Positions 1 to 64,000 of a DNA stretch of 64,000 nucleotides are shown here, piece after piece; position 1 is the first letter of the stretch; every line of letters starts with the position of its first letter. The notes below the pieces were generated by a model, which was given only the letters and a program-made list of their open reading frames with translations, was not told the origin of the DNA and made no database searches. Position numbers and translations under genes: made by a program. Origin of the DNA: Bacteroidales bacterium. GTDB taxonomy: Bacteria; Bacteroidota; Bacteroidia; Bacteroidales; UBA932. The stretch lies in contig JAFWOY010000029.1 of the NCBI GenBank assembly GCA_017509755.1, positions 62,001 to 126,000 on the forward strand. The letters run 5' to 3'.

Positions 1-1704
1 GAAGTTCGAGTTGACGTTCGCGGCGCTCAGGGATTCACCGAAGCCCCATTTCTCGAGGGTCGAACCGGCCAGCATGTCGATGCGGTGACCGGAAAGGTCG
101 AGCGAGTAGCTCAGCGTATTCTCCCAGCTCCAGCGATTGTAGAGCGACATGGACTGGGAAACGTTGTCCTGCGTACGCTGGGCCGTGATGTCGAGGTTAT
201 AGACTGGCGTGTAGGAGCGATAGCTGCTGGCGCCCATCAGATAGCCGAACTGGCTCCGGAGATGGAGGTTCCGGACCGGCTGCAGGTCGGCATAGACGCT
301 GGCCTGCAGATAGTGCGACTTGCTGCGGTTCTGGTTGACGTTGTAGTCCATGTAGGCGATCGGGTTCTTGGAGGCACCGTTGGCGGTATCCCAGTTGTAT
401 CCGTCGCCGTCCTGGCGGACGTGATAGGTTCCGTCTTCGTTATAGGCGTACTGCAGCGGACTCATGACGAGCATGTTGTGTACACCGTTCCAATAGATGC
501 CGCCCGTGGCGAACGAGCCGTCGGTCTCCGAATAGCGGTAATTCAGCGTCTCCCCCACCTTGAGGATATCCAGGTTGTTCTTGCGGAAAACGGAATACTC
601 GTTGTTGATACGGAGGTTGTAGCGACGCATCTGCGGAATGGCGGAAGGAACGCCCATCGTGGCATCCTGCTTCTGGTAGCCCAGACCGAGGGAATAGACG
701 GCCCGGTCGGTACCGCCCGTCACATTGACCGAGTGGCTGGTGACAGGTGCATTGTGGTTGATGATCTCCTTGAGCCAGTTCGTACCGTTCCAAGAGCCAT
801 TCGCGATGGCCGTGAGGGTGGCAGCGGGAATATAATTGCTCCAGTTGTACGGAGCCAGGCCATCCATGACACGCGACTCGTCCTGCATGGCCATATATTC
901 GGATGCGTTGAGCAACGTCGGGATCTTATACAGATTCTGAAGTCCATAGTAGCCGTCATACGTGATATTCGACTGGCCGGCCTTGCCTTTCTTCGTCGTT
1001 ACCAGGATGACGCCGTTGGCGGCACGGGCGCCGTAAATGGCTGCCGAAGCAGCGTCCTTGAGGACGTCGATCGATTCGATGTCCGAAGGATTCAGCGCGG
1101 AGATGCTGCCGTTGGCGACACCGTCCACTACATAGAGCGGGGCGGAATCACCGGTCGTGCCCAGACCGCGGATGTTGACTTTGAAACCGGCTCCGAGGAA
1201 GCCGCTGTTCTGGGTGATGTTGACACCGGGCGACTGGCTTTGCAGAGCGCCGAGGACATCGACAGTGTTCAGTTTGGCGACATCGTCGCCTTTGACCTGG
1301 ACGGTCGATCCGGTGACGAGTTTCTTCTTCTGCACACCGTAGCCGATGACGACGGCATCGTTGAGCCAGAGATTGTCTTCTGCGAGAATGACGTCCACCG
1401 TCCCTGCCTGGGCTGCGACCTCCTGGGTCTCAAAACCGATGGCCGATACCACCAGGATCGCTCCGCGGTTCACGCGGATCCGGTAAGTACCGTCAGCTGC
1501 CACGACAGTTCCGTTAGAGGACCCTTTCTCCATGACAGAAGCGCCAATGACAGGCAAGCCGTCAGTCGCGGAGACCACGGTGCCCCTCACATCGAGCTGC
1601 TGCGCAAAAGCCAGCTGGAAACCAGCGAACAAGAGCACGACAGCGACCATCAAGAGCCGTGCACTGGGCACGGTACTCTTTCGGATGTTTGTACTTTGTG
1701 TCAT
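1..1704 (-). CDS. SusC/RagA-type TonB-linked outer-membrane receptor, N-terminal part
   Basis: This outer-membrane importer takes up glycans or other nutrients using TonB energy, normally with a SusD lipoprotein. The minus-strand reading frame is open for 568 codons and leaves the window, so only the N-terminal part is present. It begins with a signal peptide (hydrophobic LLMVAVVLLFAGFQLAFA), followed by a carboxypeptidase-like beta domain containing DVRGTVVSATDGLPVIGASV. The plug domain carries typical SusC signatures: VVIGYGVQKKK, NIRGLGTTGDSAPLYVVDG and AASAAIYGARAANGVILVTT. The start ATG at 1704 lies about 55 bases below a good Bacteroidetes promoter. The gene is divergent from a LacI-family regulator, so it is probably the first gene of a substrate-specific utilisation locus continuing outside the window. 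The substrate cannot be told. Confidence 0.95.
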   Translation of the reverse strand, partial: MTQSTNIRKSTVPSARLLMVAVVLLFAGFQLAFAQQLDVRGTVVSATDGLPVIGASVMEKGSSNGTVVAADGTYRIRVNRGAILVVSAIGFETQEVAAQAGTVDVILAEDNLWLNDAVVIGYGVQKKKLVTGSTVQVKGDDVAKLNTVDVLGALQSQSPGVNITQNSGFLGAGFKVNIRGLGTTGDSAPLYVVDGVANGSISALNPSDIESIDVLKDAASAAIYGARAANGVILVTTKKGKAGQSNITYDGYYGLQNLYKIPTLLNASEYMAMQDESRVMDGLAPYNWSNYIPAATLTAIANGSWNGTNWLKEIINHNAPVTSHSVNVTGGTDRAVYSLGLGYQKQDATMGVPSAIPQMRRYNLRINNEYSVFRKNNLDILKVGETLNYRYSETDGSFATGGIYWNGVHNMLVMSPLQYAYNEDGTYHVRQDGDGYNWDTANGASKNPIAYMDYNVNQNRSKSHYLQASVYADLQPVRNLHLRSQFGYLMGASSYRSYTPVYNLDITAQRTQDNVSQSMSLYNRWSWENTLSYSLDLSGHRIDMLAGSTLEKWGFGESLSAANVNSNF

Positions 1705-1762
1705 ACGTTACGTTAAGGATATTGGGTTGTGATTAATGATTGAGTTGGTTTTCATCTTTACG

Positions 1763-1793
1763 CAAATATAGGCAGAAAGATTGGCTTTTCAAA
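1763..1793 (-). promoter_or_regulatory. Promoter of the susC gene
   Basis: On the minus strand the -33 TTTG (1790-1793) and the -7 box TATATTTG (1763-1770) are separated by exactly 19 bases, the Bacteroidetes consensus. Transcription would start near 1758 and leave a leader of about 55 bases. Confidence 0.8.
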
Positions 1794-1827
1794 CGAAGTT
1801 TTTCTATAAATATTTGAAATTTAGAAC

Positions 1828-1862
1828 TGTGCGCGCGCACAGAGAATTGTGCACGCGCACAA
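1828..1862. promoter_or_regulatory. Two tandem operator-like palindromes
   Basis: TGTGCGCGCGCACA (1828-1841) is a perfect 14-bp palindrome. TGTGCACGCGCACA (1848-1861) is the same with one changed pair and has an outer T/A extension. Both have a central CG step, as LacI-family operators usually do, and their centres are 20 bp apart, about two helical turns. They lie just upstream of the regulator promoter and about 35 bp upstream of the susC -33 element. The likely ligand is the adjacent LacI-family protein, which is an inference from position and form. Confidence 0.7.
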
Positions 1863-1870
1863 AATTATAC

Positions 1871-1898
1871 TTGCCTCAAAAAAAATCTTTTATATTTG
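1871..1898 (+). promoter_or_regulatory. Promoter of the LacI-family regulator gene
   Basis: TTG at 1871-1873, 17 bases, then a perfect -7 box TATATTTG at 1891-1898. The ATG at 1904 is only five bases after the box, so the transcript would have almost no leader. Confidence 0.65.
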
Positions 1899-1903
1899 TA
1901 CCC

Positions 1904-2989
1904 ATGAATATGGAAGACAACAAAGGCAATCTCACCCTCAAGGACGTGGCCCGCCTGGCCGGCGTCTCGAGAGGCACCGTGGACCGCGTCATCCACAACC
2001 GGGGCAACGTGTCAAAACAGAGCTACGACAATGTAATGCGCATCATCAAAGACATCGGCTATGAGCCCAACATCTACGCGTCGATCCTGGCACACGACAA
2101 GAACCGGGTCGTAGCGTTGTTACTCCCCCAGTTTCTCCCCGGGGAGTACTGGGAAATGGCCGATCGGGGCGCTTCGCTGGCGAAAGAATATGCGCGGACC
2201 TTCAACGTAAGCATCGTGACCATCCTCTACGACCAGTATGACATCGACTCCTTCCGCGAAGCGTGCAACAGATTGCTGGAACTCTCCCCTTCTGCGGTTG
2301 TCATGGCACCCATTTTCCGCAACGAGACGGCACTCCTGTCCGCCCGCCTGCGCGAGCACGGCATACCTTATTCTTATGTCGATACCAAGCTCGAGGAAGA
2401 CGGATACCTTACGTTCTATGGGATGCCCATGTACAAAAGCGGCTACTTGTGTGCCGACCTGTTGTTCGATTCCATCGCCTCGGTTCCCGCATCTGCAGCG
2501 GAGATGAAGGTGGCCATCATCCGGATCGAACACGACCGGAAGCGCAAGAGCGATCCGACAGCGGTACGAAGAGCCGGTTTCATCGATTACATGACCGAGC
2601 ATTATCCCGAAGTGGCGATCCGCAATGTTTTCATCGACCCGCACGATCCCGAAGGCATCGCAAGCACTTTGTCCGGATTTCTCGCCGCGAATCCCGGCAT
2701 CACCCACATCGTGATGTTCAATTCCCGGATACACCTGATTGCCAAAGCCATCGAGAGGCTCCAGCTGGACAGCAAACCACGGGTTATCGGCTTCGACAAC
2801 CTGGATGAGAACCTGGCCGCCCTGCGCCGGGGCTCTGTCAAATACCTCATCACGCAGCACACCGATGAACAGACCCGTCTCGCCATCAATTCCATCGTGG
2901 ACTATCTGGTCCTGAACAAGGAACCGGAACGGCGCGACAATTATATGCACATGGATATCCTTTCCCGGATCAATGTGGACGACTATTGA
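1904..2989 (+). CDS. LacI-family transcriptional regulator
   Basis: This is a cytoplasmic DNA-binding repressor or activator of 361 residues. The N-terminal helix-turn-helix (about residues 10-35) reads LTLKDVARLAGVSRGTVDRV and the hinge helix follows. Residues from about 65 onward form a periplasmic-binding-protein-like sensor domain, including RVIGFDNLDENLAALRRG near the C-terminus. I chose ATG 1904 because it gives the usual short tail before the helix-turn-helix and lies directly after the promoter; ATG 1910 is possible. The open frame extends upstream to 1781 but that part overlaps the operators and promoter. It is divergent from susC, so it probably controls that locus and itself. The inducer is unknown. 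Its 3' end overlaps convergent menG by 7 bp. Confidence 0.93.
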   Translation: MNMEDNKGNLTLKDVARLAGVSRGTVDRVIHNRGNVSKQSYDNVMRIIKDIGYEPNIYASILAHDKNRVVALLLPQFLPGEYWEMADRGASLAKEYARTFNVSIVTILYDQYDIDSFREACNRLLELSPSAVVMAPIFRNETALLSARLREHGIPYSYVDTKLEEDGYLTFYGMPMYKSGYLCADLLFDSIASVPASAAEMKVAIIRIEHDRKRKSDPTAVRRAGFIDYMTEHYPEVAIRNVFIDPHDPEGIASTLSGFLAANPGITHIVMFNSRIHLIAKAIERLQLDSKPRVIGFDNLDENLAALRRGSVKYLITQHTDEQTRLAINSIVDYLVLNKEPERRDNYMHMDILSRINVDDY

Positions 2990-3693
2990 TCCGTCCTGGC
3001 CCGATAGGCACAGGCAATGCCGCCGGAATAAAGCTGATAGCGGACGGCTCTAAAGCCCTCGGCGGTGAATTCGGCACAAAGCGCTTCATAACGGGGGAAC
3101 GCCAGCACCGAATCGACGAGATAGCCGTACGCACCGATACTGCCGGCCAGGCGGCCGGTCAGACGCACAGCATTCTTGAAATAGAACAGATAGATCGCGC
3201 GCCATAAACGGTTCTTCGGGACAGAGAACTCCAGGACAGCGAGGTGGCCGCCGGGTTTGAGTACGCGGCGGATTTCGGCCAGGCATTGCGGCCGGTGATC
3301 GAAGTTGCGCAAGCCGAAAGAAATGGTGACAGCGTCGAAACTTCCGTCGGGAAAGGGAATCTGCTCAGCGGAGCCAAGGACGAACTGCGGCCGGGGGGCC
3401 AAGTCCCGGCATTTGGCTTTTCCTATCTCCATCATCTCTGCAGAAATATCGAGGCCCGTGACGGTAAATCCTTTGCGGCTAAGCGCCTTGGTCAGGTCAC
3501 CCGTGCCACAGGCCAAATCCAGGACGGCGGCGCCGGCAGGGACATCCCGCGACAAAGCCCGCACGAAACGGCGCCGCCACAGGCGGTCAATACCCAGCGA
3601 CATCCGGTGATTCATCGCATCGTATTTCCCGGCGATGGCATCAAACATGCCGGAAATGATCTCCGCGTTCTTATCGAGGTCTTTCTGCGCCAT
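2983..3693 (-). CDS. menG: Demethylmenaquinone methyltransferase (UbiE/MenG family)
   Basis: This enzyme performs the last step of menaquinone synthesis, SAM-dependent C-methylation of demethylmenaquinone. The 236-residue protein has the family N-terminus with FDAIAGKYDAMNHRMSLGID, the SAM-binding glycine motif VLDLACGTGDL at about residue 57, and a conserved SFGLRNF block. Length is normal. It starts 15 bases after the Ntn-hydrolase gene on the same strand and is probably co-transcribed with it. No other menaquinone gene is in the window. UbiE also serves ubiquinone synthesis elsewhere, but Bacteroidetes use menaquinone. Confidence 0.93.
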   Translation of the reverse strand: MAQKDLDKNAEIISGMFDAIAGKYDAMNHRMSLGIDRLWRRRFVRALSRDVPAGAAVLDLACGTGDLTKALSRKGFTVTGLDISAEMMEIGKAKCRDLAPRPQFVLGSAEQIPFPDGSFDAVTISFGLRNFDHRPQCLAEIRRVLKPGGHLAVLEFSVPKNRLWRAIYLFYFKNAVRLTGRLAGSIGAYGYLVDSVLAFPRYEALCAEFTAEGFRAVRYQLYSGGIACAYRARTDQ

Positions 3694-3708
3694 TCCTTTT
3701 CAGAAGCA

Positions 3709-4842
3709 TCAAAGATGAAAGCGGTGCGTCGTTTCGTAATCGTTCCAGTTGCGGAGAGACAGCGTGATGGCAGACTGGTCGTACACATTGCTGTACTGCG
3801 TATCTTCAATCTGCCCGGTTTCCCATTGGAGGTCTTTCCAATGAACAAGTGCAAGGCACTCCTGCGCCTGGTCATGGGTAAAAGTCCCGTCGTGGGCATC
3901 CAGATAGGCACTGGCAGTTTCATAGCGCCACCAACTTTTACTGTGGGGATTGCCCACGTAGATATCCGGCTCGGCAGTGTAGTATTTCTCGGAAAGCAAG
4001 TGGTTGGTAACCAGCATATACTTGGCATCCGGAGCCTTGCGCACGATCATCGTTTTCCAGCCATCCTCCCGGTCGAATTCGACGACGGCACAATCCCCGT
4101 CCGCGTCCGCAACCATATAATGGTAACCGCTTCCAACGGCCGCATCGTGCCGGACATCCACGGTTTCCAGCAGAGCCAGCGCTTCCTCGACGGTCGCACA
4201 GCGATCCAGCCACAAACGCATGATGAGCGTCGTTCCTACATCGTGTTTCTCGGTTTGCTGCTGAGAGGCCTGCTTCGGAAGAGCCATGATGGATGTGCAC
4301 AGTCCTTTTTCATTGATGCCATCCACCGGGGCGTAGATGGCGGCCAGACAACTGAGTTTCTTTCCAAGAGAGACCGGCAGCTTTTCCAGGGAATAGCCGA
4401 AATGGGACATATCGCTCACAGCGATGGAGGCATAGCCCTTTTTCGGATGCGAAACCGTCACCATCGTCGGATTCTTGAAATAATCATAGTTGCGGCCGTA
4501 CCAGAAGCCTTCCCCGTCGGCTTTCGCGGCCTGGAAACTGGTACAGTTGAACGTGGCCAATTCACCGTTGTCGTCGGCGACCTGCGCGCTTTTCATCTTG
4601 ATGGGAATCCCCTTCCCGATACGGCCGACCACATAGTCCAGCAGTTCCGCATTCTCGTCGATATCCTTGGCAATCAAATCATCCAGGTCATAAGACGCTT
4701 TGTACTCCATCTGATAAAGATAGGGATTGTCCCCAACGGACGAAATACTGCGGATACTGGCGATCTCGCCGCCCCAAATACAGAAAACCGCGATGCAAAG
4801 CGCTACCAGAATACCGAGCAGACAACAGAGTACTTTTTTCAT
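3709..4842 (-). CDS. Cysteine Ntn-hydrolase, C45/acyltransferase-like
   Basis: This 377-residue protein has an N-terminal hydrophobic anchor or signal (about residues 4-24) and resembles the C45/acyl-CoA:6-aminopenicillanate acyltransferase and linear amide hydrolase group. The block FNCTSFQAA places the presumed nucleophile at Cys100, followed by GFWYGRNYDY and later a TNH motif in MLVTNHLL. Members of this group cut themselves before the nucleophilic cysteine, so residues 1-99 would be a propeptide plus export signal. The substrate is unknown; amide bonds such as N-acyl amino acids or bile-salt-like compounds are possible. A weak -7-like box CAAATGTA (reverse of TACATTTG) lies at 4849-4856, just upstream of the start. 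Confidence 0.8.
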   Translation of the reverse strand: MKKVLCCLLGILVALCIAVFCIWGGEIASIRSISSVGDNPYLYQMEYKASYDLDDLIAKDIDENAELLDYVVGRIGKGIPIKMKSAQVADDNGELATFNCTSFQAAKADGEGFWYGRNYDYFKNPTMVTVSHPKKGYASIAVSDMSHFGYSLEKLPVSLGKKLSCLAAIYAPVDGINEKGLCTSIMALPKQASQQQTEKHDVGTTLIMRLWLDRCATVEEALALLETVDVRHDAAVGSGYHYMVADADGDCAVVEFDREDGWKTMIVRKAPDAKYMLVTNHLLSEKYYTAEPDIYVGNPHSKSWWRYETASAYLDAHDGTFTHDQAQECLALVHWKDLQWETGQIEDTQYSNVYDQSAITLSLRNWNDYETTHRFHL

Positions 4843-4889
4843 AGCCTACAAATGTACAAACATTTTCCCATTTCCGGAGGCGAGGCGTG

Positions 4890-5020
4890 CCCAATGGCGC
4901 TGAAAACAAGCCATTGGGCGCAAAAACCGCCGATTTTGTAACCAATGGCCCGAAAAAAGAGCCATTGGCCACGCCGGGACCCGGCCGGATAGGCAGCGGG
5001 GGATTGGGGGCAGAGCCCCC
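4890..5020. repeat. Three small hairpins between the Ntn-hydrolase and tRNA-Leu
   Basis: Hairpin 1 pairs CCCAATGGC (4890-4898) with GCCATTGGG (4910-4918). Hairpin 2 uses the same arms, CCAATGGC (4942-4949) and GCCATTGG (4961-4968), with a different loop. Hairpin 3 pairs GGGGGC (5006-5011) with GCCCCC (5015-5020). I see no gene in 4843-5039. The function is unknown; the repeated arm suggests one was copied from the other or that both bind the same factor. Confidence 0.6.
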
Positions 5021-5039
5021 GGTGGAAACGGTGCCCCTT

Positions 5040-5091
5040 GGGCACACGAAAAAATCCTGATGAAGAATCATCAGGATTTTTTCGTGTGCCC
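5040..5091. terminator. Bidirectional intrinsic terminator after tRNA-Leu
   Basis: A perfect 24-bp inverted repeat (arms 5040-5063 and 5068-5091) closes on the loop AGAA. The inner part is a CCTGATGA/TCATCAGG stem flanked by six A and six T, so it works as a terminator in either direction. The outer part includes the last four acceptor-stem bases of the tRNA gene. Confidence 0.85.
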
Positions 5092-5172
5092 AGGACAAGA
5101 CTCGAACTTGCACGCCCTATAACGGGCACCAGCCCCTCAAGCTGGCGTGTCTACCAATTTCACCACCTGGGC
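5087..5172 (-). tRNA. tRNA-Leu (anticodon GAG)
   Basis: The minus strand folds as a class II tRNA. The acceptor arm is GCCCAGG pairing with CCTGGGC, the anticodon stem CCAGC/GCTGG encloses the loop TTGAGGG (anticodon GAG), there is a long variable arm, and the T loop contains TTCGAGT. The discriminator is A at 5087. CCA is not encoded. It reads leucine codons CUC and CUU. Confidence 0.95.
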
Positions 5173-5186
5173 GGGAATCGGGATTG

Positions 5187-5217
5187 CAAAGGTACAGCTA
5201 TTTTTCAACTATCCAAA
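5187..5217 (-). promoter_or_regulatory. Promoter of tRNA-Leu
   Basis: On the minus strand TTTG (5214-5217), 19 bases, then TACCTTTG (5187-5194). The tRNA begins 15 bases downstream of the -7 box. Confidence 0.8.
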
Positions 5218-5240
5218 TATTTTTTTCGTTTTTTTCTGCC

Positions 5241-5248
5241 TACCTTTG
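5241..5248 (+). promoter_or_regulatory. -7 box before the HAD phosphatase gene
   Basis: TACCTTTG matches the Bacteroidetes -7 consensus 20 bases upstream of the ATG at 5269. There is no clear -33 TTG at the usual distance; that stretch is T-rich. Confidence 0.55.
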
Positions 5249-5268
5249 CAGGCACAAAGAAAGAACCG

Positions 5269-5895
5269 ATGCAGATAACAACCATCGCTTTTGACCTGGG
5301 CGGCGTGGTCGTCGCCCTGAACATGGAAAACGCGGCCAAGCGTTTCAAGGAACTTGGCGTGAAAGACCCGCACAGTTTCCTCAATCCTTTCCAGCAGGGC
5401 GGCTTTTTCGGCGACCTGGAAGGAGGACGGATCGACGCAGAGGGCTTCCGCCAGGAACTCGGCAAATATACCGGACGGGAAATGACTTACGAAGAATGCA
5501 GCTATGCCTGCATGGGCTTCATTGAAAGCGTCCCGCAACGCAACTTGGAAGCCGTCCGTAAACTGCGCAGCCTGGGCTACCGCGTCATCCTCCTCTCGAA
5601 TACGAATCCCTATGTGATGAAATGGGCCATGTCGCCGGCCTTCGACGGCAACGGGCACGCGCTGCGCGACTATTTCGACGCTTGCTATCTCAGCTACGAA
5701 TGCAAGCTGATGAAGCCGGCCGAAGCCTATTTCCAACTGGTCCTGGACCAGGAAAAGGTCGAACCCGGCCGGATGCTATTCCTCGATGACGGTCCCCGCA
5801 ACCTGGAAGTGGCGCGGCAGTTCGGCATCCGCACAATGCTCGTCCAGGACAATGCCGACTGGACCCGGGACATTTTCGAAATCCTGCAAAAATGA
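5269..5895 (+). CDS. HAD-superfamily phosphatase
   Basis: This 208-residue cytoplasmic protein is a haloacid-dehalogenase-like hydrolase. Motif I (FDLGGVVV, residues 7-14) has the nucleophilic Asp but Gly where most phosphatases have the second Asp, as in the epoxide-hydrolase and YihX-like branch. Motif II is ILLSNTN, motif III the Lys in MKPAEAYF, and motif IV LFLDDGPRN. YihX-type members are sugar-phosphate phosphatases; the substrate here is unknown. I chose ATG 5269 because the domain begins five residues later and a -7 box precedes it. The stop overlaps the carbonic anhydrase start (ATGA). Confidence 0.85.
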   Translation: MQITTIAFDLGGVVVALNMENAAKRFKELGVKDPHSFLNPFQQGGFFGDLEGGRIDAEGFRQELGKYTGREMTYEECSYACMGFIESVPQRNLEAVRKLRSLGYRVILLSNTNPYVMKWAMSPAFDGNGHALRDYFDACYLSYECKLMKPAEAYFQLVLDQEKVEPGRMLFLDDGPRNLEVARQFGIRTMLVQDNADWTRDIFEILQK

Positions 5896-6434
5896 TCGAC
5901 GATATCCTCCAATTCAACAGGGATTTCGTGGCGCAGAAGCGCTACGAGCCCTTCGTGACCGACAAGTTTCCCGCCAAGAAACTGGCGGTCGTCAGCTGTA
6001 TGGACACGCGGCTTTCTGTCCTGCTTCAGGAAGCCCTGGGGCTCCAGAACGGCGATGCGAAGATCATCAAGAATGCCGGTGGCATCATCCCTACCCCCTA
6101 CGACTCCGCCATGCGCAGCCTGGTGGTGGCCGTCTATGAGCTGGGCGTGGAAGAAGTGATGGTCGTGCACCATTCCCAATGTGGGGCGTGTCACATGTGC
6201 TACGAGCATCTCCGGGAAGAGATGCTGCACCGCGGCATCAGCGAAACAGCCCTTGCGGCCGTCGAAGCCGAAGGCGTTGACCTGACCGCCTGGCTCGAAG
6301 GTTTCCACGACACCGAGGCCTCCGTCCGCCGTACCGTCGCCACCATCCGGGAGCACCCGCTGATGCCCCGCGACCTCACGGTCCGCGGCTTCATCATCGA
6401 CTCCGTCACAGGCGAACTGACCGAAATCCACTAA
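5892..6434 (+). CDS. Beta-class carbonic anhydrase
   Basis: This zinc enzyme interconverts CO2 and bicarbonate. The 180-residue protein has the zinc-binding set SCMDTRLS (Cys and the Asp-Arg dyad) and HHSQCGAC (His and Cys). The Gly-rich NAGGIIPTPYDSAMRSL block is typical of the short, clade D-like beta enzymes. It overlaps the HAD gene by four bases and is translationally coupled to it. Bicarbonate feeds carbamoyl phosphate and purine carboxylation, but a functional link to the nearby nucleotide genes is only inference. Confidence 0.92.
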   Translation: MIDDILQFNRDFVAQKRYEPFVTDKFPAKKLAVVSCMDTRLSVLLQEALGLQNGDAKIIKNAGGIIPTPYDSAMRSLVVAVYELGVEEVMVVHHSQCGACHMCYEHLREEMLHRGISETALAAVEAEGVDLTAWLEGFHDTEASVRRTVATIREHPLMPRDLTVRGFIIDSVTGELTEIH

Positions 6435-6548
6435 TGGACACTCCTGTCGGCTTTCCGGACCGTCTGTCGACACAACGATTGTAGACCATCCGGGGAGAGT
6501 CAGGCTGCGACGAACTGTTGCATTTCGGGGCACCCTAAGGACAGAAAA

Positions 6549-6621
6549 CGTGCCCCGACCGGCGAATGGACCGGGTCGGGGCACGATAAGAAGGGTTTGG
6601 GTGCCCGGTATGGGCCGGGCA
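6549..6621 (-). terminator. Hairpin pair and terminator after the DUF2207 gene
   Basis: The 197 bases 6435-6631 hold no gene I can recognise. Reading from the minus-strand DUF2207 stop there is a 7-bp hairpin TGCCCGG/CCGGGCA (6602-6621). A 12-bp stem follows (arms 6549-6560 and 6574-6585, core GTGCCCCG) and then GTTTTC, which looks like an intrinsic terminator. A related stem occurs after the permease gene at 27309-27343. Confidence 0.6.
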
Positions 6622-6631
6622 GGATACAGGG

Positions 6632-8317
6632 CTACCGCACGCCGGAATGGCCGCCGCCGGAGAAGCCGCCACCGCCGCCGAAGGACGAGTGGCCGCCGCC
6701 ACCGCTGCGACTGAAGCCACCAAGGCTGCCGCCGGAATACGAGGACACCGGCGGACGGGCATAGCTCGTCACGACGTTCGCGTACGACCGGGTCAGGTTG
6801 AGGACCCGTGACATGTCGTTGTAACCCATCGAACAGGCCTGTTCGAACACGACCGGATTAATGTCCTTGAGTTCTTTCGCCACCTTGTCGGCGATACCGA
6901 CCAGCGAAGCGAAGACCAGGTAGTCACGCCAGAGGACCGCTTCCACCGTCGTACGTTCCTTGACAAGGGTAGCGTCTTCCAGGAATTTCTTGAGCCCGAC
7001 AATCTTGGCGTTTTCCTGCTGGCCCTGGGTCGTGAATTTGCCGCTTTTGTAATAGCCGCCGTTGCGCAGTCCGGTAAGGCCCTGGCTTTCGACATTTTTC
7101 GTCCACGCGATCAGACGGGAAGTGTGCTTTTTCGCCCAGGAAGAGAATTCTTTCTCCTCCAGGATGTGGTTGTCGCCGCTGGCTTCATACATCATGGACC
7201 AGAGCGCTTCTTCCAGGTGGTTGAGTTGCGTAAAGTCGGCCTTGTCGTAGAAGAAAATCTCGACCTTGCCACTGCCCAAATCCCGGCGGGCGGTCAGGCA
7301 TCCCGCCTGCAGCATATGCAGGATCATGGCAGATGCCACCGAATTCGTCGGTGCATTCAGAGCGGGGCTGTGGCTGATCACATAGTTGTTCTTCACGATA
7401 TCGCCGCCGTAAGGGAACTCCCGCGACCAGGGGATACTGGACAAATGGACTGTTCCGAACGTGTTCTTCTTGTTCTTCCGCCGACTGAAAATCGGAGCGA
7501 GGAAACCCAGGAAGGGCAACAGGAAGATCACACCGAAAAGCAAGATGCCAAAGATGGTATAGAGCGTCTCCTTCCACTTGGGCAGCGGATTGTCCGGTTT
7601 GTCAGCCCCCTCCAACGCCCGGTCAAGAACAACCTGGAACGGACGTTCCTGCACGCTCTCCGACTGGAAAGTGCCTTTGTCGAAGCGCATCAGGATGATG
7701 ATGGAATGGCTGGGCTCCAGCGGATTCTCGCTCTCGGCGATCACCTTGCCGTCTTCGCGCCAGATGTAACCATCATAGCCGAAAGCCCAGATACGCGTGA
7801 GCGTATCCATCTCGAAGCCTGGTTTCTCGATTGTCACCTTGACGTGTTCACCCTGGAAATCGTTGGGCGTGTAGAACTGGTAGTGCACCATATCGTAGTC
7901 ATCCAGGCTTTTGACCAGGTTGGTCAGCGTGTAATCAACGGTATAGGTGCGATGACCGTATTCTCCGATGCCCCAGCAGATTTCGTAGCCGTCGGAAATC
8001 GAATTCAGGCCACAATGGTTCTTCTTTCCATCAAAGGACCGGTCGGTATCCCAGGAACGGTCTGTCTTGTAAGTCGTACCCGTCTCGTCGGAAACGGTCA
8101 GGTCGCGGATCTTGATGTCGCCCAGGTTCTCGCGGCCCAGATAAACCTCTGTGCCGCGGCTGAGCGTCATATCCCAGACCTCCCGCACCTGGGCGCTGCC
8201 GTCCGTATTGAGGTTCACGGTGATTTCCACATCGTGCACCTTGTTTTGCGCGACGGCAACCTGGCCGAAGCCGGCAAGCACCAGCAAGGCCATCAAGATC
8301 AGGGAATGGCGTTTCAT
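6632..8317 (-). CDS. DUF2207 membrane protein with glycine-rich tail
   Basis: This 561-residue protein has a signal peptide (residues 1-23) and a DUF2207 extracytoplasmic domain starting VHDVEITVNLNTDGSAQVREVW. A transmembrane segment (TLYTIFGILLFGVIFLLPFL) lies near residue 270, then a cytoplasmic region and a low-complexity Gly/Ser/His tail (GGGGHSSFGGGGGFSGGGH). DUF2207 proteins are often encoded beside LemA, as here, with an 11-base gap. The molecular role is unknown. It is the last gene of the unit that begins with the peptide transporter. Confidence 0.85.
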   Translation of the reverse strand: MKRHSLILMALLVLAGFGQVAVAQNKVHDVEITVNLNTDGSAQVREVWDMTLSRGTEVYLGRENLGDIKIRDLTVSDETGTTYKTDRSWDTDRSFDGKKNHCGLNSISDGYEICWGIGEYGHRTYTVDYTLTNLVKSLDDYDMVHYQFYTPNDFQGEHVKVTIEKPGFEMDTLTRIWAFGYDGYIWREDGKVIAESENPLEPSHSIIILMRFDKGTFQSESVQERPFQVVLDRALEGADKPDNPLPKWKETLYTIFGILLFGVIFLLPFLGFLAPIFSRRKNKKNTFGTVHLSSIPWSREFPYGGDIVKNNYVISHSPALNAPTNSVASAMILHMLQAGCLTARRDLGSGKVEIFFYDKADFTQLNHLEEALWSMMYEASGDNHILEEKEFSSWAKKHTSRLIAWTKNVESQGLTGLRNGGYYKSGKFTTQGQQENAKIVGLKKFLEDATLVKERTTVEAVLWRDYLVFASLVGIADKVAKELKDINPVVFEQACSMGYNDMSRVLNLTRSYANVVTSYARPPVSSYSGGSLGGFSRSGGGGHSSFGGGGGFSGGGHSGVR

Positions 8318-8328
8318 CGGCAGAACTA

Positions 8329-8877
8329 TCAGAATTTCATCGACGGCATCTCTGCCTTGCCTTCGTTCACCTGCAGGTAGTCACGCTGCACAAAGTGGAA
8401 CAGGGAGGCGACGATCGAGTCGGGGAACTGACGGATAAGACGGTTGTAGTTCGTAACCGAATCGTTGTAAACCATCTGGCTCATCCGGACCTGCTCAGTG
8501 TACGTGTTGACACTGTCCATGGTCTTGATGAACGTCTCGTTGGCTTTCAGTTCAGGATACTTTTCAACCACCACATTCAGGGACGAAAGGGCCTGGTTGA
8601 GGAGCGTCTCCTGGGCATTGGCATCGGCAGGGCTGCTGTTGCCCGTGATGGGACGACGTTGTGCGATGGTGTCGGTAATGGTCTTGTACTCATGGTCGGA
8701 GTAGCCTTTGGTCAGTTCGGCCAGCGCCTTGAGGGCATCCCAGCGGGAAGACTGCTGGACACCGATCTGGCTCAGGCCGTTCTTGCAGATCTCTTCCTGC
8801 TTGACGAGTTTCCGCTGCACGGAAATCACCCAGAGCACGAGGATCGCAACGATGGCGATAATGATTAGAAGTGTCAT
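8329..8877 (-). CDS. lemA: LemA family protein
   Basis: This 182-residue protein has one N-terminal membrane segment (residues 2-20) followed by the helical LemA domain, with LVKQEEICKNGLSQIGVQ and the conserved YNDSVTNYNRLIRQFP block near the C-terminus. The function of LemA is not established; it is regularly paired with DUF2207 or TPM-domain proteins in envelope contexts. The gene sits between a hydroxyacid dehydrogenase and DUF2207 with gaps of 12 and 11 bases. Confidence 0.92.
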   Translation of the reverse strand: MTLLIIIAIVAILVLWVISVQRKLVKQEEICKNGLSQIGVQQSSRWDALKALAELTKGYSDHEYKTITDTIAQRRPITGNSSPADANAQETLLNQALSSLNVVVEKYPELKANETFIKTMDSVNTYTEQVRMSQMVYNDSVTNYNRLIRQFPDSIVASLFHFVQRDYLQVNEGKAEMPSMKF

Positions 8878-8889
8878 ATCTGTAATTGT

Positions 8890-9834
8890 TTAAAGGTTTG
8901 CAAATGTGCTGCGGATATTCTCCGCAATCTTCTCCACCAGGCAGCTGCGCGCCTCACGGCTGGTCCAGCCGATATGCGGCGACAGTTGCAGGCGTTCAGG
9001 ATGCTTCATGGACAGGTAGGGATGGTCGTTCGGAACCGGTTCCTGGGTAAAGACATCCACGCCCGCACCGGCAATCAACCCTTCATCGAGGGCACGGACC
9101 AGGTCTTTTTCGACAACGATGCCGCCCCGGCCCAGGTTCACGATGACGGCCGTGCGGCGCATGGCGGCCAGTTGTTCGTAGCCAATCAGGCCGCGGGTCC
9201 GGTCGTTCATCGGACAATGGACGGCCACCACATCGCAGCGAGAGAGGAAGCTGTGCAAGTCCGTATCGGCCTCATAGCGGTCGGAATGCGGCTTGCCCGA
9301 GGTCGGGTAATAGAGCACCTTCATGCCGAAGGCCTCTGCAATGCCTGCGGAACGGGATCCGATGTTGCCCAGGCCCACCGTACCGAACGTTTTGCCTTTC
9401 AGTTCGAAGAATGGCCATTCCACATTGGTTACGCAGTTGCTCCGGCTGTAGTCGCCGCTCTTGACAAAAGCATCGAAATAAGCCCCGTGCCCCACCAGAC
9501 TCAGGATCATCATCCAGGCAACCTGCGCCACGCTTTCAGTGGAATAGGCTACGGCGTTACGTACCGGAATCCCCTTGGAATCGGCATAGGCCACATCGAT
9601 ATTGTCCACGCCCGTGGCCGCCTCGCAGATGAGTTTCAGGGTCGGGCAGGCGTCGATCTCTTTCTGTCCGATCCGGACCTTGTTGGTGATGACCACGTCG
9701 CAGCCTGCCATACGCGCGACCACGTCTTCGGGCCGTGTGAAGGGATAGGCGACATATTCGCCCAAAGAGGACACAGGCGCCAGGGAAACATCCTCCCCCA
9801 GCGTCTGTGCATCCAGGAATACGATCTTCAGCAT
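8890..9834 (-). CDS. D-2-hydroxyacid dehydrogenase (hydroxypyruvate reductase-like)
   Basis: This NAD(P)-dependent oxidoreductase interconverts 2-hydroxy and 2-keto acids. The 314-residue protein has the Rossmann motif TVGLGNIGSRSAGIAEAFG. The catalytic set is Arg in VNLGRGGIV, Glu in VDVFTQEPVP and His in LSPHIGW. It is closest in feel to glycerate dehydrogenase/hydroxypyruvate reductase, but the substrate cannot be fixed by eye. It lies 16 bases after the peptide-transporter gene and 12 before lemA. Confidence 0.9.
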   Translation of the reverse strand: MLKIVFLDAQTLGEDVSLAPVSSLGEYVAYPFTRPEDVVARMAGCDVVITNKVRIGQKEIDACPTLKLICEAATGVDNIDVAYADSKGIPVRNAVAYSTESVAQVAWMMILSLVGHGAYFDAFVKSGDYSRSNCVTNVEWPFFELKGKTFGTVGLGNIGSRSAGIAEAFGMKVLYYPTSGKPHSDRYEADTDLHSFLSRCDVVAVHCPMNDRTRGLIGYEQLAAMRRTAVIVNLGRGGIVVEKDLVRALDEGLIAGAGVDVFTQEPVPNDHPYLSMKHPERLQLSPHIGWTSREARSCLVEKIAENIRSTFANL

Positions 9835-9850
9835 GGCTGAAAATGTTACA

Positions 9851-11557
9851 TTAGTCTTTCGTGACTTTCTCCAGCCACTTCACCATGCCGAGCATGATGG
9901 ACATCGACACAAAGCAGATGACCAGGAACACGGTCCAGCACTTCCAGATCGGCCAGGCGTTGAGCATGATCGGGCCGACGAAGATGAAGAGGTTGCCGAT
10001 AGCCGTAGCGCCGAGCCAGAGGCCCTGGCAAAGGCCGACCATGTGTCTGGGCGCCACCTTCGAAACGAAACTCAGGCCCAGCGGCGAAATCAGCAGTTCG
10101 GCGACGGTCAGGAAGAAGTAGATGACGAACATCACCCAGTAGCCCGATTTGGCTAGGCCTGCAGCGGCCATCTGGGTCGAGTCCATGGCGCGGAACGCGT
10201 CGCCGGACGGATAGTGGTTGGCGACGGAAAGGATGACCAGGAAGAGATACGCCAAACCGGCGATGAACATACCGTAAGCGATCTTGCGCGGGGTGGATAC
10301 CGCCTTGCCTTTACGGGCAAGGCCGGCAAAGATGGCCATGACGATCGGGGTCAGGATAATCACGTAGAGCGGGTTCAGCGCCTGCGAAATCTCAGGTGCG
10401 ATCTTGGAGGAGTCCACAAAGTCGCGGGCAAAGACCATCAGCGACTGGCCGTTCTGGTGGAACGAGAGCCAGAAGAAGATGGCAATGCCGAGCACGGCGA
10501 ACAGCGCGGCCATACGCTGCTTGATTTCCTTGGCCATCGCCTGTTTCTCTTCGGGGGTGTATTCGACGCTCTGCGCAGCGACCTTCTTGCCCGGCTGGGG
10601 GAACTTGTGCTTGGTAGCCAGGAAGATGAACAGCGAGGTAAGCATGGCGGCCGCAGAAACGATGAACGCCCAGTGGATACCCGTATTGAACACCTGCACA
10701 TAGTCGGAGCAGAACTGCGCGGTATCGGCGGGAACCGTGCCGCCAATAACCGATGCCTGCGCTGTTTCGATGAATTTCTGGGACTCGGCCACGGCTGTTT
10801 CTCCGCCGATGAACTTATGGCAGAGACCGGCCATGTCGGCATTATAGATAAAACCGCTGCGGGACAGCCACCACTTGCGGAGCATCGGCGCGATGAACGG
10901 GGCGATGACGCCGCCGATGTTGATGAACACATAGAAAATCTGGAAACCGGAGTCGCGTTTGTCCTTGGCGATTTTCAGGGCCTCAGGGCCTTTCTTGGCT
11001 TCTTCGACTTCGAACTCGTCGTAGAGTTTGCCCACGAGAGCCTGCAGGTTGCCTTTGAACAAACCGTTACCGAAGGCGATGCAGAGCAGGGCCACGCAGG
11101 TGAAAATAAGGATACCCCACCAGCCGCCGTTGCCGTCGGCCACCATGCCGTTCACCTTGCTGAAAAGCGGGATGGCAAGGGCGACGTAGCCGGCTGCCAT
11201 GATGAACAGGCCGATCTGGATGGTGCGGTTGTAATTCTGCGTCTTGTCGGCGATCAGACCGCCTACCAGGGCCAGGATGTAAATGCCGAAATAGAAGAAT
11301 GAATAGATCAGGCCGGCCGTTCCGTCAGGAAGACCGAATTTCGAGACCAGGAACAGCAGCAGCACGGCATTCATGATGTAATAGCCGAATCGCTCGCCCA
11401 TGTTACTTAACGCAGCGGCAATCAGACCCTTCGGGTGTTCCTTCGCCTTCTTCAGGTAATAGACGACGAAGACCGCTACGATGATCAGAATCAGAAACAG
11501 CAATACCACCGTAGCGTTGTTGTTCCAAAGATTCGTCAGAAAGGATAGCATTTTCAT
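9851..11557 (-). CDS. POT-family proton-coupled peptide transporter
   Basis: This inner-membrane symporter for di- and tripeptides has 568 residues and many hydrophobic segments. It carries the family signature region SNMGERFGYYIMNAVLLLFL, with the ExxER-like GERF, and FYFGIYILALVGGLIADK. A later block is VAELLISPLGLSFVSKVAP. It starts with an extra hydrophobic N-terminal helix (residues 17-35). It heads a four-gene run with the dehydrogenase, lemA and DUF2207, and its promoter lies inside the folD terminator-like inverted repeat. Confidence 0.92.
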   Translation of the reverse strand: MKMLSFLTNLWNNNATVVLLFLILIIVAVFVVYYLKKAKEHPKGLIAAALSNMGERFGYYIMNAVLLLFLVSKFGLPDGTAGLIYSFFYFGIYILALVGGLIADKTQNYNRTIQIGLFIMAAGYVALAIPLFSKVNGMVADGNGGWWGILIFTCVALLCIAFGNGLFKGNLQALVGKLYDEFEVEEAKKGPEALKIAKDKRDSGFQIFYVFINIGGVIAPFIAPMLRKWWLSRSGFIYNADMAGLCHKFIGGETAVAESQKFIETAQASVIGGTVPADTAQFCSDYVQVFNTGIHWAFIVSAAAMLTSLFIFLATKHKFPQPGKKVAAQSVEYTPEEKQAMAKEIKQRMAALFAVLGIAIFFWLSFHQNGQSLMVFARDFVDSSKIAPEISQALNPLYVIILTPIVMAIFAGLARKGKAVSTPRKIAYGMFIAGLAYLFLVILSVANHYPSGDAFRAMDSTQMAAAGLAKSGYWVMFVIYFFLTVAELLISPLGLSFVSKVAPRHMVGLCQGLWLGATAIGNLFIFVGPIMLNAWPIWKCWTVFLVICFVSMSIMLGMVKWLEKVTKD

Positions 11558-11576
11558 AGGTTACTAGTATAAAAAA

Positions 11577-11634
11577 TTTGGATTTTCACTTTATACATAA
11601 CTACAAAGATAGCAAAATAAAGTGAAAATCCAAA
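11577..11634 (-). promoter_or_regulatory. 18-bp inverted repeat holding the transporter promoter; folD terminator
   Basis: Perfect 18-bp arms (11577-11594 and 11617-11634) enclose a 22-base loop. On the minus strand the second arm is followed by six T, so the repeat can end folD transcription. The same DNA holds a promoter: -33 TTTG (11631-11634) in one arm and -7 TATCTTTG (11604-11611) in the loop, 19 bases apart. RNA from that promoter begins inside the loop and cannot form the hairpin. Confidence 0.75.
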
Positions 11635-11651
11635 CAGGAGTCCGGCGCCGC

Positions 11652-12500
11652 CTACTGCACGTGTTTGAGGTAGCAGTCGAGCGTGTTGCGGATGAGCATC
11701 GCAATGGTCATGGGGCCGACGCCGCCGGGGACAGGCGTGATCCAGCCGGCAACGGGTTCCGCCGTCGGGTAATCGATGTCGCCGCACAGTTTGCCTTCAG
11801 CGTCGCGGTTGATGCCCACGTCAATGAGGATGGCGCCGGGTTTGACCATGTCGCCTGTGACAATCTTCGGACGGCCGACGGCTGCTACGATGATATCGGC
11901 CGTACGGGCAATCTCGCCCAGATTGCGGGTGCGGGAATGGGCAATGGTGACGGTTGCATTCTCATTGAGCAGCAGCGTCGCTACGGGTTTGCCCACGAGT
12001 TCGCCGCGACCGACGACCAGGGCGTGCTTGCCTTCGATGGTCTCCCCTGTCGTCTTGATCAGATGGATGCAGGCGCGGGGCGTGCACGGCGCAACATAAC
12101 CCTGCATGAGGGTGAAACCGGATTTCATCCCGAAGAAGCCGTCCACGTCCTTGTCGGGCGCAACAGCTGCGATAACGGCGTCTTTGTCGATATGCTTCGG
12201 CACGGGCAACTGCACCAGGATACCATCGACGGTCTCGTCGGCATTGAGCCGGGCGATGACTGCGAGCAGTTCCTCCTGCGTTGTCTGTTCCGGCATCCGG
12301 ATGACTTCGGACACCAGCCCCACTTTCTTGGCATTCACTTCTTTGTTGCGGACATAGACCTGGCTCGCAGGATCTTCCCCTACGATGATTACCGTCAGTC
12401 CTGGCCGTCGGCCGTACTGCGCTTCCATCCGTTCAACCTCCTGCCGCATCTCATCGTAAAGCCCGGCGGCAATGGCTTTTCCATCTATGATCTTTCCCAT
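11652..12500 (-). CDS. folD: Methylene-THF dehydrogenase/methenyl-THF cyclohydrolase
   Basis: This bifunctional enzyme makes 10-formyl-THF, the one-carbon donor used by PurN and PurH. The 282-residue protein has YVRNKEVNAKKVGL with the catalytic Lys, VDGILVQLPVPKH, and the C-terminal signatures VVGRGELVGKPVA and PVPGGVGPMTIAMLIRNT. I place the start at ATG 12500 (MGKIIDGK); the frame continues upstream but would read through repeat element A. It follows purD on the same strand, separated by that element, so it belongs functionally and perhaps transcriptionally with the purine operon. Confidence 0.96.
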   Translation of the reverse strand: MGKIIDGKAIAAGLYDEMRQEVERMEAQYGRRPGLTVIIVGEDPASQVYVRNKEVNAKKVGLVSEVIRMPEQTTQEELLAVIARLNADETVDGILVQLPVPKHIDKDAVIAAVAPDKDVDGFFGMKSGFTLMQGYVAPCTPRACIHLIKTTGETIEGKHALVVGRGELVGKPVATLLLNENATVTIAHSRTRNLGEIARTADIIVAAVGRPKIVTGDMVKPGAILIDVGINRDAEGKLCGDIDYPTAEPVAGWITPVPGGVGPMTIAMLIRNTLDCYLKHVQ

Positions 12501-12525
12501 AATGACTTGATTTATCCGTAGATGC

Positions 12526-12654
12526 GTGACAGTTTGGGGGTGTTGCTCTGGAAACGTCGCGCTCCGCGCGACCCCTCCCAAGCAAGCTTGGGCCCCTCCC
12601 TCTTACAGTGCCGAGGGTGGCATGGTTTCCAGAGCAACACCCCCAAACTGTCAC
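12526..12654. repeat. Long-arm cloverleaf element A (purD-folD)
   Basis: The arms 12526-12555 and 12625-12654 form a perfect 30-bp inverted repeat. The 69-base core folds into three hairpins: GTCGCGC/GCGCGAC (loop TCC), CCCAAGC/GCTTGGG (loop AA) and CCCTC/GAGGG (10-base loop). The second hairpin is flanked by CCCTCCC and GGGCCCCTCCC, which recur in the other copies. The purD stop codon (12651-12653) lies inside the right arm. The core is almost identical to element E, while the arms share nothing with it. There is no coding potential and no transposase. Confidence 0.9.
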
Positions 12655-13925
12655 AATACATAGTTAGCAATGTCTTTCCGATAGAACAGATTGTCGCAAT
12701 GGACCTTCTCAACAGCGGCATAGCAGCGGCGGGCCGCTTCGGACATCGTCGATGCACCGGCGATGACCATCAGGACGCGGCCGCCGGCCGTAACAAGACC
12801 GCCCTCATCTGTCCTTTTCGTGCCCATGTGGCAGATACGCTCGCCAAAATCGGGACCGACATCGATCGGTGCGCCTTTCGAATAGCTGCCAGGGTACCCT
12901 TTCGAGGCCAGGACGACCCCCATCACGGACTCGTCACGCCAAGTCGGAGCAGGAATCACCCGTGCGTCGGCAACGGCCTCGAAGATATCGAAAATGTCGC
13001 TTTCCAGGCGCGGGAGGACGACTTCCGTTTCGGGATCGCCGAAACGGGCATTGAATTCAATGACTTTGATGCCCGAAGGCGTCTTCATCAAGCCGCCGTA
13101 AAGGACGCCGGAGAGCGGCGTTCCCGCATCAGCCATGGCATCGGCGACAGGTTGGAGGATATGTGTCACCGCGAAGTCATACTCTTCGTCTGAAATGAAC
13201 GAGAGGCCACTTTTACCGGTAGCGAATGATTCGGTATAGGCACCCATGCCGCCGGTATTCGGCCCCTTGTCGCCGTCATAGGCACGCTTGTGGTCCTGGG
13301 CCGCCACCATCGGACAGACTTGCCGGCCGGAAACGAAGGCCATAAGGGAAAATTCGGGCCCGGTCAGGAATTCTTCGATGACCACCTTCCCTTCCCCGTA
13401 ACGACCGTCCAGCAGCATGTCGCGCAACGCCGCCTCGGCTTCTGCCAAATCAGCGGCTACCACGACCCCTTTGCCAGCCGCCAGGCCATCATATTTGATC
13501 ACCGTCGGGAAAGACCCGGCCCGGACATAGGTCAGCGCTTGGCTGAATTCCCGGAAAGCACAATAGGACGCCGTAGGCACATGGCTACGAAGCATCAGTT
13601 GCTTGGCGAACTCCTTGCTAGACTCGATGGCCGTAGCCGCCTGCGTATGACCGAATATCTTCAGGCCGGCCGCCCGGAAACGATCGACGATCCCTGCCGC
13701 CAAGGCAGCCTCCGGACCGACAACCGTAAGGTCAATCCCCTTTGCCTGCGCGAACTGCAGCAGCCCGTCCACATCCGTATCCTTCAAAGGCACACATTCC
13801 GCCTGCTGCGCGATGCCCGCATTACCGGGGGCACAATAGATCTTGCCCACCCGGGCCGACCGGCTCAGCACATCGACGATGGCGTGCTCCCGCCCGCCGC
13901 CACCGACGACCAGTACGGAAGCCAT
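12651..13925 (-). CDS. purD: Phosphoribosylamine-glycine ligase
   Basis: This ATP-grasp enzyme makes glycinamide ribonucleotide. The 424-residue protein begins with VLVVGGGGREHAI. It contains IKYDGLAAGKGVVVA, KRAYDGDKGPNTGGMGAYTE and VIEFNARFGDPETEVVLPRL, all family hallmarks. The ATG at 13925 gives the normal N-terminus; in-frame ATGs further upstream would overlap the purH stop. Its stop codon is the edge of element A. It is the last pur gene of the operon before folD. Confidence 0.96.
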   Translation of the reverse strand: MASVLVVGGGGREHAIVDVLSRSARVGKIYCAPGNAGIAQQAECVPLKDTDVDGLLQFAQAKGIDLTVVGPEAALAAGIVDRFRAAGLKIFGHTQAATAIESSKEFAKQLMLRSHVPTASYCAFREFSQALTYVRAGSFPTVIKYDGLAAGKGVVVAADLAEAEAALRDMLLDGRYGEGKVVIEEFLTGPEFSLMAFVSGRQVCPMVAAQDHKRAYDGDKGPNTGGMGAYTESFATGKSGLSFISDEEYDFAVTHILQPVADAMADAGTPLSGVLYGGLMKTPSGIKVIEFNARFGDPETEVVLPRLESDIFDIFEAVADARVIPAPTWRDESVMGVVLASKGYPGSYSKGAPIDVGPDFGERICHMGTKRTDEGGLVTAGGRVLMVIAGASTMSEAARRCYAAVEKVHCDNLFYRKDIANYVL

Positions 13926-13954
13926 AGAACTTAACTTATTGATACCCATATCTA

Positions 13955-15484
13955 TCAATGCTTAAAATGCCGGACGCCGGTGAAAAGCATCGTGATGCCC
14001 AGTTCGTCCGCTTTCTGGATGGATTCTTCATCGCGGATGCTGCCGCCGGGCTGGATGATGGCCGCGACGCCATACTGAGCCGCCAGGGCGACGGTGTCGC
14101 CGAAAGGCAGGAAGCCATCGGATGCCAGAATGAGCCCTTCCGTAAAGCCAGCCGCCTGCGCCTCTTTCAAAGCGATCTCCGCCGAACCGACCCGGTTCAT
14201 CTGGCCGGCGCCGATGCCCAGCGTATGTCCGTCACGCACCACGGCGATGGCATTCGACTTGACATGCTTGACAATGCGCCAGCCGAAATCGAGGTCGCGC
14301 AGCTGCGCCTCCGTCGGCAGGACCCGCGTCACGCACATCGACGCATCTACTTTCTCCACTGCCACGTCCAGCTGTTGGACAAGCATGCCGCCGTTCACGC
14401 CCACATACTGCATCGGCGCCGTGCTGCAAGGCGTCATATCGACCTGCAGGACCCGCAGATTTTTCTTGGTAGACAGGATATCCAGCGCTTCCGGCGAGAA
14501 GGACGGTGCGATGACAATCTCCAGGAAAATCGGCTTCATGCCGGCAGCCACTTCAGCCGTCAGTTCCCGGTTCACCGCCACGATGCCGCCGTAGATGCTC
14601 ACCTTGTCGGCCTCATACGCTGCCTGCCAAGCCTCTTCAATCGTAGCGCCGACAGCTGCCCCGCAAGGATTCATGTGCTTCAAAGCCACGCAGAACGGCT
14701 CCGGGAAATCCCGCACGATATTGAGCGCCGCATTGGCATCCTGGATATTGTTGTACGACATCTCCTTGCCCTGGATCTGCCGGGCGAAGGCCAGCGAGAA
14801 AGACTCGGGCTTGCAGGCCGCAAAGAAACGCGCATCCTGGTGCGGATTCTCTCCATAACGCAGCGGCTGTTTCAGGTCGTATTCCAGGAAAAGCTTCTCC
14901 GGCAGACCAGCCTGCGCGCGCATATACCTGGCGATCATCGTGTCGTATTGCGCGGTATGTGTGTAGGCCTTGGCCGATAGCATCAGGCGTGTCTCAGGCT
15001 TCGTATTGCCCTCGTGGCTGATCTCGTCGATCACGCGGCCATAGTCACCGGGATCGCAGACTACCGTCACATCTTTCCAGTTCTTGGCCGCACTGCGCAG
15101 CATGGACGGGCCGCCGATGTCGATATTCTCGACCGCCTCTTCCATAGTCACCCCTTCTTTCGCGATCGTCGCCGCAAACGGATAGAGATTGACGCAGACC
15201 AGGTCGATGAATTCAATGCCGTTTTCTTTCAAAGCAGCCAGATGGGATGGCAAGTCGCGCCGGGCCAGCAAGCCGCCGTGCACCTTCGGATGCAGGGTCT
15301 TGACGCGGCCGTCACAGATTTCGGGAAATCCGGTGACTTCACTGATGCCGATAGTCTTCACGCCTTGCTGTTCCAGCAGGCGCTGCGTACCACCCGTGGC
15401 GATGATTTCCCAGCCAAGGCGGGAAAGGGCGGCGGCGAACGCCGCAACGCCGGTCTTGTCGCTTACGCTGATTAAAGCTCTCAT
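13955..15484 (-). CDS. purH: AICAR transformylase/IMP cyclohydrolase
   Basis: This bifunctional enzyme catalyses the last two steps to IMP, using 10-formyl-THF. The 509-residue protein has an N-terminal MGS-like IMP cyclohydrolase domain (ALISVSDKTGVAAFAAAL, DGRVKTLHPKVHGG). The C-terminal transformylase domain includes RYGENPHQDARF, the KHMNPCGAAVG region and ILASDGFLPFGDTV. The length is typical. Its ATG overlaps the purN stop (ATGA), indicating coupled translation. Confidence 0.97.
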   Translation of the reverse strand: MRALISVSDKTGVAAFAAALSRLGWEIIATGGTQRLLEQQGVKTIGISEVTGFPEICDGRVKTLHPKVHGGLLARRDLPSHLAALKENGIEFIDLVCVNLYPFAATIAKEGVTMEEAVENIDIGGPSMLRSAAKNWKDVTVVCDPGDYGRVIDEISHEGNTKPETRLMLSAKAYTHTAQYDTMIARYMRAQAGLPEKLFLEYDLKQPLRYGENPHQDARFFAACKPESFSLAFARQIQGKEMSYNNIQDANAALNIVRDFPEPFCVALKHMNPCGAAVGATIEEAWQAAYEADKVSIYGGIVAVNRELTAEVAAGMKPIFLEIVIAPSFSPEALDILSTKKNLRVLQVDMTPCSTAPMQYVGVNGGMLVQQLDVAVEKVDASMCVTRVLPTEAQLRDLDFGWRIVKHVKSNAIAVVRDGHTLGIGAGQMNRVGSAEIALKEAQAAGFTEGLILASDGFLPFGDTVALAAQYGVAAIIQPGGSIRDEESIQKADELGITMLFTGVRHFKH

Positions 15485-16041
15485 GAAATAAGTTTCTGTA
15501 TGGTTTTGATATAGAGTCGATGTTCGATCTGCTGGCCGATGCGGTGCACTTCCGCAGGATCAGCCCCTTCATAGGGGAAAGCTTCCTGGGCAATGATCCG
15601 GCCCCCGTCGAGCGTGGCATCCACCCAGTGGATGGTGATGCCATACACTTTCACGCCATAAGCCACGGCATCCTCGACAGCATGCGCGCCCTTGAAGGCC
15701 GGCAGCAACGACGGATGGATGTTGATGATGCGGCCGCCATAGCGATCGAGCAGCACGGGTCCGATGAGCCGCATATACCCGGCCAGGCACACCAGGTCGA
15801 TGCCCAATGCATCCATCCGGTCGGCGATTTCCGTTTCGAAATCGGCCTTGCAGGCATAGGATTTCGGCCGGAAGCAGAAGGTTTCCACGCCGAAACGGGC
15901 CCCGCGTTCCAGCACCTTGGCGCCCGGTACGTCACAGACCAGCAACGCGATGCGCGCATCGAGCCGGCCATCGACGCACGCCTGGGCGATGGCCTCGAAA
16001 TTGGTGCCCGATCCGCTTGCAAAGACGGCCAGCCGTTTCAT
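15481..16041 (-). CDS. purN: GAR transformylase (folate-dependent)
   Basis: This enzyme transfers a formyl group from 10-formyl-THF to glycinamide ribonucleotide. The 186-residue protein has the start [16 protein letters not shown], the catalytic region [16 protein letters not shown], and [15 protein letters not shown] with the catalytic Asp. I start at ATG 16041, which overlaps the purM stop (ATGA); a longer open frame upstream only mirrors purM. Confidence 0.96.
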
Positions 16042-17069
16042 AGCAGTTTGATATTGACCCCTTCCTGGCCGGTGACGCGGCCGATGACAGAGGCTTTCCG
16101 GCCCGATTTGGCCAGAATCACCAAGGCCTGCTGTACCTCCGTGACGTCGAGCGCCAGCACCATGCCGACACCCATGTTGAAGATGTTGAACATCTCCCGG
16201 TGCGGAATCCCGCCCCACTTTTCCAAGGCCTTGAAGATGGGCAGGATCTCCCAGCTTCCTTCTTCAATCTCAATACCCTGTCCGGGCTGCAGGATACGCG
16301 GAATGTTCTCGTCAAAACCGCCGCCGGTGATGTGGGCCACGCCGTGGACATCGCAGTGCCGGATCACTTCCAGCACTTCCTTGACATAAATGTTCGTCGG
16401 GGTCAGCAGGACCTCGCCCAGCACGGCGCCGTCGAGTTCCGGACGCCGTTCGGTCAACGAAAGCCCCGCATCGGCTACGATCTTGCGCACGAGACTGAAA
16501 CCGTTGGAGTGGACTCCGCTGGAAGCGATCCCGACCAGCACGTCACCGACCTTGACTTTCGAGCCGTCGATCAACTGACTCTTTTCCACGACACCGGTCG
16601 TATAGCCCGCAATGTCGTACTCGCCGTCGGCATACATGCCCGGCATCTCCGCCGTCTCACCGCCTATGAGCGCGCAGCCTGCCTGCCGGCAGCCTTCCGC
16701 TACGCCGCTGACGATGGCTTCCACTTTCTCGGGAATGTTGTGGCCGAGCGCCACATAATCGAGGAAAAAGAGCGGTTCAGCACCCTGCGCAAGCACGTCG
16801 TTGACACACATCGCCACCGCATCGATTCCGATGGTGTCATGTTTGTCCATCGCAAAGGCAATCTTGAGTTTCGTTCCGACTCCGTCGGTCCCGCTCACCA
16901 GCACCGGTTCTTTCAAACCGAGCGCCGAAAGGTCAAACATGCCGCCGAACGAACCGATACCGCCCATCACACCGAGCCGTTTCGTAGAAGCTACATGCTG
17001 CTTGATGCGCCGGACCACTTCGTAGCCCGCTTCCAGGCTGACGCCTGCCTTTTCATAATTTACTGCCAT
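16038..17069 (-). CDS. purM: Phosphoribosylformylglycinamidine cyclo-ligase (AIR synthetase)
   Basis: This enzyme closes the imidazole ring to give AIR. The 343-residue protein contains the family blocks [47 protein letters not shown] and [16 protein letters not shown]. The length is normal. It lies 31 bases after purL and overlaps purN by four bases. Confidence 0.97.
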
Positions 17070-17100
17070 ACTATCGTTATCTTCTCGTTATCTTCTCCAT

Positions 17101-20100
17101 TTATAATCTATTAAAATAAGCGACCGCATTCTTGAAGATGGATTCGCCAACTTCCGAAGGAATGTTCCGATAGAGATGCTTGCCGGCCCGTTCCGAGTGG
17201 CCCATCTTGCCAAGAATCAAGCCGTCCGGGCTGATGATACCCTCGATAGCAAAGGACGAGCCGTTGGGATTGAACGGCGACTCGAGCGTCGGCGCCCCCG
17301 TCGCCGGGTTTGCATAACGGAAGGCGACCTGCCCGTTGGCGAAGAGCTGCTCCGCCTGAACCCGGCTGACGACAAACTTGCCTTCCCCGTGGCTGACAGC
17401 CACCGTATGCAGTTCGCCCGCCCGGAAACCGGACAGCCAAGGCGAACGGGTCGAAGAGACCACGGTTGTCACCAGCTGCGAAATGTGCCGGTTGATGTCG
17501 TTACGGAAAAGCGTCGGATCATCCTCAGCCACGCCCAACTTGCCGCCCGGCAGAAGGCCACTCTTGACAAGAGCCTGGAATCCGTTGCAAATGCCCAGGA
17601 TCAAACCCTTGCGGGCCAGCAGGGCCTTCACTGCGGCAGCCACTTTCGGGTTGCCCAACACATTGGCGATAAACTTGCCGCTGCCGTCCGGTTCGTCCCC
17701 GGAGGAGAATCCGCCTGAGAGAGCCAGAATCTGACATTCGTCCAAATCCCGGCACAGGCGGTCGATCGAATCGAGCACATCCTGCTCTGTCAAGTTGCGG
17801 AACACCGAAAAACGGACGCGCGCACCGGTACGACGGAACGCCGCAGCAGTGTCGTAATCGCAGTTGGTGCCGGGGAAAACCGGCAAGAGAACAAGCGGTT
17901 CCTGGATAGCAGGACCCGGATAAACCGGTGCAGGGGCCTGGCACAGGACCGAAGCGAACTCCGGAACCGGATCGCCCTGCAAAGGCGTCACGGCCGGATA
18001 GATTTCAGCAAAGCGCCCGTCGCAAGCCCTCTTCAAAGAAGCCAGTTCCATAGGCTGCGCGTTCAGGAGGACCGGTCCGTCGGTCACAAAACCCAGTTGC
18101 TCAGCGAACGGAGCATCCAGGACACCGGTGGCCTCAACAACGAGGGAGCCATAACCCAGCGAGAACAAATCTTCTTCTGCCAGCTGGACATCAAAACCGA
18201 GCCGGTTGCCGAAGGCCATTTTGGCCAGTGCCTCTCCGATGCCACCAAAGCCCAGCGACCAGGCTGAAACAATGTGCCCGGCCGCAATCTGCTTATGGGC
18301 AAAACTCCACATCTCTTTCAAGGCGTCGGTATCCGGCATCCGGTCTGCCAGCGGCTTGTGCCGCAGCAGATAGATGGCATGGCCGGCCTTCTTGAACTCC
18401 GGAGAGATCACCCGGGAAGCCCGCACCGGCGTGATGCCGAACGCAATCAATGTCGGGGGCACATGGATATCTTCAAAGGTGCCGCTCATTGAATCTTTGC
18501 CGCCGATGGACGGCAGGCCCAACGCCACTTGCATCCGCAAGGCACCCAGCAAAGCCGAAAGAGGCTTGCCCCAGGTGTGGGGATCGCTGGTCATCCGCTC
18601 GAAATACTCCTGGTAGGAGAACCGCATCCGCGACCAGTCACCGCCAGCGGCCACGACTTTCGTACAAGCCTCAACCACCGCATAAGCCGCCCCATGATAC
18701 GGACTCCACGACGTCAGATCCGGATTGTAGCCGAAGGCCATCAGGCTGGCCGTATCGGTTTCACCGAGGACGGGCAGTTTCTGGACAGAAACCTGCGACT
18801 CCGTATCTTGCCAGCGACCGCCAAACGGCATCAGCACCGTACTGCTGCCGATGGTGGAGTCGAACATTTCGATCAGGCCTTTCTGGGAAGTCACGTTCGG
18901 GGAAGCCAGCAATTGCTCCAGCCGGTCTTGCAGCGAAGCGCCTTCATAGTGGCGTTCAAACGGATTGCCGTCCCGGACCGGTGCGATGGCCGCAGCGGCG
19001 TAATGCCGGGCGCCGGCACTGTCAATGAAACTGCGCGGCAGGTCGGCCACACACTGCGAACCGTTGAAAATCTGCATGCGGCCGGAATCCGTCACATCGG
19101 CCACATGGGTCACTTCAATATTCTCCTCGGCACAATAATTTTCGAAAGCAGCCTGGTCGGCAGCCGCAATCACCACCGCCATGCGCTCCTGCGACTCGCT
19201 GATGGAAAGTTCCATGGAATTGAGACCGCTGTATTTGACAGGCACACGTTCGAGATGGATCTCCAGACCGTCAGCCAGTTCGCCGATGGCAACACTCACG
19301 CCGCCTGCACCAAAATCATTTGATTTCTTGATTAACCGGGATACTTCCGGGCGGCGGAACAGGCGCTGGAGCTTGCGTTCCTCGGGCGCATTGCCTTTCT
19401 GGACTTCACTACCGCAGGTTGTCAGCGACGTGCCGGTATGGCCTTTCGACGAACCTGTTGCACCGCCGATACCGTCCCGGCCTGTACGACCGCCCAGCAT
19501 CAGGATCACATCGCCCGGAACAGGGCGTTCCCGCAAGACCTGTGCGGCCGGAACCGCACCAACCACCGCACCGACTTCCATGCGCTTGGCCGTATAACCC
19601 GGATGGAAGATTTCCCGCACATGCGTGGTCGCCAAACCGATCTGGTTGCCGTAACTTGAATAGCCTGCGGCAGCCTTGCGCGAGATCATCCGCTGCGGCA
19701 ACTTGCCCGCCATCGTCTCACTCACAGGTTTCCAGATATCGCCGGCACCCGTCACGCGCATCGCCTGATACACATAGGCGCGTCCGGAAAGCGGGTCGCG
19801 GATGGCACCGCCCAGACAAGTGGCAGCGCCGCCGAAAGGTTCAATTTCCGTAGGGTGGTTGTGGGTCTCGTTCTTGAACTGGAGCAGCCATTTCTCGGTC
19901 TTGCCGTCCACATCCACATCAATTACGATGCTGCACGCATTGTTCTCTTCACTCTGCTCCTGGTTGTCCAGCACGCCCTTATGTTTGAGATAGCGTGCGC
20001 CGATCGTAGCCAGTTCCATGAGGCAAAGCGGCTTGTCTTCGCGCCCCAGCTCGCGGCGGATGGCGTGCAGCTGGGCAAGGTCGGCCTCCAGCGCCGGACG

Positions 20101-20814
20101 GATGAAGGAATCTTCCACCTGAATGTCGGTCAGGTGCGTCGTGAAGGTCGTATGACGGCAGTGGTCGCTCCAGTACGTGTCAAGGATGCGAAGTTCCGCC
20201 TCGGTCGGATTGCGGCCTTCCCGCCGGAAATGATGGACAACCTCGCGCAGGTCATCGACATTCATGGCCAGGCCCCACGTACGACAGAAAGCGGCGAAAT
20301 CCGCTTCCTGCATATCCGTAAAACCATCCAAAGCAGCCATCGGGCGCACGGTGGCATCTTCCCCGCCGGCATAGACGGACATGTCTTTCTCCCGGCTTTC
20401 GACGGCATTGATGAAATAGCGGCGGACCGCTTCCAGGCCTTCTTCTGAAAAATCGTCATCGAAGATCAGCAGACGGCCGCTCCGGATCTCGACCTGCGCG
20501 GCCGGATCTACCAGATGGACGCAGTCCAGGGCCGACGAAGCCCGCTGGTCGAACTGGCCCGGGATATATTCGACAGCCAGGTAACGGCAGCCCGTCAGGT
20601 CCAACGTATCGGTCACGGTATCGGACACCCGTTCACCGAAGACCGTATAGCGGCATTGCTCCAGCAGTTCATCGCTGAAGCCCGACAAGTCGTAGAGATT
20701 GACCAGCCGTAACTGGCGGATCCCCACGGAAAGGTTTTCATTGAATTCGTTCCGGAGACTCTCGGCCTCCACCCGGAAGGCGGGTTTCTTTTCGACAAAG
20801 ATACGGCGTTGCAT
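17101..20814 (-). CDS. purL: FGAM synthase, single-chain form
   Basis: This enzyme converts FGAR to FGAM with glutamine. The 1237-residue protein is the large fused type, as in E. coli, not the PurSQL complex. It has an N-terminal PurS-like part, the HNHPTEIEPFGGAATCLGG and GGRTGRDGIGGATGSS motifs, and a second AIRS half with PSIGGKDSMSGTFED. The C-terminal class I glutaminase has ILGICNGFQAL (nucleophile Cys) and the SHGEGKF His region. It sits between purE and purM. Because it is fused, no purS or purQ is needed here. Confidence 0.97.
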   Translation of the reverse strand: MQRRIFVEKKPAFRVEAESLRNEFNENLSVGIRQLRLVNLYDLSGFSDELLEQCRYTVFGERVSDTVTDTLDLTGCRYLAVEYIPGQFDQRASSALDCVHLVDPAAQVEIRSGRLLIFDDDFSEEGLEAVRRYFINAVESREKDMSVYAGGEDATVRPMAALDGFTDMQEADFAAFCRTWGLAMNVDDLREVVHHFRREGRNPTEAELRILDTYWSDHCRHTTFTTHLTDIQVEDSFIRPALEADLAQLHAIRRELGREDKPLCLMELATIGARYLKHKGVLDNQEQSEENNACSIVIDVDVDGKTEKWLLQFKNETHNHPTEIEPFGGAATCLGGAIRDPLSGRAYVYQAMRVTGAGDIWKPVSETMAGKLPQRMISRKAAAGYSSYGNQIGLATTHVREIFHPGYTAKRMEVGAVVGAVPAAQVLRERPVPGDVILMLGGRTGRDGIGGATGSSKGHTGTSLTTCGSEVQKGNAPEERKLQRLFRRPEVSRLIKKSNDFGAGGVSVAIGELADGLEIHLERVPVKYSGLNSMELSISESQERMAVVIAAADQAAFENYCAEENIEVTHVADVTDSGRMQIFNGSQCVADLPRSFIDSAGARHYAAAAIAPVRDGNPFERHYEGASLQDRLEQLLASPNVTSQKGLIEMFDSTIGSSTVLMPFGGRWQDTESQVSVQKLPVLGETDTASLMAFGYNPDLTSWSPYHGAAYAVVEACTKVVAAGGDWSRMRFSYQEYFERMTSDPHTWGKPLSALLGALRMQVALGLPSIGGKDSMSGTFEDIHVPPTLIAFGITPVRASRVISPEFKKAGHAIYLLRHKPLADRMPDTDALKEMWSFAHKQIAAGHIVSAWSLGFGGIGEALAKMAFGNRLGFDVQLAEEDLFSLGYGSLVVEATGVLDAPFAEQLGFVTDGPVLLNAQPMELASLKRACDGRFAEIYPAVTPLQGDPVPEFASVLCQAPAPVYPGPAIQEPLVLLPVFPGTNCDYDTAAAFRRTGARVRFSVFRNLTEQDVLDSIDRLCRDLDECQILALSGGFSSGDEPDGSGKFIANVLGNPKVAAAVKALLARKGLILGICNGFQALVKSGLLPGGKLGVAEDDPTLFRNDINRHISQLVTTVVSSTRSPWLSGFRAGELHTVAVSHGEGKFVVSRVQAEQLFANGQVAFRYANPATGAPTLESPFNPNGSSFAIEGIISPDGLILGKMGHSERAGKHLYRNIPSEVGESIFKNAVAYFNRL

Positions 20815-20827
20815 CGGACGGAAGCGG

Positions 20828-21295
20828 CTAGATCTCGGTTTTCAGGACTTTCTCAGCCTGCGCGGCACGGAATTCCTTCAGTTTGTCGGACAAAATGGCG
20901 TCGTGGAGGGCTAGGACCGCCACGGCATACAAGGCGGCGTTCTTGGCTCCGTCGATAGCCATTGTGGCCACAGGGATGCCTGACGGCATCTGGACGATAG
21001 AAAGAAGGGAATCCATCCCGTTGAGGGCCTTGCTGCGGATAGGGATGCCGATGACCGGAAGGGTGGTCAGGGCGGCCGCCATGCCCGGGAGATGGGCTGC
21101 GCCGCCGGCGCCGGCAATCACGATGCCGAAGCCGCGCTGCGGCAGTCCGGCCATATATTCACTGAAATACTGCGGTGTACGATGGGCGCTGATGACCTTT
21201 TTCTCATAAGGCACGCCGAAAGTGTCGAGCGTTTCACAGGCGGCTTTCATGACCTCCCAATCACTCCCCGACCCCATAATGATGCTGACTTTCAT
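20828..21295 (-). CDS. purE: N5-carboxyaminoimidazole ribonucleotide mutase
   Basis: This small enzyme rearranges N5-CAIR to CAIR. The 155-residue protein has [20 protein letters not shown] with the catalytic His, and [16 protein letters not shown] chose ATG 21295 (MKVSIIMG); an ATG six codons upstream is possible. It is the first gene of the operon purE-L-M-N-H-D. The purF, purB, purC and purK genes are not in the window. Confidence 0.96.
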
Positions 21296-21317
21296 ATTCG
21301 GAATTGGTTTCAATCTA

Positions 21318-21325
21318 CAAAAGTA
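21318..21325 (-). promoter_or_regulatory. -7 box of the purine operon
   Basis: On the minus strand TACTTTTG matches TAnnTTTG, 22 bases upstream of the purE ATG. The -33 position (about 21345-21348) has TTTCG rather than TTTG, so the promoter may need help from a factor bound at the adjacent 21342-21370 motif. Confidence 0.55.
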
Positions 21326-21341
21326 CGAATCTTCCGCCGCA

Positions 21342-21370
21342 TCTCCGCGAAAAAGTTATCAACGCGTTTT
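21342..21370. promoter_or_regulatory. Candidate regulatory site shared with uraA
   Basis: A block of TCTCCGC, an A-run, GTTATCAAC and TTTT occurs here and again at 30951-30978 upstream of uraA. Here it overlaps the expected -33 region of the purE promoter. The core TTATCAAC also resembles a DnaA box, an alternative reading. Confidence 0.45.
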
Positions 21371-21441
21371 CTACGGCTCCGACAGGCAGGACGCGCCGCC
21401 TTTCTGTGTCTAATGTGTTGATAAAATTCGGAAGTTGGATA

Positions 21442-21471
21442 TTGCCAAATCCGCAAAAGGGTGTACCTTTG
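21442..21471 (+). promoter_or_regulatory. Promoter of the pyrimidine operon
   Basis: TTG (21442-21444), 19 bases, then TACCTTTG (21464-21471) fits the Bacteroidetes consensus exactly. Transcription would begin near 21476, about 90 bases before pyrC, leaving room for a leader. Confidence 0.85.
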
Positions 21472-21485
21472 CGCAAAATACTGCC

Positions 21486-21545
21486 ATGAGCCGGAAAAGG
21501 ATGCTTTCCTATAACCATTTATCATATACCGAGACAACTCGTTGA
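21486..21545 (+). CDS. Possible leader peptide of the pyr operon
   Basis: A 19-codon frame, MSRKRMLSYNHLSYTETTR, begins about 10 bases after the inferred transcription start. Its stop codon lies in the loop and 3' arm of the terminator hairpin. A ribosome translating to the end would cover the 5' arm and prevent the hairpin, as in the E. coli pyrBI and pyrE attenuators. Translation is not proven; the frame is short enough to arise by chance. Confidence 0.45.
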   Translation: MSRKRMLSYNHLSYTETTR

Positions 21546-21559
21546 GTTGTCTTTTTTTT
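21533..21559 (+). terminator. Intrinsic terminator in the pyr leader (attenuator)
   Basis: GACAACTC (21533-21540), loop GTT, GAGTTGTC (21544-21551), then eight T (21552-21559). It lies after the pyr promoter and seven bases before the pyrC ATG at 21566, so it must be read through for the operon to be expressed. Confidence 0.85.
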
Positions 21560-21565
21560 GTCCCG

Positions 21566-22855
21566 ATGAGAAAAGATCTTTTGCTGAAGAATGGAATGGT
21601 GCTGGCCGGGCCCTGCCTCCTGGCACTGCGCGACGTGCTGATTGCCGATGGCATCATCCAGGCTGTCAAGGAGTTTATTCCCGTTCCGGCCGATGCCGGT
21701 GCGGAGACCGAAGTGGTCGATTTGGGCGGGATGCTGCTTTCCTATGGATTTGCAGACCTGCATGTCCATTTCCGGGAACCGGGCGCGCCGCAGAAGGAAA
21801 CCATCCTTACAGGAGCAAAGGCAGCGGCACGGGGTGGATACACGACGGTCTGTGCCATGCCCAATCTGGATCCTGCGCCGGATGCGCCGGAGACTCTCGC
21901 CGTAGAACAAGCGATCATCGACCGGGACGCCTGCATTGAGGTTCTCCCCTACGCGACCATTACCCGAGGAAGGAAGGGACTGGAACCCGTGGATTTTGAA
22001 GCTTTGATGGGCCGTTGTGTGGCCTTTTCCGACGACGGAAGCGGCATCCAGCAGGATGCTGTAATGTTGGAGGCCATGCGCCGTGCCGCTGAACTGGACT
22101 GCATCCTGGCCGCTCACTGCGAAGACAATACGCTCCTTCATGGAGGCTACATCCACGACGGCCGCTGGTGCGCCTTCCACGGGCACAAAGGCATCTGCTC
22201 CGAGAGCGAATGGGGACAGATCCGGCGCGACCTTGAACTGGCCGCCCGGACGGGTTGCCGCTACCATGTCTGCCACGTCTCGGCCAAAGAGAGCGTCGCG
22301 CTGATCCGGGAAGCCAAGCGCGCGGGCGTCCGCGTCACCTGTGAGACCGCGCCGCACTATCTGGTGCTCTGCGAAGATAATCTCCAGGAAGAGGGCCGTT
22401 TCAAGATGAATCCCCCGCTCCGCAGTGCGGAAGACCGGGCCGCGCTCCTCGAAGGACTGAAAGACGGCACCATCGACGCCATTGCTACCGATCATGCCCC
22501 GCACACCGCCGCAGAAAAATCCCGCGGACTGGCGGGCAGCGCCATGGGCATCGTTGGATTGGAGACGGCTTTCCCTGTACTGCACACCGCTTTGGTGCAG
22601 ACCGGCGAACTCTCGCTGGAGCGGTTGCTCGATGCGCTTTGCGCTACTCCGCGCCGGATTTTCCGCCTTGGCGGAGCCTTGCAGGAAGGAGAACGTGCTG
22701 ACTTGACAGCCATCGACCTGCATGCGGCCTATACAATTGACAGCCGGACTTTCCTTTCGAAGGGACATGCCACCCCGTTTGACGGAATGCCTGTCCAAGG
22801 CGCCGTGAAGATGACCTGGAAAGACGGCAGACTGGTTTGGAAAGATCCCGCATGA
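21566..22855 (+). CDS. pyrC: Dihydroorotase
   Basis: This zinc enzyme cyclises carbamoyl aspartate to dihydroorotate. The 429-residue amidohydrolase has the metal ligands in FADLHVHFREPG, AAHCEDNTLLHGG, YHVCHVSAK and DAIATDHAPH, the last carrying the catalytic Asp. It is the class I type found as a single enzyme in bacteria. I start at ATG 21566, just after the leader terminator. The stop overlaps the pyrK start (ATGA). Confidence 0.96.
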   Translation: MRKDLLLKNGMVLAGPCLLALRDVLIADGIIQAVKEFIPVPADAGAETEVVDLGGMLLSYGFADLHVHFREPGAPQKETILTGAKAAARGGYTTVCAMPNLDPAPDAPETLAVEQAIIDRDACIEVLPYATITRGRKGLEPVDFEALMGRCVAFSDDGSGIQQDAVMLEAMRRAAELDCILAAHCEDNTLLHGGYIHDGRWCAFHGHKGICSESEWGQIRRDLELAARTGCRYHVCHVSAKESVALIREAKRAGVRVTCETAPHYLVLCEDNLQEEGRFKMNPPLRSAEDRAALLEGLKDGTIDAIATDHAPHTAAEKSRGLAGSAMGIVGLETAFPVLHTALVQTGELSLERLLDALCATPRRIFRLGGALQEGERADLTAIDLHAAYTIDSRTFLSKGHATPFDGMPVQGAVKMTWKDGRLVWKDPA

Positions 22856-23595
22856 CGATGGAAAAAAGATACTATTCTATCACAGCCAACACGTTGGTCG
22901 CCCCGCAAGTATATCGCCTGGAACTTGCGGCGCCGGACGCCCCGCCGTTTCGGGCCGGACAGTTTGTGGAAGTGGCCGTCCCCGGGAAATACCTGCGCAG
23001 GCCGATTTCCGTCTCGTTCTCGGACAAGGGACGGCTGATACTGCTTTATAAAGTAGTTGGAGAAGGAACCCGTGCCCTCGCTTCTCTGCCGGTTGGCGCC
23101 GAATTGGAGCTGTTGACGAGTCTGGGCAACGGATTCGATCTGGATGCCTGCCGGGAAAACGCTTTGCTGATCGGCGGCGGCATCGGCGTTGCGCCGCTTC
23201 ACCAGCTGTGCCGCGACCTGCGGGCCAGCGGGCGGAAGGTAACGGCCCTGCTTGGCTTCAACACGGCCTCGGATATCTTGCTGCGCCCCGAATTGGAGGA
23301 ACTCGGAGCCACGGTACACATCGCAACCCTGGACGGGTCTGCCGGTATCGCCGGGTTGGTAACAGATGCCCTGCAGCAAATCCAGCCGGTTTTCGACGCT
23401 TTTTATGTCTGTGGCCCGATGCCGATGATGCGGGCGCTCTATCCGTTGCTGCCCGATGGGGGGGAATTCTCACTGGAGGAACGCATGGGCTGCGGGACCG
23501 GCCTCTGTTTCGGCTGCACAGTACAAACGACCGACGGTCCGCGCCGCATCTGCCATGACGGGCCTGTCTTCCCCAAAAATCAACTGCCATGGTAA
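22852..23595 (+). CDS. pyrK: Dihydroorotate dehydrogenase electron-transfer subunit
   Basis: This FAD and 2Fe-2S protein passes electrons from PyrD to NAD+ in class 1B dihydroorotate dehydrogenases. The 247-residue protein has the flavin motif YLRRPISVS and the nucleotide-binding ALLIGGGIGVAPL. The cluster ligands lie in MGCGTGLCFGCTVQ plus a later Cys in RRICHDGP. It starts at ATG 22852 (or 22858). It overlaps pyrC by four bases and pyrD by seven. Confidence 0.95.
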   Translation: MTMEKRYYSITANTLVAPQVYRLELAAPDAPPFRAGQFVEVAVPGKYLRRPISVSFSDKGRLILLYKVVGEGTRALASLPVGAELELLTSLGNGFDLDACRENALLIGGGIGVAPLHQLCRDLRASGRKVTALLGFNTASDILLRPELEELGATVHIATLDGSAGIAGLVTDALQQIQPVFDAFYVCGPMPMMRALYPLLPDGGEFSLEERMGCGTGLCFGCTVQTTDGPRRICHDGPVFPKNQLPW

Positions 23596-24500
23596 AAGAT
23601 ACGTCCGTCATCCTGGCCGGCATCCGGCTCAAGAACCCGGTCATTCCCGCCAGCGGCACATTCGGCCTCGGTTACGAAATGGCCGGCTTGTTCGACCTCA
23701 ACCGCTTGGGAGCCATTGCGCTCAAAGGGACTACGCTGGAACCCCGCTTCGGCAATCCGACTCCTCGTATCGCGGAATGCCCGGGCGGTCTGCTCAATGC
23801 GGTCGGCCTTCAGAATCCGGGCATCGATGCGCTCGTAGGCGAAGTAGCACCCAAAGTGCGCAGCTGCTGCAGCACGCCTTTGATTGCCAATATCAGCGGT
23901 TTTTCACTCGACGAATATGGCATCTGCTGTGAAAAGGCTGACACTTGTGACAGCATCGACATGATAGAGGTCAATATCTCCTGCCCCAATGTCCACCAGG
24001 GAGGCATGGTCTTCGGGACGGATCCGAAAGCGGCGGCGGCGGTAACCCGCCGTGCCCGTCAGGCCACCCGCAAACCGCTGTTTATCAAACTGAGTCCCAA
24101 CGTAACCGATATCGTAGCCATCGCCCGCGCCTGCGAAGACGAAGGCGCGGACGGACTGACTCTCATCAACACGCTGCTTGGCATGCGGATCGACATCCGC
24201 CGGCGCAAGCATGTCCTGGCCAACCGGACGGGCGGCTTCTCCGGACCCGCTGTCTTCCCGATCGCAATCCGTTGTGTCAACCAAGTCGCCGCTGCATGCC
24301 ATATCCCCATCATGGGGTGTGGCGGCGTCTCTTCCGCCGAAGACGTCATCGAAATGATGATGGCCGGTGCTACGGCCGTGCAAGTCGGCTCCGCCAACCT
24401 GCGCGACCCCCTCGCCTGCCCTACCCTCATCGACAACCTACCTGATGTCATGCAAGAACTTGACATCGATAGAATAGAGAATATAATCGGAATTGTCTAA
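23589..24500 (+). CDS. pyrD: Dihydroorotate dehydrogenase B, catalytic subunit
   Basis: This FMN enzyme oxidises dihydroorotate to orotate and works with PyrK. The 303-residue protein has NPVIPASGTFGLGYE, ALKGTTLEPRFGNPTPR, VNISCPNVHQGG with the catalytic Cys of class 1 enzymes, and PIMGCGGVSSAEDVIE. The stop is six bases before repeat element B. Confidence 0.96.
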   Translation: MVKDTSVILAGIRLKNPVIPASGTFGLGYEMAGLFDLNRLGAIALKGTTLEPRFGNPTPRIAECPGGLLNAVGLQNPGIDALVGEVAPKVRSCCSTPLIANISGFSLDEYGICCEKADTCDSIDMIEVNISCPNVHQGGMVFGTDPKAAAAVTRRARQATRKPLFIKLSPNVTDIVAIARACEDEGADGLTLINTLLGMRIDIRRRKHVLANRTGGFSGPAVFPIAIRCVNQVAAACHIPIMGCGGVSSAEDVIEMMMAGATAVQVGSANLRDPLACPTLIDNLPDVMQELDIDRIENIIGIV

Positions 24501-24506
24501 CTATGA

Positions 24507-24638
24507 TAGAGGCAGCATCCATCTCTTTCAAGACTACGGACCCTACGGGTCCTATCCCTCCCATCGCTAGCGATGGGCCCCTCCCACTCACGGCTGCGTG
24601 GGCGCAGACGGTCTTGAAAGAGATGGATGCTGCCTCTA
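24507..24638. repeat. Long-arm cloverleaf element B (pyrD-pyrF)
   Basis: The perfect 28-bp arms are 24507-24534 and 24611-24638. The core hairpins are GGACCC/GGGTCC (24538-24552), CCCATCGC/GCGATGGG (24560-24577) and CCCAC/GTGGG (24583-24602). All three stems differ in sequence from elements A, C and E yet pair fully. The linkers CCCTCCC and GGGCCCCTCCC are kept. It sits inside the pyr operon, starting six bases after the pyrD stop. Confidence 0.9.
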
Positions 24639-24650
24639 AAGAATGTGATT

Positions 24651-25364
24651 ATGAATAAAGACGTCATCATCGCCTGCGATTTCAGCAGCGCCCGCGAGAC
24701 CTTCGACTTTCTGGCCGGTTTCGAACAGGATGCCCGCAAACCCTTCCTGAAGATCGGCATGGAACTCTATTATGCCGAAGGGCCGGAGATGGTCCGCCAG
24801 TTGAAACGGATGGGCCATCGCATCTTCCTCGACCTCAAACTCCACGACATACCCAATACGGTCCGCCGGACCATGCGGGTGCTGTCGGGACTGGACATCG
24901 ACATGTGCAATGTGCATGCGGCCGGAACGATTGAGATGATGCTGGCCGCATTGGAAGGCCTCACCCGCCCCGACGGGACCCGGCCGCTGTTGATTGCCGT
25001 CACGCAGCTTACCTCCACCAGTGAAGAACGGATGCAGCAAGAACTGCTGGTTGATGCCAGCATCGAGGAGGCCATCGCCCATTATGCCCGCAATGCCCAC
25101 GAGGCCGGACTGGACGGCGTTGTCTGCTCTCCGCTGGAGGCCCAGCTGGTCAAAGCGGCTTGCGGCCCGGAATTCCTGGCCGTCACTCCCGGTATCCGTT
25201 TCGCCGATGCGGCAGCCGACGACCAGGTCCGCATCACGACCCCGGCCCGTGCCCGCGAAATCGGTTCCGACTATATCGTCGTCGGCCGCCCCATTACAGC
25301 TGCCGCCGACTCCCACGCAGCCTGGCTGCGCTGCCTCACCGATTTTTGTCCCGAAACCCTCTAA
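24651..25364 (+). CDS. pyrF: Orotidine 5'-phosphate decarboxylase
   Basis: This enzyme decarboxylates OMP to UMP. The 237-residue class I protein has IACDFSSARE, the catalytic FLDLKLHDIPNTV (Asp-x-Lys-x-x-Asp), and the C-terminal VTPGIRF and DYIVVGRPIT phosphate-binding motifs. I start at ATG 24651; an in-frame ATG at 24627 lies in the arm of element B and would add eight unrelated residues. The pyrE gene begins four bases after the stop. Confidence 0.95.
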   Translation: MNKDVIIACDFSSARETFDFLAGFEQDARKPFLKIGMELYYAEGPEMVRQLKRMGHRIFLDLKLHDIPNTVRRTMRVLSGLDIDMCNVHAAGTIEMMLAALEGLTRPDGTRPLLIAVTQLTSTSEERMQQELLVDASIEEAIAHYARNAHEAGLDGVVCSPLEAQLVKAACGPEFLAVTPGIRFADAAADDQVRITTPARAREIGSDYIVVGRPITAAADSHAAWLRCLTDFCPETL

Positions 25365-25367
25365 CGA

Positions 25368-26021
25368 ATGCGCCCCGATATGGCTGAAAACCTCGAAAAA
25401 ACCATTGCCCGCGACCTGCTTTCCATCGGTGCTGTATTTCTGCGCCCCGAGCAACCCTTCACCTGGGCCAGCGGCATCCAAAGTCCGATTTACTGTGACA
25501 ACCGGCTCATTCTCACCGCCCCGGCCGTCCGTGACCGAGTCGAAGCGGGATTGGCAGAAACCATCCGCACGTACTATCCAGACTGCCAGCTGCTGATGGG
25601 AACATCTACGGCCGGCATCGCCCATGCAGCCCTGGCTGCCCAAATCCTCCATCTCCCGATGGGCTATGTCCGCGGCGAGAACAAAAGCCACGGCCGGACC
25701 AACCGCATTGAAGGACGGCTTGAACCTGGAGCGAAGACCGTGGTCGTAGAAGATCTGATTTCCACGGCCGGCAGCGCCGTCGAAACCGTTGAGGCACTCC
25801 GGGAAGCCGGCGCCGAAGTTCTCGGTATCGTCAGCATCTTTACCTATGGCATGCAGCGGGGCCTCGACCGTCTTGCTGCAGCAGGCACTACGAACCACTC
25901 CCTAAGCAATCTCGATGCCCTGCTTACAGTCGCTGTGGAAGAGAATTATATTGCGCCGCAGTGGCAGGAACGCATCCTCCGTTTCCGTGCCAACCCTTCC
26001 GACGCATCCTGGATGAAATAA
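25368..26021 (+). CDS. pyrE: Orotate phosphoribosyltransferase
   Basis: This enzyme joins orotate to PRPP to make OMP. The 217-residue protein has [16 protein letters not shown] at the N-terminus and the PRPP-binding motif [16 protein letters not shown]. The ATG at 25380 would give a 213-residue form and is equally plausible. It follows pyrF by three bases and precedes pyrB by 29. Confidence 0.95.
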
Positions 26022-26050
26022 ACAAACAATCAAATCATACACGTACACAA

Positions 26051-27127
26051 ATGAAACACCTGATCGAACCTACCGACCTGACCCGTGCCGAGATCAGCGA
26101 AATCATCGCCCTGGCCGACCGGATCATCGAACACCCCGAGGAGTACTACGAGGCGATGGCCCACAAGAAACTCGCCACCCTCTTCTATGAACCCAGTACC
26201 CGTACGCGCCTGAGTTTTACGGCCGCCATGAAGGAACTGGGCGGACAGGTCCTCGGCTTTTCCGACGCTGCGCGCTCTTCCGTCTCCAAAGGGGAAACAG
26301 TTCAGGACACCGTCCGCGTCCTGGCCTGCTTTGCCGACATCATCGCGATGCGCCACCCCATCGAAGGTGCGCCGCTGGCCGCTTCTGAAGTCTCGCCAGT
26401 GCCCATCATCAACGCCGGTGACGGCAGCCACAGCCACCCGACCCAGACCCTGACCGACCTGCTGACCATCCATCGGGAACTCGGCCACATCGACAACCTG
26501 ACCATCGGTTTCTGCGGTGACCTGCGTTTCGGCCGCACCGTGCATTCGTTGATCAAAGCCCTCTCGGCCTACGAAGGCATCAAAGTGTATCTCATTGCTC
26601 CCGACGCCCTCAAACTGCCGGAATACATCCGCCACGATGTCTGCGACCGTAAAGGCATTCCTTATGAGGAGGTCGATTCCATCGAAGAAGCGATGCCGCA
26701 CCTCGACATCCTCTATATGACCCGCGTCCAGAAAGAGCGCTTCCTCGACCAGGATGAATTCGACCGGCTCAAGGACAACTTCATCCTCAACGCCGAGAAG
26801 ATGAAACTCGCCAAGAAGAACATGGCCGTCCTGCACCCGCTGCCGCGCGTGAATGAAATCCTGACCGAGGTCGATGCCGACCCGCGTGCCGCCTACTTCC
26901 GCCAGGTCGCCTGTGGCAAATACGTCCGTATGGCCCTCATCAAGTCGCTCATCGACTGGAAGGACGACCCGAAGCACCCGATGCCGGAGAAGAAGGACAT
27001 CTTTACCGACACCACGCTCCGCTGCACGAACCCGAAATGCATGTGCAACCACGAGCACGTCACGCCTTACTTCCGCCGCACCGAAGAAGGCATCGTCCGC
27101 TGCGCCTATTGCGAGTCGAAGATCTGA
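26051..27127 (+). CDS. pyrB: Aspartate carbamoyltransferase with fused PyrI-like zinc domain
   Basis: This enzyme condenses carbamoyl phosphate with aspartate, the committed step of UMP synthesis. Residues 1-310 are the catalytic chain with [10 protein letters not shown], the [13 protein letters not shown] region and VLHPLPR. The extra C-terminus holds Cys325-x4-Cys330 and Cys351-x2-Cys354. It matches in spacing and surrounding residues (CAYCESK) the zinc domain of the separate regulatory chain PyrI. The nucleotide-binding allosteric domain of PyrI is absent. I see no separate pyrI in the window. ATG 26051 begins the canonical catalytic chain. Repeat element C starts 16 bases after the stop. 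Confidence 0.94.
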
Positions 27128-27143
27128 TTGATTAGCGAGCAAA

Positions 27144-27281
27144 CGCTTCGCTGCGAAGGGTATATGCTCTGAAAACCGTCGCGCTCCGCGCGACCCCTCC
27201 CACCGCTTCGCGGCGGGCCCCTCCCTCTAATAGCCGAGGGTGGCTAAGGTTTTCAGAGCATATACCCTTCGCAGCGAAGCG
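27144..27281. repeat. Long-arm cloverleaf element C (after pyrB)
   Basis: The perfect 34-bp arms are 27144-27177 and 27248-27281. The core has GTCGCGC/GCGCGAC, then CCGC/GCGG (inside CCCACCGC/GCGGCGGG), then CCCTC/GAGGG. The same CCCTCCC and GGGCCCCTCCC linkers surround the middle hairpin. Hairpin 1 is identical to elements A and E; hairpin 2 and the arms are different. It lies between pyrB and the convergent permease gene. Confidence 0.9.
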
Positions 27282-27308
27282 ACTCCGGGCACGGCTGGGC
27301 GGAAAAAC

Positions 27309-27343
27309 GTGCCCCGCCAGGTGAAAAACCATTGGCGGGGCAC
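27309..27343 (-). terminator. Terminator of the nucleobase-permease operon
   Basis: On the minus strand an 11-bp stem (GTGCCCCGCCA with TGGCGGGGCAC) is followed by GTTTTTC. Its core and following T-run resemble the stem at 6549-6585 after the DUF2207 gene. Confidence 0.7.
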
Positions 27344-27367
27344 AGAATCAGGGGTTTTTGTTCCCGG

Positions 27368-27405
27368 GACGAGCGATGTCCGGCCTGAACCGGACATCGC
27401 TCGTC
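27368..27405 (-). repeat. 16-bp perfect hairpin at the permease stop codon
   Basis: GACGAGCGATGTCCGG (27368-27383) pairs perfectly with 27390-27405 around the loop CCTGAA. The outer end coincides with the last base of the permease stop codon (27405-27407). There is no T-run, so it is not a normal terminator; it may protect the 3' end. Confidence 0.7.
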
Positions 27406-28727
27406 TATATGAAGATGTACCGTAGGATAAACAGTACCGCGAGGACCCACATCGTCGGGGTAATCTGTTTGGCCTTGCCGGTGAGGGCATAGAGGACCAC
27501 GTAGGAGATAACACCGAGCAGGATACCGTCGGAGATGCTGTAAGCCAGCGGCATGAGGATGACCGTCAGGAAGGCGGGGATGCTTTCGCGATAGTTGGTC
27601 CAGTCAATCTCGCGGACCGGATTCATCATCATCATACCGACGATGATCAGGGCCGGAGCCGTCGCTGCGCCAGGGATGGCGAGGAAGACAGGCGAGAAGA
27701 AGAGAGCGAGCGCGAAGCAAATGGCGGCAGCAAAAGCGGTCAGGCCCGTACGGCCACCGGCACCGACACCGGCTGAGCTTTCCACATAGGTCGTCGTAGT
27801 CGAAGTACCCAGGCAGGCACCGGCGATCGTACCGATCGAGTCGGCCATGAAGACCTTCTCGGCATCCTGGATGTTACCCTTCTCATCCACGAAACCAGCC
27901 TTCTGCGAGACGCCGATCACCGTGCCCATCGTATCGAACATATCGATGAAAAGGAAGGTGAAGACCACGGCCAGCATGTCCCAGGTAAAGATCTGGCTCC
28001 ATTCAAACTGGCAGAAGATCGGGGCTACGCTGTCGGGCAGCGAAACGACACCGCTGAAATGCGTGATGGCCTCCCCCGTCGCGGGATCCTTGATGAACAG
28101 GCCGATGATGGCCGTGGCCAGGATGCCCCAGAGGATACCGCCGCGGACATGCAGCATCACCAGCACGCAGGAGATGATCAGGCCGATGACAGCCAGCAGA
28201 CCCGTGCCATGGGTGATGTCACCGAGCGTTACCAGCGTCGCATCACTGTTCACGATCAAGCCGGCGTTCTGCAGGCCGATGAACGCAATGAACAAGCCGA
28301 TACCGGCGCCAATGGCATGCTTGAGGCTCAATGGAATGGCCTCCAGAATCCAGGTCCGGACCTTGGTAAGCGTCAGGATGACGAAGATGATACCCTCGAT
28401 GAGGACGGCCGTCAAAGCGAATTGCCAACTGTGGCCCATCGTCAGGCAGACGGTGAACACGAAGAAGGCATTGAGACCCATACCGGGGGCCAGGGCGAAA
28501 GGCTTTTTGGCCCAGAAGGCCATCACCAGCGTCGAGATGATGGCAGCCAGGGCCGTCGCCGTGAAGACGGACCCGGAAGGCATCCCCGGGAGGGCACTGA
28601 AGATGCTCGGATTGACGGCCAGGATGTAGGCCATCGTCAGGAATGTCGTCAGACCGGCAACCAACTCAGTCCGGACGGTATTCTTGGACGGGTCGAATCC
28701 AAAAGCTTTGGTCAGGAAATTACTCAT
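27405..28727 (-). CDS. Purine/nucleobase permease, NCS2 AzgA-like
   Basis: This inner-membrane symporter is probably for adenine, guanine or hypoxanthine. The 440-residue protein has about a dozen hydrophobic segments and the COG2252 hallmarks GLTTFLTMAYILAVNP, FALAPGMGLNAFF and GTSTTTTYVESSAGVGAGGR. Together with the DUF5020 protein and UraA-like permease upstream (gaps of 35 bases each) it forms a nucleobase-uptake operon. Confidence 0.9.
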   Translation of the reverse strand: MSNFLTKAFGFDPSKNTVRTELVAGLTTFLTMAYILAVNPSIFSALPGMPSGSVFTATALAAIISTLVMAFWAKKPFALAPGMGLNAFFVFTVCLTMGHSWQFALTAVLIEGIIFVILTLTKVRTWILEAIPLSLKHAIGAGIGLFIAFIGLQNAGLIVNSDATLVTLGDITHGTGLLAVIGLIISCVLVMLHVRGGILWGILATAIIGLFIKDPATGEAITHFSGVVSLPDSVAPIFCQFEWSQIFTWDMLAVVFTFLFIDMFDTMGTVIGVSQKAGFVDEKGNIQDAEKVFMADSIGTIAGACLGTSTTTTYVESSAGVGAGGRTGLTAFAAAICFALALFFSPVFLAIPGAATAPALIIVGMMMMNPVREIDWTNYRESIPAFLTVILMPLAYSISDGILLGVISYVVLYALTGKAKQITPTMWVLAVLFILRYIFI

Positions 28728-28762
28728 AGCGTATGGAAAGTTTGTGATGGTTCAAGTCAGGA

Positions 28763-29476
28763 TCAGAACACCCATTTCATACCCAGGCAAGGCAGGACGT
28801 GGAAGCCTTCCATACCGGCGAAATTATAGCTGAACTCCACCTCGCCGCCGAGATTGAAATGCTCGGTGCCGAAGCTATACCAGAGCTGCGGTTCGGAAAG
28901 AACTACCGCATTGTGGCCTTCGCACCAGACATCGAGGAAGCCCGAGAAGCGGAGACCCGGCGCGCCGAAGAGGTCCTGGCAACCCCATACCGTAGTAAAC
29001 TGGAACGGGACCTGTGAATGAAGATGGATGAACTGCTTGTAGAGCAGCTTGAAATTCAAGGTGTTCTTGAAATCGCCGCTATGCAGGAAATAATCGACGC
29101 CAAACAGGAAGGCGCTGTTGACCGGGAAGGCAGCACCTGCCCCGTAGAACGGCGTATTCGTGGCCATACCGAAACCACCGTTGTATTCCACCTGGAGGCT
29201 CAGCGGAGCCAGTGCGGAATTCTGCCAGAAGTTCAGGCACCGGGCAATCTCGAAATAGGTGTTGCTGGGAGATATGATCGCATTCCCGTCCCTGTTGTTG
29301 TAATCGTAGTCGATGAAGAAGAAGGTGTTGCCCCAGTTGTCGGTATGGAAACCTTCGAGGGTCGTCGTGAAATGTTTCCGGCCGAAATCGTAGAACGTCT
29401 GGAAATTGGTCTGCGCATGGGCGGTTGCGAAGACGGCGGTGCTTAGCACCAGTGCGAAAAAGAGTTTCTTTTTCAT
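28763..29476 (-). CDS. DUF5020 outer-membrane protein, Tsx-like
   Basis: This 237-residue protein has a clear signal peptide (residues 1-21, ending AHA) and alternating aromatic beta-strand patterns ending in Phe (LGMKWVF), as expected for a small outer-membrane barrel. It resembles the Bacteroidetes DUF5020 family, which I associate with Tsx-type nucleoside channels. Its place between two NCS2 permease genes supports a role in passing bases or nucleosides through the outer membrane. That role is inference; the family assignment is from memory of its sequence features. Confidence 0.7.
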   Translation of the reverse strand: MKKKLFFALVLSTAVFATAHAQTNFQTFYDFGRKHFTTTLEGFHTDNWGNTFFFIDYDYNNRDGNAIISPSNTYFEIARCLNFWQNSALAPLSLQVEYNGGFGMATNTPFYGAGAAFPVNSAFLFGVDYFLHSGDFKNTLNFKLLYKQFIHLHSQVPFQFTTVWGCQDLFGAPGLRFSGFLDVWCEGHNAVVLSEPQLWYSFGTEHFNLGGEVEFSYNFAGMEGFHVLPCLGMKWVF

Positions 29477-29511
29477 AGCTGTTTGAAGGTTATGGTTAAA
29501 AATGACAGAAA

Positions 29512-30900
29512 TTACAGTTTGGCATGCTCGGGGTGCTCCTTACGCCAGTTGGGGTTGCGGGTAGAACCGCCCAGGTTGACGGTGATGTCGCCGCGAAGGC
29601 TGGAGCCGAATTCATAGTCCTTTCCCGGCAGGATGGCATTGAGAATGATGCCCACCAACGCCGCGACGGCCAGACCGCTGAGCGAGGTGAAGCCGATGGA
29701 GATGGCATCGTTCGCGCCGTACTTGATACCGATGGCCAGCACCAGGATGAGGGCTGCGATGATCAGATTGCGGGAGATGGTGAGGTCCACCTTGTTGTCC
29801 ACGAGATTCCGAACGCCCACGGCAGAGATCATACCGTAGAGAACCAAGCTCACGCCGCCGATGGTGGAAGCGGGCATGGCACCGATCAGTGCGGCGAATT
29901 TCGGGCAGAAACTCAGGAGGATGGCGAAGCAGGCAGCGATGCGGATCACACGCGGATCAAACACGCGGGTAAGGTTGAGCACACCGGTGTTTTCGCCGTA
30001 GGTCGTATTGGCCGGAGCGCCGAAGAGCGAAGCCAGGATGGTAGCAAAGCCGTCGCCCATCAGCGTACGGTGCAGACCCGGATTCTCCAGATAGTTCTCG
30101 CCCGTGGTCGAGGAGATAGCGCACATATCGCCGATATGTTCGACCATCGTGGCCAGCGAAATCGGCAGGATGGCGATGATGGCGGCTACGACCAGACCCC
30201 AGTTCGGTGACTGGAATACTGCAAAGGCCGTATTCTGCATCTGGAAAGGGACGCCCAGCCAGGCCGCGTCACGCACGCCGCTGAAATCGCACAGTCCGCA
30301 GCAGGCAGCTACGATGTAAGAACCCAGCACACCAAGCAGGATCGGAACGATCCGGATCATGCCCTTGCCCCAGATATTGCAGACGATGATGATGGCGATG
30401 GCCAGCAAGGCAATCCACCAGTTGGTGCTGCAGTTGGAGATGGCGGAACCCGACAGGGTCAAGCCGATGGCGATGATGATCGGGCCGGTGACGACCGGCG
30501 GGAAGAAACGCATCACTTTCTTCGGACCGAAAGCAGCGAACAAACCAGCCAGGATGAAATACATCAAGCCCGCGCAGACCACGCCGATGCAGGCGTACGG
30601 AAGCGACTCGGCCAGGGAAAGACCCTGTTCCGCCCCCATCTGCGTGACGGCGGCATAACCGCCCAGGAACGCGAAGGACGAGCCCAGGAAGGCGGGCACT
30701 TTCCATTTGGTAAGGAAGTGGAAGAGAAGGGTTCCCAAACCGGCAAAAAGAAGGGTTGCCGATACCGACAACCCTGTAATGACCGGGACAAGGACAGTGG
30801 CTCCGAACATTGCAAACAAATGCTGCAGTCCGAGGAGCGTCATCTTGGGCTTGCCAAGCGTACGGGCGTCGAAGATAGCTTGATTGTTGGTTGAAGACAT
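29512..30900 (-). CDS. uraA: Uracil permease, UraA-like (NCS2)
   Basis: This proton-coupled inner-membrane symporter is for uracil, possibly xanthine. The 462-residue protein has the NCS2 signatures GLQHLFAMFGATVLVP, LATMVEHIGDMCAIS and TTYGENTGVLNLTRVFDP, the pattern of UraA-type proteins. I place the start at ATG 30900, 17 bases after a -7 box. An upstream in-frame ATG (30930) would include the promoter. It heads the operon uraA, DUF5020, azgA-like. Confidence 0.9.
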   Translation of the reverse strand: MSSTNNQAIFDARTLGKPKMTLLGLQHLFAMFGATVLVPVITGLSVSATLLFAGLGTLLFHFLTKWKVPAFLGSSFAFLGGYAAVTQMGAEQGLSLAESLPYACIGVVCAGLMYFILAGLFAAFGPKKVMRFFPPVVTGPIIIAIGLTLSGSAISNCSTNWWIALLAIAIIIVCNIWGKGMIRIVPILLGVLGSYIVAACCGLCDFSGVRDAAWLGVPFQMQNTAFAVFQSPNWGLVVAAIIAILPISLATMVEHIGDMCAISSTTGENYLENPGLHRTLMGDGFATILASLFGAPANTTYGENTGVLNLTRVFDPRVIRIAACFAILLSFCPKFAALIGAMPASTIGGVSLVLYGMISAVGVRNLVDNKVDLTISRNLIIAALILVLAIGIKYGANDAISIGFTSLSGLAVAALVGIILNAILPGKDYEFGSSLRGDITVNLGGSTRNPNWRKEHPEHAKL

Positions 30901-30916
30901 AGTAGGAGATTTTCTG

Positions 30917-30924
30917 CAAATATA
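30917..30924 (-). promoter_or_regulatory. -7 box of the nucleobase-uptake operon
   Basis: On the minus strand TATATTTG is a perfect -7 box. The -33 TTG is missing at the normal distance, as in the purE promoter, and the same upstream motif follows at 30951-30978. Confidence 0.65.
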
Positions 30925-30950
30925 CGCCAACTAGGGCAATTTGCAGCGTC

Positions 30951-30978
30951 TCTCCGCAAAAGGTTATCAACACCTTTT
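30951..30978. promoter_or_regulatory. Candidate regulatory site upstream of uraA
   Basis: AAAAGGT (30958-30964) and ACCTTTT (30972-30978) form an inverted repeat around TATCAAC. The whole block, including the preceding TCTCCGC, matches 21342-21370 in the purE-pyrC control region. It contains a TTATCAACA 9-mer that could also bind DnaA. Confidence 0.5.
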
Positions 30979-30993
30979 TGACAATCAAGACAT

Positions 30994-31296
30994 CTACAGA
31001 ATCGTGATGATGTGCGAAAAGCCCGTAATGTCAAACACTTCTTTCACGTGCGGCTTCATATTGTGCAACATGAGCCTGGCGCCTCTGGCCGACACAGTTT
31101 TCTGGAGCATAAGGAACATGCGGAGACCCTGGCTGCTGGTATATTCCATATCCGTGCAGTCGATGTCGATCTCCTTCTGGGCGCCTTCCATCAGCGGCGT
31201 GATGTCTTTCAGGAACTGGTCGGCATTCGTCGTATCGAGACGACCTTCCAATTTGACAAACGCCTTGCCTTCCTCTTCGTTGATTTTTACGTTCAT
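30994..31296 (-). CDS. STAS-domain anti-sigma-factor antagonist
   Basis: This small 100-residue cytoplasmic switch protein is of the SpoIIAA/RsbV type. The conserved phosphorylation region reads EYTSSQGLRM, with Ser54 or Ser55 as the likely site. In partner-switching systems the RsbW-like kinase phosphorylates this serine and a SpoIIE-type phosphatase removes it; both partners are encoded just upstream. It is the last gene of a minus-strand run, 20 bases after the phosphatase gene. Confidence 0.93.
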   Translation of the reverse strand: MNVKINEEEGKAFVKLEGRLDTTNADQFLKDITPLMEGAQKEIDIDCTDMEYTSSQGLRMFLMLQKTVSARGARLMLHNMKPHVKEVFDITGFSHIITIL

Positions 31297-31316
31297 TGTC
31301 TGTTATCGATTAAATA

Positions 31317-33215
31317 TTAATTATCGTATAAAACGGATACAATCGTTATGTCATCATTCTGCGCAACGCCCCGGATAAACTCCTTCACCCGGGAATACAG
31401 GCTGAGCATGGCTGCATGCGCCGAAACATCCGGGTTGAGGCTGTCCGCCCAGTCCAGCAAACGCTGTTCGCCGAACTGTTCCATATCGGCGCGCTCCGCT
31501 TCCGTCACGCCATCCGTATAGAGGATCAAGCGGGATCCCTTTTGCAATGGGATGCACTCCTCCTCATAAGGAAAATCCAACATCAGGCCGGCCGCCAGGT
31601 TGGGTTTTGCTTGCAAGAAACGGGCTTTGCCTTCGGGGGGAACGACAAGAATCGGATTGTGGCCGGCATTGCAGTAGGTCAGCGTACCTTTCTTCCGGTC
31701 GAGGCATCCTGCAAAAAGCGTGACAAACATCATATTGTCGTTGCCGTCGCACAAACTGTTGTTCACCCGCTGCATCACTTCGGCCATCGGAAGCCCCATG
31801 GCCCCGACAAAGCGGAAGGCGGCACGGGCGATGGCCATGAACAAGGCCGCCGGGACGCCCTTGCCGGAAACATCCCCTACCATGAAATACAGGCAGTCGC
31901 CCGCATCGACAAAGTCATACATGTCACCGCCGACTTCCTTGGCGGGCTGTACCATGGCATGCAGGGAGCAGCCGGTCATTTCGGGGAAATTATGCGGGAG
32001 CATGCCCATCTGGATTCCCCGTGCGATGTTCAATTCACTCTCATACCGCTCATTCGAAGCCGTCGTCGACTTGAGCTCCCGGATATAGTCGTTGATGGAC
32101 CATTGCATATATTCCAAAGACTTCCGCAACGAGGCCAGTTCATCTTTCGTCTTGACTTCCGGGATCATGGCCTGGAAGTTACCTTTCCCCATGGTCATGG
32201 CAGCCTGGCTGAATTCCACCAGCGGCATCGTCTGCCGCCGGATTACCTTGCGGCAACCGAAATAAAGTCCGGCCAGCCCGATGAGCAGGAAGAAAACCAT
32301 CCACAGATTAAAAAGGAAGATATCCATGAAAACGACATCGTAGGAGTTGACAACCAGCAGGGACCAACCATTACTCAAGGGTCCGTAAACCGCGAAGCGC
32401 TCCCCGTTGTGGAAAGTCTTGAATCCTTTCTTGCCGGAAACCATCTCCTCGGCGATCGCAAGCATATCCGCATCGCCCGACTCGGCGGCTACATCAAAAA
32501 TGGACATGTTCAAGATACGGGTGCTGTCCGGATGGGCGATGAAGATGCCCTTAGCGCTGACCAGCGCTGCATACGACAGGGCATAGGGAGAAGTCTCATT
32601 GATGCGGGAAGACAACCAATCCAGGGAAATATCGGAGGTCAGGATCCCGAAGAAATGGCCTGTCGTGTCTTTCAACGGGAGTGAAAAGGTAGCCATCTGC
32701 TGACCGCCTCCTCCTTCGTCAAAGTAGGGTTCGCTCCACATCGCCCGGTCGAGCAGCCGCGGGACGCGATACCATTCGAGCTGGTGATAGTCATAGGAAT
32801 CATTACCCATCTGGATGGAACGGATTTCGCCTGTTTCCGCATCGACATACGTGTAGGGCGCAAACCAGCGTTCTCCCCGGAAATACCCCGGCTCGAAGGC
32901 GACGGCACTGCCGATGATGTTCGGATTGGCGGTGACCAGTTCCCGGGTAGCTTCATACATGAACTTTCGGTTTCCGGGCTGGCGTTGGACAAACCAGTCC
33001 ACATTGTCCACTGCCCGTTCCACTTCACCGATCACCTTTTCGATATCGCTGATGGCCAGGTCCAGGCTCTTCCCTGCTATCTCGGTCGATCCCCCTTCAA
33101 TAATCTCACGGGAGAAGATGCCGACCAGCAGCGTGACCACAAGCAGGAGGCCCGCTGATATCAGCAGTACATACCGGCTCAGCCGGTTGGCTATCGTTTT
33201 GCGACCGAGGACCAT
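31317..33215 (-). CDS. Membrane sensor phosphatase: Cache-HAMP-SpoIIE
   Basis: This 632-residue protein likely senses a periplasmic signal and dephosphorylates the STAS protein. Transmembrane helices lie at about residues 15-35 and 303-325, enclosing a dCache-like domain. A HAMP region (PLVEFSQAAMTMGKGNFQAMI) and coiled linker lead to the PP2C/SpoIIE domain from about 420. That domain contains EVGGDMYDF, VGDVSGKGVPAALFMA, ILYTDGVTEAER and QNDDITIV, covering the metal-binding aspartates. The gene is eight bases from the kinase gene upstream and 20 from the STAS gene downstream. Confidence 0.93.
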   Translation of the reverse strand: MVLGRKTIANRLSRYVLLISAGLLLVVTLLVGIFSREIIEGGSTEIAGKSLDLAISDIEKVIGEVERAVDNVDWFVQRQPGNRKFMYEATRELVTANPNIIGSAVAFEPGYFRGERWFAPYTYVDAETGEIRSIQMGNDSYDYHQLEWYRVPRLLDRAMWSEPYFDEGGGGQQMATFSLPLKDTTGHFFGILTSDISLDWLSSRINETSPYALSYAALVSAKGIFIAHPDSTRILNMSIFDVAAESGDADMLAIAEEMVSGKKGFKTFHNGERFAVYGPLSNGWSLLVVNSYDVVFMDIFLFNLWMVFFLLIGLAGLYFGCRKVIRRQTMPLVEFSQAAMTMGKGNFQAMIPEVKTKDELASLRKSLEYMQWSINDYIRELKSTTASNERYESELNIARGIQMGMLPHNFPEMTGCSLHAMVQPAKEVGGDMYDFVDAGDCLYFMVGDVSGKGVPAALFMAIARAAFRFVGAMGLPMAEVMQRVNNSLCDGNDNMMFVTLFAGCLDRKKGTLTYCNAGHNPILVVPPEGKARFLQAKPNLAAGLMLDFPYEEECIPLQKGSRLILYTDGVTEAERADMEQFGEQRLLDWADSLNPDVSAHAAMLSLYSRVKEFIRGVAQNDDITIVSVLYDN

Positions 33216-33223
33216 GGGTGGAA

Positions 33224-34531
33224 TCAGGCAACTCTCTTGGTCATCGTCAGGATGTTGCAGCCGTCCTCATACTTGTACTCGATGTGGTCCATCAGCTTCT
33301 TGCAGAGGAAGATGCCCAAACCGCCAATCTCGCGGTCTTCCACGGAGAGCGAGATATCCGGATCTGGCTTTTCAAGCGGATTGAACGGAACGCCGGCGTC
33401 CCGCAGCAGGATCGTCAGCATCACACCTTCTTCGTCGAGTTCCGTGCCGACTTCAATCCAGCCCATGCCGCCTTCGTAGGCATAGCGCACGACATTCTCG
33501 ACAGCCTCCTCGATGGAGAGGCGGATCTTGAACTGCAAGGCTTCATCTTTCGGAATATCCGGTGAAGACATCAGATATTCGATAATCTCGCCACACTTGT
33601 CGATGATAGGTTCAAATCTCTTTTTCATAGCTATTAATGAAGGAAGGATAAAACTGATTTCTTGAGGAAGAAGGTCGATCTGGAAAGAATGGCCGGACAT
33701 AACCTCGCCATCCAGGCAGATATCGATCAAATTCCGGGATGTGACCTTCAGGGAACGGCACTGTGTGTACACAAAGTGCCGCCTGGCCCAACGATGGACC
33801 AAGTGCTGGCCGCGCCGGTAAAGGGGCATGAGGCGCAGCAGGGTGACCAGCCAGACCGGTTTCAGCAAGACGGCATCGATCAATCCGTCGGTCGGCCGGG
33901 CATCGGGGGCGCTCAAAAAATCGCCGCCACACCAACGGCCATTGCACAGCGCACACAACAGCAACTTGTGCCGGTTCATCGGTTTTCCGTCGGCCAGGAC
34001 CTTGATCCTGTTGCGCCGGGAACGCAGCAAAGCCACCAGGATGCCCAAGTTATACGAACGACGCACAGGGTAGCCTTTTTCGATGAACAAGTTCGCCGTG
34101 GATGCGACGACCGCATCGAATCCGATATTGACGGTGTTGATGGCATAACTGTCGTTTACACGGATCAGATCGACCTTGAGCGGATCGCCGGTGATCAGCT
34201 TCAGGATCGACCTGAAATCCCGGCCCGGGAAACACTTGATAAAATCATTGGTTGCACCGCACGCAAAAAAAGCCAGGTATTTGCCGGCCGATCCAGCCAT
34301 GCCCGAAACCACTTCGTTCAGGGTTCCTGAACCGCCGCAAGCTACGAAACAAACCTCAGACTGGGGATGCAGGTCACAGTAAATCTTCACAAAACGGGTC
34401 CCGTCGCCAACGCCGCGGGTCACATAGGTCTCATAGTCGAAACGCACGTTGGAGGCCTGGATCTGGTGTTTGATCTCCTCCAGGATCCACGCCTTGTCTT
34501 CCCGGCCGTTGATGACGAAGATATAGTACAT
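33224..34531 (-). CDS. Diacylglycerol-kinase-like domain fused to RsbW-like ATPase
   Basis: This is a 435-residue two-part protein. Residues 1-301 form a complete lipid-kinase-like fold of the DagK/YegS type, with ACGGSGTLNEVVSG near residue 65 and the FACGATNDF motif at 89-97. Residues 302-435 form a complete GHKL anti-sigma kinase with LSIEEAVENVVRYAY (N box), LLRDAGVPFN and EIGGLGIFLCKK. The join is IAMKKRF, where Met302 (33626-33628) could start a separate RsbW-like protein, but no stop codon lies between. An internal start is therefore possible. The start overlaps the HD/kinase stop by one base. Confidence 0.88.
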   Translation of the reverse strand: MYYIFVINGREDKAWILEEIKHQIQASNVRFDYETYVTRGVGDGTRFVKIYCDLHPQSEVCFVACGGSGTLNEVVSGMAGSAGKYLAFFACGATNDFIKCFPGRDFRSILKLITGDPLKVDLIRVNDSYAINTVNIGFDAVVASTANLFIEKGYPVRRSYNLGILVALLRSRRNRIKVLADGKPMNRHKLLLCALCNGRWCGGDFLSAPDARPTDGLIDAVLLKPVWLVTLLRLMPLYRRGQHLVHRWARRHFVYTQCRSLKVTSRNLIDICLDGEVMSGHSFQIDLLPQEISFILPSLIAMKKRFEPIIDKCGEIIEYLMSSPDIPKDEALQFKIRLSIEEAVENVVRYAYEGGMGWIEVGTELDEEGVMLTILLRDAGVPFNPLEKPDPDISLSVEDREIGGLGIFLCKKLMDHIEYKYEDGCNILTMTKRVA

Positions 34532-35943
34532 TACCGCAACAATGTTTTTTCAATGTGTTCCGGCCAGTGCGGCAGCATCGACTCCCGGTTGGCGAAATGG
34601 ATCATATAGAGGGAGCCGAACGGTGCGATGTCGCGCAGGACCGCCTCCGGATCGACGCCAGGTCCATAATAGTTGTGCACAAAGACGTTCCAAACCCGGA
34701 CCATCTGCGTGTGGGAAAGATGGAAGAGCCGCTGGGCCAGTTCGTCGCTATCGTTGCAGATACAGACGAAATAGAGCATGCCCAGGTCAAAACGCGGGTC
34801 GCCGTAACGGAAATCCGCCAGGTCGATCCACCAGACGTGGTCGCCAGCCATGATCATGTTGCCGATATGCATGTCGCCATGCAAGCATGTTCCGACATCC
34901 GGTACACTGTCGATAAAAGCGGTGACACGCGCTTTCTGGGCCCCATCCAAATCCCGGGACGCTGCCACTACGTTGCGGAAATGATCCTTCGCCGACGAAA
35001 AGACAGCGGGATTGCAACGCGTGGCATGCAGTTTCTTGCATTCTTCGGCAAAAAGAGCCGTGTATTTTTCCAGATTCTCAGGCTCCTGGGAGATGGCGCG
35101 CGCGAAAGAGCGCTTCCCCGCAATCCGTTCGAATTCCACCCCGACGTGCTTTCCGTCCGTAACCATACGGTACGCTTTCGGGATCTTGATGCCCAGGTCC
35201 ATGATGGCCCAGGACATCTGGAGTTCGCGCTCCGGTTCGGAAATCGGCATGTAGTCGGCATAGAGTTTCATCATCCGCTTGCCGTCCTTGTGGTTATAAC
35301 TGGTGGCGGTGTAGCCGTCTCCACTCACTTCGTAGTCATTGATGTCGATCCATTCAGGACGGGGCCTTCCGAAAACATGCTCGATATGCCCGACGAATTC
35401 CGTAAATGCGTTCGTACCGGCCAGGTCATTGAGCGATTGAGCCAATCCGCGATAATGCCATTCGTGATCCGCCCGGCCTCCCGGTGCGTGGAAACGTTCC
35501 CAAAGGGCGTCACCCAGCGCATCATAGTCCCGGGCGATGGCCCGCATATTGGAAAGTTTGTCGCCCATCGCCACGATTTTGGCGTCGTAAGGGGCCTCGG
35601 CAAGCCGGTCGATGGCACTTTGTTTGCGTTCCCGCCAGGAAGCAGACTCGGAACGTCCTTCCACAGCCTTGTCACTCTCGGCTTCGACGAGCCGGGCAAT
35701 GCGTTCTCCGAATTCTTCCCGGATCTGAGTAAGGGTTATCTCGGTATCTTCCACTACATCGTGGAGCGCGGCTGCAGCCAGCAATTCCTGATCGGAGGTA
35801 ATTGTCGCGACAATGGCGACCGCTTCCATCGGATGGACGATGTAAGGGAATCCTTTTCCGCGGCGCTCGGTATTATGATGGGCGCGTACGGCAAAGCAGA
35901 TGGCTTTGTCAAGCAGCGTGCTGTCGATAAAACTGTTGGCCAT
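34531..35943 (-). CDS. RSH-type HD hydrolase fused to APH-like kinase
   Basis: This is a 470-residue cytoplasmic fusion. The N-terminal half has the full metal-binding set of (p)ppGpp hydrolases: YIVHPMEAVA, ALHDVVEDTEI and MGDKLSNMRAI. The C-terminal half is an aminoglycoside-phosphotransferase-like kinase with CLHGDMHIGNMI (catalytic loop) and WWIDLADFRYGDPRFDLG (metal-binding Asp). A linker with VSGDGYTATSYNHKDGKRM probably starts the kinase. The gene shares one base with each neighbour. It may degrade the alarmone made by the adjacent synthetase; the kinase substrate is unknown. Confidence 0.85.
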   Translation of the reverse strand: MANSFIDSTLLDKAICFAVRAHHNTERRGKGFPYIVHPMEAVAIVATITSDQELLAAAALHDVVEDTEITLTQIREEFGERIARLVEAESDKAVEGRSESASWRERKQSAIDRLAEAPYDAKIVAMGDKLSNMRAIARDYDALGDALWERFHAPGGRADHEWHYRGLAQSLNDLAGTNAFTEFVGHIEHVFGRPRPEWIDINDYEVSGDGYTATSYNHKDGKRMMKLYADYMPISEPERELQMSWAIMDLGIKIPKAYRMVTDGKHVGVEFERIAGKRSFARAISQEPENLEKYTALFAEECKKLHATRCNPAVFSSAKDHFRNVVAASRDLDGAQKARVTAFIDSVPDVGTCLHGDMHIGNMIMAGDHVWWIDLADFRYGDPRFDLGMLYFVCICNDSDELAQRLFHLSHTQMVRVWNVFVHNYYGPGVDPEAVLRDIAPFGSLYMIHFANRESMLPHWPEHIEKTLLR

Positions 35944-37040
35944 TACATATCGTGGATTTTGATGAGTTTTTCAAAAATACGCTGGGCCGTTTCGGTATTG
36001 TATTTCGAAGGGCCGTTCAAATACTCGAGGAAGCGGGCGATGCCCTTGACGCCGTCCTGCTCCGCCGCGTAAACGATACACACATTCTGCATGCCGAGCG
36101 TGGAGGCGATGATATCCAGGTCCGTACCGCTGATCTGGTGGAGCGCCAGCTGGAATGCCTTGTCGGAACAGCGTTTGCGCATTGCCTCGACATCGCCGAG
36201 GGTCGTCAGGCCAAGGCGGCGCATCGGCTCCAGGTACGGCATGCCGCTGAGATCCTGGATCTCGGCCTGGTTGATGGAGGCGATCTTGGCATTGAGCGGC
36301 GCAAACGGATCGAGGGCCAGATAGCTGCGGAATGTGTCGGCATTGAGCGACACCTCTTCGAAACTGCCGTCCTTGACCAGTTGCTCCACCTTGCGGCGGT
36401 AGTCCGTCAATTCCTTGCGGATGCGGCTGAATTCATCGTCCGCCAATTCCAGCAGGCCGGCCAGGCGGCTCAGGCTGCGGATATACTCCGTCGGCACCTC
36501 GAACCCGCTCTTGTACCCGGTATCGTGGTTCATGTTGGCCCACACATGCTGGAGGGCCGTCCGCATCTGGACTTCAAACCAATAGTTGTTCAACTCGGGA
36601 AACTCCTCGTCATAAAACAGGGACTTGGGCAGCCGGCAGATATAGTGGAGCGACATATAGCCGAACGAATCGTTGCCCAGCAGCTTGCGCTTGTCCACGG
36701 AATTCTCCCAGTCCACTTCGAAAAGGCTGTCCACCAAAGCGGATATCTTGTCCACTTCGTCGCTGTAAAACGTGATGATGCGGGCACCGACAATGTCCGT
36801 AATGTCGGCAAGGCACTTGTATTTCTGGCCTTTCAACTCCAGCTTGCCGACCAGGCTCTTCTCTTCCTTGACCCGGGCTTCCAGGCCGGAAACGATCAAC
36901 CGGTTCCCGGAGATGCAATGGTCCAGCTGTTCAAGGACGGCTTCCCGGAGCCGGTTGAACATCGGCTTCTTCTCCCGATAATCCTCCAGGATCATCGAAC
37001 AATGCAGGTCCAGGCCGTATTCGTGAATATCCTTAGCCAT
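35943..37040 (-). CDS. RelA/SpoT-type synthetase-domain protein
   Basis: This 365-residue protein has one RelA/SpoT nucleotidyltransferase domain. The signatures are GQKYKCLADITDIVGARIITF, SFGYMSLHYICRL (synthetase core) and FEVQMRTALQHVWANMNHDTGYK, which carries the catalytic Glu and the conserved His. There is no HD, TGS or ACT domain, so it is a small alarmone-synthetase-like protein with an extra C-terminal region of about 130 residues. It could make (p)ppGpp or pppApp, or pyrophosphorylate RNA as some toxic relatives do. It overlaps the amidohydrolase by eight bases and the HD/kinase gene by one. Confidence 0.87.
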   Translation of the reverse strand: MAKDIHEYGLDLHCSMILEDYREKKPMFNRLREAVLEQLDHCISGNRLIVSGLEARVKEEKSLVGKLELKGQKYKCLADITDIVGARIITFYSDEVDKISALVDSLFEVDWENSVDKRKLLGNDSFGYMSLHYICRLPKSLFYDEEFPELNNYWFEVQMRTALQHVWANMNHDTGYKSGFEVPTEYIRSLSRLAGLLELADDEFSRIRKELTDYRRKVEQLVKDGSFEEVSLNADTFRSYLALDPFAPLNAKIASINQAEIQDLSGMPYLEPMRRLGLTTLGDVEAMRKRCSDKAFQLALHQISGTDLDIIASTLGMQNVCIVYAAEQDGVKGIARFLEYLNGPSKYNTETAQRIFEKLIKIHDM

Positions 37041-38217
37041 TGCGTCTCATCAGTATTTTTCCATTGCAGATCACGGTATCGATACAGCTGCTTCCCGCCG
37101 CATAGACCCAGTTGGACACCAGATTATGGCAAGGCTGCATCCGTACGTCGTCGAGCCGGACCAGCAATGCATCAGCCAGTTTCCCTTCCTGGATCACGCC
37201 GGCATCAATGCCGAATGCTGCAGCGCCGTTCCGTGTTGCCATGGCAAGTGCTTCATCAGCCGGCATGACTTCAGGATCACCGCTGCTGGCCTTGGCGAGC
37301 AGCGCCGCGAATTTCATTTCCTCCCGCATGTCCAGGTTGTTGTTGGAAGAATCGCCGTCCGTGCCCAGGGTGATCCGGCATCCTGCATCGTGGAGCAGCC
37401 TGTAAGGGAAGATGCCTGAAGCAAGCTTCAGGTTGGAACACGGGCAATGGGCAATCGTCACACCGCGGCTTGCCAGGATGGCTGCTTCTTCCTCATCCAC
37501 GTGAACGACATGGGCGGCAATCACATCCGGGCCAAGAAAGCCCAGGCTGTCCAGGTACCGGACCGGCGTAGTGCCGTGCTCACGCAGGCAGTCCTCCACC
37601 TCTTTACGGGTCTCGGACAAGTGGATATGCAACTTCATGCCGAGGGAACGCGCCACTTCCGCACACTTGACAAGCAAATTGGATCCGACAGTGTAGATGG
37701 CATGCGGAGCTACGGTCAAGGTAATCAAACCGTTGGTCGGATCGCCCCAGTGACGGAGCATATCCAGTTTTTCCTCCTGCTGCGACTTGGAATGCGATTC
37801 GACGAAGGTCACGCCGATGGCGGCGCGGATACCGAATTCCTTTGCAACGGCGATGGTCTCGCCAATCTCGAAATACATATCCGAGAAGAAAACAGTGCCG
37901 GTCTGGATCATTTCGCGGATGGCCAGACGAGACCCTTCCCGGATGTCCGCGGCGGTCATCTTGTTCTCATAGGGCCAGATATACTCGTTCAGCCAGCGCT
38001 GCAGGGGCATGTCGTCCGCATAGCCCCGTAGCAGGCTCATCGCAGCGTGCGTGTGCGTGTTGTAGAAAGGCGGCAGGATGGCCGTCCCGGTCGCGTCAAT
38101 CGTCTCGTCAGCTTCGGTACCTGCCGATGCGGACAGGGAAGCGAAGCGGCCGTCCACGACCAGGATGTCCGTGGTCTTGTCGCCATAGCGCGTGTGTCTG
38201 ATCAGGAGGCTTCTCAT
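37033..38217 (-). CDS. Amidohydrolase, MTA/SAH deaminase-like
   Basis: This zinc-dependent deaminase has 394 residues. Metal-ligand blocks are PPFYNTHTHAAMSLLRGY, MKLHIHLSETRKEV, VIAAHVVHVDEEE and ITLGTDGDSSNNNLDM. These fit the S-adenosylhomocysteine/5'-methylthioadenosine deaminase (MtaD) group, though related enzymes take other purines or triazines. It lies one base after deoC and overlaps the synthetase gene. A nucleoside-salvage role fits the neighbourhood. Confidence 0.87.
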   Translation of the reverse strand: MRSLLIRHTRYGDKTTDILVVDGRFASLSASAGTEADETIDATGTAILPPFYNTHTHAAMSLLRGYADDMPLQRWLNEYIWPYENKMTAADIREGSRLAIREMIQTGTVFFSDMYFEIGETIAVAKEFGIRAAIGVTFVESHSKSQQEEKLDMLRHWGDPTNGLITLTVAPHAIYTVGSNLLVKCAEVARSLGMKLHIHLSETRKEVEDCLREHGTTPVRYLDSLGFLGPDVIAAHVVHVDEEEAAILASRGVTIAHCPCSNLKLASGIFPYRLLHDAGCRITLGTDGDSSNNNLDMREEMKFAALLAKASSGDPEVMPADEALAMATRNGAAAFGIDAGVIQEGKLADALLVRLDDVRMQPCHNLVSNWVYAAGSSCIDTVICNGKILMRRNG

Positions 38218-38218
38218 C

Positions 38219-39010
38219 CTAATAGTATTTGATCTCTCTTTCTTCCAAAGCGGAAAGCAGGTTGTTGGCCATCCGGCTTGCGCCGAAACGGAAATAACGC
38301 TTGTCGAGCCAGGCTTCGCCCAGCGTATCCGCCACGATATTCCAATATGTCACGGCATCTTCGGGCGTGGCAATGCCGCCGGCCGGCTTGAATCCGACCA
38401 TCCGGCCCGTCCTGCCATGATAGGTCCGGATGCATTCACACATGATCTGTGCGGCTTCCGGCGTGGCTGCAGGCTGCATCTTTCCCGTCGATGTCTTGAT
38501 GAAATCGGCCCCGGCCTCCATGGCCAGGAACGAAGCGTCTTCAATCAGGGACTTCTCTTTCAATGCACCCGTCTCCAGGATTACCTTCAAGTGAGCCGTT
38601 GCCTTGACCGCCCGGATGGCTGCACCGATCTCCACGATTTCGCGGTGGGCCGTTTCGGCGTCTTTATCCAGGAATGAGTTCAGGGCCAGCACAATATCTA
38701 CTTCATCCGCCCCGTCGACCACGGCTCCGGTGCACTCCGCCACTTTGACGGCAAGCGTACTCTGGGAGGCCGGGAAGCAGCCGCCGACCACCGTCACATG
38801 CACGTCCGCATCCGCACGCGTTGCGGCCACGGTCCGCGCGAAATTGGGATAGACGCAGATCGAAGCCGGCAGCGGATAGCCGGGAAACGTATCATGGAAG
38901 CGATTGACTTTTTCCGTCATCGCCTGGATTTTCGAATAGGTGTCCGTACTGTTGAGGGATGTCAGGTCGATCATTCCCAGGACGGCCTTGTAGATTGCTT
39001 TGTTATCCAT
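38219..39010 (-). CDS. deoC: Deoxyribose-phosphate aldolase
   Basis: This class I aldolase splits deoxyribose 5-phosphate into acetaldehyde and glyceraldehyde 3-phosphate, part of deoxynucleoside catabolism. The 263-residue protein has the Schiff-base region DFIKTSTGKMQPAATPE and the second catalytic Lys in HLKVILETGALKE, plus ADEVDIVLALNSF. The length is that of the E. coli-like type. It follows dtd by 11 bases. Confidence 0.94.
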   Translation of the reverse strand: MDNKAIYKAVLGMIDLTSLNSTDTYSKIQAMTEKVNRFHDTFPGYPLPASICVYPNFARTVAATRADADVHVTVVGGCFPASQSTLAVKVAECTGAVVDGADEVDIVLALNSFLDKDAETAHREIVEIGAAIRAVKATAHLKVILETGALKEKSLIEDASFLAMEAGADFIKTSTGKMQPAATPEAAQIMCECIRTYHGRTGRMVGFKPAGGIATPEDAVTYWNIVADTLGEAWLDKRYFRFGASRMANNLLSALEEREIKYY

Positions 39011-39021
39011 ATCGTCAATAG

Positions 39022-39474
39022 TCAGATTCTGTTTTTGCTGTCGATGCAGATCGTCACAGGCCCGTCGTTGACCAGGGCCACCTGCATCTCGGCGCCAAAG
39101 ACGCCGCTAGGTACGGGTCGGCCGAGCAGGTCGGCCAGTTTCTCCTTGAACTGTTCATAGAGCGGAATCGAGATCTCCGGGCGAGCCGCTTTGACATAGG
39201 AAGGGCGGTTGCCTTTCTTCGTGGAAGCCATCAGCGTAAACTGACTGACAGCCAAAATCTCCTGACCGACCTCGACTACCGAACGGTTCATGACGCCGGC
39301 ATCGTCATCGAAGATGCGCAGGGCCGTGATCTTGCGGGCGGTCCAATCCAGATCCTCCGCTCCATCTGCCTCCTCGAAACCACAAAGCACCAGCATGCCG
39401 GGGCCAATAACCGCAACACATTGTCCGTCAATGGAGACCGACGCCTCGCGAACGCGCTGAACGACGACACGCAT
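39022..39474 (-). CDS. dtd: D-aminoacyl-tRNA deacylase
   Basis: This enzyme removes D-amino acids (and glycine from tRNA-Ala) from mischarged tRNA. The 150-residue protein has the active-site signatures LAVSQFTLMA and LVNDGPVTI, and MRVVVQRVREASVSIDG at the N-terminus. It is full length and lies one base after the DUF4296 gene. Confidence 0.96.
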   Translation of the reverse strand: MRVVVQRVREASVSIDGQCVAVIGPGMLVLCGFEEADGAEDLDWTARKITALRIFDDDAGVMNRSVVEVGQEILAVSQFTLMASTKKGNRPSYVKAARPEISIPLYEQFKEKLADLLGRPVPSGVFGAEMQVALVNDGPVTICIDSKNRI

Positions 39475-39475
39475 C

Positions 39476-40084
39476 TTATTTCTTGAGCTCCTCCTCGAGC
39501 CGTTTCAAATCGTTTTGGGTCATCCGCTTCCGGTTGCTCTTCTTCTTCGGCGGGGGCAACGAAGCGGGGCGGTCCTCCAGAGACGGTTTTACCTCAGGTT
39601 TCGTATCCGGCTTTTCGGTAACCACGGTATCTTTCACTTTCTCAATCGGTGGTTCAGCCCCTTCCTGCACCGCAGATGTCTCCTCCGGAGCCGCCACGTC
39701 TTCCTCCGTCACGATCTGGTCGGAATCATCAAAGAGCGGGAGCGGTTCGTCCGCCGCCTTTTCGAGCCGGGCCCGGACATGCTTGTAAATCGAGACAAGT
39801 TCCTTGGGACGATGGAGATAGTAGGCCAGCGACTGCTGGAACATCGTATCCGTATAGCCGTGCTGGACGAGAATCGGCAGATAGACCCGCAGGGAATCCG
39901 GCGTGATGCGCGAATCGGAACCCGCCGCGTTCATGGTCTCGATGCAAGCATCGGCCAGGTAAAACTCGGCCAGCAGGGATTCCATGTCCTTGGACGGGAT
40001 AACCCCGTCCGGCCGGCAGCCGACCGGCAGCAGCAGGAGGCCCAGCAAGCCCGCCAGAAACCATTTATTCAGCTTCAGATTCAT
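39476..40084 (-). CDS. DUF4296 lipoprotein
   Basis: This 202-residue lipoprotein has a signal peptide ending in the lipobox LPVGC (Cys23). A helical DUF4296-type domain follows (IPSKDMESLLAEFYLADACI) and then a charged, Pro/Lys-rich tail. The function is unknown; such proteins are widespread in Bacteroidetes. ATG 40084 is chosen because the signal peptide starts there. It is the first gene of the long minus-strand run reaching to the STAS gene. Confidence 0.8.
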   Translation of the reverse strand: MNLKLNKWFLAGLLGLLLLPVGCRPDGVIPSKDMESLLAEFYLADACIETMNAAGSDSRITPDSLRVYLPILVQHGYTDTMFQQSLAYYLHRPKELVSIYKHVRARLEKAADEPLPLFDDSDQIVTEEDVAAPEETSAVQEGAEPPIEKVKDTVVTEKPDTKPEVKPSLEDRPASLPPPKKKSNRKRMTQNDLKRLEEELKK

Positions 40085-40096
40085 TTTACTTCGCTT

Positions 40097-40104
40097 CAAA
40101 GTTA
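40097..40104 (-). promoter_or_regulatory. -7 box for the DUF4296-to-STAS gene run
   Basis: On the minus strand TAACTTTG, 12 bases upstream of the DUF4296 ATG. No clear -33 TTG is seen at the usual distance. Confidence 0.5.
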
Positions 40105-40124
40105 ACAATTTTTGTGTATTTGTC

Positions 40125-40132
40125 TAACTTTG
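40125..40132 (+). promoter_or_regulatory. -7 box for the 40140 membrane-protein gene
   Basis: TAACTTTG lies seven bases before the ATG at 40140, so the mRNA would start almost at the start codon. It is the same octamer as the divergent -7 box at 40097-40104. Confidence 0.5.
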
Positions 40133-40139
40133 TACCGAA

Positions 40140-41069
40140 ATGAATCGGACGATTTCAGAATCCGCGGCTTTGGTCGGCTTGTTCCTTTTGCTGGCGGCCT
40201 GGTGTACGGCCGGCTGGCTTGCCCCGGTCGCCGTCCCGGAAAGGGCCTTCCCTGCCGCTCTTCCAGCAGCCGGTATCCTGCTGGCCAACATGTTCCTGCT
40301 CTCGCTGGCCTGCAACCGGATCCTTGCGGAAGACAGCCTTTTTACGCCGGTTGCCTATCTCCTGCTGGCAACCGTCAACCCCGCCGCACTCTGGTTTACG
40401 CCTTTCCATGGGGCCTCGTTGCTGATGGCCGTCAGTCTGTTCTTTCTCCTGGGCTTCTGCGCGGTCAAACCAGGGATGGGCAGCCTGATCGGTGCCTGGA
40501 GCGCCCTCGGTGCAGCCGCCCTGCTCTTCCCGCCCCTGCTATGGCTTTTACCGGTCTATCTGGTGATTGCCGTCGGCAAGGCGGAGGAAAAGATGAAATT
40601 CTGGACGGCATCCCTGCTGGCCGTCTGCTTACCGATCGGCATCTGGCTGGGAGTATGCAGCCTGACCGGCGGCCAGTCCGTCGGCGGTTTTTTCGGCCAT
40701 TTCTGGGAACAGATGACCGATGTGCCGCGGGTCCGTCTCCATTTCCCGGCTGCCACGCTCTGCCGCCTCATCCTGACCGCCATCGCAGTCGTGCTGGCGC
40801 TCATCAGTGCGGTCGGCCGACTTGACAGTTACAAGATCGCCCGGTCTGCCGCCGTCATCCGCATCATCATCCTGACGTTGGCCATCAGCCTGTTGATGGG
40901 GCTCTTCTGTCCGGACAACCGGTATCCGGCCGGGCTGGTCACCGCGCTGCCCGTCTCCCTGCTGCTCAACGAGTATTTCGGGCCTGCCAACCGCAAAAAA
41001 GGAGTCTGGACCCTGGGCTTCATCCTCCTGCTCGTCCTGCTTGTCGAACGCATCACGTATTTTGTATAA
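40140..41069 (+). CDS. Polytopic membrane protein of unknown function
   Basis: This 309-residue protein has about eight to nine hydrophobic helices, for example ALVGLFLLLAAWCTAGWLA, LLTPVAYLL-like segments and WTLGFILLLVLLVERITYFV at the C-terminus. I do not recognise the family; similar uncharacterised membrane proteins occur in Bacteroidales, and there are no catalytic motifs. It is divergent from the DUF4296 gene, with promoters back to back, and 18 bases upstream of the next gene. Confidence 0.8.
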   Translation: MNRTISESAALVGLFLLLAAWCTAGWLAPVAVPERAFPAALPAAGILLANMFLLSLACNRILAEDSLFTPVAYLLLATVNPAALWFTPFHGASLLMAVSLFFLLGFCAVKPGMGSLIGAWSALGAAALLFPPLLWLLPVYLVIAVGKAEEKMKFWTASLLAVCLPIGIWLGVCSLTGGQSVGGFFGHFWEQMTDVPRVRLHFPAATLCRLILTAIAVVLALISAVGRLDSYKIARSAAVIRIIILTLAISLLMGLFCPDNRYPAGLVTALPVSLLLNEYFGPANRKKGVWTLGFILLLVLLVERITYFV

Positions 41070-41087
41070 CCTGTAAAAAACCTGTAT

Positions 41088-41546
41088 ATGAAAAAATTCA
41101 TCGGCATCCTGATCGCCGTCCTCGTCCTGGGGCTTGCAGCCTTCATCTATTTCCGTTTCTATTTCGTTTTCGGCGAAGGCGTCCGCAGCGGTGAACTCAA
41201 CTACGTCGTTTACAAAGGCGTGATCTGGAAGACTTATGAGGGCAAACTGATCCAGACCGGCATCAAGGCGCAGACCAGCGGCGTGCAGTCCAACACCTTC
41301 GACTTTTCGATCGCGGACAAGGAGATTGCCGAGCGGCTGATGACCGAAAGCGGCAAGGTCATGGACCTCCATTACAAAGAGTATTTCGGCCGTCTCCCCT
41401 GGCGCGGCCACACCCGGTACATCGTAGACGACATTCTCTCCATCAAGGAGAAGAATACTACCATTGATGAAGAGAATGAAGCGGTCCTGAGTACCATCGC
41501 CCCCGGCGCGGAAGGTGCCGGCACCGTGATTCCGGGGCTATATTAG
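41088..41546 (+). CDS. Conserved membrane-anchored protein of unknown function
   Basis: This 152-residue protein has one N-terminal transmembrane segment (residues 3-24) followed by a soluble domain with VVYKGVIWKTYEGKLIQTGI, a pattern common in small Bacteroidetes proteins of unknown role. It lies 18 bases after the polytopic membrane protein gene and ends eight bases before the convergent pheT stop. Confidence 0.8.
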   Translation: MKKFIGILIAVLVLGLAAFIYFRFYFVFGEGVRSGELNYVVYKGVIWKTYEGKLIQTGIKAQTSGVQSNTFDFSIADKEIAERLMTESGKVMDLHYKEYFGRLPWRGHTRYIVDDILSIKEKNTTIDEENEAVLSTIAPGAEGAGTVIPGLY

Positions 41547-41554
41547 TTTCCTTC

Positions 41555-44014
41555 TTACCGGAGGGTTGCTCCGAACTTGTTTTCGAAAGTCTTGAGCAAC
41601 TTGTTCATCGTAGCCTCGACGGCTTCGTCTGTCAGGGTTTTCTCTTCGTCCTGCAGGATGAAGCTGATAGCATACTGTTTCTTGTCTGACAGGATCTTCG
41701 GACCCCGGTAAACGTCGAACAGATTCACCTGGCGAAGGATACCCTTCACGGTCTGGAACGCAGCCTTGCGCAGCTCGGCGAAAGTGACGCTTTCATCGAG
41801 CAGCAGGGCCAGGTCGCGGCGGACTTCCGGGAAACGCGGCAGTTCCTTGTATTTGATCTTATCCCGGCGGACCAGTTCGAAGAAGACGGGCCAGTCGATC
41901 TCGGCAAGGAACACAGGCTGCTTGATATCAAACATCTTCAGCAGCGGTTTGGCTACGGTACCCATGACGGCGAGGCGCTTGTTGCCGAGCTTGTAAGTCA
42001 ATCCCTCGGCAAACAGGTCGGCCGGCGCAGCCTCGGTCTCAAGGTCATAGAGATTGGCCTTGAAGCGCTGCAGGAGCAGTTCCAGATAGCCTTTCAGCAG
42101 GAAATAGTGGCCGGCGCCGGTCTCGTTGCGCCAGGATTTCTGGCCAGGGCCGGTGACAGCCAGGCAGATCCGAAGTTCCTCACGGTAACTCTTGAGGTCG
42201 GCTTTCGGATTCTCCACCCCTTCGCGCGGCTGGAAACTGTAGCAATTGCCGATCTCATAGATCTTCAGGCTGTTGTTCTGGTGGTTGATGTTGCGTTCCA
42301 CCACTTCGAGGGCATTGAAAATCAAGGTCTGCCGCATCACGCCCAAGTCACTGCTGAGCGGATTGACGATCGGGACCAGCCGGTCGGCCGGATAGGTCCG
42401 GAGTTTCTCATAATAATCGGCTTTGGTCAGGGAGTTGTTCATAATCTCGACAAAGCCCCGGTCGGACAGCAAGTCGGAGACGGCCTTGCGGACCTTCTCC
42501 GGATCGGGATGGACCGAGGGATTGATCGAAGCCTTCATGCTGACCGGCAACTCGATATTGTTATAGCCATAGATGCGGAGCACTTCTTCCACGACATCGC
42601 ATTCACGCTGGACATCCACCCGGTAGCCAGGGACTGCGACCGTGCAACCAGCCGGATTCTCGGACACGATCTCGAATTCGAGATCCGCCAGGATGGACTT
42701 GTAGACGTCGGCGCCCAAAGCCTTGCCGATCAGTTTATCCATACGGCCATAGTCGAGTGCGATCCGGGTTTTCTGGAAAGGCTGCGCACAGCACTCCTGC
42801 GGCTGCCCGACAATCGTCGCGCCAGCCAGTTCCTGGATGAGCAAGGCGGCCCGGCGGGCGGCCGTCATCGTAGCCAGGGGATCGATGCCGCGCTCATAAC
42901 GGAACGAAGCATCGGTCTTGAGGCCCTGTCGCTTGGAGGTCTTGCGGATGGACACGGGATTGAAATAAGCAGCCTCCAGGAAGACTTCGGTCGTCGATTC
43001 CGTCACACCGGAATCCACGCCGCCGAAAACACCGGCGATGCACATCGGGCGCTCGGTATCGCAGATGACCAGGTCGTCGGTACAAAGCGTACGTTCCACA
43101 CCGTCAAGGGTCGTGAACTTGCAGTCCGGGGTGCTGCGGCGCACCACGACCTTGCGGCCCGTAATCTTGGCAGCGTCGAACGCATGGAGCGGATGGCCCA
43201 TCTCATTGAGTACGAAGTTGGTGATGTCCACGATGTTGTTGATCGGCCGCTGACCGATGGACATCAGGCGCTCCTTGAGCCAGTCGGGAGAAGGTCCGAC
43301 TTTGACGTCGCGCAAGGTAATGCCGATATAGCGGGGCGCCAGGTCCGGTGCCTGTACTTCGACAGGGATGGCCTCTCCTTCCCCACCCTGAAAGGCAGAA
43401 ACGTCAGGAAGGGTCCATTCGATGGGCACATGATTCTGCCGGCACCAGGCATACAGGTCGCGGGCCACGCCGATGTGGCTGGCGCCGTCCACCCGGTTGG
43501 GTGTCAAGCCGATCTCCAAAAGCGTATCTTCTTTCAGTTTCAACTGTTCCCGGGCGGGTGTGCCGACGACGGCCGACGGATCGAGCACCATGATGCCCGA
43601 ATGGTCGTTGCCGATGCCAAGCTCATCTTCCGCGCAGATCATGCCGAAGCTGTCCACACCGCGGATGCGGGATTTCTTGATCTTGAATTTGCTGCCGTCA
43701 TCGGTCGGAAGGTCGGTTCCGACGGTGGCCAGCAGGACTTTCTGGCCCTGCGCCACATTGGGCGCACCGCAGACGACCTGCACAAGTTCCGGAGCGCCGG
43801 TATTGAGCTTCGTGACATGGAGATGGTCGGAATCGGGATGCTCCACGCATTCGACGACTTCCGCCACGATGACACCGGCCAGTCCGCCGGGAATCTGTTC
43901 GACGGTCTCCATGTGTTCGACTTCCAACCCCGTAGAAGTCAGGATGGCAGCGACCTGCTCCGCCGTCAGGTCGAACTTCAAATAATCCTTAAGCCAATTG
44001 AAAGAGATATTCAT
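41555..44014 (-). CDS. pheT: Phenylalanyl-tRNA synthetase beta chain
   Basis: This is the beta subunit of the (alpha-beta)2 synthetase. The 819-residue protein has an N-terminal tRNA-binding (EMAP-like) domain with VVCGAPNVAQGQKVLLA. The B3/B4 editing region contains NIVDITNFVLNEMGHPLHAFD, and the B5 region ERGIDPLAT-type motifs. The C-terminal FDX-ACB domain contains YKELPRFPEVRRDLALLLDE. It is full length. The pheS gene is not in the window. Confidence 0.96.
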   Translation of the reverse strand: MNISFNWLKDYLKFDLTAEQVAAILTSTGLEVEHMETVEQIPGGLAGVIVAEVVECVEHPDSDHLHVTKLNTGAPELVQVVCGAPNVAQGQKVLLATVGTDLPTDDGSKFKIKKSRIRGVDSFGMICAEDELGIGNDHSGIMVLDPSAVVGTPAREQLKLKEDTLLEIGLTPNRVDGASHIGVARDLYAWCRQNHVPIEWTLPDVSAFQGGEGEAIPVEVQAPDLAPRYIGITLRDVKVGPSPDWLKERLMSIGQRPINNIVDITNFVLNEMGHPLHAFDAAKITGRKVVVRRSTPDCKFTTLDGVERTLCTDDLVICDTERPMCIAGVFGGVDSGVTESTTEVFLEAAYFNPVSIRKTSKRQGLKTDASFRYERGIDPLATMTAARRAALLIQELAGATIVGQPQECCAQPFQKTRIALDYGRMDKLIGKALGADVYKSILADLEFEIVSENPAGCTVAVPGYRVDVQRECDVVEEVLRIYGYNNIELPVSMKASINPSVHPDPEKVRKAVSDLLSDRGFVEIMNNSLTKADYYEKLRTYPADRLVPIVNPLSSDLGVMRQTLIFNALEVVERNINHQNNSLKIYEIGNCYSFQPREGVENPKADLKSYREELRICLAVTGPGQKSWRNETGAGHYFLLKGYLELLLQRFKANLYDLETEAAPADLFAEGLTYKLGNKRLAVMGTVAKPLLKMFDIKQPVFLAEIDWPVFFELVRRDKIKYKELPRFPEVRRDLALLLDESVTFAELRKAAFQTVKGILRQVNLFDVYRGPKILSDKKQYAISFILQDEEKTLTDEAVEATMNKLLKTFENKFGATLR

Positions 44015-44050
44015 ATCGTGTAACTAATTATTATCTATTCGAATGAACAC

Positions 44051-44178
44051 GATTTGTGCTTCCATTGCGCACTGTTTGCATAAAAAACCACCCTCCCAAG
44101 CAAGCTTGGGCCCCTCCCCCTGAGCCGTGGGCGGCATTGTTTTTTATTGCAAACAGTGACTCCATTCCAGCACAAATC
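44051..44178. repeat. Long-arm cloverleaf element D (ftsY-pheT), divergent copy
   Basis: The inner arms (44070-44088 and 44139-44158) pair over 19 positions with one bulged base. The outer arms GATTTGTGCT (44051-44060) and AGCACAAATC (44169-44178) pair perfectly. Between them the two sides carry TCCATT in the same, not opposite, orientation. The core lacks hairpin 1, keeps CCCAAGC/GCTTGGG and the GGGCCCCTCCC linker, and has a weak CCC/GGG third stem. The ftsY stop is 12 bases outside the right arm. Confidence 0.82.
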
Positions 44179-44190
44179 TTATCGTCAGTA

Positions 44191-45150
44191 TTATTCAAAC
44201 AACGATTCAACAAATTCTTTCTTGTCGAAAAGCTTCAGGTCGTCGATCTTTTCGCCGACACCGATAAACTTGATCGGAATCTTGAACTGGTCGCTGATGC
44301 CGATGACGACGCCGCCTTTCGCCGAGCCATCGAGTTTGGTAACGGCAAGCGCCGTCACGTCCGTGGCCCGGGTGAATTCCTTCGCCTGGAGGAAACCGTT
44401 CTGGCCGGTCGAGCCGTCGATGACGAGCAGCACTTCGTGCGGCGCGTCGGGGACGACTTTCTTCATCACATTCTTGATCTTGGTCAACTCATTCATCAGG
44501 TTGATCTTGTTGTGGAGACGGCCGGCCGTATCCACAATGACCACATCGGCCTCTTTGGCCACAGCGCTCTTGACACTGTCGTAAGCCACGGAGGCGGGAT
44601 CGGAGCCCATCTCCTGCTTGACGATATCCACGCCGGCCCGTTCCGCCCAGATGACCAGCTGGTCAACGGCCGCTGCACGGAACGTATCGGCCGCACCGAG
44701 CACGACCTTTTTGCCCTGGGCCCTCAACTGGGAAGCCAGCTTGCCGATCGTCGTGGTCTTGCCCACGCCGTTGACACCCACCACCATGATGACATAGGGC
44801 TTTTTCGAGAAATCGAAAGGCTCGCTGCTTTTGCCGTCAGCCGCCGCGTCGAGCAGGCTGATGATCTCTTCGCAGAGATAGCGGTTCACTTCGTCCGTGT
44901 TGAGATACTTGTCGCGGGCCACGCGCGCTTCCAGCCGTTCGATGATGTTCTGGGTCGTCTCCACACCGACATCGGATGCAATCAGTACCTCTTCGAGAGA
45001 ATCGAGCACTTCGTCATCCACAACGCTCTTGCCGGCGATGGCGTGCGTGAGCTTCTCGAAGAGCGAACGCTTGGTTTTCTCCAAGCCGCTGTCGAGAGGC
45101 CGCTCTTCCTCCTTTTCCTTGTCTTTCTTCTTCCAGTTGAAAAGTCCCAT
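44191..45150 (-). CDS. ftsY: Signal recognition particle receptor FtsY
   Basis: This membrane-associated GTPase receives ribosome-SRP complexes. The 319-residue protein has a short charged N-terminus ([16 protein letters not shown]) and the N domain. The G domain has [55 protein letters not shown] and [11 protein letters not shown]. The start at ATG 45150 gives the normal short form; the upstream open frame only mirrors the racemase gene, which ends one base away. Confidence 0.96.
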
Positions 45151-45151
45151 A

Positions 45152-45859
45152 TCACAAAGGTTTATAAAGTTCTCGGATGCAGCCGTCCGCCAGGGCTTCC
45201 AGCGAGGAAATGCCCATTTCCGGCGGAAAGCCGGTCTGCTGATAGGCGACGGGGAGTTCCGTACAAGCCCCGACCACGGGGAGTTTCTCGATCTCCCACA
45301 GTTTCTCGATGGCGGCCCGGTAACGGGCACCCGCTTCACGCTGCTTTCCCGCCTTGACCATGTCGGTAATGTCGTGGATCTCCACCCGCATCGCCTCGTC
45401 GGGAATCAGGAAACGGTAGCCGGTCGAGGCCGCATGCCGCTGGTAGATACCCGTATTCATCGTACCCAGCGTAGCCGTCAGCCAGGCGCCCTGCGGGCTG
45501 CGTTCCTGGCACGTACGGATCGTTTCGTCGATGATATGAATCACTGGAACAGCGATGAGTCCCTGTTCCAGAAACTTGTCGATAAAGTGGTGGGCCGTGT
45601 TGCAGGTCACCACGAGCCGGTCGGCGCCCCAGCGGATCAAGGTCTGCAGGCCGTCGAGCAGATAGGGTTCCGGATCGGGACCTTTCCCGAGCAGGAATGT
45701 CGTACGGTCGGGCGTGACCGTATGCGAATAGACGATCATCCGCGGGTGTTCCTGATCGCAGTCAGCAGGGGCTTTGACCGCCAACAAGCGCTGGAATTCA
45801 GCCGTCGCGGCGGGCCCCATCCCCCCAAGTACGCCCAATGTAAGTCCGTTATGTTTCAT
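45152..45859 (-). CDS. Aspartate/glutamate racemase family protein
   Basis: This cofactor-independent racemase has 235 residues. The two catalytic cysteines lie in VVTCNTAHHF and VGACTELPVA. The N-terminus LGVLGGMGPAATAEF matches the aspartate racemase (YgeA) branch; the amino-acid substrate is unproven. I chose ATG 45859; the start overlaps the EamA gene by 11 bases and the stop abuts ftsY. Confidence 0.9.
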   Translation of the reverse strand: MKHNGLTLGVLGGMGPAATAEFQRLLAVKAPADCDQEHPRMIVYSHTVTPDRTTFLLGKGPDPEPYLLDGLQTLIRWGADRLVVTCNTAHHFIDKFLEQGLIAVPVIHIIDETIRTCQERSPQGAWLTATLGTMNTGIYQRHAASTGYRFLIPDEAMRVEIHDITDMVKAGKQREAGARYRAAIEKLWEIEKLPVVGACTELPVAYQQTGFPPEMGISSLEALADGCIRELYKPL

Positions 45860-46772
45860 TGTCAATGACTTTTTTATTTTGTGCCTGCGCCATGACCACC
45901 CCGGCCATCGCAATGGCAATGCCCAGGAACTGCAGCGGATGCAACGCATCCTGCCCAAGCAGGGATGCAGCGATCGCAGAGATGATGGCAACCAGCGGCA
46001 GGAAAACCGTGGTCCGTGTCATACCCAACTTGTCCACACATGCCGCATAGATGACAAAGGCCACTCCCGAGCAAAGTACAGCCAGTTGGATAATCGGCCG
46101 CAGTACCGGCCAGGAAAGACATGCGGGCGTCCAGGTCGGTGCTCCCCAGATGAGGAACGGGACCAGGAAAAAACCGATGGCCAGGATGAACTGCCAGGTG
46201 ACGATGGCGAAGGGATTGTATCCTTTGTTTGCCAGTTTCTTGCAAATAACCGTATAGCCGGTCGAGCCGATGGCGGCCAGGAAAAGGACGGCAATGCCGT
46301 ACAGATACTTCGTATGCAGGCTTCCGCCAATCAGGACGAAAAGGATGACACCGGCAACAGCCACGAAGATGCCGGTCCGGTTGAGCGCCGACAACTTCTC
46401 TTTAAAAACAACCCAGCCGATGACCAGGCTGAACACCGGAATCGTGGCGATGATCACCGAGCAGAGCGTCGGCGAATCGGTAATCTGCAGACCGAACGTC
46501 TCGCCGATGAAATAGAGGAACGGCTCGAAGGCCGTCATCGCGACAAACCATTTCAAATCGCCTTTGCGGATCCGCTGGAACTTGCCGGTCAGCAGGCTGA
46601 AAACCGACAACGCAGCGGCCGCGATGACCATCCGGGTAAAAATGAAGGTAAAGACCGGAACGTCCTGATCCAACACGCTGTCACTCCAGAGGAAAGACAT
46701 TCCCCAGAGAAACACCGTCAGCATAATCAGCAGATACCAGACCAGGCCCAGGCCTTTCCCCTTTTCACTCAT
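45849..46772 (-). CDS. EamA/DMT-family transporter
   Basis: This 307-residue inner-membrane protein has ten predicted helices in two EamA repeats, for example FLWGMSFLWSDSVL in the first and TGYTVICKKLANKGYNP at the second. The substrate is unknown; family members export amino acids or metabolites. It overlaps the glycosyltransferase upstream by four bases and the racemase downstream by 11. That hints at a transport role related to amino acids, though this is only inference. Confidence 0.87.
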   Translation of the reverse strand: MSEKGKGLGLVWYLLIMLTVFLWGMSFLWSDSVLDQDVPVFTFIFTRMVIAAAALSVFSLLTGKFQRIRKGDLKWFVAMTAFEPFLYFIGETFGLQITDSPTLCSVIIATIPVFSLVIGWVVFKEKLSALNRTGIFVAVAGVILFVLIGGSLHTKYLYGIAVLFLAAIGSTGYTVICKKLANKGYNPFAIVTWQFILAIGFFLVPFLIWGAPTWTPACLSWPVLRPIIQLAVLCSGVAFVIYAACVDKLGMTRTTVFLPLVAIISAIAASLLGQDALHPLQFLGIAIAMAGVVMAQAQNKKVIDNET

Positions 46773-47494
46773 CGGCGCGGACGGATTTGACGGAAACGCA
46801 ATTGGAGAACTCCCCAGAAGGCCTCTCCGAAGATACCGGAACTCATCTTGGATGTCCCCTCTTTCCGGTCCTCGAAGATGATGGGGACTTCCACCAACTT
46901 GAATCCCAGCTTGTAAGCATTGTATTTCATCTCGATCTGGAAACCGTAGCCCCGCATTCTGATCCGGTCAAAATCGATGGTTTCCAGAACCTTGCGGGAA
47001 TAGCACTTGAACCCCGCCGTGGTATCATATACTTTCATCCGCAGCACCGTACGGACATAGGCGGATGCATAGTACGACATGATCACCCGTCCGATGGGCC
47101 AGTTGATCACGCTGATGCCGTTGCAGTAGCGCGACCCGATGGCCAGGTCGGCGCCCCCTTCCGCACAAGCGGCATAGAGGCGCGGTACATCGCTGGGCTT
47201 ATGGGAAAAATCGGCATCCATCTCGAACACATAGTCATACCCTTGTTCCAGCGACCAGCGGAAACCGGTCAGATAAGCGGTGCCCAATCCCTGTTTGCCA
47301 GCCCGTTCAATCAGGTGCAGCTGCGTAGGAAACTCCTTTTGCAACGACTTGACGATGGCGGCTGTCCCGTCGGGAGATCCGTCGTCAATGACCAGGATAT
47401 GGTAGTCGCCCTCCAACGAACGAAGGGTCCGGATCATCTTCTCGATGTTCTCCTTCTCGTTGTACGTGGGAATGATGATGACCTTTTTGTCCAT
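46769..47494 (-). CDS. Polyprenol-phosphate mannosyltransferase-like GT2 enzyme
   Basis: This family 2 glycosyltransferase of 241 residues makes polyprenyl-phosphate sugars at the inner face of the membrane. Motifs are VIIIPTYNEKENIE, LVIDDGSPDGTA, EMDADFSHKP (the DxD-like metal site) and the RMRGYGFQIEM region typical of dolichyl-phosphate mannose synthases. It lacks a C-terminal membrane anchor. A -7 box and palindromes precede it. Confidence 0.9.
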   Translation of the reverse strand: MDKKVIIIPTYNEKENIEKMIRTLRSLEGDYHILVIDDGSPDGTAAIVKSLQKEFPTQLHLIERAGKQGLGTAYLTGFRWSLEQGYDYVFEMDADFSHKPSDVPRLYAACAEGGADLAIGSRYCNGISVINWPIGRVIMSYYASAYVRTVLRMKVYDTTAGFKCYSRKVLETIDFDRIRMRGYGFQIEMKYNAYKLGFKLVEVPIIFEDRKEGTSKMSSGIFGEAFWGVLQLRFRQIRPRR

Positions 47495-47510
47495 AATCTC
47501 CGCATTTTAA

Positions 47511-47541
47511 CCTATCTTGCAAAGATAGGAAATATTTCCTA
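47511..47541. promoter_or_regulatory. Overlapping palindromes and -7 box upstream of the GT2 gene
   Basis: CCTATCTT and AAGATAGG (47511-47529, loop GCA) form an 8-bp hairpin. The 16-bp perfect palindrome TAGGAAATATTTCCTA (47526-47541) overlaps it and includes the DUF4249 stop codon. A minus-strand -7 box TATCTTTG lies at 47520-47527. It could be an operator for the GT2-EamA-racemase-ftsY unit. Confidence 0.5.
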
Positions 47542-48504
47542 CCATTCGACAGCCAGCCACATCGGTGCACTGGCGCACAGGATTCCGTAGCCGCCGTGCA
47601 CATTGGAATAGAGGGAGACCGCTTCCGAGAACAGGCCACCGAAACTATCCTGCAACTGCGAATAGGAGTAATCGTACCAATACAGGTTTTCATCGACTGC
47701 CGCCAGTTTCAGGCCGAACAGGCCGACATTCTCCGGAGCTGGCACATTGAGCACCGTGATCTTGAAAACATGCCGCTGCCCTTTGATCAAAGCATCGGAA
47801 AAGAAATTGCCGGCAAGTTCGCTCTCCGAATCCAAGGCTTCCAGGACCAGCGAAGTGCCATTGACATCCTTGAAAATGATATCACTGCTGGTAAAGAGCA
47901 GCGGGGCAAGGATGGCTTCCCGGTCATCCCACCAGGGAAGGTCGCTACGGTAACTGACAAGGGGTTGAAGGAAATAGTATTTGTCGTACGTCGCATCATC
48001 CGAAACGGCCAGGGTCAGGTCAACCGCATAATAGGTATCGTTCCGGTCCGAATCCTGCTGCTGCCGCTCCACGGAAAGCAATTCAAAACGCGGGTGCTGT
48101 GGCATCGTGACTTCTGCCCAGACAGGATCGAAATCGGGAAACTCCGCCTCCAGGCGGATATGGTCGCCAGCTGCCGGCACATAGTCAGACGTGTAGCAGA
48201 GGCTCGTTCCGCCTTCCTCGCTGCGAAGTTGCATCACAAACCCGTTCTTTTCCCCGTTGACGAAGCAACGGACTTGACCGTGCAAGGTATCGAGCGACGA
48301 TGTGAAGGCATTTTCCTGGTAGGAATGGTTCAGGAAGAAAATGGAGGAGGCGACATAAGCCGTAAACGGCTCGCCGACCGTGGCCTGTGCAGCCAGGGTC
48401 AGGCGGGGCCGGGCGACCTCGCCTTCGAATTCGATGACTTTTTCGCAGCCGGTGCCAATCAGCAGCCCGACGGCGCAAAGAAGGGATAACAAACGCTTCA
48501 TCAC
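47539..48504 (-). CDS. DUF4249 lipoprotein
   Basis: This 321-residue lipoprotein has a signal peptide with the lipobox IGTGC (Cys20). An immunoglobulin-like beta-rich domain of the DUF4249 type follows (RPRLTLAAQATVGEPFTAYVA). DUF4249 proteins are regularly encoded with a TonB receptor and are thought to be surface partners of it, as here with a nine-base gap. The ligand is unknown. Confidence 0.86.
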   Translation of the reverse strand: MMKRLLSLLCAVGLLIGTGCEKVIEFEGEVARPRLTLAAQATVGEPFTAYVASSIFFLNHSYQENAFTSSLDTLHGQVRCFVNGEKNGFVMQLRSEEGGTSLCYTSDYVPAAGDHIRLEAEFPDFDPVWAEVTMPQHPRFELLSVERQQQDSDRNDTYYAVDLTLAVSDDATYDKYYFLQPLVSYRSDLPWWDDREAILAPLLFTSSDIIFKDVNGTSLVLEALDSESELAGNFFSDALIKGQRHVFKITVLNVPAPENVGLFGLKLAAVDENLYWYDYSYSQLQDSFGGLFSEAVSLYSNVHGGYGILCASAPMWLAVEW

Positions 48505-48513
48505 AAGATCCTC

Positions 48514-50919
48514 CTAAAATTCATACGTATAAGCAAGCGACGGCATAAGCGGGAAAATCGAAAGCTGTTTGAGCTGGTTTCCGGAGCGATAGACCAGGAA
48601 CGGGTTGTTCCGGTTGTACACATTGTACACGCTCAAACCGATCGTGCGGTGATGTCCGTTGCGGAAAGTCCGCTTGAAATTGACGCCCAGGTCCAGCCGC
48701 TGGTAAGAGGGCATCCGGTAATTGTTCCGCCCTTCCAGATAATCGACGGTTACGGTGGTCAGAAAAGGATTCTGGGACACGGCGCTGTAGGCGGGAATCA
48801 CGCTGATGGTCTGCGTGGCCAGCGAACCGCAGATGCCAGTGCCGAAAATGAACGTAGCCGCCAGGTCGATCTTCCTGGTCACCTCGTAAGCCGCGGTGAC
48901 GCTCAGGTCATGCCGGCGGTCGTACTTGGCCGGGAAAGGGATCCCGTTGTTGATGACATGCCCTTCCCGGTCGAACTGCCGCATGGTCTTGGACCAGGTA
49001 TAGCCCACCCAGCCTGTCAGTTTACCCGTCTTCTTCTGGACCAGGAATTCAACGCCGTAGGCCCAGCCGCGGCCCATTGCCACCTTGTCTTCCCAACCCG
49101 AGGAAGAGCCGAAGAACGAGGCGCCTTCGCGGTATTCAAGCACGTTGTCCATCGTCTTGTAATAACCTTCCAGGGAGAAATCCACGGGCCCGAGGCTGTA
49201 AAACACGCCGGCTGCCGCCTGATTGGAACGCATCGGCCGGATCCGGCTGGTCACCGGGACCCAGAGGTCGGTCGGCAGGGAAATGTTGCTGTTGCTGAGC
49301 ATGTGGACGGACTGGCTCATCCGCGACCAGGAGGCTTTCAGGGAAAGGTCGCCGGTAATCAGGGCACGCAGGCTGACCCGCGGTTCCAGCGAATGGTAGA
49401 AACGTCCGTCGGTATCATACATCGCATAGCGAAGGCCCAGATTGATCTTGAGCCAGTCAGTGACCGACCAGTTATCCTCGAAATAGGCAGCTGCCTCACC
49501 GGTAAAAAGATTCTTGTCGCCAAAAGTCGTGTCGATGGCAGAAGGTTGATCCGCAGGACTGTCGACCGCAGCCCGCACCGTCGTAATCGACGGCTTGAAA
49601 GTATGCCGGATATAAGTGGCACCAAAACGGATGTCGTGTGCCGGCGACGGATTATACTCAAAGTCCGCCGCGGCCGAAATGTCGTTGATCAGGGAGTGAT
49701 AGGCCACGGACATAGCAAAGCCGTCCGTTCCTCCCGCATACGATTCCTTGCCACTGACGTCCAGACTGTGGCGGTACTGCGTATAATTGAGGGTCGCATT
49801 GACGAAAAGGCGCGGGTTGAACACGTGGTTCCAACGCGCGGAGGCCACGATGTTGCCCCAGTTCCAGCCCAGCTTCAACTGGTTGGAATACAGCTCGTCG
49901 CTGGTCTTGATCCGGGCATACACCCTGTCATCGCCCATATAATAACTGACATACAACTTGTCGCGGTTGGAAAAAGTATGGGTCAGCTTGGCATTGACGT
50001 CATAGAAATAGTAGCCGCCTGTTCCCCGCTCGCCATCGCCCCAGTGACGCTGGTAATAGGCGATCAGCGGCTGGGACAGGATGTCGTAGTAGGTGCGCCG
50101 GGCTGACACATTGAACGTAGTCTTGCCTTTGATGATCGGGCCCTCAACCTGGAACTTGGCCGAAAGCAGGCCGAGAGAGGCACTTCCATGGTATTCCCTG
50201 TCATTGCCGTCCTTCATCCGGACATCCAGGATGCTGGAGATGCGGCTCCCGAAACGGGCGGGGAAACTGCCTTTGTAGAGGGTCACGTTCTTGATAGCAT
50301 CGGCATTGAAGACCGAAAAGAAACCCATCATGTGGTTGACATTGTAGATGGGGACCCCGTCGAGCAGCAGCAGGTTCTCATCGGGCCCGCCACCGCGGAC
50401 ATAGAGCCCGGCGGAGCCTTCGGTTCCCGACTGCACGCCCGGCAGCAGCTGGATGGCCTTGATGACATCGACTTCACCCGCCAGGGCGGGCACATGCTTG
50501 ATCTGGTGAACCGGTATCTCGATGGCACTCATCTGGGTTCCGCGGACGCCGATTTCCGAACGGGAAGCGGTCACGGAGGCCCCTTGCAGGAACTCCGCCG
50601 AGGGTTTGAGGGCGACATGGAGGACGGTGTCGCGAACCAGTTGCAGCGACATCGCCACCGTTTCATACCCGATATAGGAGAACTCCAGCGCCACTTCGCC
50701 GGCCGGCAGCGTCAACGTATAGTAGCCGTAATTGTTGGTCACGGTTCCCTGTCCGGACTGCTGTTCGAGCAGGGCCGCACTGATCAGCGATTCACCCGAC
50801 GAAGCGTCGGTCATATAACCGCTGATGGTACATTTCTTCTGTGCCGCGGCTTCCCGGGCCGGCAGCACAAGAATCGCTGCGATGAGCGCAGCGATCCAAA
50901 TCTTTCTACCTTTCATCAT
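48514..50919 (-). CDS. TonB-dependent receptor with carboxypeptidase-like N-domain
   Basis: This 801-residue outer-membrane receptor has a signal peptide (residues 1-26) and a CarboxypepD_reg-like domain (CTISGYMTDASSGESLISAA). The plug has LYVRGGGPDENLLLLDGVPI and FPARFGSRISSILDVR. A 22-strand-type barrel ends in ...PSLAYTYEF with terminal Phe. It is smaller than SusC proteins and pairs with DUF4249, not SusD. It follows tex by four bases. The substrate is unknown. Confidence 0.93.
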   Translation of the reverse strand: MMKGRKIWIAALIAAILVLPAREAAAQKKCTISGYMTDASSGESLISAALLEQQSGQGTVTNNYGYYTLTLPAGEVALEFSYIGYETVAMSLQLVRDTVLHVALKPSAEFLQGASVTASRSEIGVRGTQMSAIEIPVHQIKHVPALAGEVDVIKAIQLLPGVQSGTEGSAGLYVRGGGPDENLLLLDGVPIYNVNHMMGFFSVFNADAIKNVTLYKGSFPARFGSRISSILDVRMKDGNDREYHGSASLGLLSAKFQVEGPIIKGKTTFNVSARRTYYDILSQPLIAYYQRHWGDGERGTGGYYFYDVNAKLTHTFSNRDKLYVSYYMGDDRVYARIKTSDELYSNQLKLGWNWGNIVASARWNHVFNPRLFVNATLNYTQYRHSLDVSGKESYAGGTDGFAMSVAYHSLINDISAAADFEYNPSPAHDIRFGATYIRHTFKPSITTVRAAVDSPADQPSAIDTTFGDKNLFTGEAAAYFEDNWSVTDWLKINLGLRYAMYDTDGRFYHSLEPRVSLRALITGDLSLKASWSRMSQSVHMLSNSNISLPTDLWVPVTSRIRPMRSNQAAAGVFYSLGPVDFSLEGYYKTMDNVLEYREGASFFGSSSGWEDKVAMGRGWAYGVEFLVQKKTGKLTGWVGYTWSKTMRQFDREGHVINNGIPFPAKYDRRHDLSVTAAYEVTRKIDLAATFIFGTGICGSLATQTISVIPAYSAVSQNPFLTTVTVDYLEGRNNYRMPSYQRLDLGVNFKRTFRNGHHRTIGLSVYNVYNRNNPFLVYRSGNQLKQLSIFPLMPSLAYTYEF

Positions 50920-50923
50920 TCCT

Positions 50924-53044
50924 TCATTTTTGATTCAATCCTTTCAACGAAAGCCCGATCCGTTGCCGGTCCAGATCCACGCTGATGACGCGTGCTTCCA
51001 GTTGCTGGTGGACTTTCAACACTTTGGACGGGTCGGACACATACTTGTCACCCATCTGCGACACGTGGATCAGCCCGTGTTCGTGGATACCGATATCCAC
51101 GAAGGCTCCGAAGGCCGTCACATTGGTCACGATGCAGGGCAGGATCATGCCCACCTGCACATCCTCGATCGACTGGATCTCCTGTGAGAATTCGAACACA
51201 TGGATCGAGCCGCGCGGATCGCGGCCGCGTTTGGCAATCTCGGCCATCATGTCGGTGAGCGTAGGCATGCCCACGTCACCGGACACATAGCGCTTCAGGT
51301 CCACTTTAGCCCGGATCTGCGCATCCGCGATGAACGATCCGACCGGAACGCCCGCATCGGCGGCCATCCGTTCCACCAGGGCATAGCGCTCCGGATGGAC
51401 GGCCGTATTGTCGAGCGGGTTGGCCGCATCGGGAATCCGCAGGAAACCGGCGCACTGCTCAAAGACTTTCGCACCCAAGCGTTTGACATTCAACAATTCA
51501 TCACGAGAACCGAAGGGACCGTTTTCCGTCCGGTAATCCACGATATTGCGCGCCAGGACCGGTCCGATGCCCGAAACATAGCGCAGCAGCCAGCTGCTGG
51601 CCGTATTGAGATTGATGCCCACCCGGTTGACACAACTTTCCACCGTCTCATCGAGCCGTTCCTTCAGCAAGGCCTGGTCCACGTCATGCTGATACTGCCC
51701 CACCCCGATGCTCTTCGGATCGATCTTCACCAGTTCCGCAAGCGGATCCATCAGCCTGCGGCCGATGGAGACTGCGCCGCGGACCGTCACATCATAGTCC
51801 GGAAACTCTTCGCGGGCCACCTCCGAAGCCGAATAGACCGAAGCTCCGTCCTCACTGACCGAATAGACCCGAACTCCTTCAGGAAGGGCGACTTTCTTGA
51901 TAAAAGCCTCCGTCTCCCGACCGGCCGTTCCGTTGCCGATGGCTATCACCTCGATCTTGTAGGCTTCCACAAGCGCCGAAATCTTGCGCATCGCCGCCAT
52001 CTTTTCATTCACCGGAGGATGGGGATAGATGGTATCGTTGTGCAGCAACGTCCCTTGCGCATCCAGGCAGACCACCTTGCAGCCCGTACGGAAACCCGGA
52101 TCGATGGCCAGGGTGCGTTTCTGTCCCACCGGCGGGGCGAGGAGCAATTCGCGCAGGTTTTCTCCAAACACACGGATCGCTTCGATATCCGCCTTTTCCT
52201 TGGCCTGGGCCAGCACCTCGTTCTCAATGGACGGATGCAGGAGCCGCTTGTAGGCATCCTCAACGGCCGCATCGACCTGAGCCCGGCATGCAGGCGTGGG
52301 CCGGCGCTTCTTCTCATAGACCTTGCGGTCGATGCGCTCCAGCGCGTGTTCGGGATTGACTTCCACTTTTACACTGACATACCCCTGGGTTCGGGCCCGG
52401 AGCATGGCCAGGAGCCGGTGCGAGGGAATCCGGTCGAGCCGCTGCGCAAAATCGAAATAATTCTGGTAGTTCTGCGCCTCCGCATCGTCTTCCTTGCCGC
52501 GGGAAACATGGGATGCGACAGTACCCCAGCGCGTGTAAAGGTCGCGCAGCTGGGCCCGGACAGGCTGGCTCTCCGCCACCATCTCGGCAATGATGTCGCG
52601 CGCACCGGCCAAAGCCTCTTCCGACTCGCGTTCCGGATGATCAAGTTCCATATTCCACAACTTGAGCGCCAGGGGCTCATACCCTTTTTCGCGCGCCACG
52701 GAAGCCCGCGTGCGCCGCTTCGGCCGGTACGGCAGATAGAGGTCCTCTACTGTTTGTGCATCCACCTCGTTCTCAATGGCATGGCGGAGATCATCCGTCA
52801 ACTTGCCCTGTTCTTCGATGCTGGCGAGGATGGCGGCCTTGCGTTTCTCCAATTCCGTGAAGCGGAGCCAATAATGGCGGACCGCTGCGACCTGCAGCTC
52901 GTCCATAGCGCCCGTCCGCTCCTTGCGATAACGGCTGATAAAGGGGACAGTCGCCCCTTCTTCAAAAAGATCGATACAATGCTCCACCTGCCAGGCAGCT
53001 ACGGCGAGCTGGCCGGCGATATGATCCGTGTACAGTTTATTCAT
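50924..53044 (-). CDS. tex: Tex-family RNA-binding protein
   Basis: This conserved nucleic-acid-binding protein, linked to transcription in the species studied, has 706 residues. It has the N-terminal helical Tex domain (VPFISRYRKERTGAMDELQV), a YqgF/RNase H-like fold with TLAIDPGFRTGCKVVCLD, and helix-hairpin-helix repeats (GIGPVLARNIVDYR). A C-terminal S1 domain contains GMILPCIVTNVTAFGAFVDI. It is full length and overlaps the ClC gene by eight bases. Confidence 0.95.
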   Translation of the reverse strand: MNKLYTDHIAGQLAVAAWQVEHCIDLFEEGATVPFISRYRKERTGAMDELQVAAVRHYWLRFTELEKRKAAILASIEEQGKLTDDLRHAIENEVDAQTVEDLYLPYRPKRRTRASVAREKGYEPLALKLWNMELDHPERESEEALAGARDIIAEMVAESQPVRAQLRDLYTRWGTVASHVSRGKEDDAEAQNYQNYFDFAQRLDRIPSHRLLAMLRARTQGYVSVKVEVNPEHALERIDRKVYEKKRRPTPACRAQVDAAVEDAYKRLLHPSIENEVLAQAKEKADIEAIRVFGENLRELLLAPPVGQKRTLAIDPGFRTGCKVVCLDAQGTLLHNDTIYPHPPVNEKMAAMRKISALVEAYKIEVIAIGNGTAGRETEAFIKKVALPEGVRVYSVSEDGASVYSASEVAREEFPDYDVTVRGAVSIGRRLMDPLAELVKIDPKSIGVGQYQHDVDQALLKERLDETVESCVNRVGINLNTASSWLLRYVSGIGPVLARNIVDYRTENGPFGSRDELLNVKRLGAKVFEQCAGFLRIPDAANPLDNTAVHPERYALVERMAADAGVPVGSFIADAQIRAKVDLKRYVSGDVGMPTLTDMMAEIAKRGRDPRGSIHVFEFSQEIQSIEDVQVGMILPCIVTNVTAFGAFVDIGIHEHGLIHVSQMGDKYVSDPSKVLKVHQQLEARVISVDLDRQRIGLSLKGLNQK

Positions 53045-54821
53045 TGGATACGGCTTTTAGCTGGTCGCGGTACGAGGAGAATATCTTGCTCTTCGACACA
53101 AAACCCAGGTATTTGTTTTCGTCGTCCAGGACCGGAAGGTTCCAGGCCTGTGTCGCTTCGAATTTGTTCATCACGCTGGTCATCCGTTCGTCAAGATAGA
53201 CGAAGGCGGGCGAACTCTTCATGAGCGTGTAGATCTTCACATTGTCGTAGCGGCTGCGGTCGAACATCATCTCGCGGACATCGTCGAGCGTTACGACACC
53301 CTGGAAACGCCCCTGCCGGTCGAGTACCGGAAAGAGATTCCGGTGCGAGCGGGAGATGGCATCGACCAGGTCACCGAGCGTCCCTTCGTAATAAACCGGT
53401 GTAAAATCGTGCTCCACCAGGTCCTGCGTCTTGAGCAGCGTAAGGACCGCCTGGTCGCTGTCGTGCGTCAGCAGTTCGCCTTGGGCTGCGATGCGCTTGG
53501 TATAGATGGAATATTTTTCGAAAAACCGGATGGTCCCATAGCTGATGGCGGATGTCACGATCAGCGGAATCAGCAATTCATAACCGCCTGTAATCTCAGC
53601 AATCAGGAAGATGGCTGTCATCGGGGCCTGCATCACACCGGCCATCAGGCCGCCCATGCCCACCAGCACGAAATTGGCCTCCGGTACCAGCGCGATACCA
53701 GACAGGTTGATGAGGCGGGCGATGACGAAACCGGCCAGGCCGCCGCTGACAAGCGTCGGGCCGAAGGTACCGCCCACGCCGCCGCCGGCATTGGTAAAAG
53801 CCGTTGCAAAGACCTTGAACAGCAGGATCGCTGCAAAATACAACAGGAAGAGCCAAGGGCTCGCGGTCAGCCAGTCTCCGAAAATGGTACGGGAAATGGC
53901 GCCCGGATTATTGTTGAGCATCAGGGACAAGGACTGATACCCCTCTCCGTAAAGCGGCGGGAAAAGGAAGATCAGGATACCCAGCAGCGCTGCGCACAGG
54001 ACCCAGCGCCAGAAGGGATTGCGGAGATGCCGCATCCGGTCTTCCACTTTCAGCGTGACCCGGATGAAATAGAGGGACATGAATCCGCAGAAGATGCCGA
54101 GCAGCAGATAGAACGGAATATTGCCCAGGCTGAAAGCTTCAATCGAGCCGGCAAACTGCACGTCATTCCCCATGAAGATGTATGTGACCACCGTCGCCGT
54201 AACCGAGGAGAGGAGCAGCGGCAGGATGGCATTCATCGACATGTTGAAGAGAAGGATCTCCAACGTAAACAGGACACCGGCGAGCGGAGCCTTGAAGATA
54301 CCGGCAATGGCAGCTGCGGCCCCGCATCCCAGCAGCATCGTCATATCCTTATAGGACAAGCCCGCCCAACGGGCCACCGTCGAACCGATGGCAGCGCCGG
54401 AATAGACGATCGGGGCCTCGGCCCCGACGCTGCCGCCAAAACCGATCGTGACGGAACTGGCTGCAATCGAAGACCACATGTTATGTGCCTTGATGTTCGA
54501 TTCGTGCTTGGAAACCGCCTGCAGCACTTTCGTGACGCCGTGACTGATATCGTCTTTCAGGATGTAGCGCACAAAGAGCATCGACAACAGCATGCCGATA
54601 CCGGGATAGAGAAGCAACAGGAGTCCGTCTGAGAGGCCCTTGAACCAGGATGTCAATCCGGTCTGTATCCAGAGAATCAGGGTTTTGAGCAGGATTGCCG
54701 CACAACCGCACAGCAAACCGACCAACACTGCAAGGAGCAGCAGCTTGGTTTTATCGGACAGGAATCTGGGCCGGTCAGTCGTCACCTTCCTCCGAGGCAG
54801 CCTCGGCCGCGGCGATATCAT
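53037..54821 (-). CDS. ClC-family chloride channel or antiporter with CBS domains
   Basis: This membrane protein has 594 residues from ATG 54821. The ClC core includes GFGGSVGAEAPIVYSG (selectivity-filter region), AGIFKAPLAGVLFTLEILL and GGGVGGTFGPTLVSGG. Two CBS domains (from about residue 480 to the end, with GRFQGVVTLDDVREMMF and DENKYLGFVSKS) may bind nucleotides. The longest frame begins at 54911 but would overlap the preceding gene by 137 bases. GTG 54785, near that gene's stop, is another candidate. Whether it is a channel or a proton exchanger cannot be told. Confidence 0.9.
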   Translation of the reverse strand: MISPRPRLPRRKVTTDRPRFLSDKTKLLLLAVLVGLLCGCAAILLKTLILWIQTGLTSWFKGLSDGLLLLLYPGIGMLLSMLFVRYILKDDISHGVTKVLQAVSKHESNIKAHNMWSSIAASSVTIGFGGSVGAEAPIVYSGAAIGSTVARWAGLSYKDMTMLLGCGAAAAIAGIFKAPLAGVLFTLEILLFNMSMNAILPLLLSSVTATVVTYIFMGNDVQFAGSIEAFSLGNIPFYLLLGIFCGFMSLYFIRVTLKVEDRMRHLRNPFWRWVLCAALLGILIFLFPPLYGEGYQSLSLMLNNNPGAISRTIFGDWLTASPWLFLLYFAAILLFKVFATAFTNAGGGVGGTFGPTLVSGGLAGFVIARLINLSGIALVPEANFVLVGMGGLMAGVMQAPMTAIFLIAEITGGYELLIPLIVTSAISYGTIRFFEKYSIYTKRIAAQGELLTHDSDQAVLTLLKTQDLVEHDFTPVYYEGTLGDLVDAISRSHRNLFPVLDRQGRFQGVVTLDDVREMMFDRSRYDNVKIYTLMKSSPAFVYLDERMTSVMNKFEATQAWNLPVLDDENKYLGFVSKSKIFSSYRDQLKAVSNE

Positions 54822-55128
54822 CGTCCGATGCCGGGAAGCTTCCGCCTTCTCCATCATCTCCATCATCTCCGTCCTCGCTCTTGAAAACTTCTTCAGCATC
54901 TTCGTAATCATCCACCTTCACCTTGATCTTGACCAAGTAAAGGGCATCAGGGATTTCCAGGGTTACGGCATAGAAAGAAGTGCCGTCCGGTTTGTCCACT
55001 TTGAAGATATCCCCCATATAATCGGCATAGCCATGGGGATATTTCTCGCGGAAAGCGTCCTTCAACTCTTCCGACATGTTATCGTAGCTGATCACAGCCC
55101 TTTTCTTGGGGATGTTTTGTCCTGCCAT
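54775..55128 (-). CDS. Small acidic conserved protein of unknown function
   Basis: This 117-residue protein has a compact domain with NMSEELKDAFREKYPHGYADY and a low-complexity acidic tail (GDDGDDGEGG and similar). I recognise it only as a conserved Bacteroidales hypothetical. It has its own promoter (55151-55181), and its end overlaps the possible starts of the ClC gene. There are no catalytic motifs and no signal peptide. Confidence 0.8.
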   Translation of the reverse strand: MAGQNIPKKRAVISYDNMSEELKDAFREKYPHGYADYMGDIFKVDKPDGTSFYAVTLEIPDALYLVKIKVKVDDYEDAEEVFKSEDGDDGDDGEGGSFPASDDDIAAAEAASEEGDD

Positions 55129-55150
55129 AGTCAGTTAAAATTTGGTTGTG

Positions 55151-55181
55151 CAAGTATAGGAGATTTTTTCGTACCAACAAA
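55151..55181 (-). promoter_or_regulatory. Promoter of the acidic-protein gene
   Basis: On the minus strand TTTG (55178-55181), 19 bases, then TATACTTG (55151-55158), one mismatch from TAnnTTTG. It lies 22 bases before the ATG. Confidence 0.6.
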
Positions 55182-55186
55182 AAAAA

Positions 55187-56710
55187 TCAGCGTTTCTTGA
55201 AGAAAAAAGACTTTTGGCGTTGTTTTTTGGCAATGTCCCGTTCCACAAAGATCCTTTTCCCCGTGCGGGGATCCTTTCCGGTATGGAACATTTCCGTCGA
55301 AACGGTCATGGGAGTCGGCGTGAAATCCTGCACCTGCTCAGTGCGGACCCCGCGCAGTGCCGGGTGTCTGGAGAGGGCTTCCATATCCTGCATCGTGCAG
55401 CCCGGATGGGCCGAGATGAAATACGGGATAATCTCATAATTGAGGCCTTTTTGCCGGATCAACTTGCAGAACTCTTTCTCGAGGCGTTCGAAGAGTTTGA
55501 ACGAGGGTTTGCCCATGGCCTGCAGCACATGGTCCTCGGTATGTTCAGGCGCGACCTTGAGCCGCCCGCTGGTATGCCGCGTCACAAGCTGCTCGAAATA
55601 GCGGCGGCCGTCCTCCGAGAGGAAGCCGTTTTCATCCAGGAAAAGGTCGTAGCGGATGCCGCTGCTCACGAACACGTGTTTGACACCCGGCACTCTAAGC
55701 ACCTTTTCATACAACTGCAGCAGAGGCGTATGGTCGTGGTTCAGGTTGCGGCAGCGGTTCGGGAAGAGGCAGGCGGGCCGTTTGCATTTCGCGCACAGCG
55801 ACTTGTCGATACCGCCCATGCGGTACATATTCGCGGAAGGTGCGCCCAGGTCGGAGATGGTACCTTTGAACTCGGGATGCCGGGTCAGCGCCTCTACCTC
55901 GCGCAGGATCGAGGCCTCGCTGCGCGACTGGATCTCCTTGCCCTGGTGGGCGGTGATCGCGCAGAAATTGCAGCCGCCGAAGCAACCGCGGTGTGTCGTG
56001 ATCGAGAACTTGATCATGTCGTACGCCGGGATGCGTTTCCCCTTGTAACGGGGATGCGGCAGGCGGGTAAAGGGCAGTTCATAGACCCAGTCCAGTTCTT
56101 CGGTAGTCAGCGGCGGGCCCATCAGGATGCGCGGCAGCTGGCCGGCCGTACCGTTCTCATAGGCCTCAGCCACCTGGATGATAGGCTTCTCCCCCATTCC
56201 GGCAATCAGGATGTCAGCGCCGCTCTCCTCGAGAATCGAGGGCTTCATGCAGTCATCCCAGTAATCGTAGTGCGGCTCACGCCGCAGCGACGCTTCGATG
56301 CCGCCGATTACGACGGGGACATCGGGCCAGAGTTGCTTGAGGATTCTCGTATAAACGACAGTTGTCCGGTCGGGGCGGGCGTCCGGGCGGCCATCCGGTG
56401 TATAGGCATCATTGCTGCGCAGGCGCTTGGCCGCTGTATAACGGTTGACCATGGAGTCCATCGCGCCGGCTCCAACGCCGAAGAAAAGGCGCGGACGGCC
56501 CAACTTGCGGAAATCCCGCAGGTCGTCGCGCCAGTTGGGCTGTGGCACCACGGCCACCTTGTAGCCCTTGGCTTCCAGGACGCGGGCGATCACCGACACG
56601 CCGAAGGAGGGATGGTCCACGTAGGCATCCCCCATGAAAAGGATGACGTCGAGCTGGTCCCAGCCCAAAGCTTCCACTTCTTTCTTCGATGTCGGCAGGA
56701 AAGGACTCAT
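55187..56710 (-). CDS. YgiQ-family radical SAM protein
   Basis: This 507-residue protein of the YgiQ group has unknown reaction. The N-terminal domain (LDVILFMGDAYVDHPSFG) precedes the radical SAM core with the iron-sulfur ligands in RGCFGGCNFCAI. A C-terminal block has CKRPACLFPNRCRNLNHDH and a basic tail (KKQRQKSFFFKKR). It is full length. It overlaps the EamA gene upstream by four bases. Confidence 0.92.
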   Translation of the reverse strand: MSPFLPTSKKEVEALGWDQLDVILFMGDAYVDHPSFGVSVIARVLEAKGYKVAVVPQPNWRDDLRDFRKLGRPRLFFGVGAGAMDSMVNRYTAAKRLRSNDAYTPDGRPDARPDRTTVVYTRILKQLWPDVPVVIGGIEASLRREPHYDYWDDCMKPSILEESGADILIAGMGEKPIIQVAEAYENGTAGQLPRILMGPPLTTEELDWVYELPFTRLPHPRYKGKRIPAYDMIKFSITTHRGCFGGCNFCAITAHQGKEIQSRSEASILREVEALTRHPEFKGTISDLGAPSANMYRMGGIDKSLCAKCKRPACLFPNRCRNLNHDHTPLLQLYEKVLRVPGVKHVFVSSGIRYDLFLDENGFLSEDGRRYFEQLVTRHTSGRLKVAPEHTEDHVLQAMGKPSFKLFERLEKEFCKLIRQKGLNYEIIPYFISAHPGCTMQDMEALSRHPALRGVRTEQVQDFTPTPMTVSTEMFHTGKDPRTGKRIFVERDIAKKQRQKSFFFKKR

Positions 56711-57609
56711 GAGGCAGCGGCGCGGGAACGGATGACGAGGAAGACACCGCCGAAGACCAGCAGCGTGGCAACCAGTTTCTGCCAGTTGAGGACGTCGAGT
56801 CCGGTGATGATGCTGATGACGGCGGCAATGATCGGCTGCAGGTAGCTGTACATGCTTACCAGGGTCGGGCGGATGCGTTTCTGGCCGTAAGGGATGAGGA
56901 AATACGCCACGAAGGTGGCGAAGAAGATGAGGAAGAGGATCTCCCAGATGACGTTATGCGGGATAGCGGCATAATCGGCCGTCACCAGCTCCTGGCCGGA
57001 AAACGGCAGCGACAGGATCAGGGAAAAGAGGAAGGTCCACTTCATGAAAGTCACGACGCTGTAACGGGCAATCAGTTTCCGGAACGCGCCGAGATAGAGC
57101 GCAAAACTCAGACTGTTCAACACCAGCAGGACGAATCCGAGGGGTTCGGTTTTCGAGACGGCACCTTCCGCATGGACCGAATTGAAGATCAGCAGCAGCA
57201 CGCCCCCGAAACTCACGGCAACGCCCAAGGCCTTTTTCCACGTGATGGGTTCTTTCAGGAAGAAAAAGGCGAAAAACATCGTGAAGATCGGCGAAAGGGT
57301 ATGCATGACCGAAGCGTCGATGGTGGCCGAGATCGTGATGGCCTTCAGGAAGGTCAGCTGGGGTACGAAGAGTCCGACCAGGGAAGCCAGGACAATCAGG
57401 CCGATGTCTTTCCGGGCTACAGGTTCTTTCGGCTGGAACAGCGACAGCAACCAGAAAAGCGCCGTCGCACCGACGGCCCGCAAGGTGAAGAGCAGCATCG
57501 GCGAAAGTACGTCGGAATTGGCGATATCCTTGCAGAACACTAGGTTCAGTCCGAAGATCGTGTAAGCTCCGGCTACTGCCAGATGTCCGAAAAGTTGATC
57601 GTGTTTCAT
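56707..57609 (-). CDS. EamA/DMT-family transporter
   Basis: This 300-residue inner-membrane protein has ten helices in two EamA repeats (GAYTIFGLNLVFCKDIA, LSPIFTMFFAFFFLKEPITW, YLQPIIAAVISIITGLD). The substrate is unknown. I start at ATG 57609, 14 bases after argS; the open frame upstream mirrors argS. It is a paralogue of the type encoded at 45849-46772. Confidence 0.88.
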   Translation of the reverse strand: MKHDQLFGHLAVAGAYTIFGLNLVFCKDIANSDVLSPMLLFTLRAVGATALFWLLSLFQPKEPVARKDIGLIVLASLVGLFVPQLTFLKAITISATIDASVMHTLSPIFTMFFAFFFLKEPITWKKALGVAVSFGGVLLLIFNSVHAEGAVSKTEPLGFVLLVLNSLSFALYLGAFRKLIARYSVVTFMKWTFLFSLILSLPFSGQELVTADYAAIPHNVIWEILFLIFFATFVAYFLIPYGQKRIRPTLVSMYSYLQPIIAAVISIITGLDVLNWQKLVATLLVFGGVFLVIRSRAAAS

Positions 57610-57623
57610 ACCGGAGCGGAAAG

Positions 57624-59405
57624 TTACATACGCTCCGGCAAGGCGATACCGAGGATATTCATCGCATGGCGGAGGGTACGGGCAATGACTCTGATCAGGC
57701 AAAGGCGCTGGTCGCGCGTAGCAGCATCTTCTTCACGAAGGATCTGCGTGTCGTGATAATACTGGTTGAACTCTTTGGCCAGGTCGTAGGCAAAATTGGC
57801 CACCAGCGCCGGTGAATGGGCAGTGCCGGCCTCGCGGATCTTGTCGGGATAACCGCTGAGGATCTGGACGATCCCCTCTTCCTTTGGCAGCAGCGCTGCA
57901 CCCGTGACGGACGGCTGGTAGCCGGCCTCGGCCGCCTTGCGCAGAATCGAGCAGATGCGGGCGTGCGTGTACTGGATAAACGGTCCGGTGTTGCCGTTGA
58001 AGTCGATGGATTCCTTCGGGTCGAAGAGCATGGTCTTCCGCGGATCGACCTTGAGGATGAAATACTTCAGCGCACCGAGCGAGAGCATCTTGAAGAGGTC
58101 GTCCTGCTCCTGCTCCGACATGCCTTCCAGTTTGCCCAGCTCCAGCGAAGTTCCCTTCGCGGTGGCATACATGCGGTCGAGCAGGTCGTCGGCATCGACT
58201 ACCGTGCCCTCGCGCGATTTCATCTTGCCTTCTGGGAGTTCCACCATGCCATAGGACATGTGGTAGATGGCATCGGACCAGTCAAAACCGAGCTTGCCGA
58301 GGATGAGCTTGAGCACCTGGAAGTGATAGTTCTGCTCGTTGCCCACGACATAGATGATCTCATCGAAATGGTATTCGTCGTAGCGCTGTTTGGCGGTACC
58401 CAGGTCCTGCGTCATATAGACGGAGGTGCCGTCCTTGCGGAGCAGCAGCTTCTCGTCAAGGCCGTCGGCTGTCAGGTCACACCACACGGAGCCGTCGTCG
58501 CGGCGGTAAAGTACGCCTTTCTCCAAGCCTTCTTCCACGAGGGCCTTTCCATCCTTATAGGTCTGCGACTCGTAGTAGATACGGTCGAACGCGATGCCGA
58601 GACGGCGGTAGGTCTCGTCGAAACCGGCATAGACCCAGCCGTTCATCTTCTCCCAGAGCGCGCGGACCTCGGGGTCGCCCTGCTCCCACTTGACGAGCAT
58701 GGCCTGGGCTTCCTGCAGGATCGGGGCGTTCTTCTCAGCCTCTTCCTGAGGCATGCCGCCGGCAACCAACTGTGCGATTTCCGCTTTCAGCAGGTCGTTG
58801 AACTTCACGTAATAGTCGCCCACCAGATGGTCGCCCTTCTTGCCGGAACTTTCCGGGGTTTCCCCGTTTCCGCATTTGAGCCAGGCCAGCATCGACTTGC
58901 AGATGTGGATGCCACGGTCGTTGACCAGATTCACCTTCAGCACTTTGTGGCCGCAGGCAGCGAGCAGCTGACTCACCGACCAGCCCAGCAGGTTGTTGCG
59001 GATATGTCCCAGATGGAGCGGCTTGTTGGTGTTCGGGCTGGAGAATTCCACCATCACGGTCTTGCCGGAGGCGGGCAGCTGCCCGAAATCGGGCTGTGCG
59101 GCGATCTTCGCCAGGTTCGAGGCCCAGTATGCCCCGGAAATTTTAATGTTGAGGAATCCCTTGACCACATTGAACGCGGCCACCTGCGAATCGTTCTCCT
59201 GCAGCCAGGCACCGATCTCAGTAGCCGTCGCCTCGGGGGCCTTGTGGCTGGTTTTCAGCAGCGGGAACACCACGAGGGTCACGTCGCCCTCGAATTCTTT
59301 CCGGGTAGGCTGCACCTGGATCAGGCCGGGTGCGGGTTCGACGCCGTAGAGTGCCGTCACGCAGCGGCGGGCGGCATCGGCGATATATTCAAGCGGATTC
59401 ATCAT
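57624..59405 (-). CDS. argS: Arginyl-tRNA synthetase
   Basis: This class I synthetase charges tRNA-Arg. The 593-residue protein has the Add-1 N-terminal domain and the HIGH-type signature SSPNTNKPLHLGHIRNN. The KMSKS loop appears in the degenerate form MKSREGTVV seen in many ArgRS. The anticodon-binding domain ends in IARTLRHAMNILGIALPERM, as is normal. It overlaps the AGCS gene by four bases. Confidence 0.97.
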   Translation of the reverse strand: MMNPLEYIADAARRCVTALYGVEPAPGLIQVQPTRKEFEGDVTLVVFPLLKTSHKAPEATATEIGAWLQENDSQVAAFNVVKGFLNIKISGAYWASNLAKIAAQPDFGQLPASGKTVMVEFSSPNTNKPLHLGHIRNNLLGWSVSQLLAACGHKVLKVNLVNDRGIHICKSMLAWLKCGNGETPESSGKKGDHLVGDYYVKFNDLLKAEIAQLVAGGMPQEEAEKNAPILQEAQAMLVKWEQGDPEVRALWEKMNGWVYAGFDETYRRLGIAFDRIYYESQTYKDGKALVEEGLEKGVLYRRDDGSVWCDLTADGLDEKLLLRKDGTSVYMTQDLGTAKQRYDEYHFDEIIYVVGNEQNYHFQVLKLILGKLGFDWSDAIYHMSYGMVELPEGKMKSREGTVVDADDLLDRMYATAKGTSLELGKLEGMSEQEQDDLFKMLSLGALKYFILKVDPRKTMLFDPKESIDFNGNTGPFIQYTHARICSILRKAAEAGYQPSVTGAALLPKEEGIVQILSGYPDKIREAGTAHSPALVANFAYDLAKEFNQYYHDTQILREEDAATRDQRLCLIRVIARTLRHAMNILGIALPERM

Positions 59406-60802
59406 TCTTTCTTTTTGGAAGTTTTGGCGAAGTAACGGTCCATCTCGCGGCGGGCCTTGGGCGCCAGCATGAAGAGGGTGAACATCGTGGGGAAAGCCAT
59501 CAGGGCGTAGGCGGCGTCAATCAGGCTGACAGCCACCTTGAGCGGAATGATGGCGGCCACCACCAGCATCGCCAGGAAAAAGTAATTATAGTATTTGGCA
59601 TAGCGGGCCCCGAAGAGGAAGCCCGTACATTTCTGTCCGTAATAGGAATAGGAGAACATCGTGCTGAAGGCGAAGAGGATCACCATCACGAAGAGCAGAT
59701 AGTGGCCAACCCCGGGGATGGCGGCGTCGAAGGACCGCAGCGCGTAGCGGAGTCCTTCCATCGAGCCCATGCCCGAACCGGCCGGCACGATCGAAGGATT
59801 GAGGGCCGAGCCGATCAGGATGGCCAGGGCCGTCAGCGTGCAGACGAGGCCGGAGTCGATGGAGGGGCCGATCATGGCCACCAGCCCTTCGCGGACCGGT
59901 TCGTTGTTCTTCGAAGCACCGTGCATCATCGAAGCGGTACCTACGCCCGCCTCGTTGACCAGGGCCGCGCGGCGCACGCCCGTCAGGGCGATCATGATAA
60001 TCGAGCCGATGCCGCCGCCCAGCGCACCGCGCGGGGTAAAGGCACCGACGAAAATGTCGCGGAAAACACCCGGAACCAGCCCGGCGTGCCGGATGATGAT
60101 GTAGAACACCAGGAGGAAATACAGGGCCACCATCGTCGGCACCAGTTTGGTGGCGATCTTCGAGATACGCTTGATGCCGCCGATGACCACGAACGAGACG
60201 ATGAGCGTGATGGCCACGCCGATGATCAGCCGTAGCGTCACGGTATTCTGTTCAGGGGCAAAGAAAAGCGTGGTAATGCTCTCGGTCAGCTGGTTGGACT
60301 GCATCACACAGAGCGTTCCGATCAGACCGAATATGGAGAAAAACACAGCCAGCGGCTTCCATTTCCTGCCCAGTCCTTCCGTAATCATGTACATCGGGCC
60401 GCCCTGCGTCTCGCCGGCATCATCTTTTCCCTTATACATGACGGCGACCGTACCTTCGAAGAATTTGGTGGCCATTCCCACGATGGCACTCACCCACATC
60501 CAGAAGATGGCGCCCGGACCGCCGATCGACAGGGCGACCGCCACGCCGGCGATGTTGCCCATCCCGACCGTGGCGGCGATGGCGCTGGTCAGCGCTTCAA
60601 AAGAAGAAATCTGGCCGGCCGCCGAATCGTCTTTCAAACGGAGCGCACCGATGGCCCGGCCATAGTAGCGCAGCGGAGCGAATTTCGAATAGAAGAGGAA
60701 AAACAGGCCGCCGCCCACCAGCAGGAAGAACAGCGGATACCCGCAGATAAAATCACTGAAGGCGGCGATGCCGCTGCCGATGGCGTTCCAGAAGCCGTCC
60801 AT
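59402..60802 (-). CDS. Sodium:alanine symporter (AGCS family)
   Basis: This inner-membrane sodium-coupled transporter for alanine or glycine has 466 residues. The family block is SAIAATVGMGNIAGVAVALS with GGPGAIFWMWVSAIVGMATK, followed by YKGKDDAGETQGGPMYMI. About eleven helices are visible. It lies 18 bases after rpoD and overlaps argS, so it is probably co-transcribed with both. Confidence 0.92.
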   Translation of the reverse strand: MDGFWNAIGSGIAAFSDFICGYPLFFLLVGGGLFFLFYSKFAPLRYYGRAIGALRLKDDSAAGQISSFEALTSAIAATVGMGNIAGVAVALSIGGPGAIFWMWVSAIVGMATKFFEGTVAVMYKGKDDAGETQGGPMYMITEGLGRKWKPLAVFFSIFGLIGTLCVMQSNQLTESITTLFFAPEQNTVTLRLIIGVAITLIVSFVVIGGIKRISKIATKLVPTMVALYFLLVFYIIIRHAGLVPGVFRDIFVGAFTPRGALGGGIGSIIMIALTGVRRAALVNEAGVGTASMMHGASKNNEPVREGLVAMIGPSIDSGLVCTLTALAILIGSALNPSIVPAGSGMGSMEGLRYALRSFDAAIPGVGHYLLFVMVILFAFSTMFSYSYYGQKCTGFLFGARYAKYYNYFFLAMLVVAAIIPLKVAVSLIDAAYALMAFPTMFTLFMLAPKARREMDRYFAKTSKKKE

Positions 60803-60820
60803 AGTCTATGTTTTGTCGAT

Positions 60821-61681
60821 TTAGCCCAGATAGCCTTTGAGCAGCTTGCTGCGGGCGCTGTGGCGCAAACGACGGATGGCCTTCTCTTTGATCTGGCGGA
60901 CCCGTTCCCGCGTGAGACCGAACTTTTCGCCAATCTCTTCAAGGGTCATTTCCTGGCATCCGATGCCGAAGAAGTATTTCACGATGTCGCGCTCGCGCTC
61001 GGTCAGCGTGGAAAGGGCGCGCTCGATCTCCGTGTTGAGCGACTCGTTGACCAGTCCCTTGTCGGCGTTCGGCGAGTCGTTGTTGACCAGCACATCGAGC
61101 AGGCTGTTGTCCTCGCCGTCCACGAACGGTGCGTCCACGGAAACGTGGCGGCCGCTGACGCGGAGGGTATCGGCAATCTTCTCGCGGGGAATCTCAAGCA
61201 TATCGGCCAGTTCGTCGGGCGACGGCTGGCGCTCGTACTGCTGCTCGAACTGCGAGAGGGCCTTGTTGATCTTGTTGAGCGAACCCACCTGGTTGAGCGG
61301 CAGGCGCACGATGCGGCTCTGCTCGGCCAGGGCCTGCAGAATCGACTGGCGGATCCACCATACGGCATAGGAGATGAACTTGAAACCACGGGTCTCGTCG
61401 AACTTTTCGGCGGCCTTGATCAGGCCGAGGTTTCCTTCGTTGATGAGGTCCGGCAGGCTGATGCCCTGGTTCTGGTACTGTTTGGCGACAGATACGACGA
61501 ATCGCAGATTCGCGCGGGTAAGTTTATCGAGAGCTTCCTGGTCGCCCTTCTTGATCCGCTGGGCGAGTTCCACTTCCTCTTCGACGGTAATTAATTCTTC
61601 ACGACCGATTTCCTGAAGATACTTGTCAAGCGATGCACTCTCACGGTTGGTGATCGACTTGGTAATCTTTAATTGACGCAT
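60821..61681 (-). CDS. rpoD: Primary sigma factor RpoD (short Bacteroidetes type)
   Basis: This is the housekeeping sigma factor, 286 residues, lacking region 1.1 and the non-conserved insert as usual in Bacteroidetes. Region 1.2 begins [15 protein letters not shown]. Region 2 has [21 protein letters not shown], and region 4 has [14 protein letters not shown] with [20 protein letters not shown]. It is the factor expected to read the TAnnTTTG promoters listed here. A hairpin sits just upstream of its start codon, and element E lies further upstream. Confidence 0.97.
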
Positions 61682-61692
61682 AGATAAAAATC

Positions 61693-61718
61693 AAGTGCCG
61701 CTGGAAAGGGCGGCACTT
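61693..61718 (-). promoter_or_regulatory. Hairpin in the rpoD leader
   Basis: AAGTGCCGC (61693-61701) pairs with GCGGCACTT (61710-61718) around an 8-base loop. On the mRNA it ends about 11 bases before the rpoD ATG and is followed by GATTTTTATC. It could limit translation, end upstream transcripts or stabilise the message. No consensus promoter is visible between it and element E. Confidence 0.5.
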
Positions 61719-61777
61719 ACTTATACGAATTTGGGGCAAGATTGTTTCAACTTTTTTATCCACGCCTTTATCAGGGT

Positions 61778-61924
61778 CTGTAGTCCTTCTGCGGACAGGT
61801 AGTCTCTCCAGAACCCATGCCACCCTCGGCACTGTAAGAGGGAGGGGCCCAAGCGGAGCTTGGGAGGGGGTCGCGCGGAGCGCGACGGTTCTGGAGAGAC
61901 TACCTGTCCGCAGAAGGACTACAG
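61778..61924. repeat. Long-arm cloverleaf element E (htrA-rpoD), reversed core
   Basis: The perfect 38-bp arms are 61778-61815 and 61887-61924. The core runs in the opposite direction to elements A-D. On the minus strand it has GTCGCGC/GCGCGAC, CCCAAGC/GCTTGGG (loop TCC) and CCCTC/GAGGG with the same 10-base loop as element A. The right arm contains the last sense codon and stop codon (61919-61921) of htrA. Confidence 0.9.
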
Positions 61925-63052
61925 CGTCACGATGATCTCGTGCTGTCGGCCGTCGCGGACGACGGTCACGACGGCCTTCTCGCCGGGGCGGAGTTTGCTG
62001 ATCTGCTCCTGGAGGCCGGCGCTGTTGTGAACGGGGTTGAGGTTGATCTCCTTGATGACGTCACCTTCCGTGATGCCGCCCTTGTCAGCCGGACCGTCTT
62101 TCTGGACAGAAGCCACATAGACCCCATCGATATCGTTCAGGCCAGCCCGGGAGGCCACCTCCGCATTGACGTCCGTGATGCTGATGCCCAGCATCGCGCG
62201 CTGCACGGCGCCGAACTCGATGAAATCGTCCACCACCTTGCTGACGATGTTGACCGGGACCGCGAAGGAATACCCCGCATACGAGCCGGTCCGGGAAATG
62301 ATGGAGGTGTTGATACCGACCAGTTCACCGGCCGCATTGACAAGCGCGCCGCCGCTGTTGCCGGGGTTAACGGCCGCATCGGTCTGGATGAACGACTCGA
62401 CCCTGTACTGGCCGTCGTAGTTCGGCATCGAACGGCCTTTGGCACTGACGATTCCGGCGGTAATGGTTGAGCGCAGGTCATACGGACTGCCGATGGCCAG
62501 TACCCATTCACCGAGGCGCAGGTCATCGGAATTGCCGATCGGAACGACCGGAAGATCCTCAGCATCAACCTTGATCAGGGCGATGTCCGTGGCAGGGTCG
62601 GTTCCGACGAGTCTGGCCGGATAAACCTTATTGTTTTCAAGGGTGACTTCAATCACGTCTGCCCCGGCGATCACATGGTTGTTGGTCACGATATAGCCGT
62701 CGGGGCGGATGATGACACCGGAGCCCAGACCGACTTGGTCACGCGGCGTCTGGGCGAAGCCGAAGAGCAGGTCTAAAAGTGATCCGGGTTGCTGGTAATT
62801 AGCCCGTTGTGTCACCTTTACATAGACGACGGCCTGGACGGCTGTCTCGGCGGCATCGGAGAAATTCGGGACCTCCTTCACCTCCACCCGGCGTTGCGGT
62901 GCTGACTTTTTGTCAGTCACGCCGGATCCCACAATCGCGGCCATTTCGTCCTGGTCGCTCAGACGGCGGTCCATCGCCTTCTTGGCGGCCAAAAAACCCG
63001 TAAGTCCTGATACTGCGACAATTAAGAGCAGATAGAGAATTTTTTTAGCCAT
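61919..63052 (-). CDS. Periplasmic serine protease, DegQ/HtrA type
   Basis: This envelope protease-chaperone has 377 residues with an N-terminal signal anchor (residues 4-26). The trypsin-like domain has the triad in VTNNHVIAGAD (His), TDIALIKVD (Asp) and NPGNSGGALVN (Ser). One PDZ domain follows (from about residue 280, GISITDVNAEVASRAGL), so it is DegS-like in layout but closer to short HtrA proteins. Its stop codon is inside the arm of element E. It is divergent from dnaN. Confidence 0.94.
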   Translation of the reverse strand: MAKKILYLLLIVAVSGLTGFLAAKKAMDRRLSDQDEMAAIVGSGVTDKKSAPQRRVEVKEVPNFSDAAETAVQAVVYVKVTQRANYQQPGSLLDLLFGFAQTPRDQVGLGSGVIIRPDGYIVTNNHVIAGADVIEVTLENNKVYPARLVGTDPATDIALIKVDAEDLPVVPIGNSDDLRLGEWVLAIGSPYDLRSTITAGIVSAKGRSMPNYDGQYRVESFIQTDAAVNPGNSGGALVNAAGELVGINTSIISRTGSYAGYSFAVPVNIVSKVVDDFIEFGAVQRAMLGISITDVNAEVASRAGLNDIDGVYVASVQKDGPADKGGITEGDVIKEINLNPVHNSAGLQEQISKLRPGEKAVVTVVRDGRQHEIIVTL

Positions 63053-63068
63053 GTTGTCCTATTTTTAT

Positions 63069-63076
63069 TATATTTG
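63069..63076 (+). promoter_or_regulatory. -7 box of dnaN
   Basis: TATATTTG is a perfect -7 box 45 bases before the dnaN ATG. A -33 TTG at the normal 19-base spacing is not seen; TTG at 63054-63056 is 12 bases away. Confidence 0.6.
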
Positions 63077-63121
63077 TAATTCATAAGAACGTGAAATAGA
63101 AATATAAAAATTATACCAAAT

Positions 63122-64000
63122 ATGAAATTTTCCGTTTCCAGCTCCGAATTGCTCAATGGCTTGATGTCCGTTTCCAAGGTCATCGTTCCCAAACCCACCA
63201 ACTCCATCCTGGAGAACTTCCTTTTCCAGCTGCAAGGCAACACCCTGACCGTGACCGCCTCCGACGGTGAGACAACGCTCAAGACCACGCTCCCCATCGC
63301 CCAGGTCAGCCAGGAAGGTTCCACGGCCGTACCGGCCAAGCTCCTGACTGATTCCCTCAAGGAGTTCCCCGACCAGCCCCTCTCTTTCAGCGTGGATGAG
63401 GGCAGTTCCGTGATGGATATCGTCTGGGCCAGCGGCGCCTCCAAGATTCCCTGCTTCGATGCGGCTGATTTCCCCGAGCTGCCGGTGATCGGCGAGATTG
63501 CCGAAAGCGTCATCATCCCCTCCTCCATCCTGCTCGACGGCATCAACAACACCATCTACGCCACGGCAGAAGAGGAGCTCCGTCCCGTGATGAACGGTAT
63601 CTTCTTCGACATTGATCCCGAAGTCACCACGCTGGTCGCTTCCGACGCCCACAAGCTCATCTGCTACAGTTTTGTCGGCGCCAAGCTTTCGCAGAAATCC
63701 AATTTCATCCTCCACAAGAAACCCGCTTCGATCCTCAAGAGCATCCTGGCCAAGTTCGACGAGGACATCACCATCCGCTACGACAACAAGAACGCCTATT
63801 TCAGCTTCGGCAGCAACATCCTGGTTTGCCGCCTCATTGAAGGCAACTACCCGGCCTACCGCAGCGTAATCCCCAAGAACAACAACAACAAGCTCGTGAT
63901 CGGCCGCACCGACCTGCTGGGCGTGGTCAAGCGTATCGCCGTCTGCTCCAACCAGATATCCAACCAGATCCGGCTCAAGCTCTCGCTCGGCGAAGTGCTC
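63122..64000 (+). CDS. dnaN: DNA polymerase III beta sliding clamp, N-terminal part
   Basis: This ring-shaped clamp holds the replicative polymerase on DNA. The 293 codons present cover the first two of three domains and part of the third; the gene runs out of the window. It begins MKFSVSSSELLNGLMSVSKV, has GNTLTVTASDGETTL in domain 1 and VTTLVASDAHKLICY plus EGNYPAYRSVIP in domain 2. It is divergent from htrA. I see no dnaA or origin nearby. Confidence 0.96.
   Translation, partial: MKFSVSSSELLNGLMSVSKVIVPKPTNSILENFLFQLQGNTLTVTASDGETTLKTTLPIAQVSQEGSTAVPAKLLTDSLKEFPDQPLSFSVDEGSSVMDIVWASGASKIPCFDAADFPELPVIGEIAESVIIPSSILLDGINNTIYATAEEELRPVMNGIFFDIDPEVTTLVASDAHKLICYSFVGAKLSQKSNFILHKKPASILKSILAKFDEDITIRYDNKNAYFSFGSNILVCRLIEGNYPAYRSVIPKNNNNKLVIGRTDLLGVVKRIAVCSNQISNQIRLKLSLGEVL

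What the first reader, a model, noticed from the sequence alone, without database searches (positions are those of the whole stretch)
61778..61924. Locus-specific perfect arms that begin at a gene's stop codon
The five cores are related but the inverted-repeat arms around them (28-38 bp perfect in A, B, C and E) have unrelated sequences. One arm always begins between the last codon and 16 bases after the stop of a neighbouring gene: inside the stop region for purD (A) and htrA (E), and 6, 16 and 12 bases after pyrD (B), pyrB (C) and ftsY (D). In A and E the arm includes coding bases, so that arm must be the original and the other an inverted copy. This suggests insertion or repair by fold-back copying of the target, or continuing gene conversion between arms.
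Basis: partly seen in the sequence, partly recalled or inferred. Interest (0 to 1): 0.88.

Follow-up and report, generated by a model that had tools for sequence, protein, structure and literature searches.

The report
Mobile Bacteroidales palindromes with self-matching arms
The five inverted repeats belong to a widespread, apparently undescribed family of folded mobile DNA repeats in Bacteroidales gut bacteria, whose two arms keep copying each other and whose middle often flips, while the claim that the arms are made by copying the target gene at insertion is not supported.

Summary
The arms are real: 38 bp perfect at 61778-61815/61887-61924, and 28-34 bp at three other sites. The window copies are 5 of about 42 in this genome. 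The family is present in 26 of 40 genomes of the genus and in at least 116 further stretches; every listed one is Bacteroidales. The core folds on one strand (GGGAGGG) into hairpins plus a pseudoknot, with strong covariation. No Rfam family matches; no viral contig carries it.

The fold-back prediction fails: ten empty sites hold neither arm, and a recent burst of copies shares its arms, so arms travel with the element. About half of the arms resemble arms elsewhere in the genome.

The gene-conversion half holds. At same-junction copies in different species, arm changes are mostly two-sided (36 transitions, 31 transversions, against 26 one-sided), with matched indels, and the core is inverted in 15 of 26 junction groups. 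Arm homogenisation plus spacer inversion is the published signature of polymerase template switching between inverted repeats. Only the outermost 5-13 bp sometimes look target-derived.

How the element spreads is unknown. Resident Y1 (RAYT-like) transposase genes carry different flanking palindromes, so it is not shown to be a REP. Verdict: new variant of a known kind.

The parts
61778..61815 (.). E, left arm (38 bp)
   Evidence: 100% complementary to 61887-61924
61887..61924 (.). E, right arm; its outer 6 bases are the last codon and stop of htrA (61919-63052, minus strand)
61816..61886 (+). E, core; the + strand is the GGGAGGG (folded) strand here
61816..61834 (+). E, hairpin H3; loop CCCTC 61823-61827
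   Evidence: covariation
61838..61842 (+). E, GAGGG, pseudoknot partner of 61823-61827
   Evidence: 100% of cells paired, UA/GC/AU and CG/UA types
61848..61864 (+). E, hairpin H2 (CCCAAGC gga GCTTGGG)
61870..61886 (+). E, hairpin H1 (GTCGCGC gga GCGCGAC)
   Evidence: not counted because its length varies
12526..12654 (-). A: arms 12526-12555 and 12625-12654 around a type-I core, between purD and folD; GGGAGGG strand is minus
24507..24638 (-). B: arms 24507-24534 and 24611-24638 around a type-II core, between pyrD and pyrF; GGGAGGG strand is minus
27144..27281 (-). C: perfect arms 27144-27177 and 27248-27281, C-subfamily, after pyrB; GGGAGGG strand is minus
44052..44178 (-). D: type-III copy with imperfect arms, also present in two relatives; GGGAGGG strand is minus

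Best explanation
These are copies of one family of non-coding interspersed palindromes of Bacteroidales, roughly 110-180 bp, that moves as a unit (arms plus core) and settles mainly at the 3' ends of genes. The core is conserved because one strand (GGGAGGG) folds into a multi-hairpin, pseudoknotted shape; the arms form the base stem and are free to vary as long as they pair. After insertion, replication through the hairpin repeatedly switches template from one arm to the other. That copies changes from arm to arm (so arms drift apart between loci but stay perfect within a locus), inverts the core, and sometimes extends the stem a few bases into the flank. Shown from sequence: family, covarying fold, multiplication with arms, concerted arms, core inversion, absence of arms at empty sites. 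Inferred: that the copying agent is polymerase template switching. Unknown: the enzyme that moves the element, and whether the folded molecule is RNA or single-stranded DNA.
For: Family: 42 exact-pattern copies in the own genome, 26 of 40 genomes in the genus, at least 116 stretches elsewhere, all listed ones being Bacteroidales MAGs. Fold: H2, H3, the stem and the pseudoknot covary; 95.3% of cells paired against 73.1% in shuffles, covariation score 0.584 against 0.178 shuffled and at most 0.131 slid. One-strand selection: in arms the mismatches are, on the GGGAGGG strand, G.U rather than A.C (48:11 outer) and G.A rather than C.U (16:1 outer, 45:4 inner). Multiplication with arms: ten G006 copies share core and arms; C-subfamily copies are about 91-98% alike across arms and core. 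Empty sites lack both arms. Concerted arms: 36+31 two-sided against 26 one-sided changes, plus matched indels; C-family conversions in both directions. Inversion: 15 of 26 junction groups contain a flipped pair; at site A, G032 and G015 are flipped although this region is about 97% identical. Template switching is documented to homogenise inverted-repeat arms and invert the spacer (PMC8604942) and to maintain perfect RNA stems (PMC8794818).
Against: Same-junction pairs are not all independent and some may be separate insertions of different subfamilies at the same junction (e.g. L205/L224). Stems were found by searching for pairing, which under-counts one-sided changes. Relatives are mostly 78-92% identical, so an ancestral single arm at an empty site could have decayed. 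The strand-specific mismatch bias shows that selection for pairing also acts, so conversion is not the only force. The flip at site A includes the imperfect outer stem, which a switch confined to the perfect arms would not move.
Confidence: 0.72

Rival explanations
1. Insertion by fold-back copying of the target: the element's free 3' end folds back and copies the flanking gene end, so that one arm is the old target and the other its inverted copy.
For: E contains htrA's last codon and stop inside an arm; the last Leu is conserved in relatives. At L215 the outermost 13 bp resemble the ancestral flank of the empty site L342.
Against: Ten empty junctions at A-E hold neither arm above chance; the empty site of L220 (L340) also lacks both; recent copies in G006 share arms; the E arm is homologous to L005's arm up to the last 5 bp.
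Confidence: 0.06
2. Ordinary compensatory selection: the stem is needed in a folded molecule, and each two-sided change is two mutations, the second restoring pairing.
For: Mismatches are biased to G.U and G.A on one strand, in outer arms too; the core clearly covaries under structural selection.
Against: Two-sided changes are 46% transversions, which cannot pass through G.U, and matched indels occur; two-sided changes outnumber one-sided ones 67 to 26; the core orientation relative to host genes is unbiased (60:57), so no host-transcript function is indicated; compensation alone does not explain core inversion.
Confidence: 0.17
3. The element is a REP-type repeat moved by a Y1 (RAYT) transposase that reads the folded single strand, and flips arise by re-insertion.
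For: One-strand fold; element presence associates with PF01797 genes across 40 genomes (23/3/4/10, Fisher p=2e-4); Bacteroidetes TnpA-REP subclass 2.6 is reported to be flanked by atypical structures (PMC6006769).
Against: None of 20 Y1 loci in the genus is flanked by the core; most have their own, different palindromes. The association is confounded by phylogeny. No replication-strand bias by GC skew.
Confidence: 0.15
4. Pre-existing terminator hairpins are the targets: the core inserts into the loop, so both arms pre-date insertion.
For: Copies lie mostly downstream of genes; IS elements that target terminators and REPs are known (own knowledge).
Against: Empty sites at A, B and E have no palindrome resembling the arms; recent copies share arms.
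Confidence: 0.04

Closest known systems
REP/REPIN repeats and their RAYT (TnpA-REP) transposases
   Same: Short, intergenic, palindromic, dispersed, mostly 3' of genes and between tandem or convergent genes; one strand folds
   Different: Core is about 70 bp with several hairpins and a pseudoknot, base stem of 20-50 bp with locus-specific sequence; no unpaired GTAG/CGTC tag; resident Y1 genes have other flanking palindromes
MITEs (e.g. the MITEs described in Porphyromonas gingivalis)
   Same: Non-coding, dispersed, inverted repeats, no gene inside
   Different: The inverted repeats are not a conserved terminal sequence; no parent transposon and no consistent target duplication found
Quasipalindrome correction / template-switch mutation
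   Same: Arm homogenisation and spacer inversion
   Different: Known from scattered short repeats and RNA genes; here it acts on a whole mobile family, repeatedly, with a large structured spacer
Parvovirus inverted terminal repeats (own knowledge, analogy only)
   Same: Long perfect stem around smaller hairpins, two orientations (flip/flop)
   Different: Internal chromosomal repeats with no replication gene; no evidence of terminal resolution

Membership tests
REP (RAYT-associated) | Conserved unpaired GTAG or CGTC tag next to a 20-40 bp hairpin | tested here: not met
   no such conserved tag; CGTC in type I is part of the H1 stem
REP (RAYT-associated) | Cognate copies flank a RAYT/Y1 gene | tested here: not met
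   0 of 20 Y1 loci carry the core beside the gene; several have unrelated palindromes on both sides
REP (RAYT-associated) | Y1 protein binds/cleaves the folded strand | not testable with these tools
   needs biochemistry
MITE | Conserved terminal inverted repeats shared with an autonomous transposon | tested here: not met
   arms differ between copies except inner ~5-10 nt and within subfamilies; no transposase family recurs beside 247 copies
MITE | Direct target-site duplication | tested here: inconclusive
   ATATGAAAACG / ATATGAAAAACG around the site B copy in G032 only; not seen at L220 or L215
Described structured RNA family (Rfam) | Match to a curated covariance model | tested here: not met
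   nothing credible in the window or in three other loci
Template-switch-maintained inverted repeat (works like) | Arms change together, including transversions and indels | tested here: met
Template-switch-maintained inverted repeat (works like) | Spacer inversion between orthologues | tested here: met
Template-switch-maintained inverted repeat (works like) | Events seen as single mutations within a lineage | not testable with these tools
   only species representatives are held

The most novel reading that the evidence does not exclude
A new class of bacterial mobile element whose recognised form is a pseudoknotted single strand standing on a sequence-free stem, and whose arm renewal and core flipping are part of its own propagation cycle (hairpin transfer by a dedicated, unidentified enzyme) and not passive replication errors.
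Probability: 0.15. Interest if true: 0.87.

Novelty: new variant of a known kind. Interest (0 to 1): 0.62.

Why it matters
It gives a natural, many-copy system in which one can watch how long perfect stems are kept perfect: compensation and copying make different predictions (transversions, indels, spacer inversion), and the data here favour copying with some structural selection. It also adds a large, structured, apparently undescribed repeat family to Bacteroidales, a major order of gut bacteria, and poses the question of what moves it.

Tried and rejected
Rfam, two searches: nothing relevant. Y1/RAYT as cognate enzyme: adjacency not met, association confounded. Solo C-type arms as ends of a longer autonomous element: the four found are truncated or interrupted copies. 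Replication-strand orientation: no GC-skew bias. Host-gene orientation: no bias. Recurrent neighbouring gene family: only ordinary cellular genes, no transposase. Viral contigs: none. Literature: no paper found that describes this family; the library holds open-licence papers only. L211 empty-site alignment and L210 flanks were not clean enough to use.

Full report
OBSERVATION. The perfect arms are real. Inverted-repeat search finds 38 bp (E, 61778-61815/61887-61924), 30 bp (A), 28 bp (B) at 100% and 39 bp at 95% (C; outer 34 bp perfect). D (44052-44178) is an older imperfect copy. E's arm includes htrA's last codon and stop, A's arm includes purD's stop.

WHAT IT IS. A core pattern, CCCTCCC-N-GGGCCCCTCCC, has 42 matches in the 2.54-Mb genome and none for the reversed control. 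None is in the viral contigs. Subfamilies differ in the core: I (A, E), C-type, II (B), III (D) and others.

FOLD. On the GGGAGGG strand the core reads: stem, H3 hairpin with loop CCCNN, URA, NNGGG, AGGGG, H2 hairpin, AGGGR, H1 hairpin, stem. Mutual information on 123 copies picks out H2, H3, the stem and a pseudoknot between the H3 loop and the NNGGG segment (for example 69 TA, 33 GC, 18 AT at one pair). A count on 40 sequences (39 loci from the genome collection plus E) gives 95.3% cells paired against 73.1% shuffled, 286 cells changed on both sides against 86.5, covariation score 0.584 against 0.178; sliding partners by one to three columns drops it to at most 0.131. H1 varies in length and was not counted. 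Rfam has no match.

ONE STRAND MATTERS. In 189 copies, mismatches in the arms are strongly polar: read on the GGGAGGG strand, G.U exceeds A.C (11:2 inner ten positions, 48:11 outer) and G.A exceeds C.U (45:4 and 16:1). Both G.U/G.T and G.A are tolerated in folded RNA and in folded ssDNA, so this does not decide between them. Orientation relative to host genes is even (60:57 at tandem junctions) and there is no GC-skew bias, which argues against a role in the host transcript.

WHERE IT SITS. Of 216 copies, 117 are between tandem genes, 88 between convergent genes and 11 between divergent genes; median distance from a stop to the arm is 22 nt (genes taken as the longest open frames, not annotated). 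So the 'arm begins at a stop codon' is the tail of a general 3'-end preference, or of selection against hitting promoters.

TEST OF FOLD-BACK COPYING. The window region was compared with syntenic contigs of related species. Empty junctions: A in four genomes (about 8-13 bp between the genes), B in one (pyrD stop overlaps pyrF start), C in one, D in two, E in two. None holds either arm above shuffled expectation. Two further empty sites for other copies, L220 against L340 and L215 against L342, hold neither full arm. In genome G006 ten recent copies share the same arms out to GCGCTCTGGGTG, and seven C-type copies of the own genome are about 91-98% alike through arms and core. Arms therefore come with the element. 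Two hints of limited target copying remain: CTGTA at E beyond the part homologous to L005, and the 13-bp outer tip at L215 that resembles the old flank.

TEST OF ARM CONVERSION. Eighty-five cross-genome pairs of copies share a junction, 45 in the same and 40 in opposite orientation; in 15 of 26 junction groups at least one pair is flipped. For 31 pairs with alignable outer arms there are 67 two-sided Watson-Crick changes (36 transitions, 31 transversions), 11 mixed, 26 one-sided, and about 20 gaps, which are two-sided by construction though some may be alignment artefacts. Examples: L207/L226, four differences in 21 bp, all in both arms, with the core flipped; L292/L004, a 3-base indel in both arms. 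Within the own genome, C-type copies L007 and L021 keep a left GCTGCGAAGG and right GCGGAGAAGG type, L013 has the right type in both arms and window copy C the left type in both.

MECHANISM. Arm homogenisation together with spacer inversion is the stated signature of polymerase template switching between inverted repeats (PMC8604942), proposed also as the way perfect RNA stems are made and kept (PMC8794818). I take that as the best explanation of the arms (inferred, not observed as an event). Structural selection also acts, as the mismatch polarity shows. What moves the element is open: Y1 transposase genes co-occur with it (Fisher p=2e-4, not corrected for phylogeny) but 20 Y1 loci lack it and most carry other palindromes, and no transposase recurs next to copies. 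A possible direct target repeat was seen once.

LIMITS. Relatives are species representatives, not strains; assemblies are mostly MAGs; pairs share branches; some same-junction pairs are different subfamilies. Collection counts are lower bounds.

Noticed in passing
window 5039-5092: A 25-bp perfect inverted repeat with a 4-base loop overlaps the 3' end of a tRNA (5087-5172, minus strand): a terminator-like hairpin whose outer stem repeats the tRNA end, possibly another case of stem extension into a gene.
   Followed up: no
L350-L369: Y1 (RAYT-like) transposase genes of this genus carry their own flanking palindromes, such as AATCGGTTGCG/CGCAACCGATT or AATCGTGTGCG/CGCACACGATT, unrelated to the element studied.
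   Followed up: partly
L036, L038, L041, L042 at the purD-folD junction: Where the element is missing, several relatives have a different short palindrome at the same junction, of the type GTCATTCCGGGCTTGACCCGGAATC.
   Followed up: no
L323 around 1543: A C-type copy whose H3 hairpin is interrupted by another palindromic insert (GTTGTATTTGAAGCCCC...GGGGCTTCAAATACAAC).
   Followed up: no
GGGAGGG strand of the core, e.g. window 61838-61870: Four G-runs (GGG-A-GGGG, H2, GGG-A-GGGG) could form a G-quadruplex as an alternative to the H2/pseudoknot fold.
   Followed up: no
L302 (G035), L005, L233, L274, L293: One junction is occupied by copies of different subfamilies in different species, with two copies side by side in L302: a hot spot.
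   Followed up: partly
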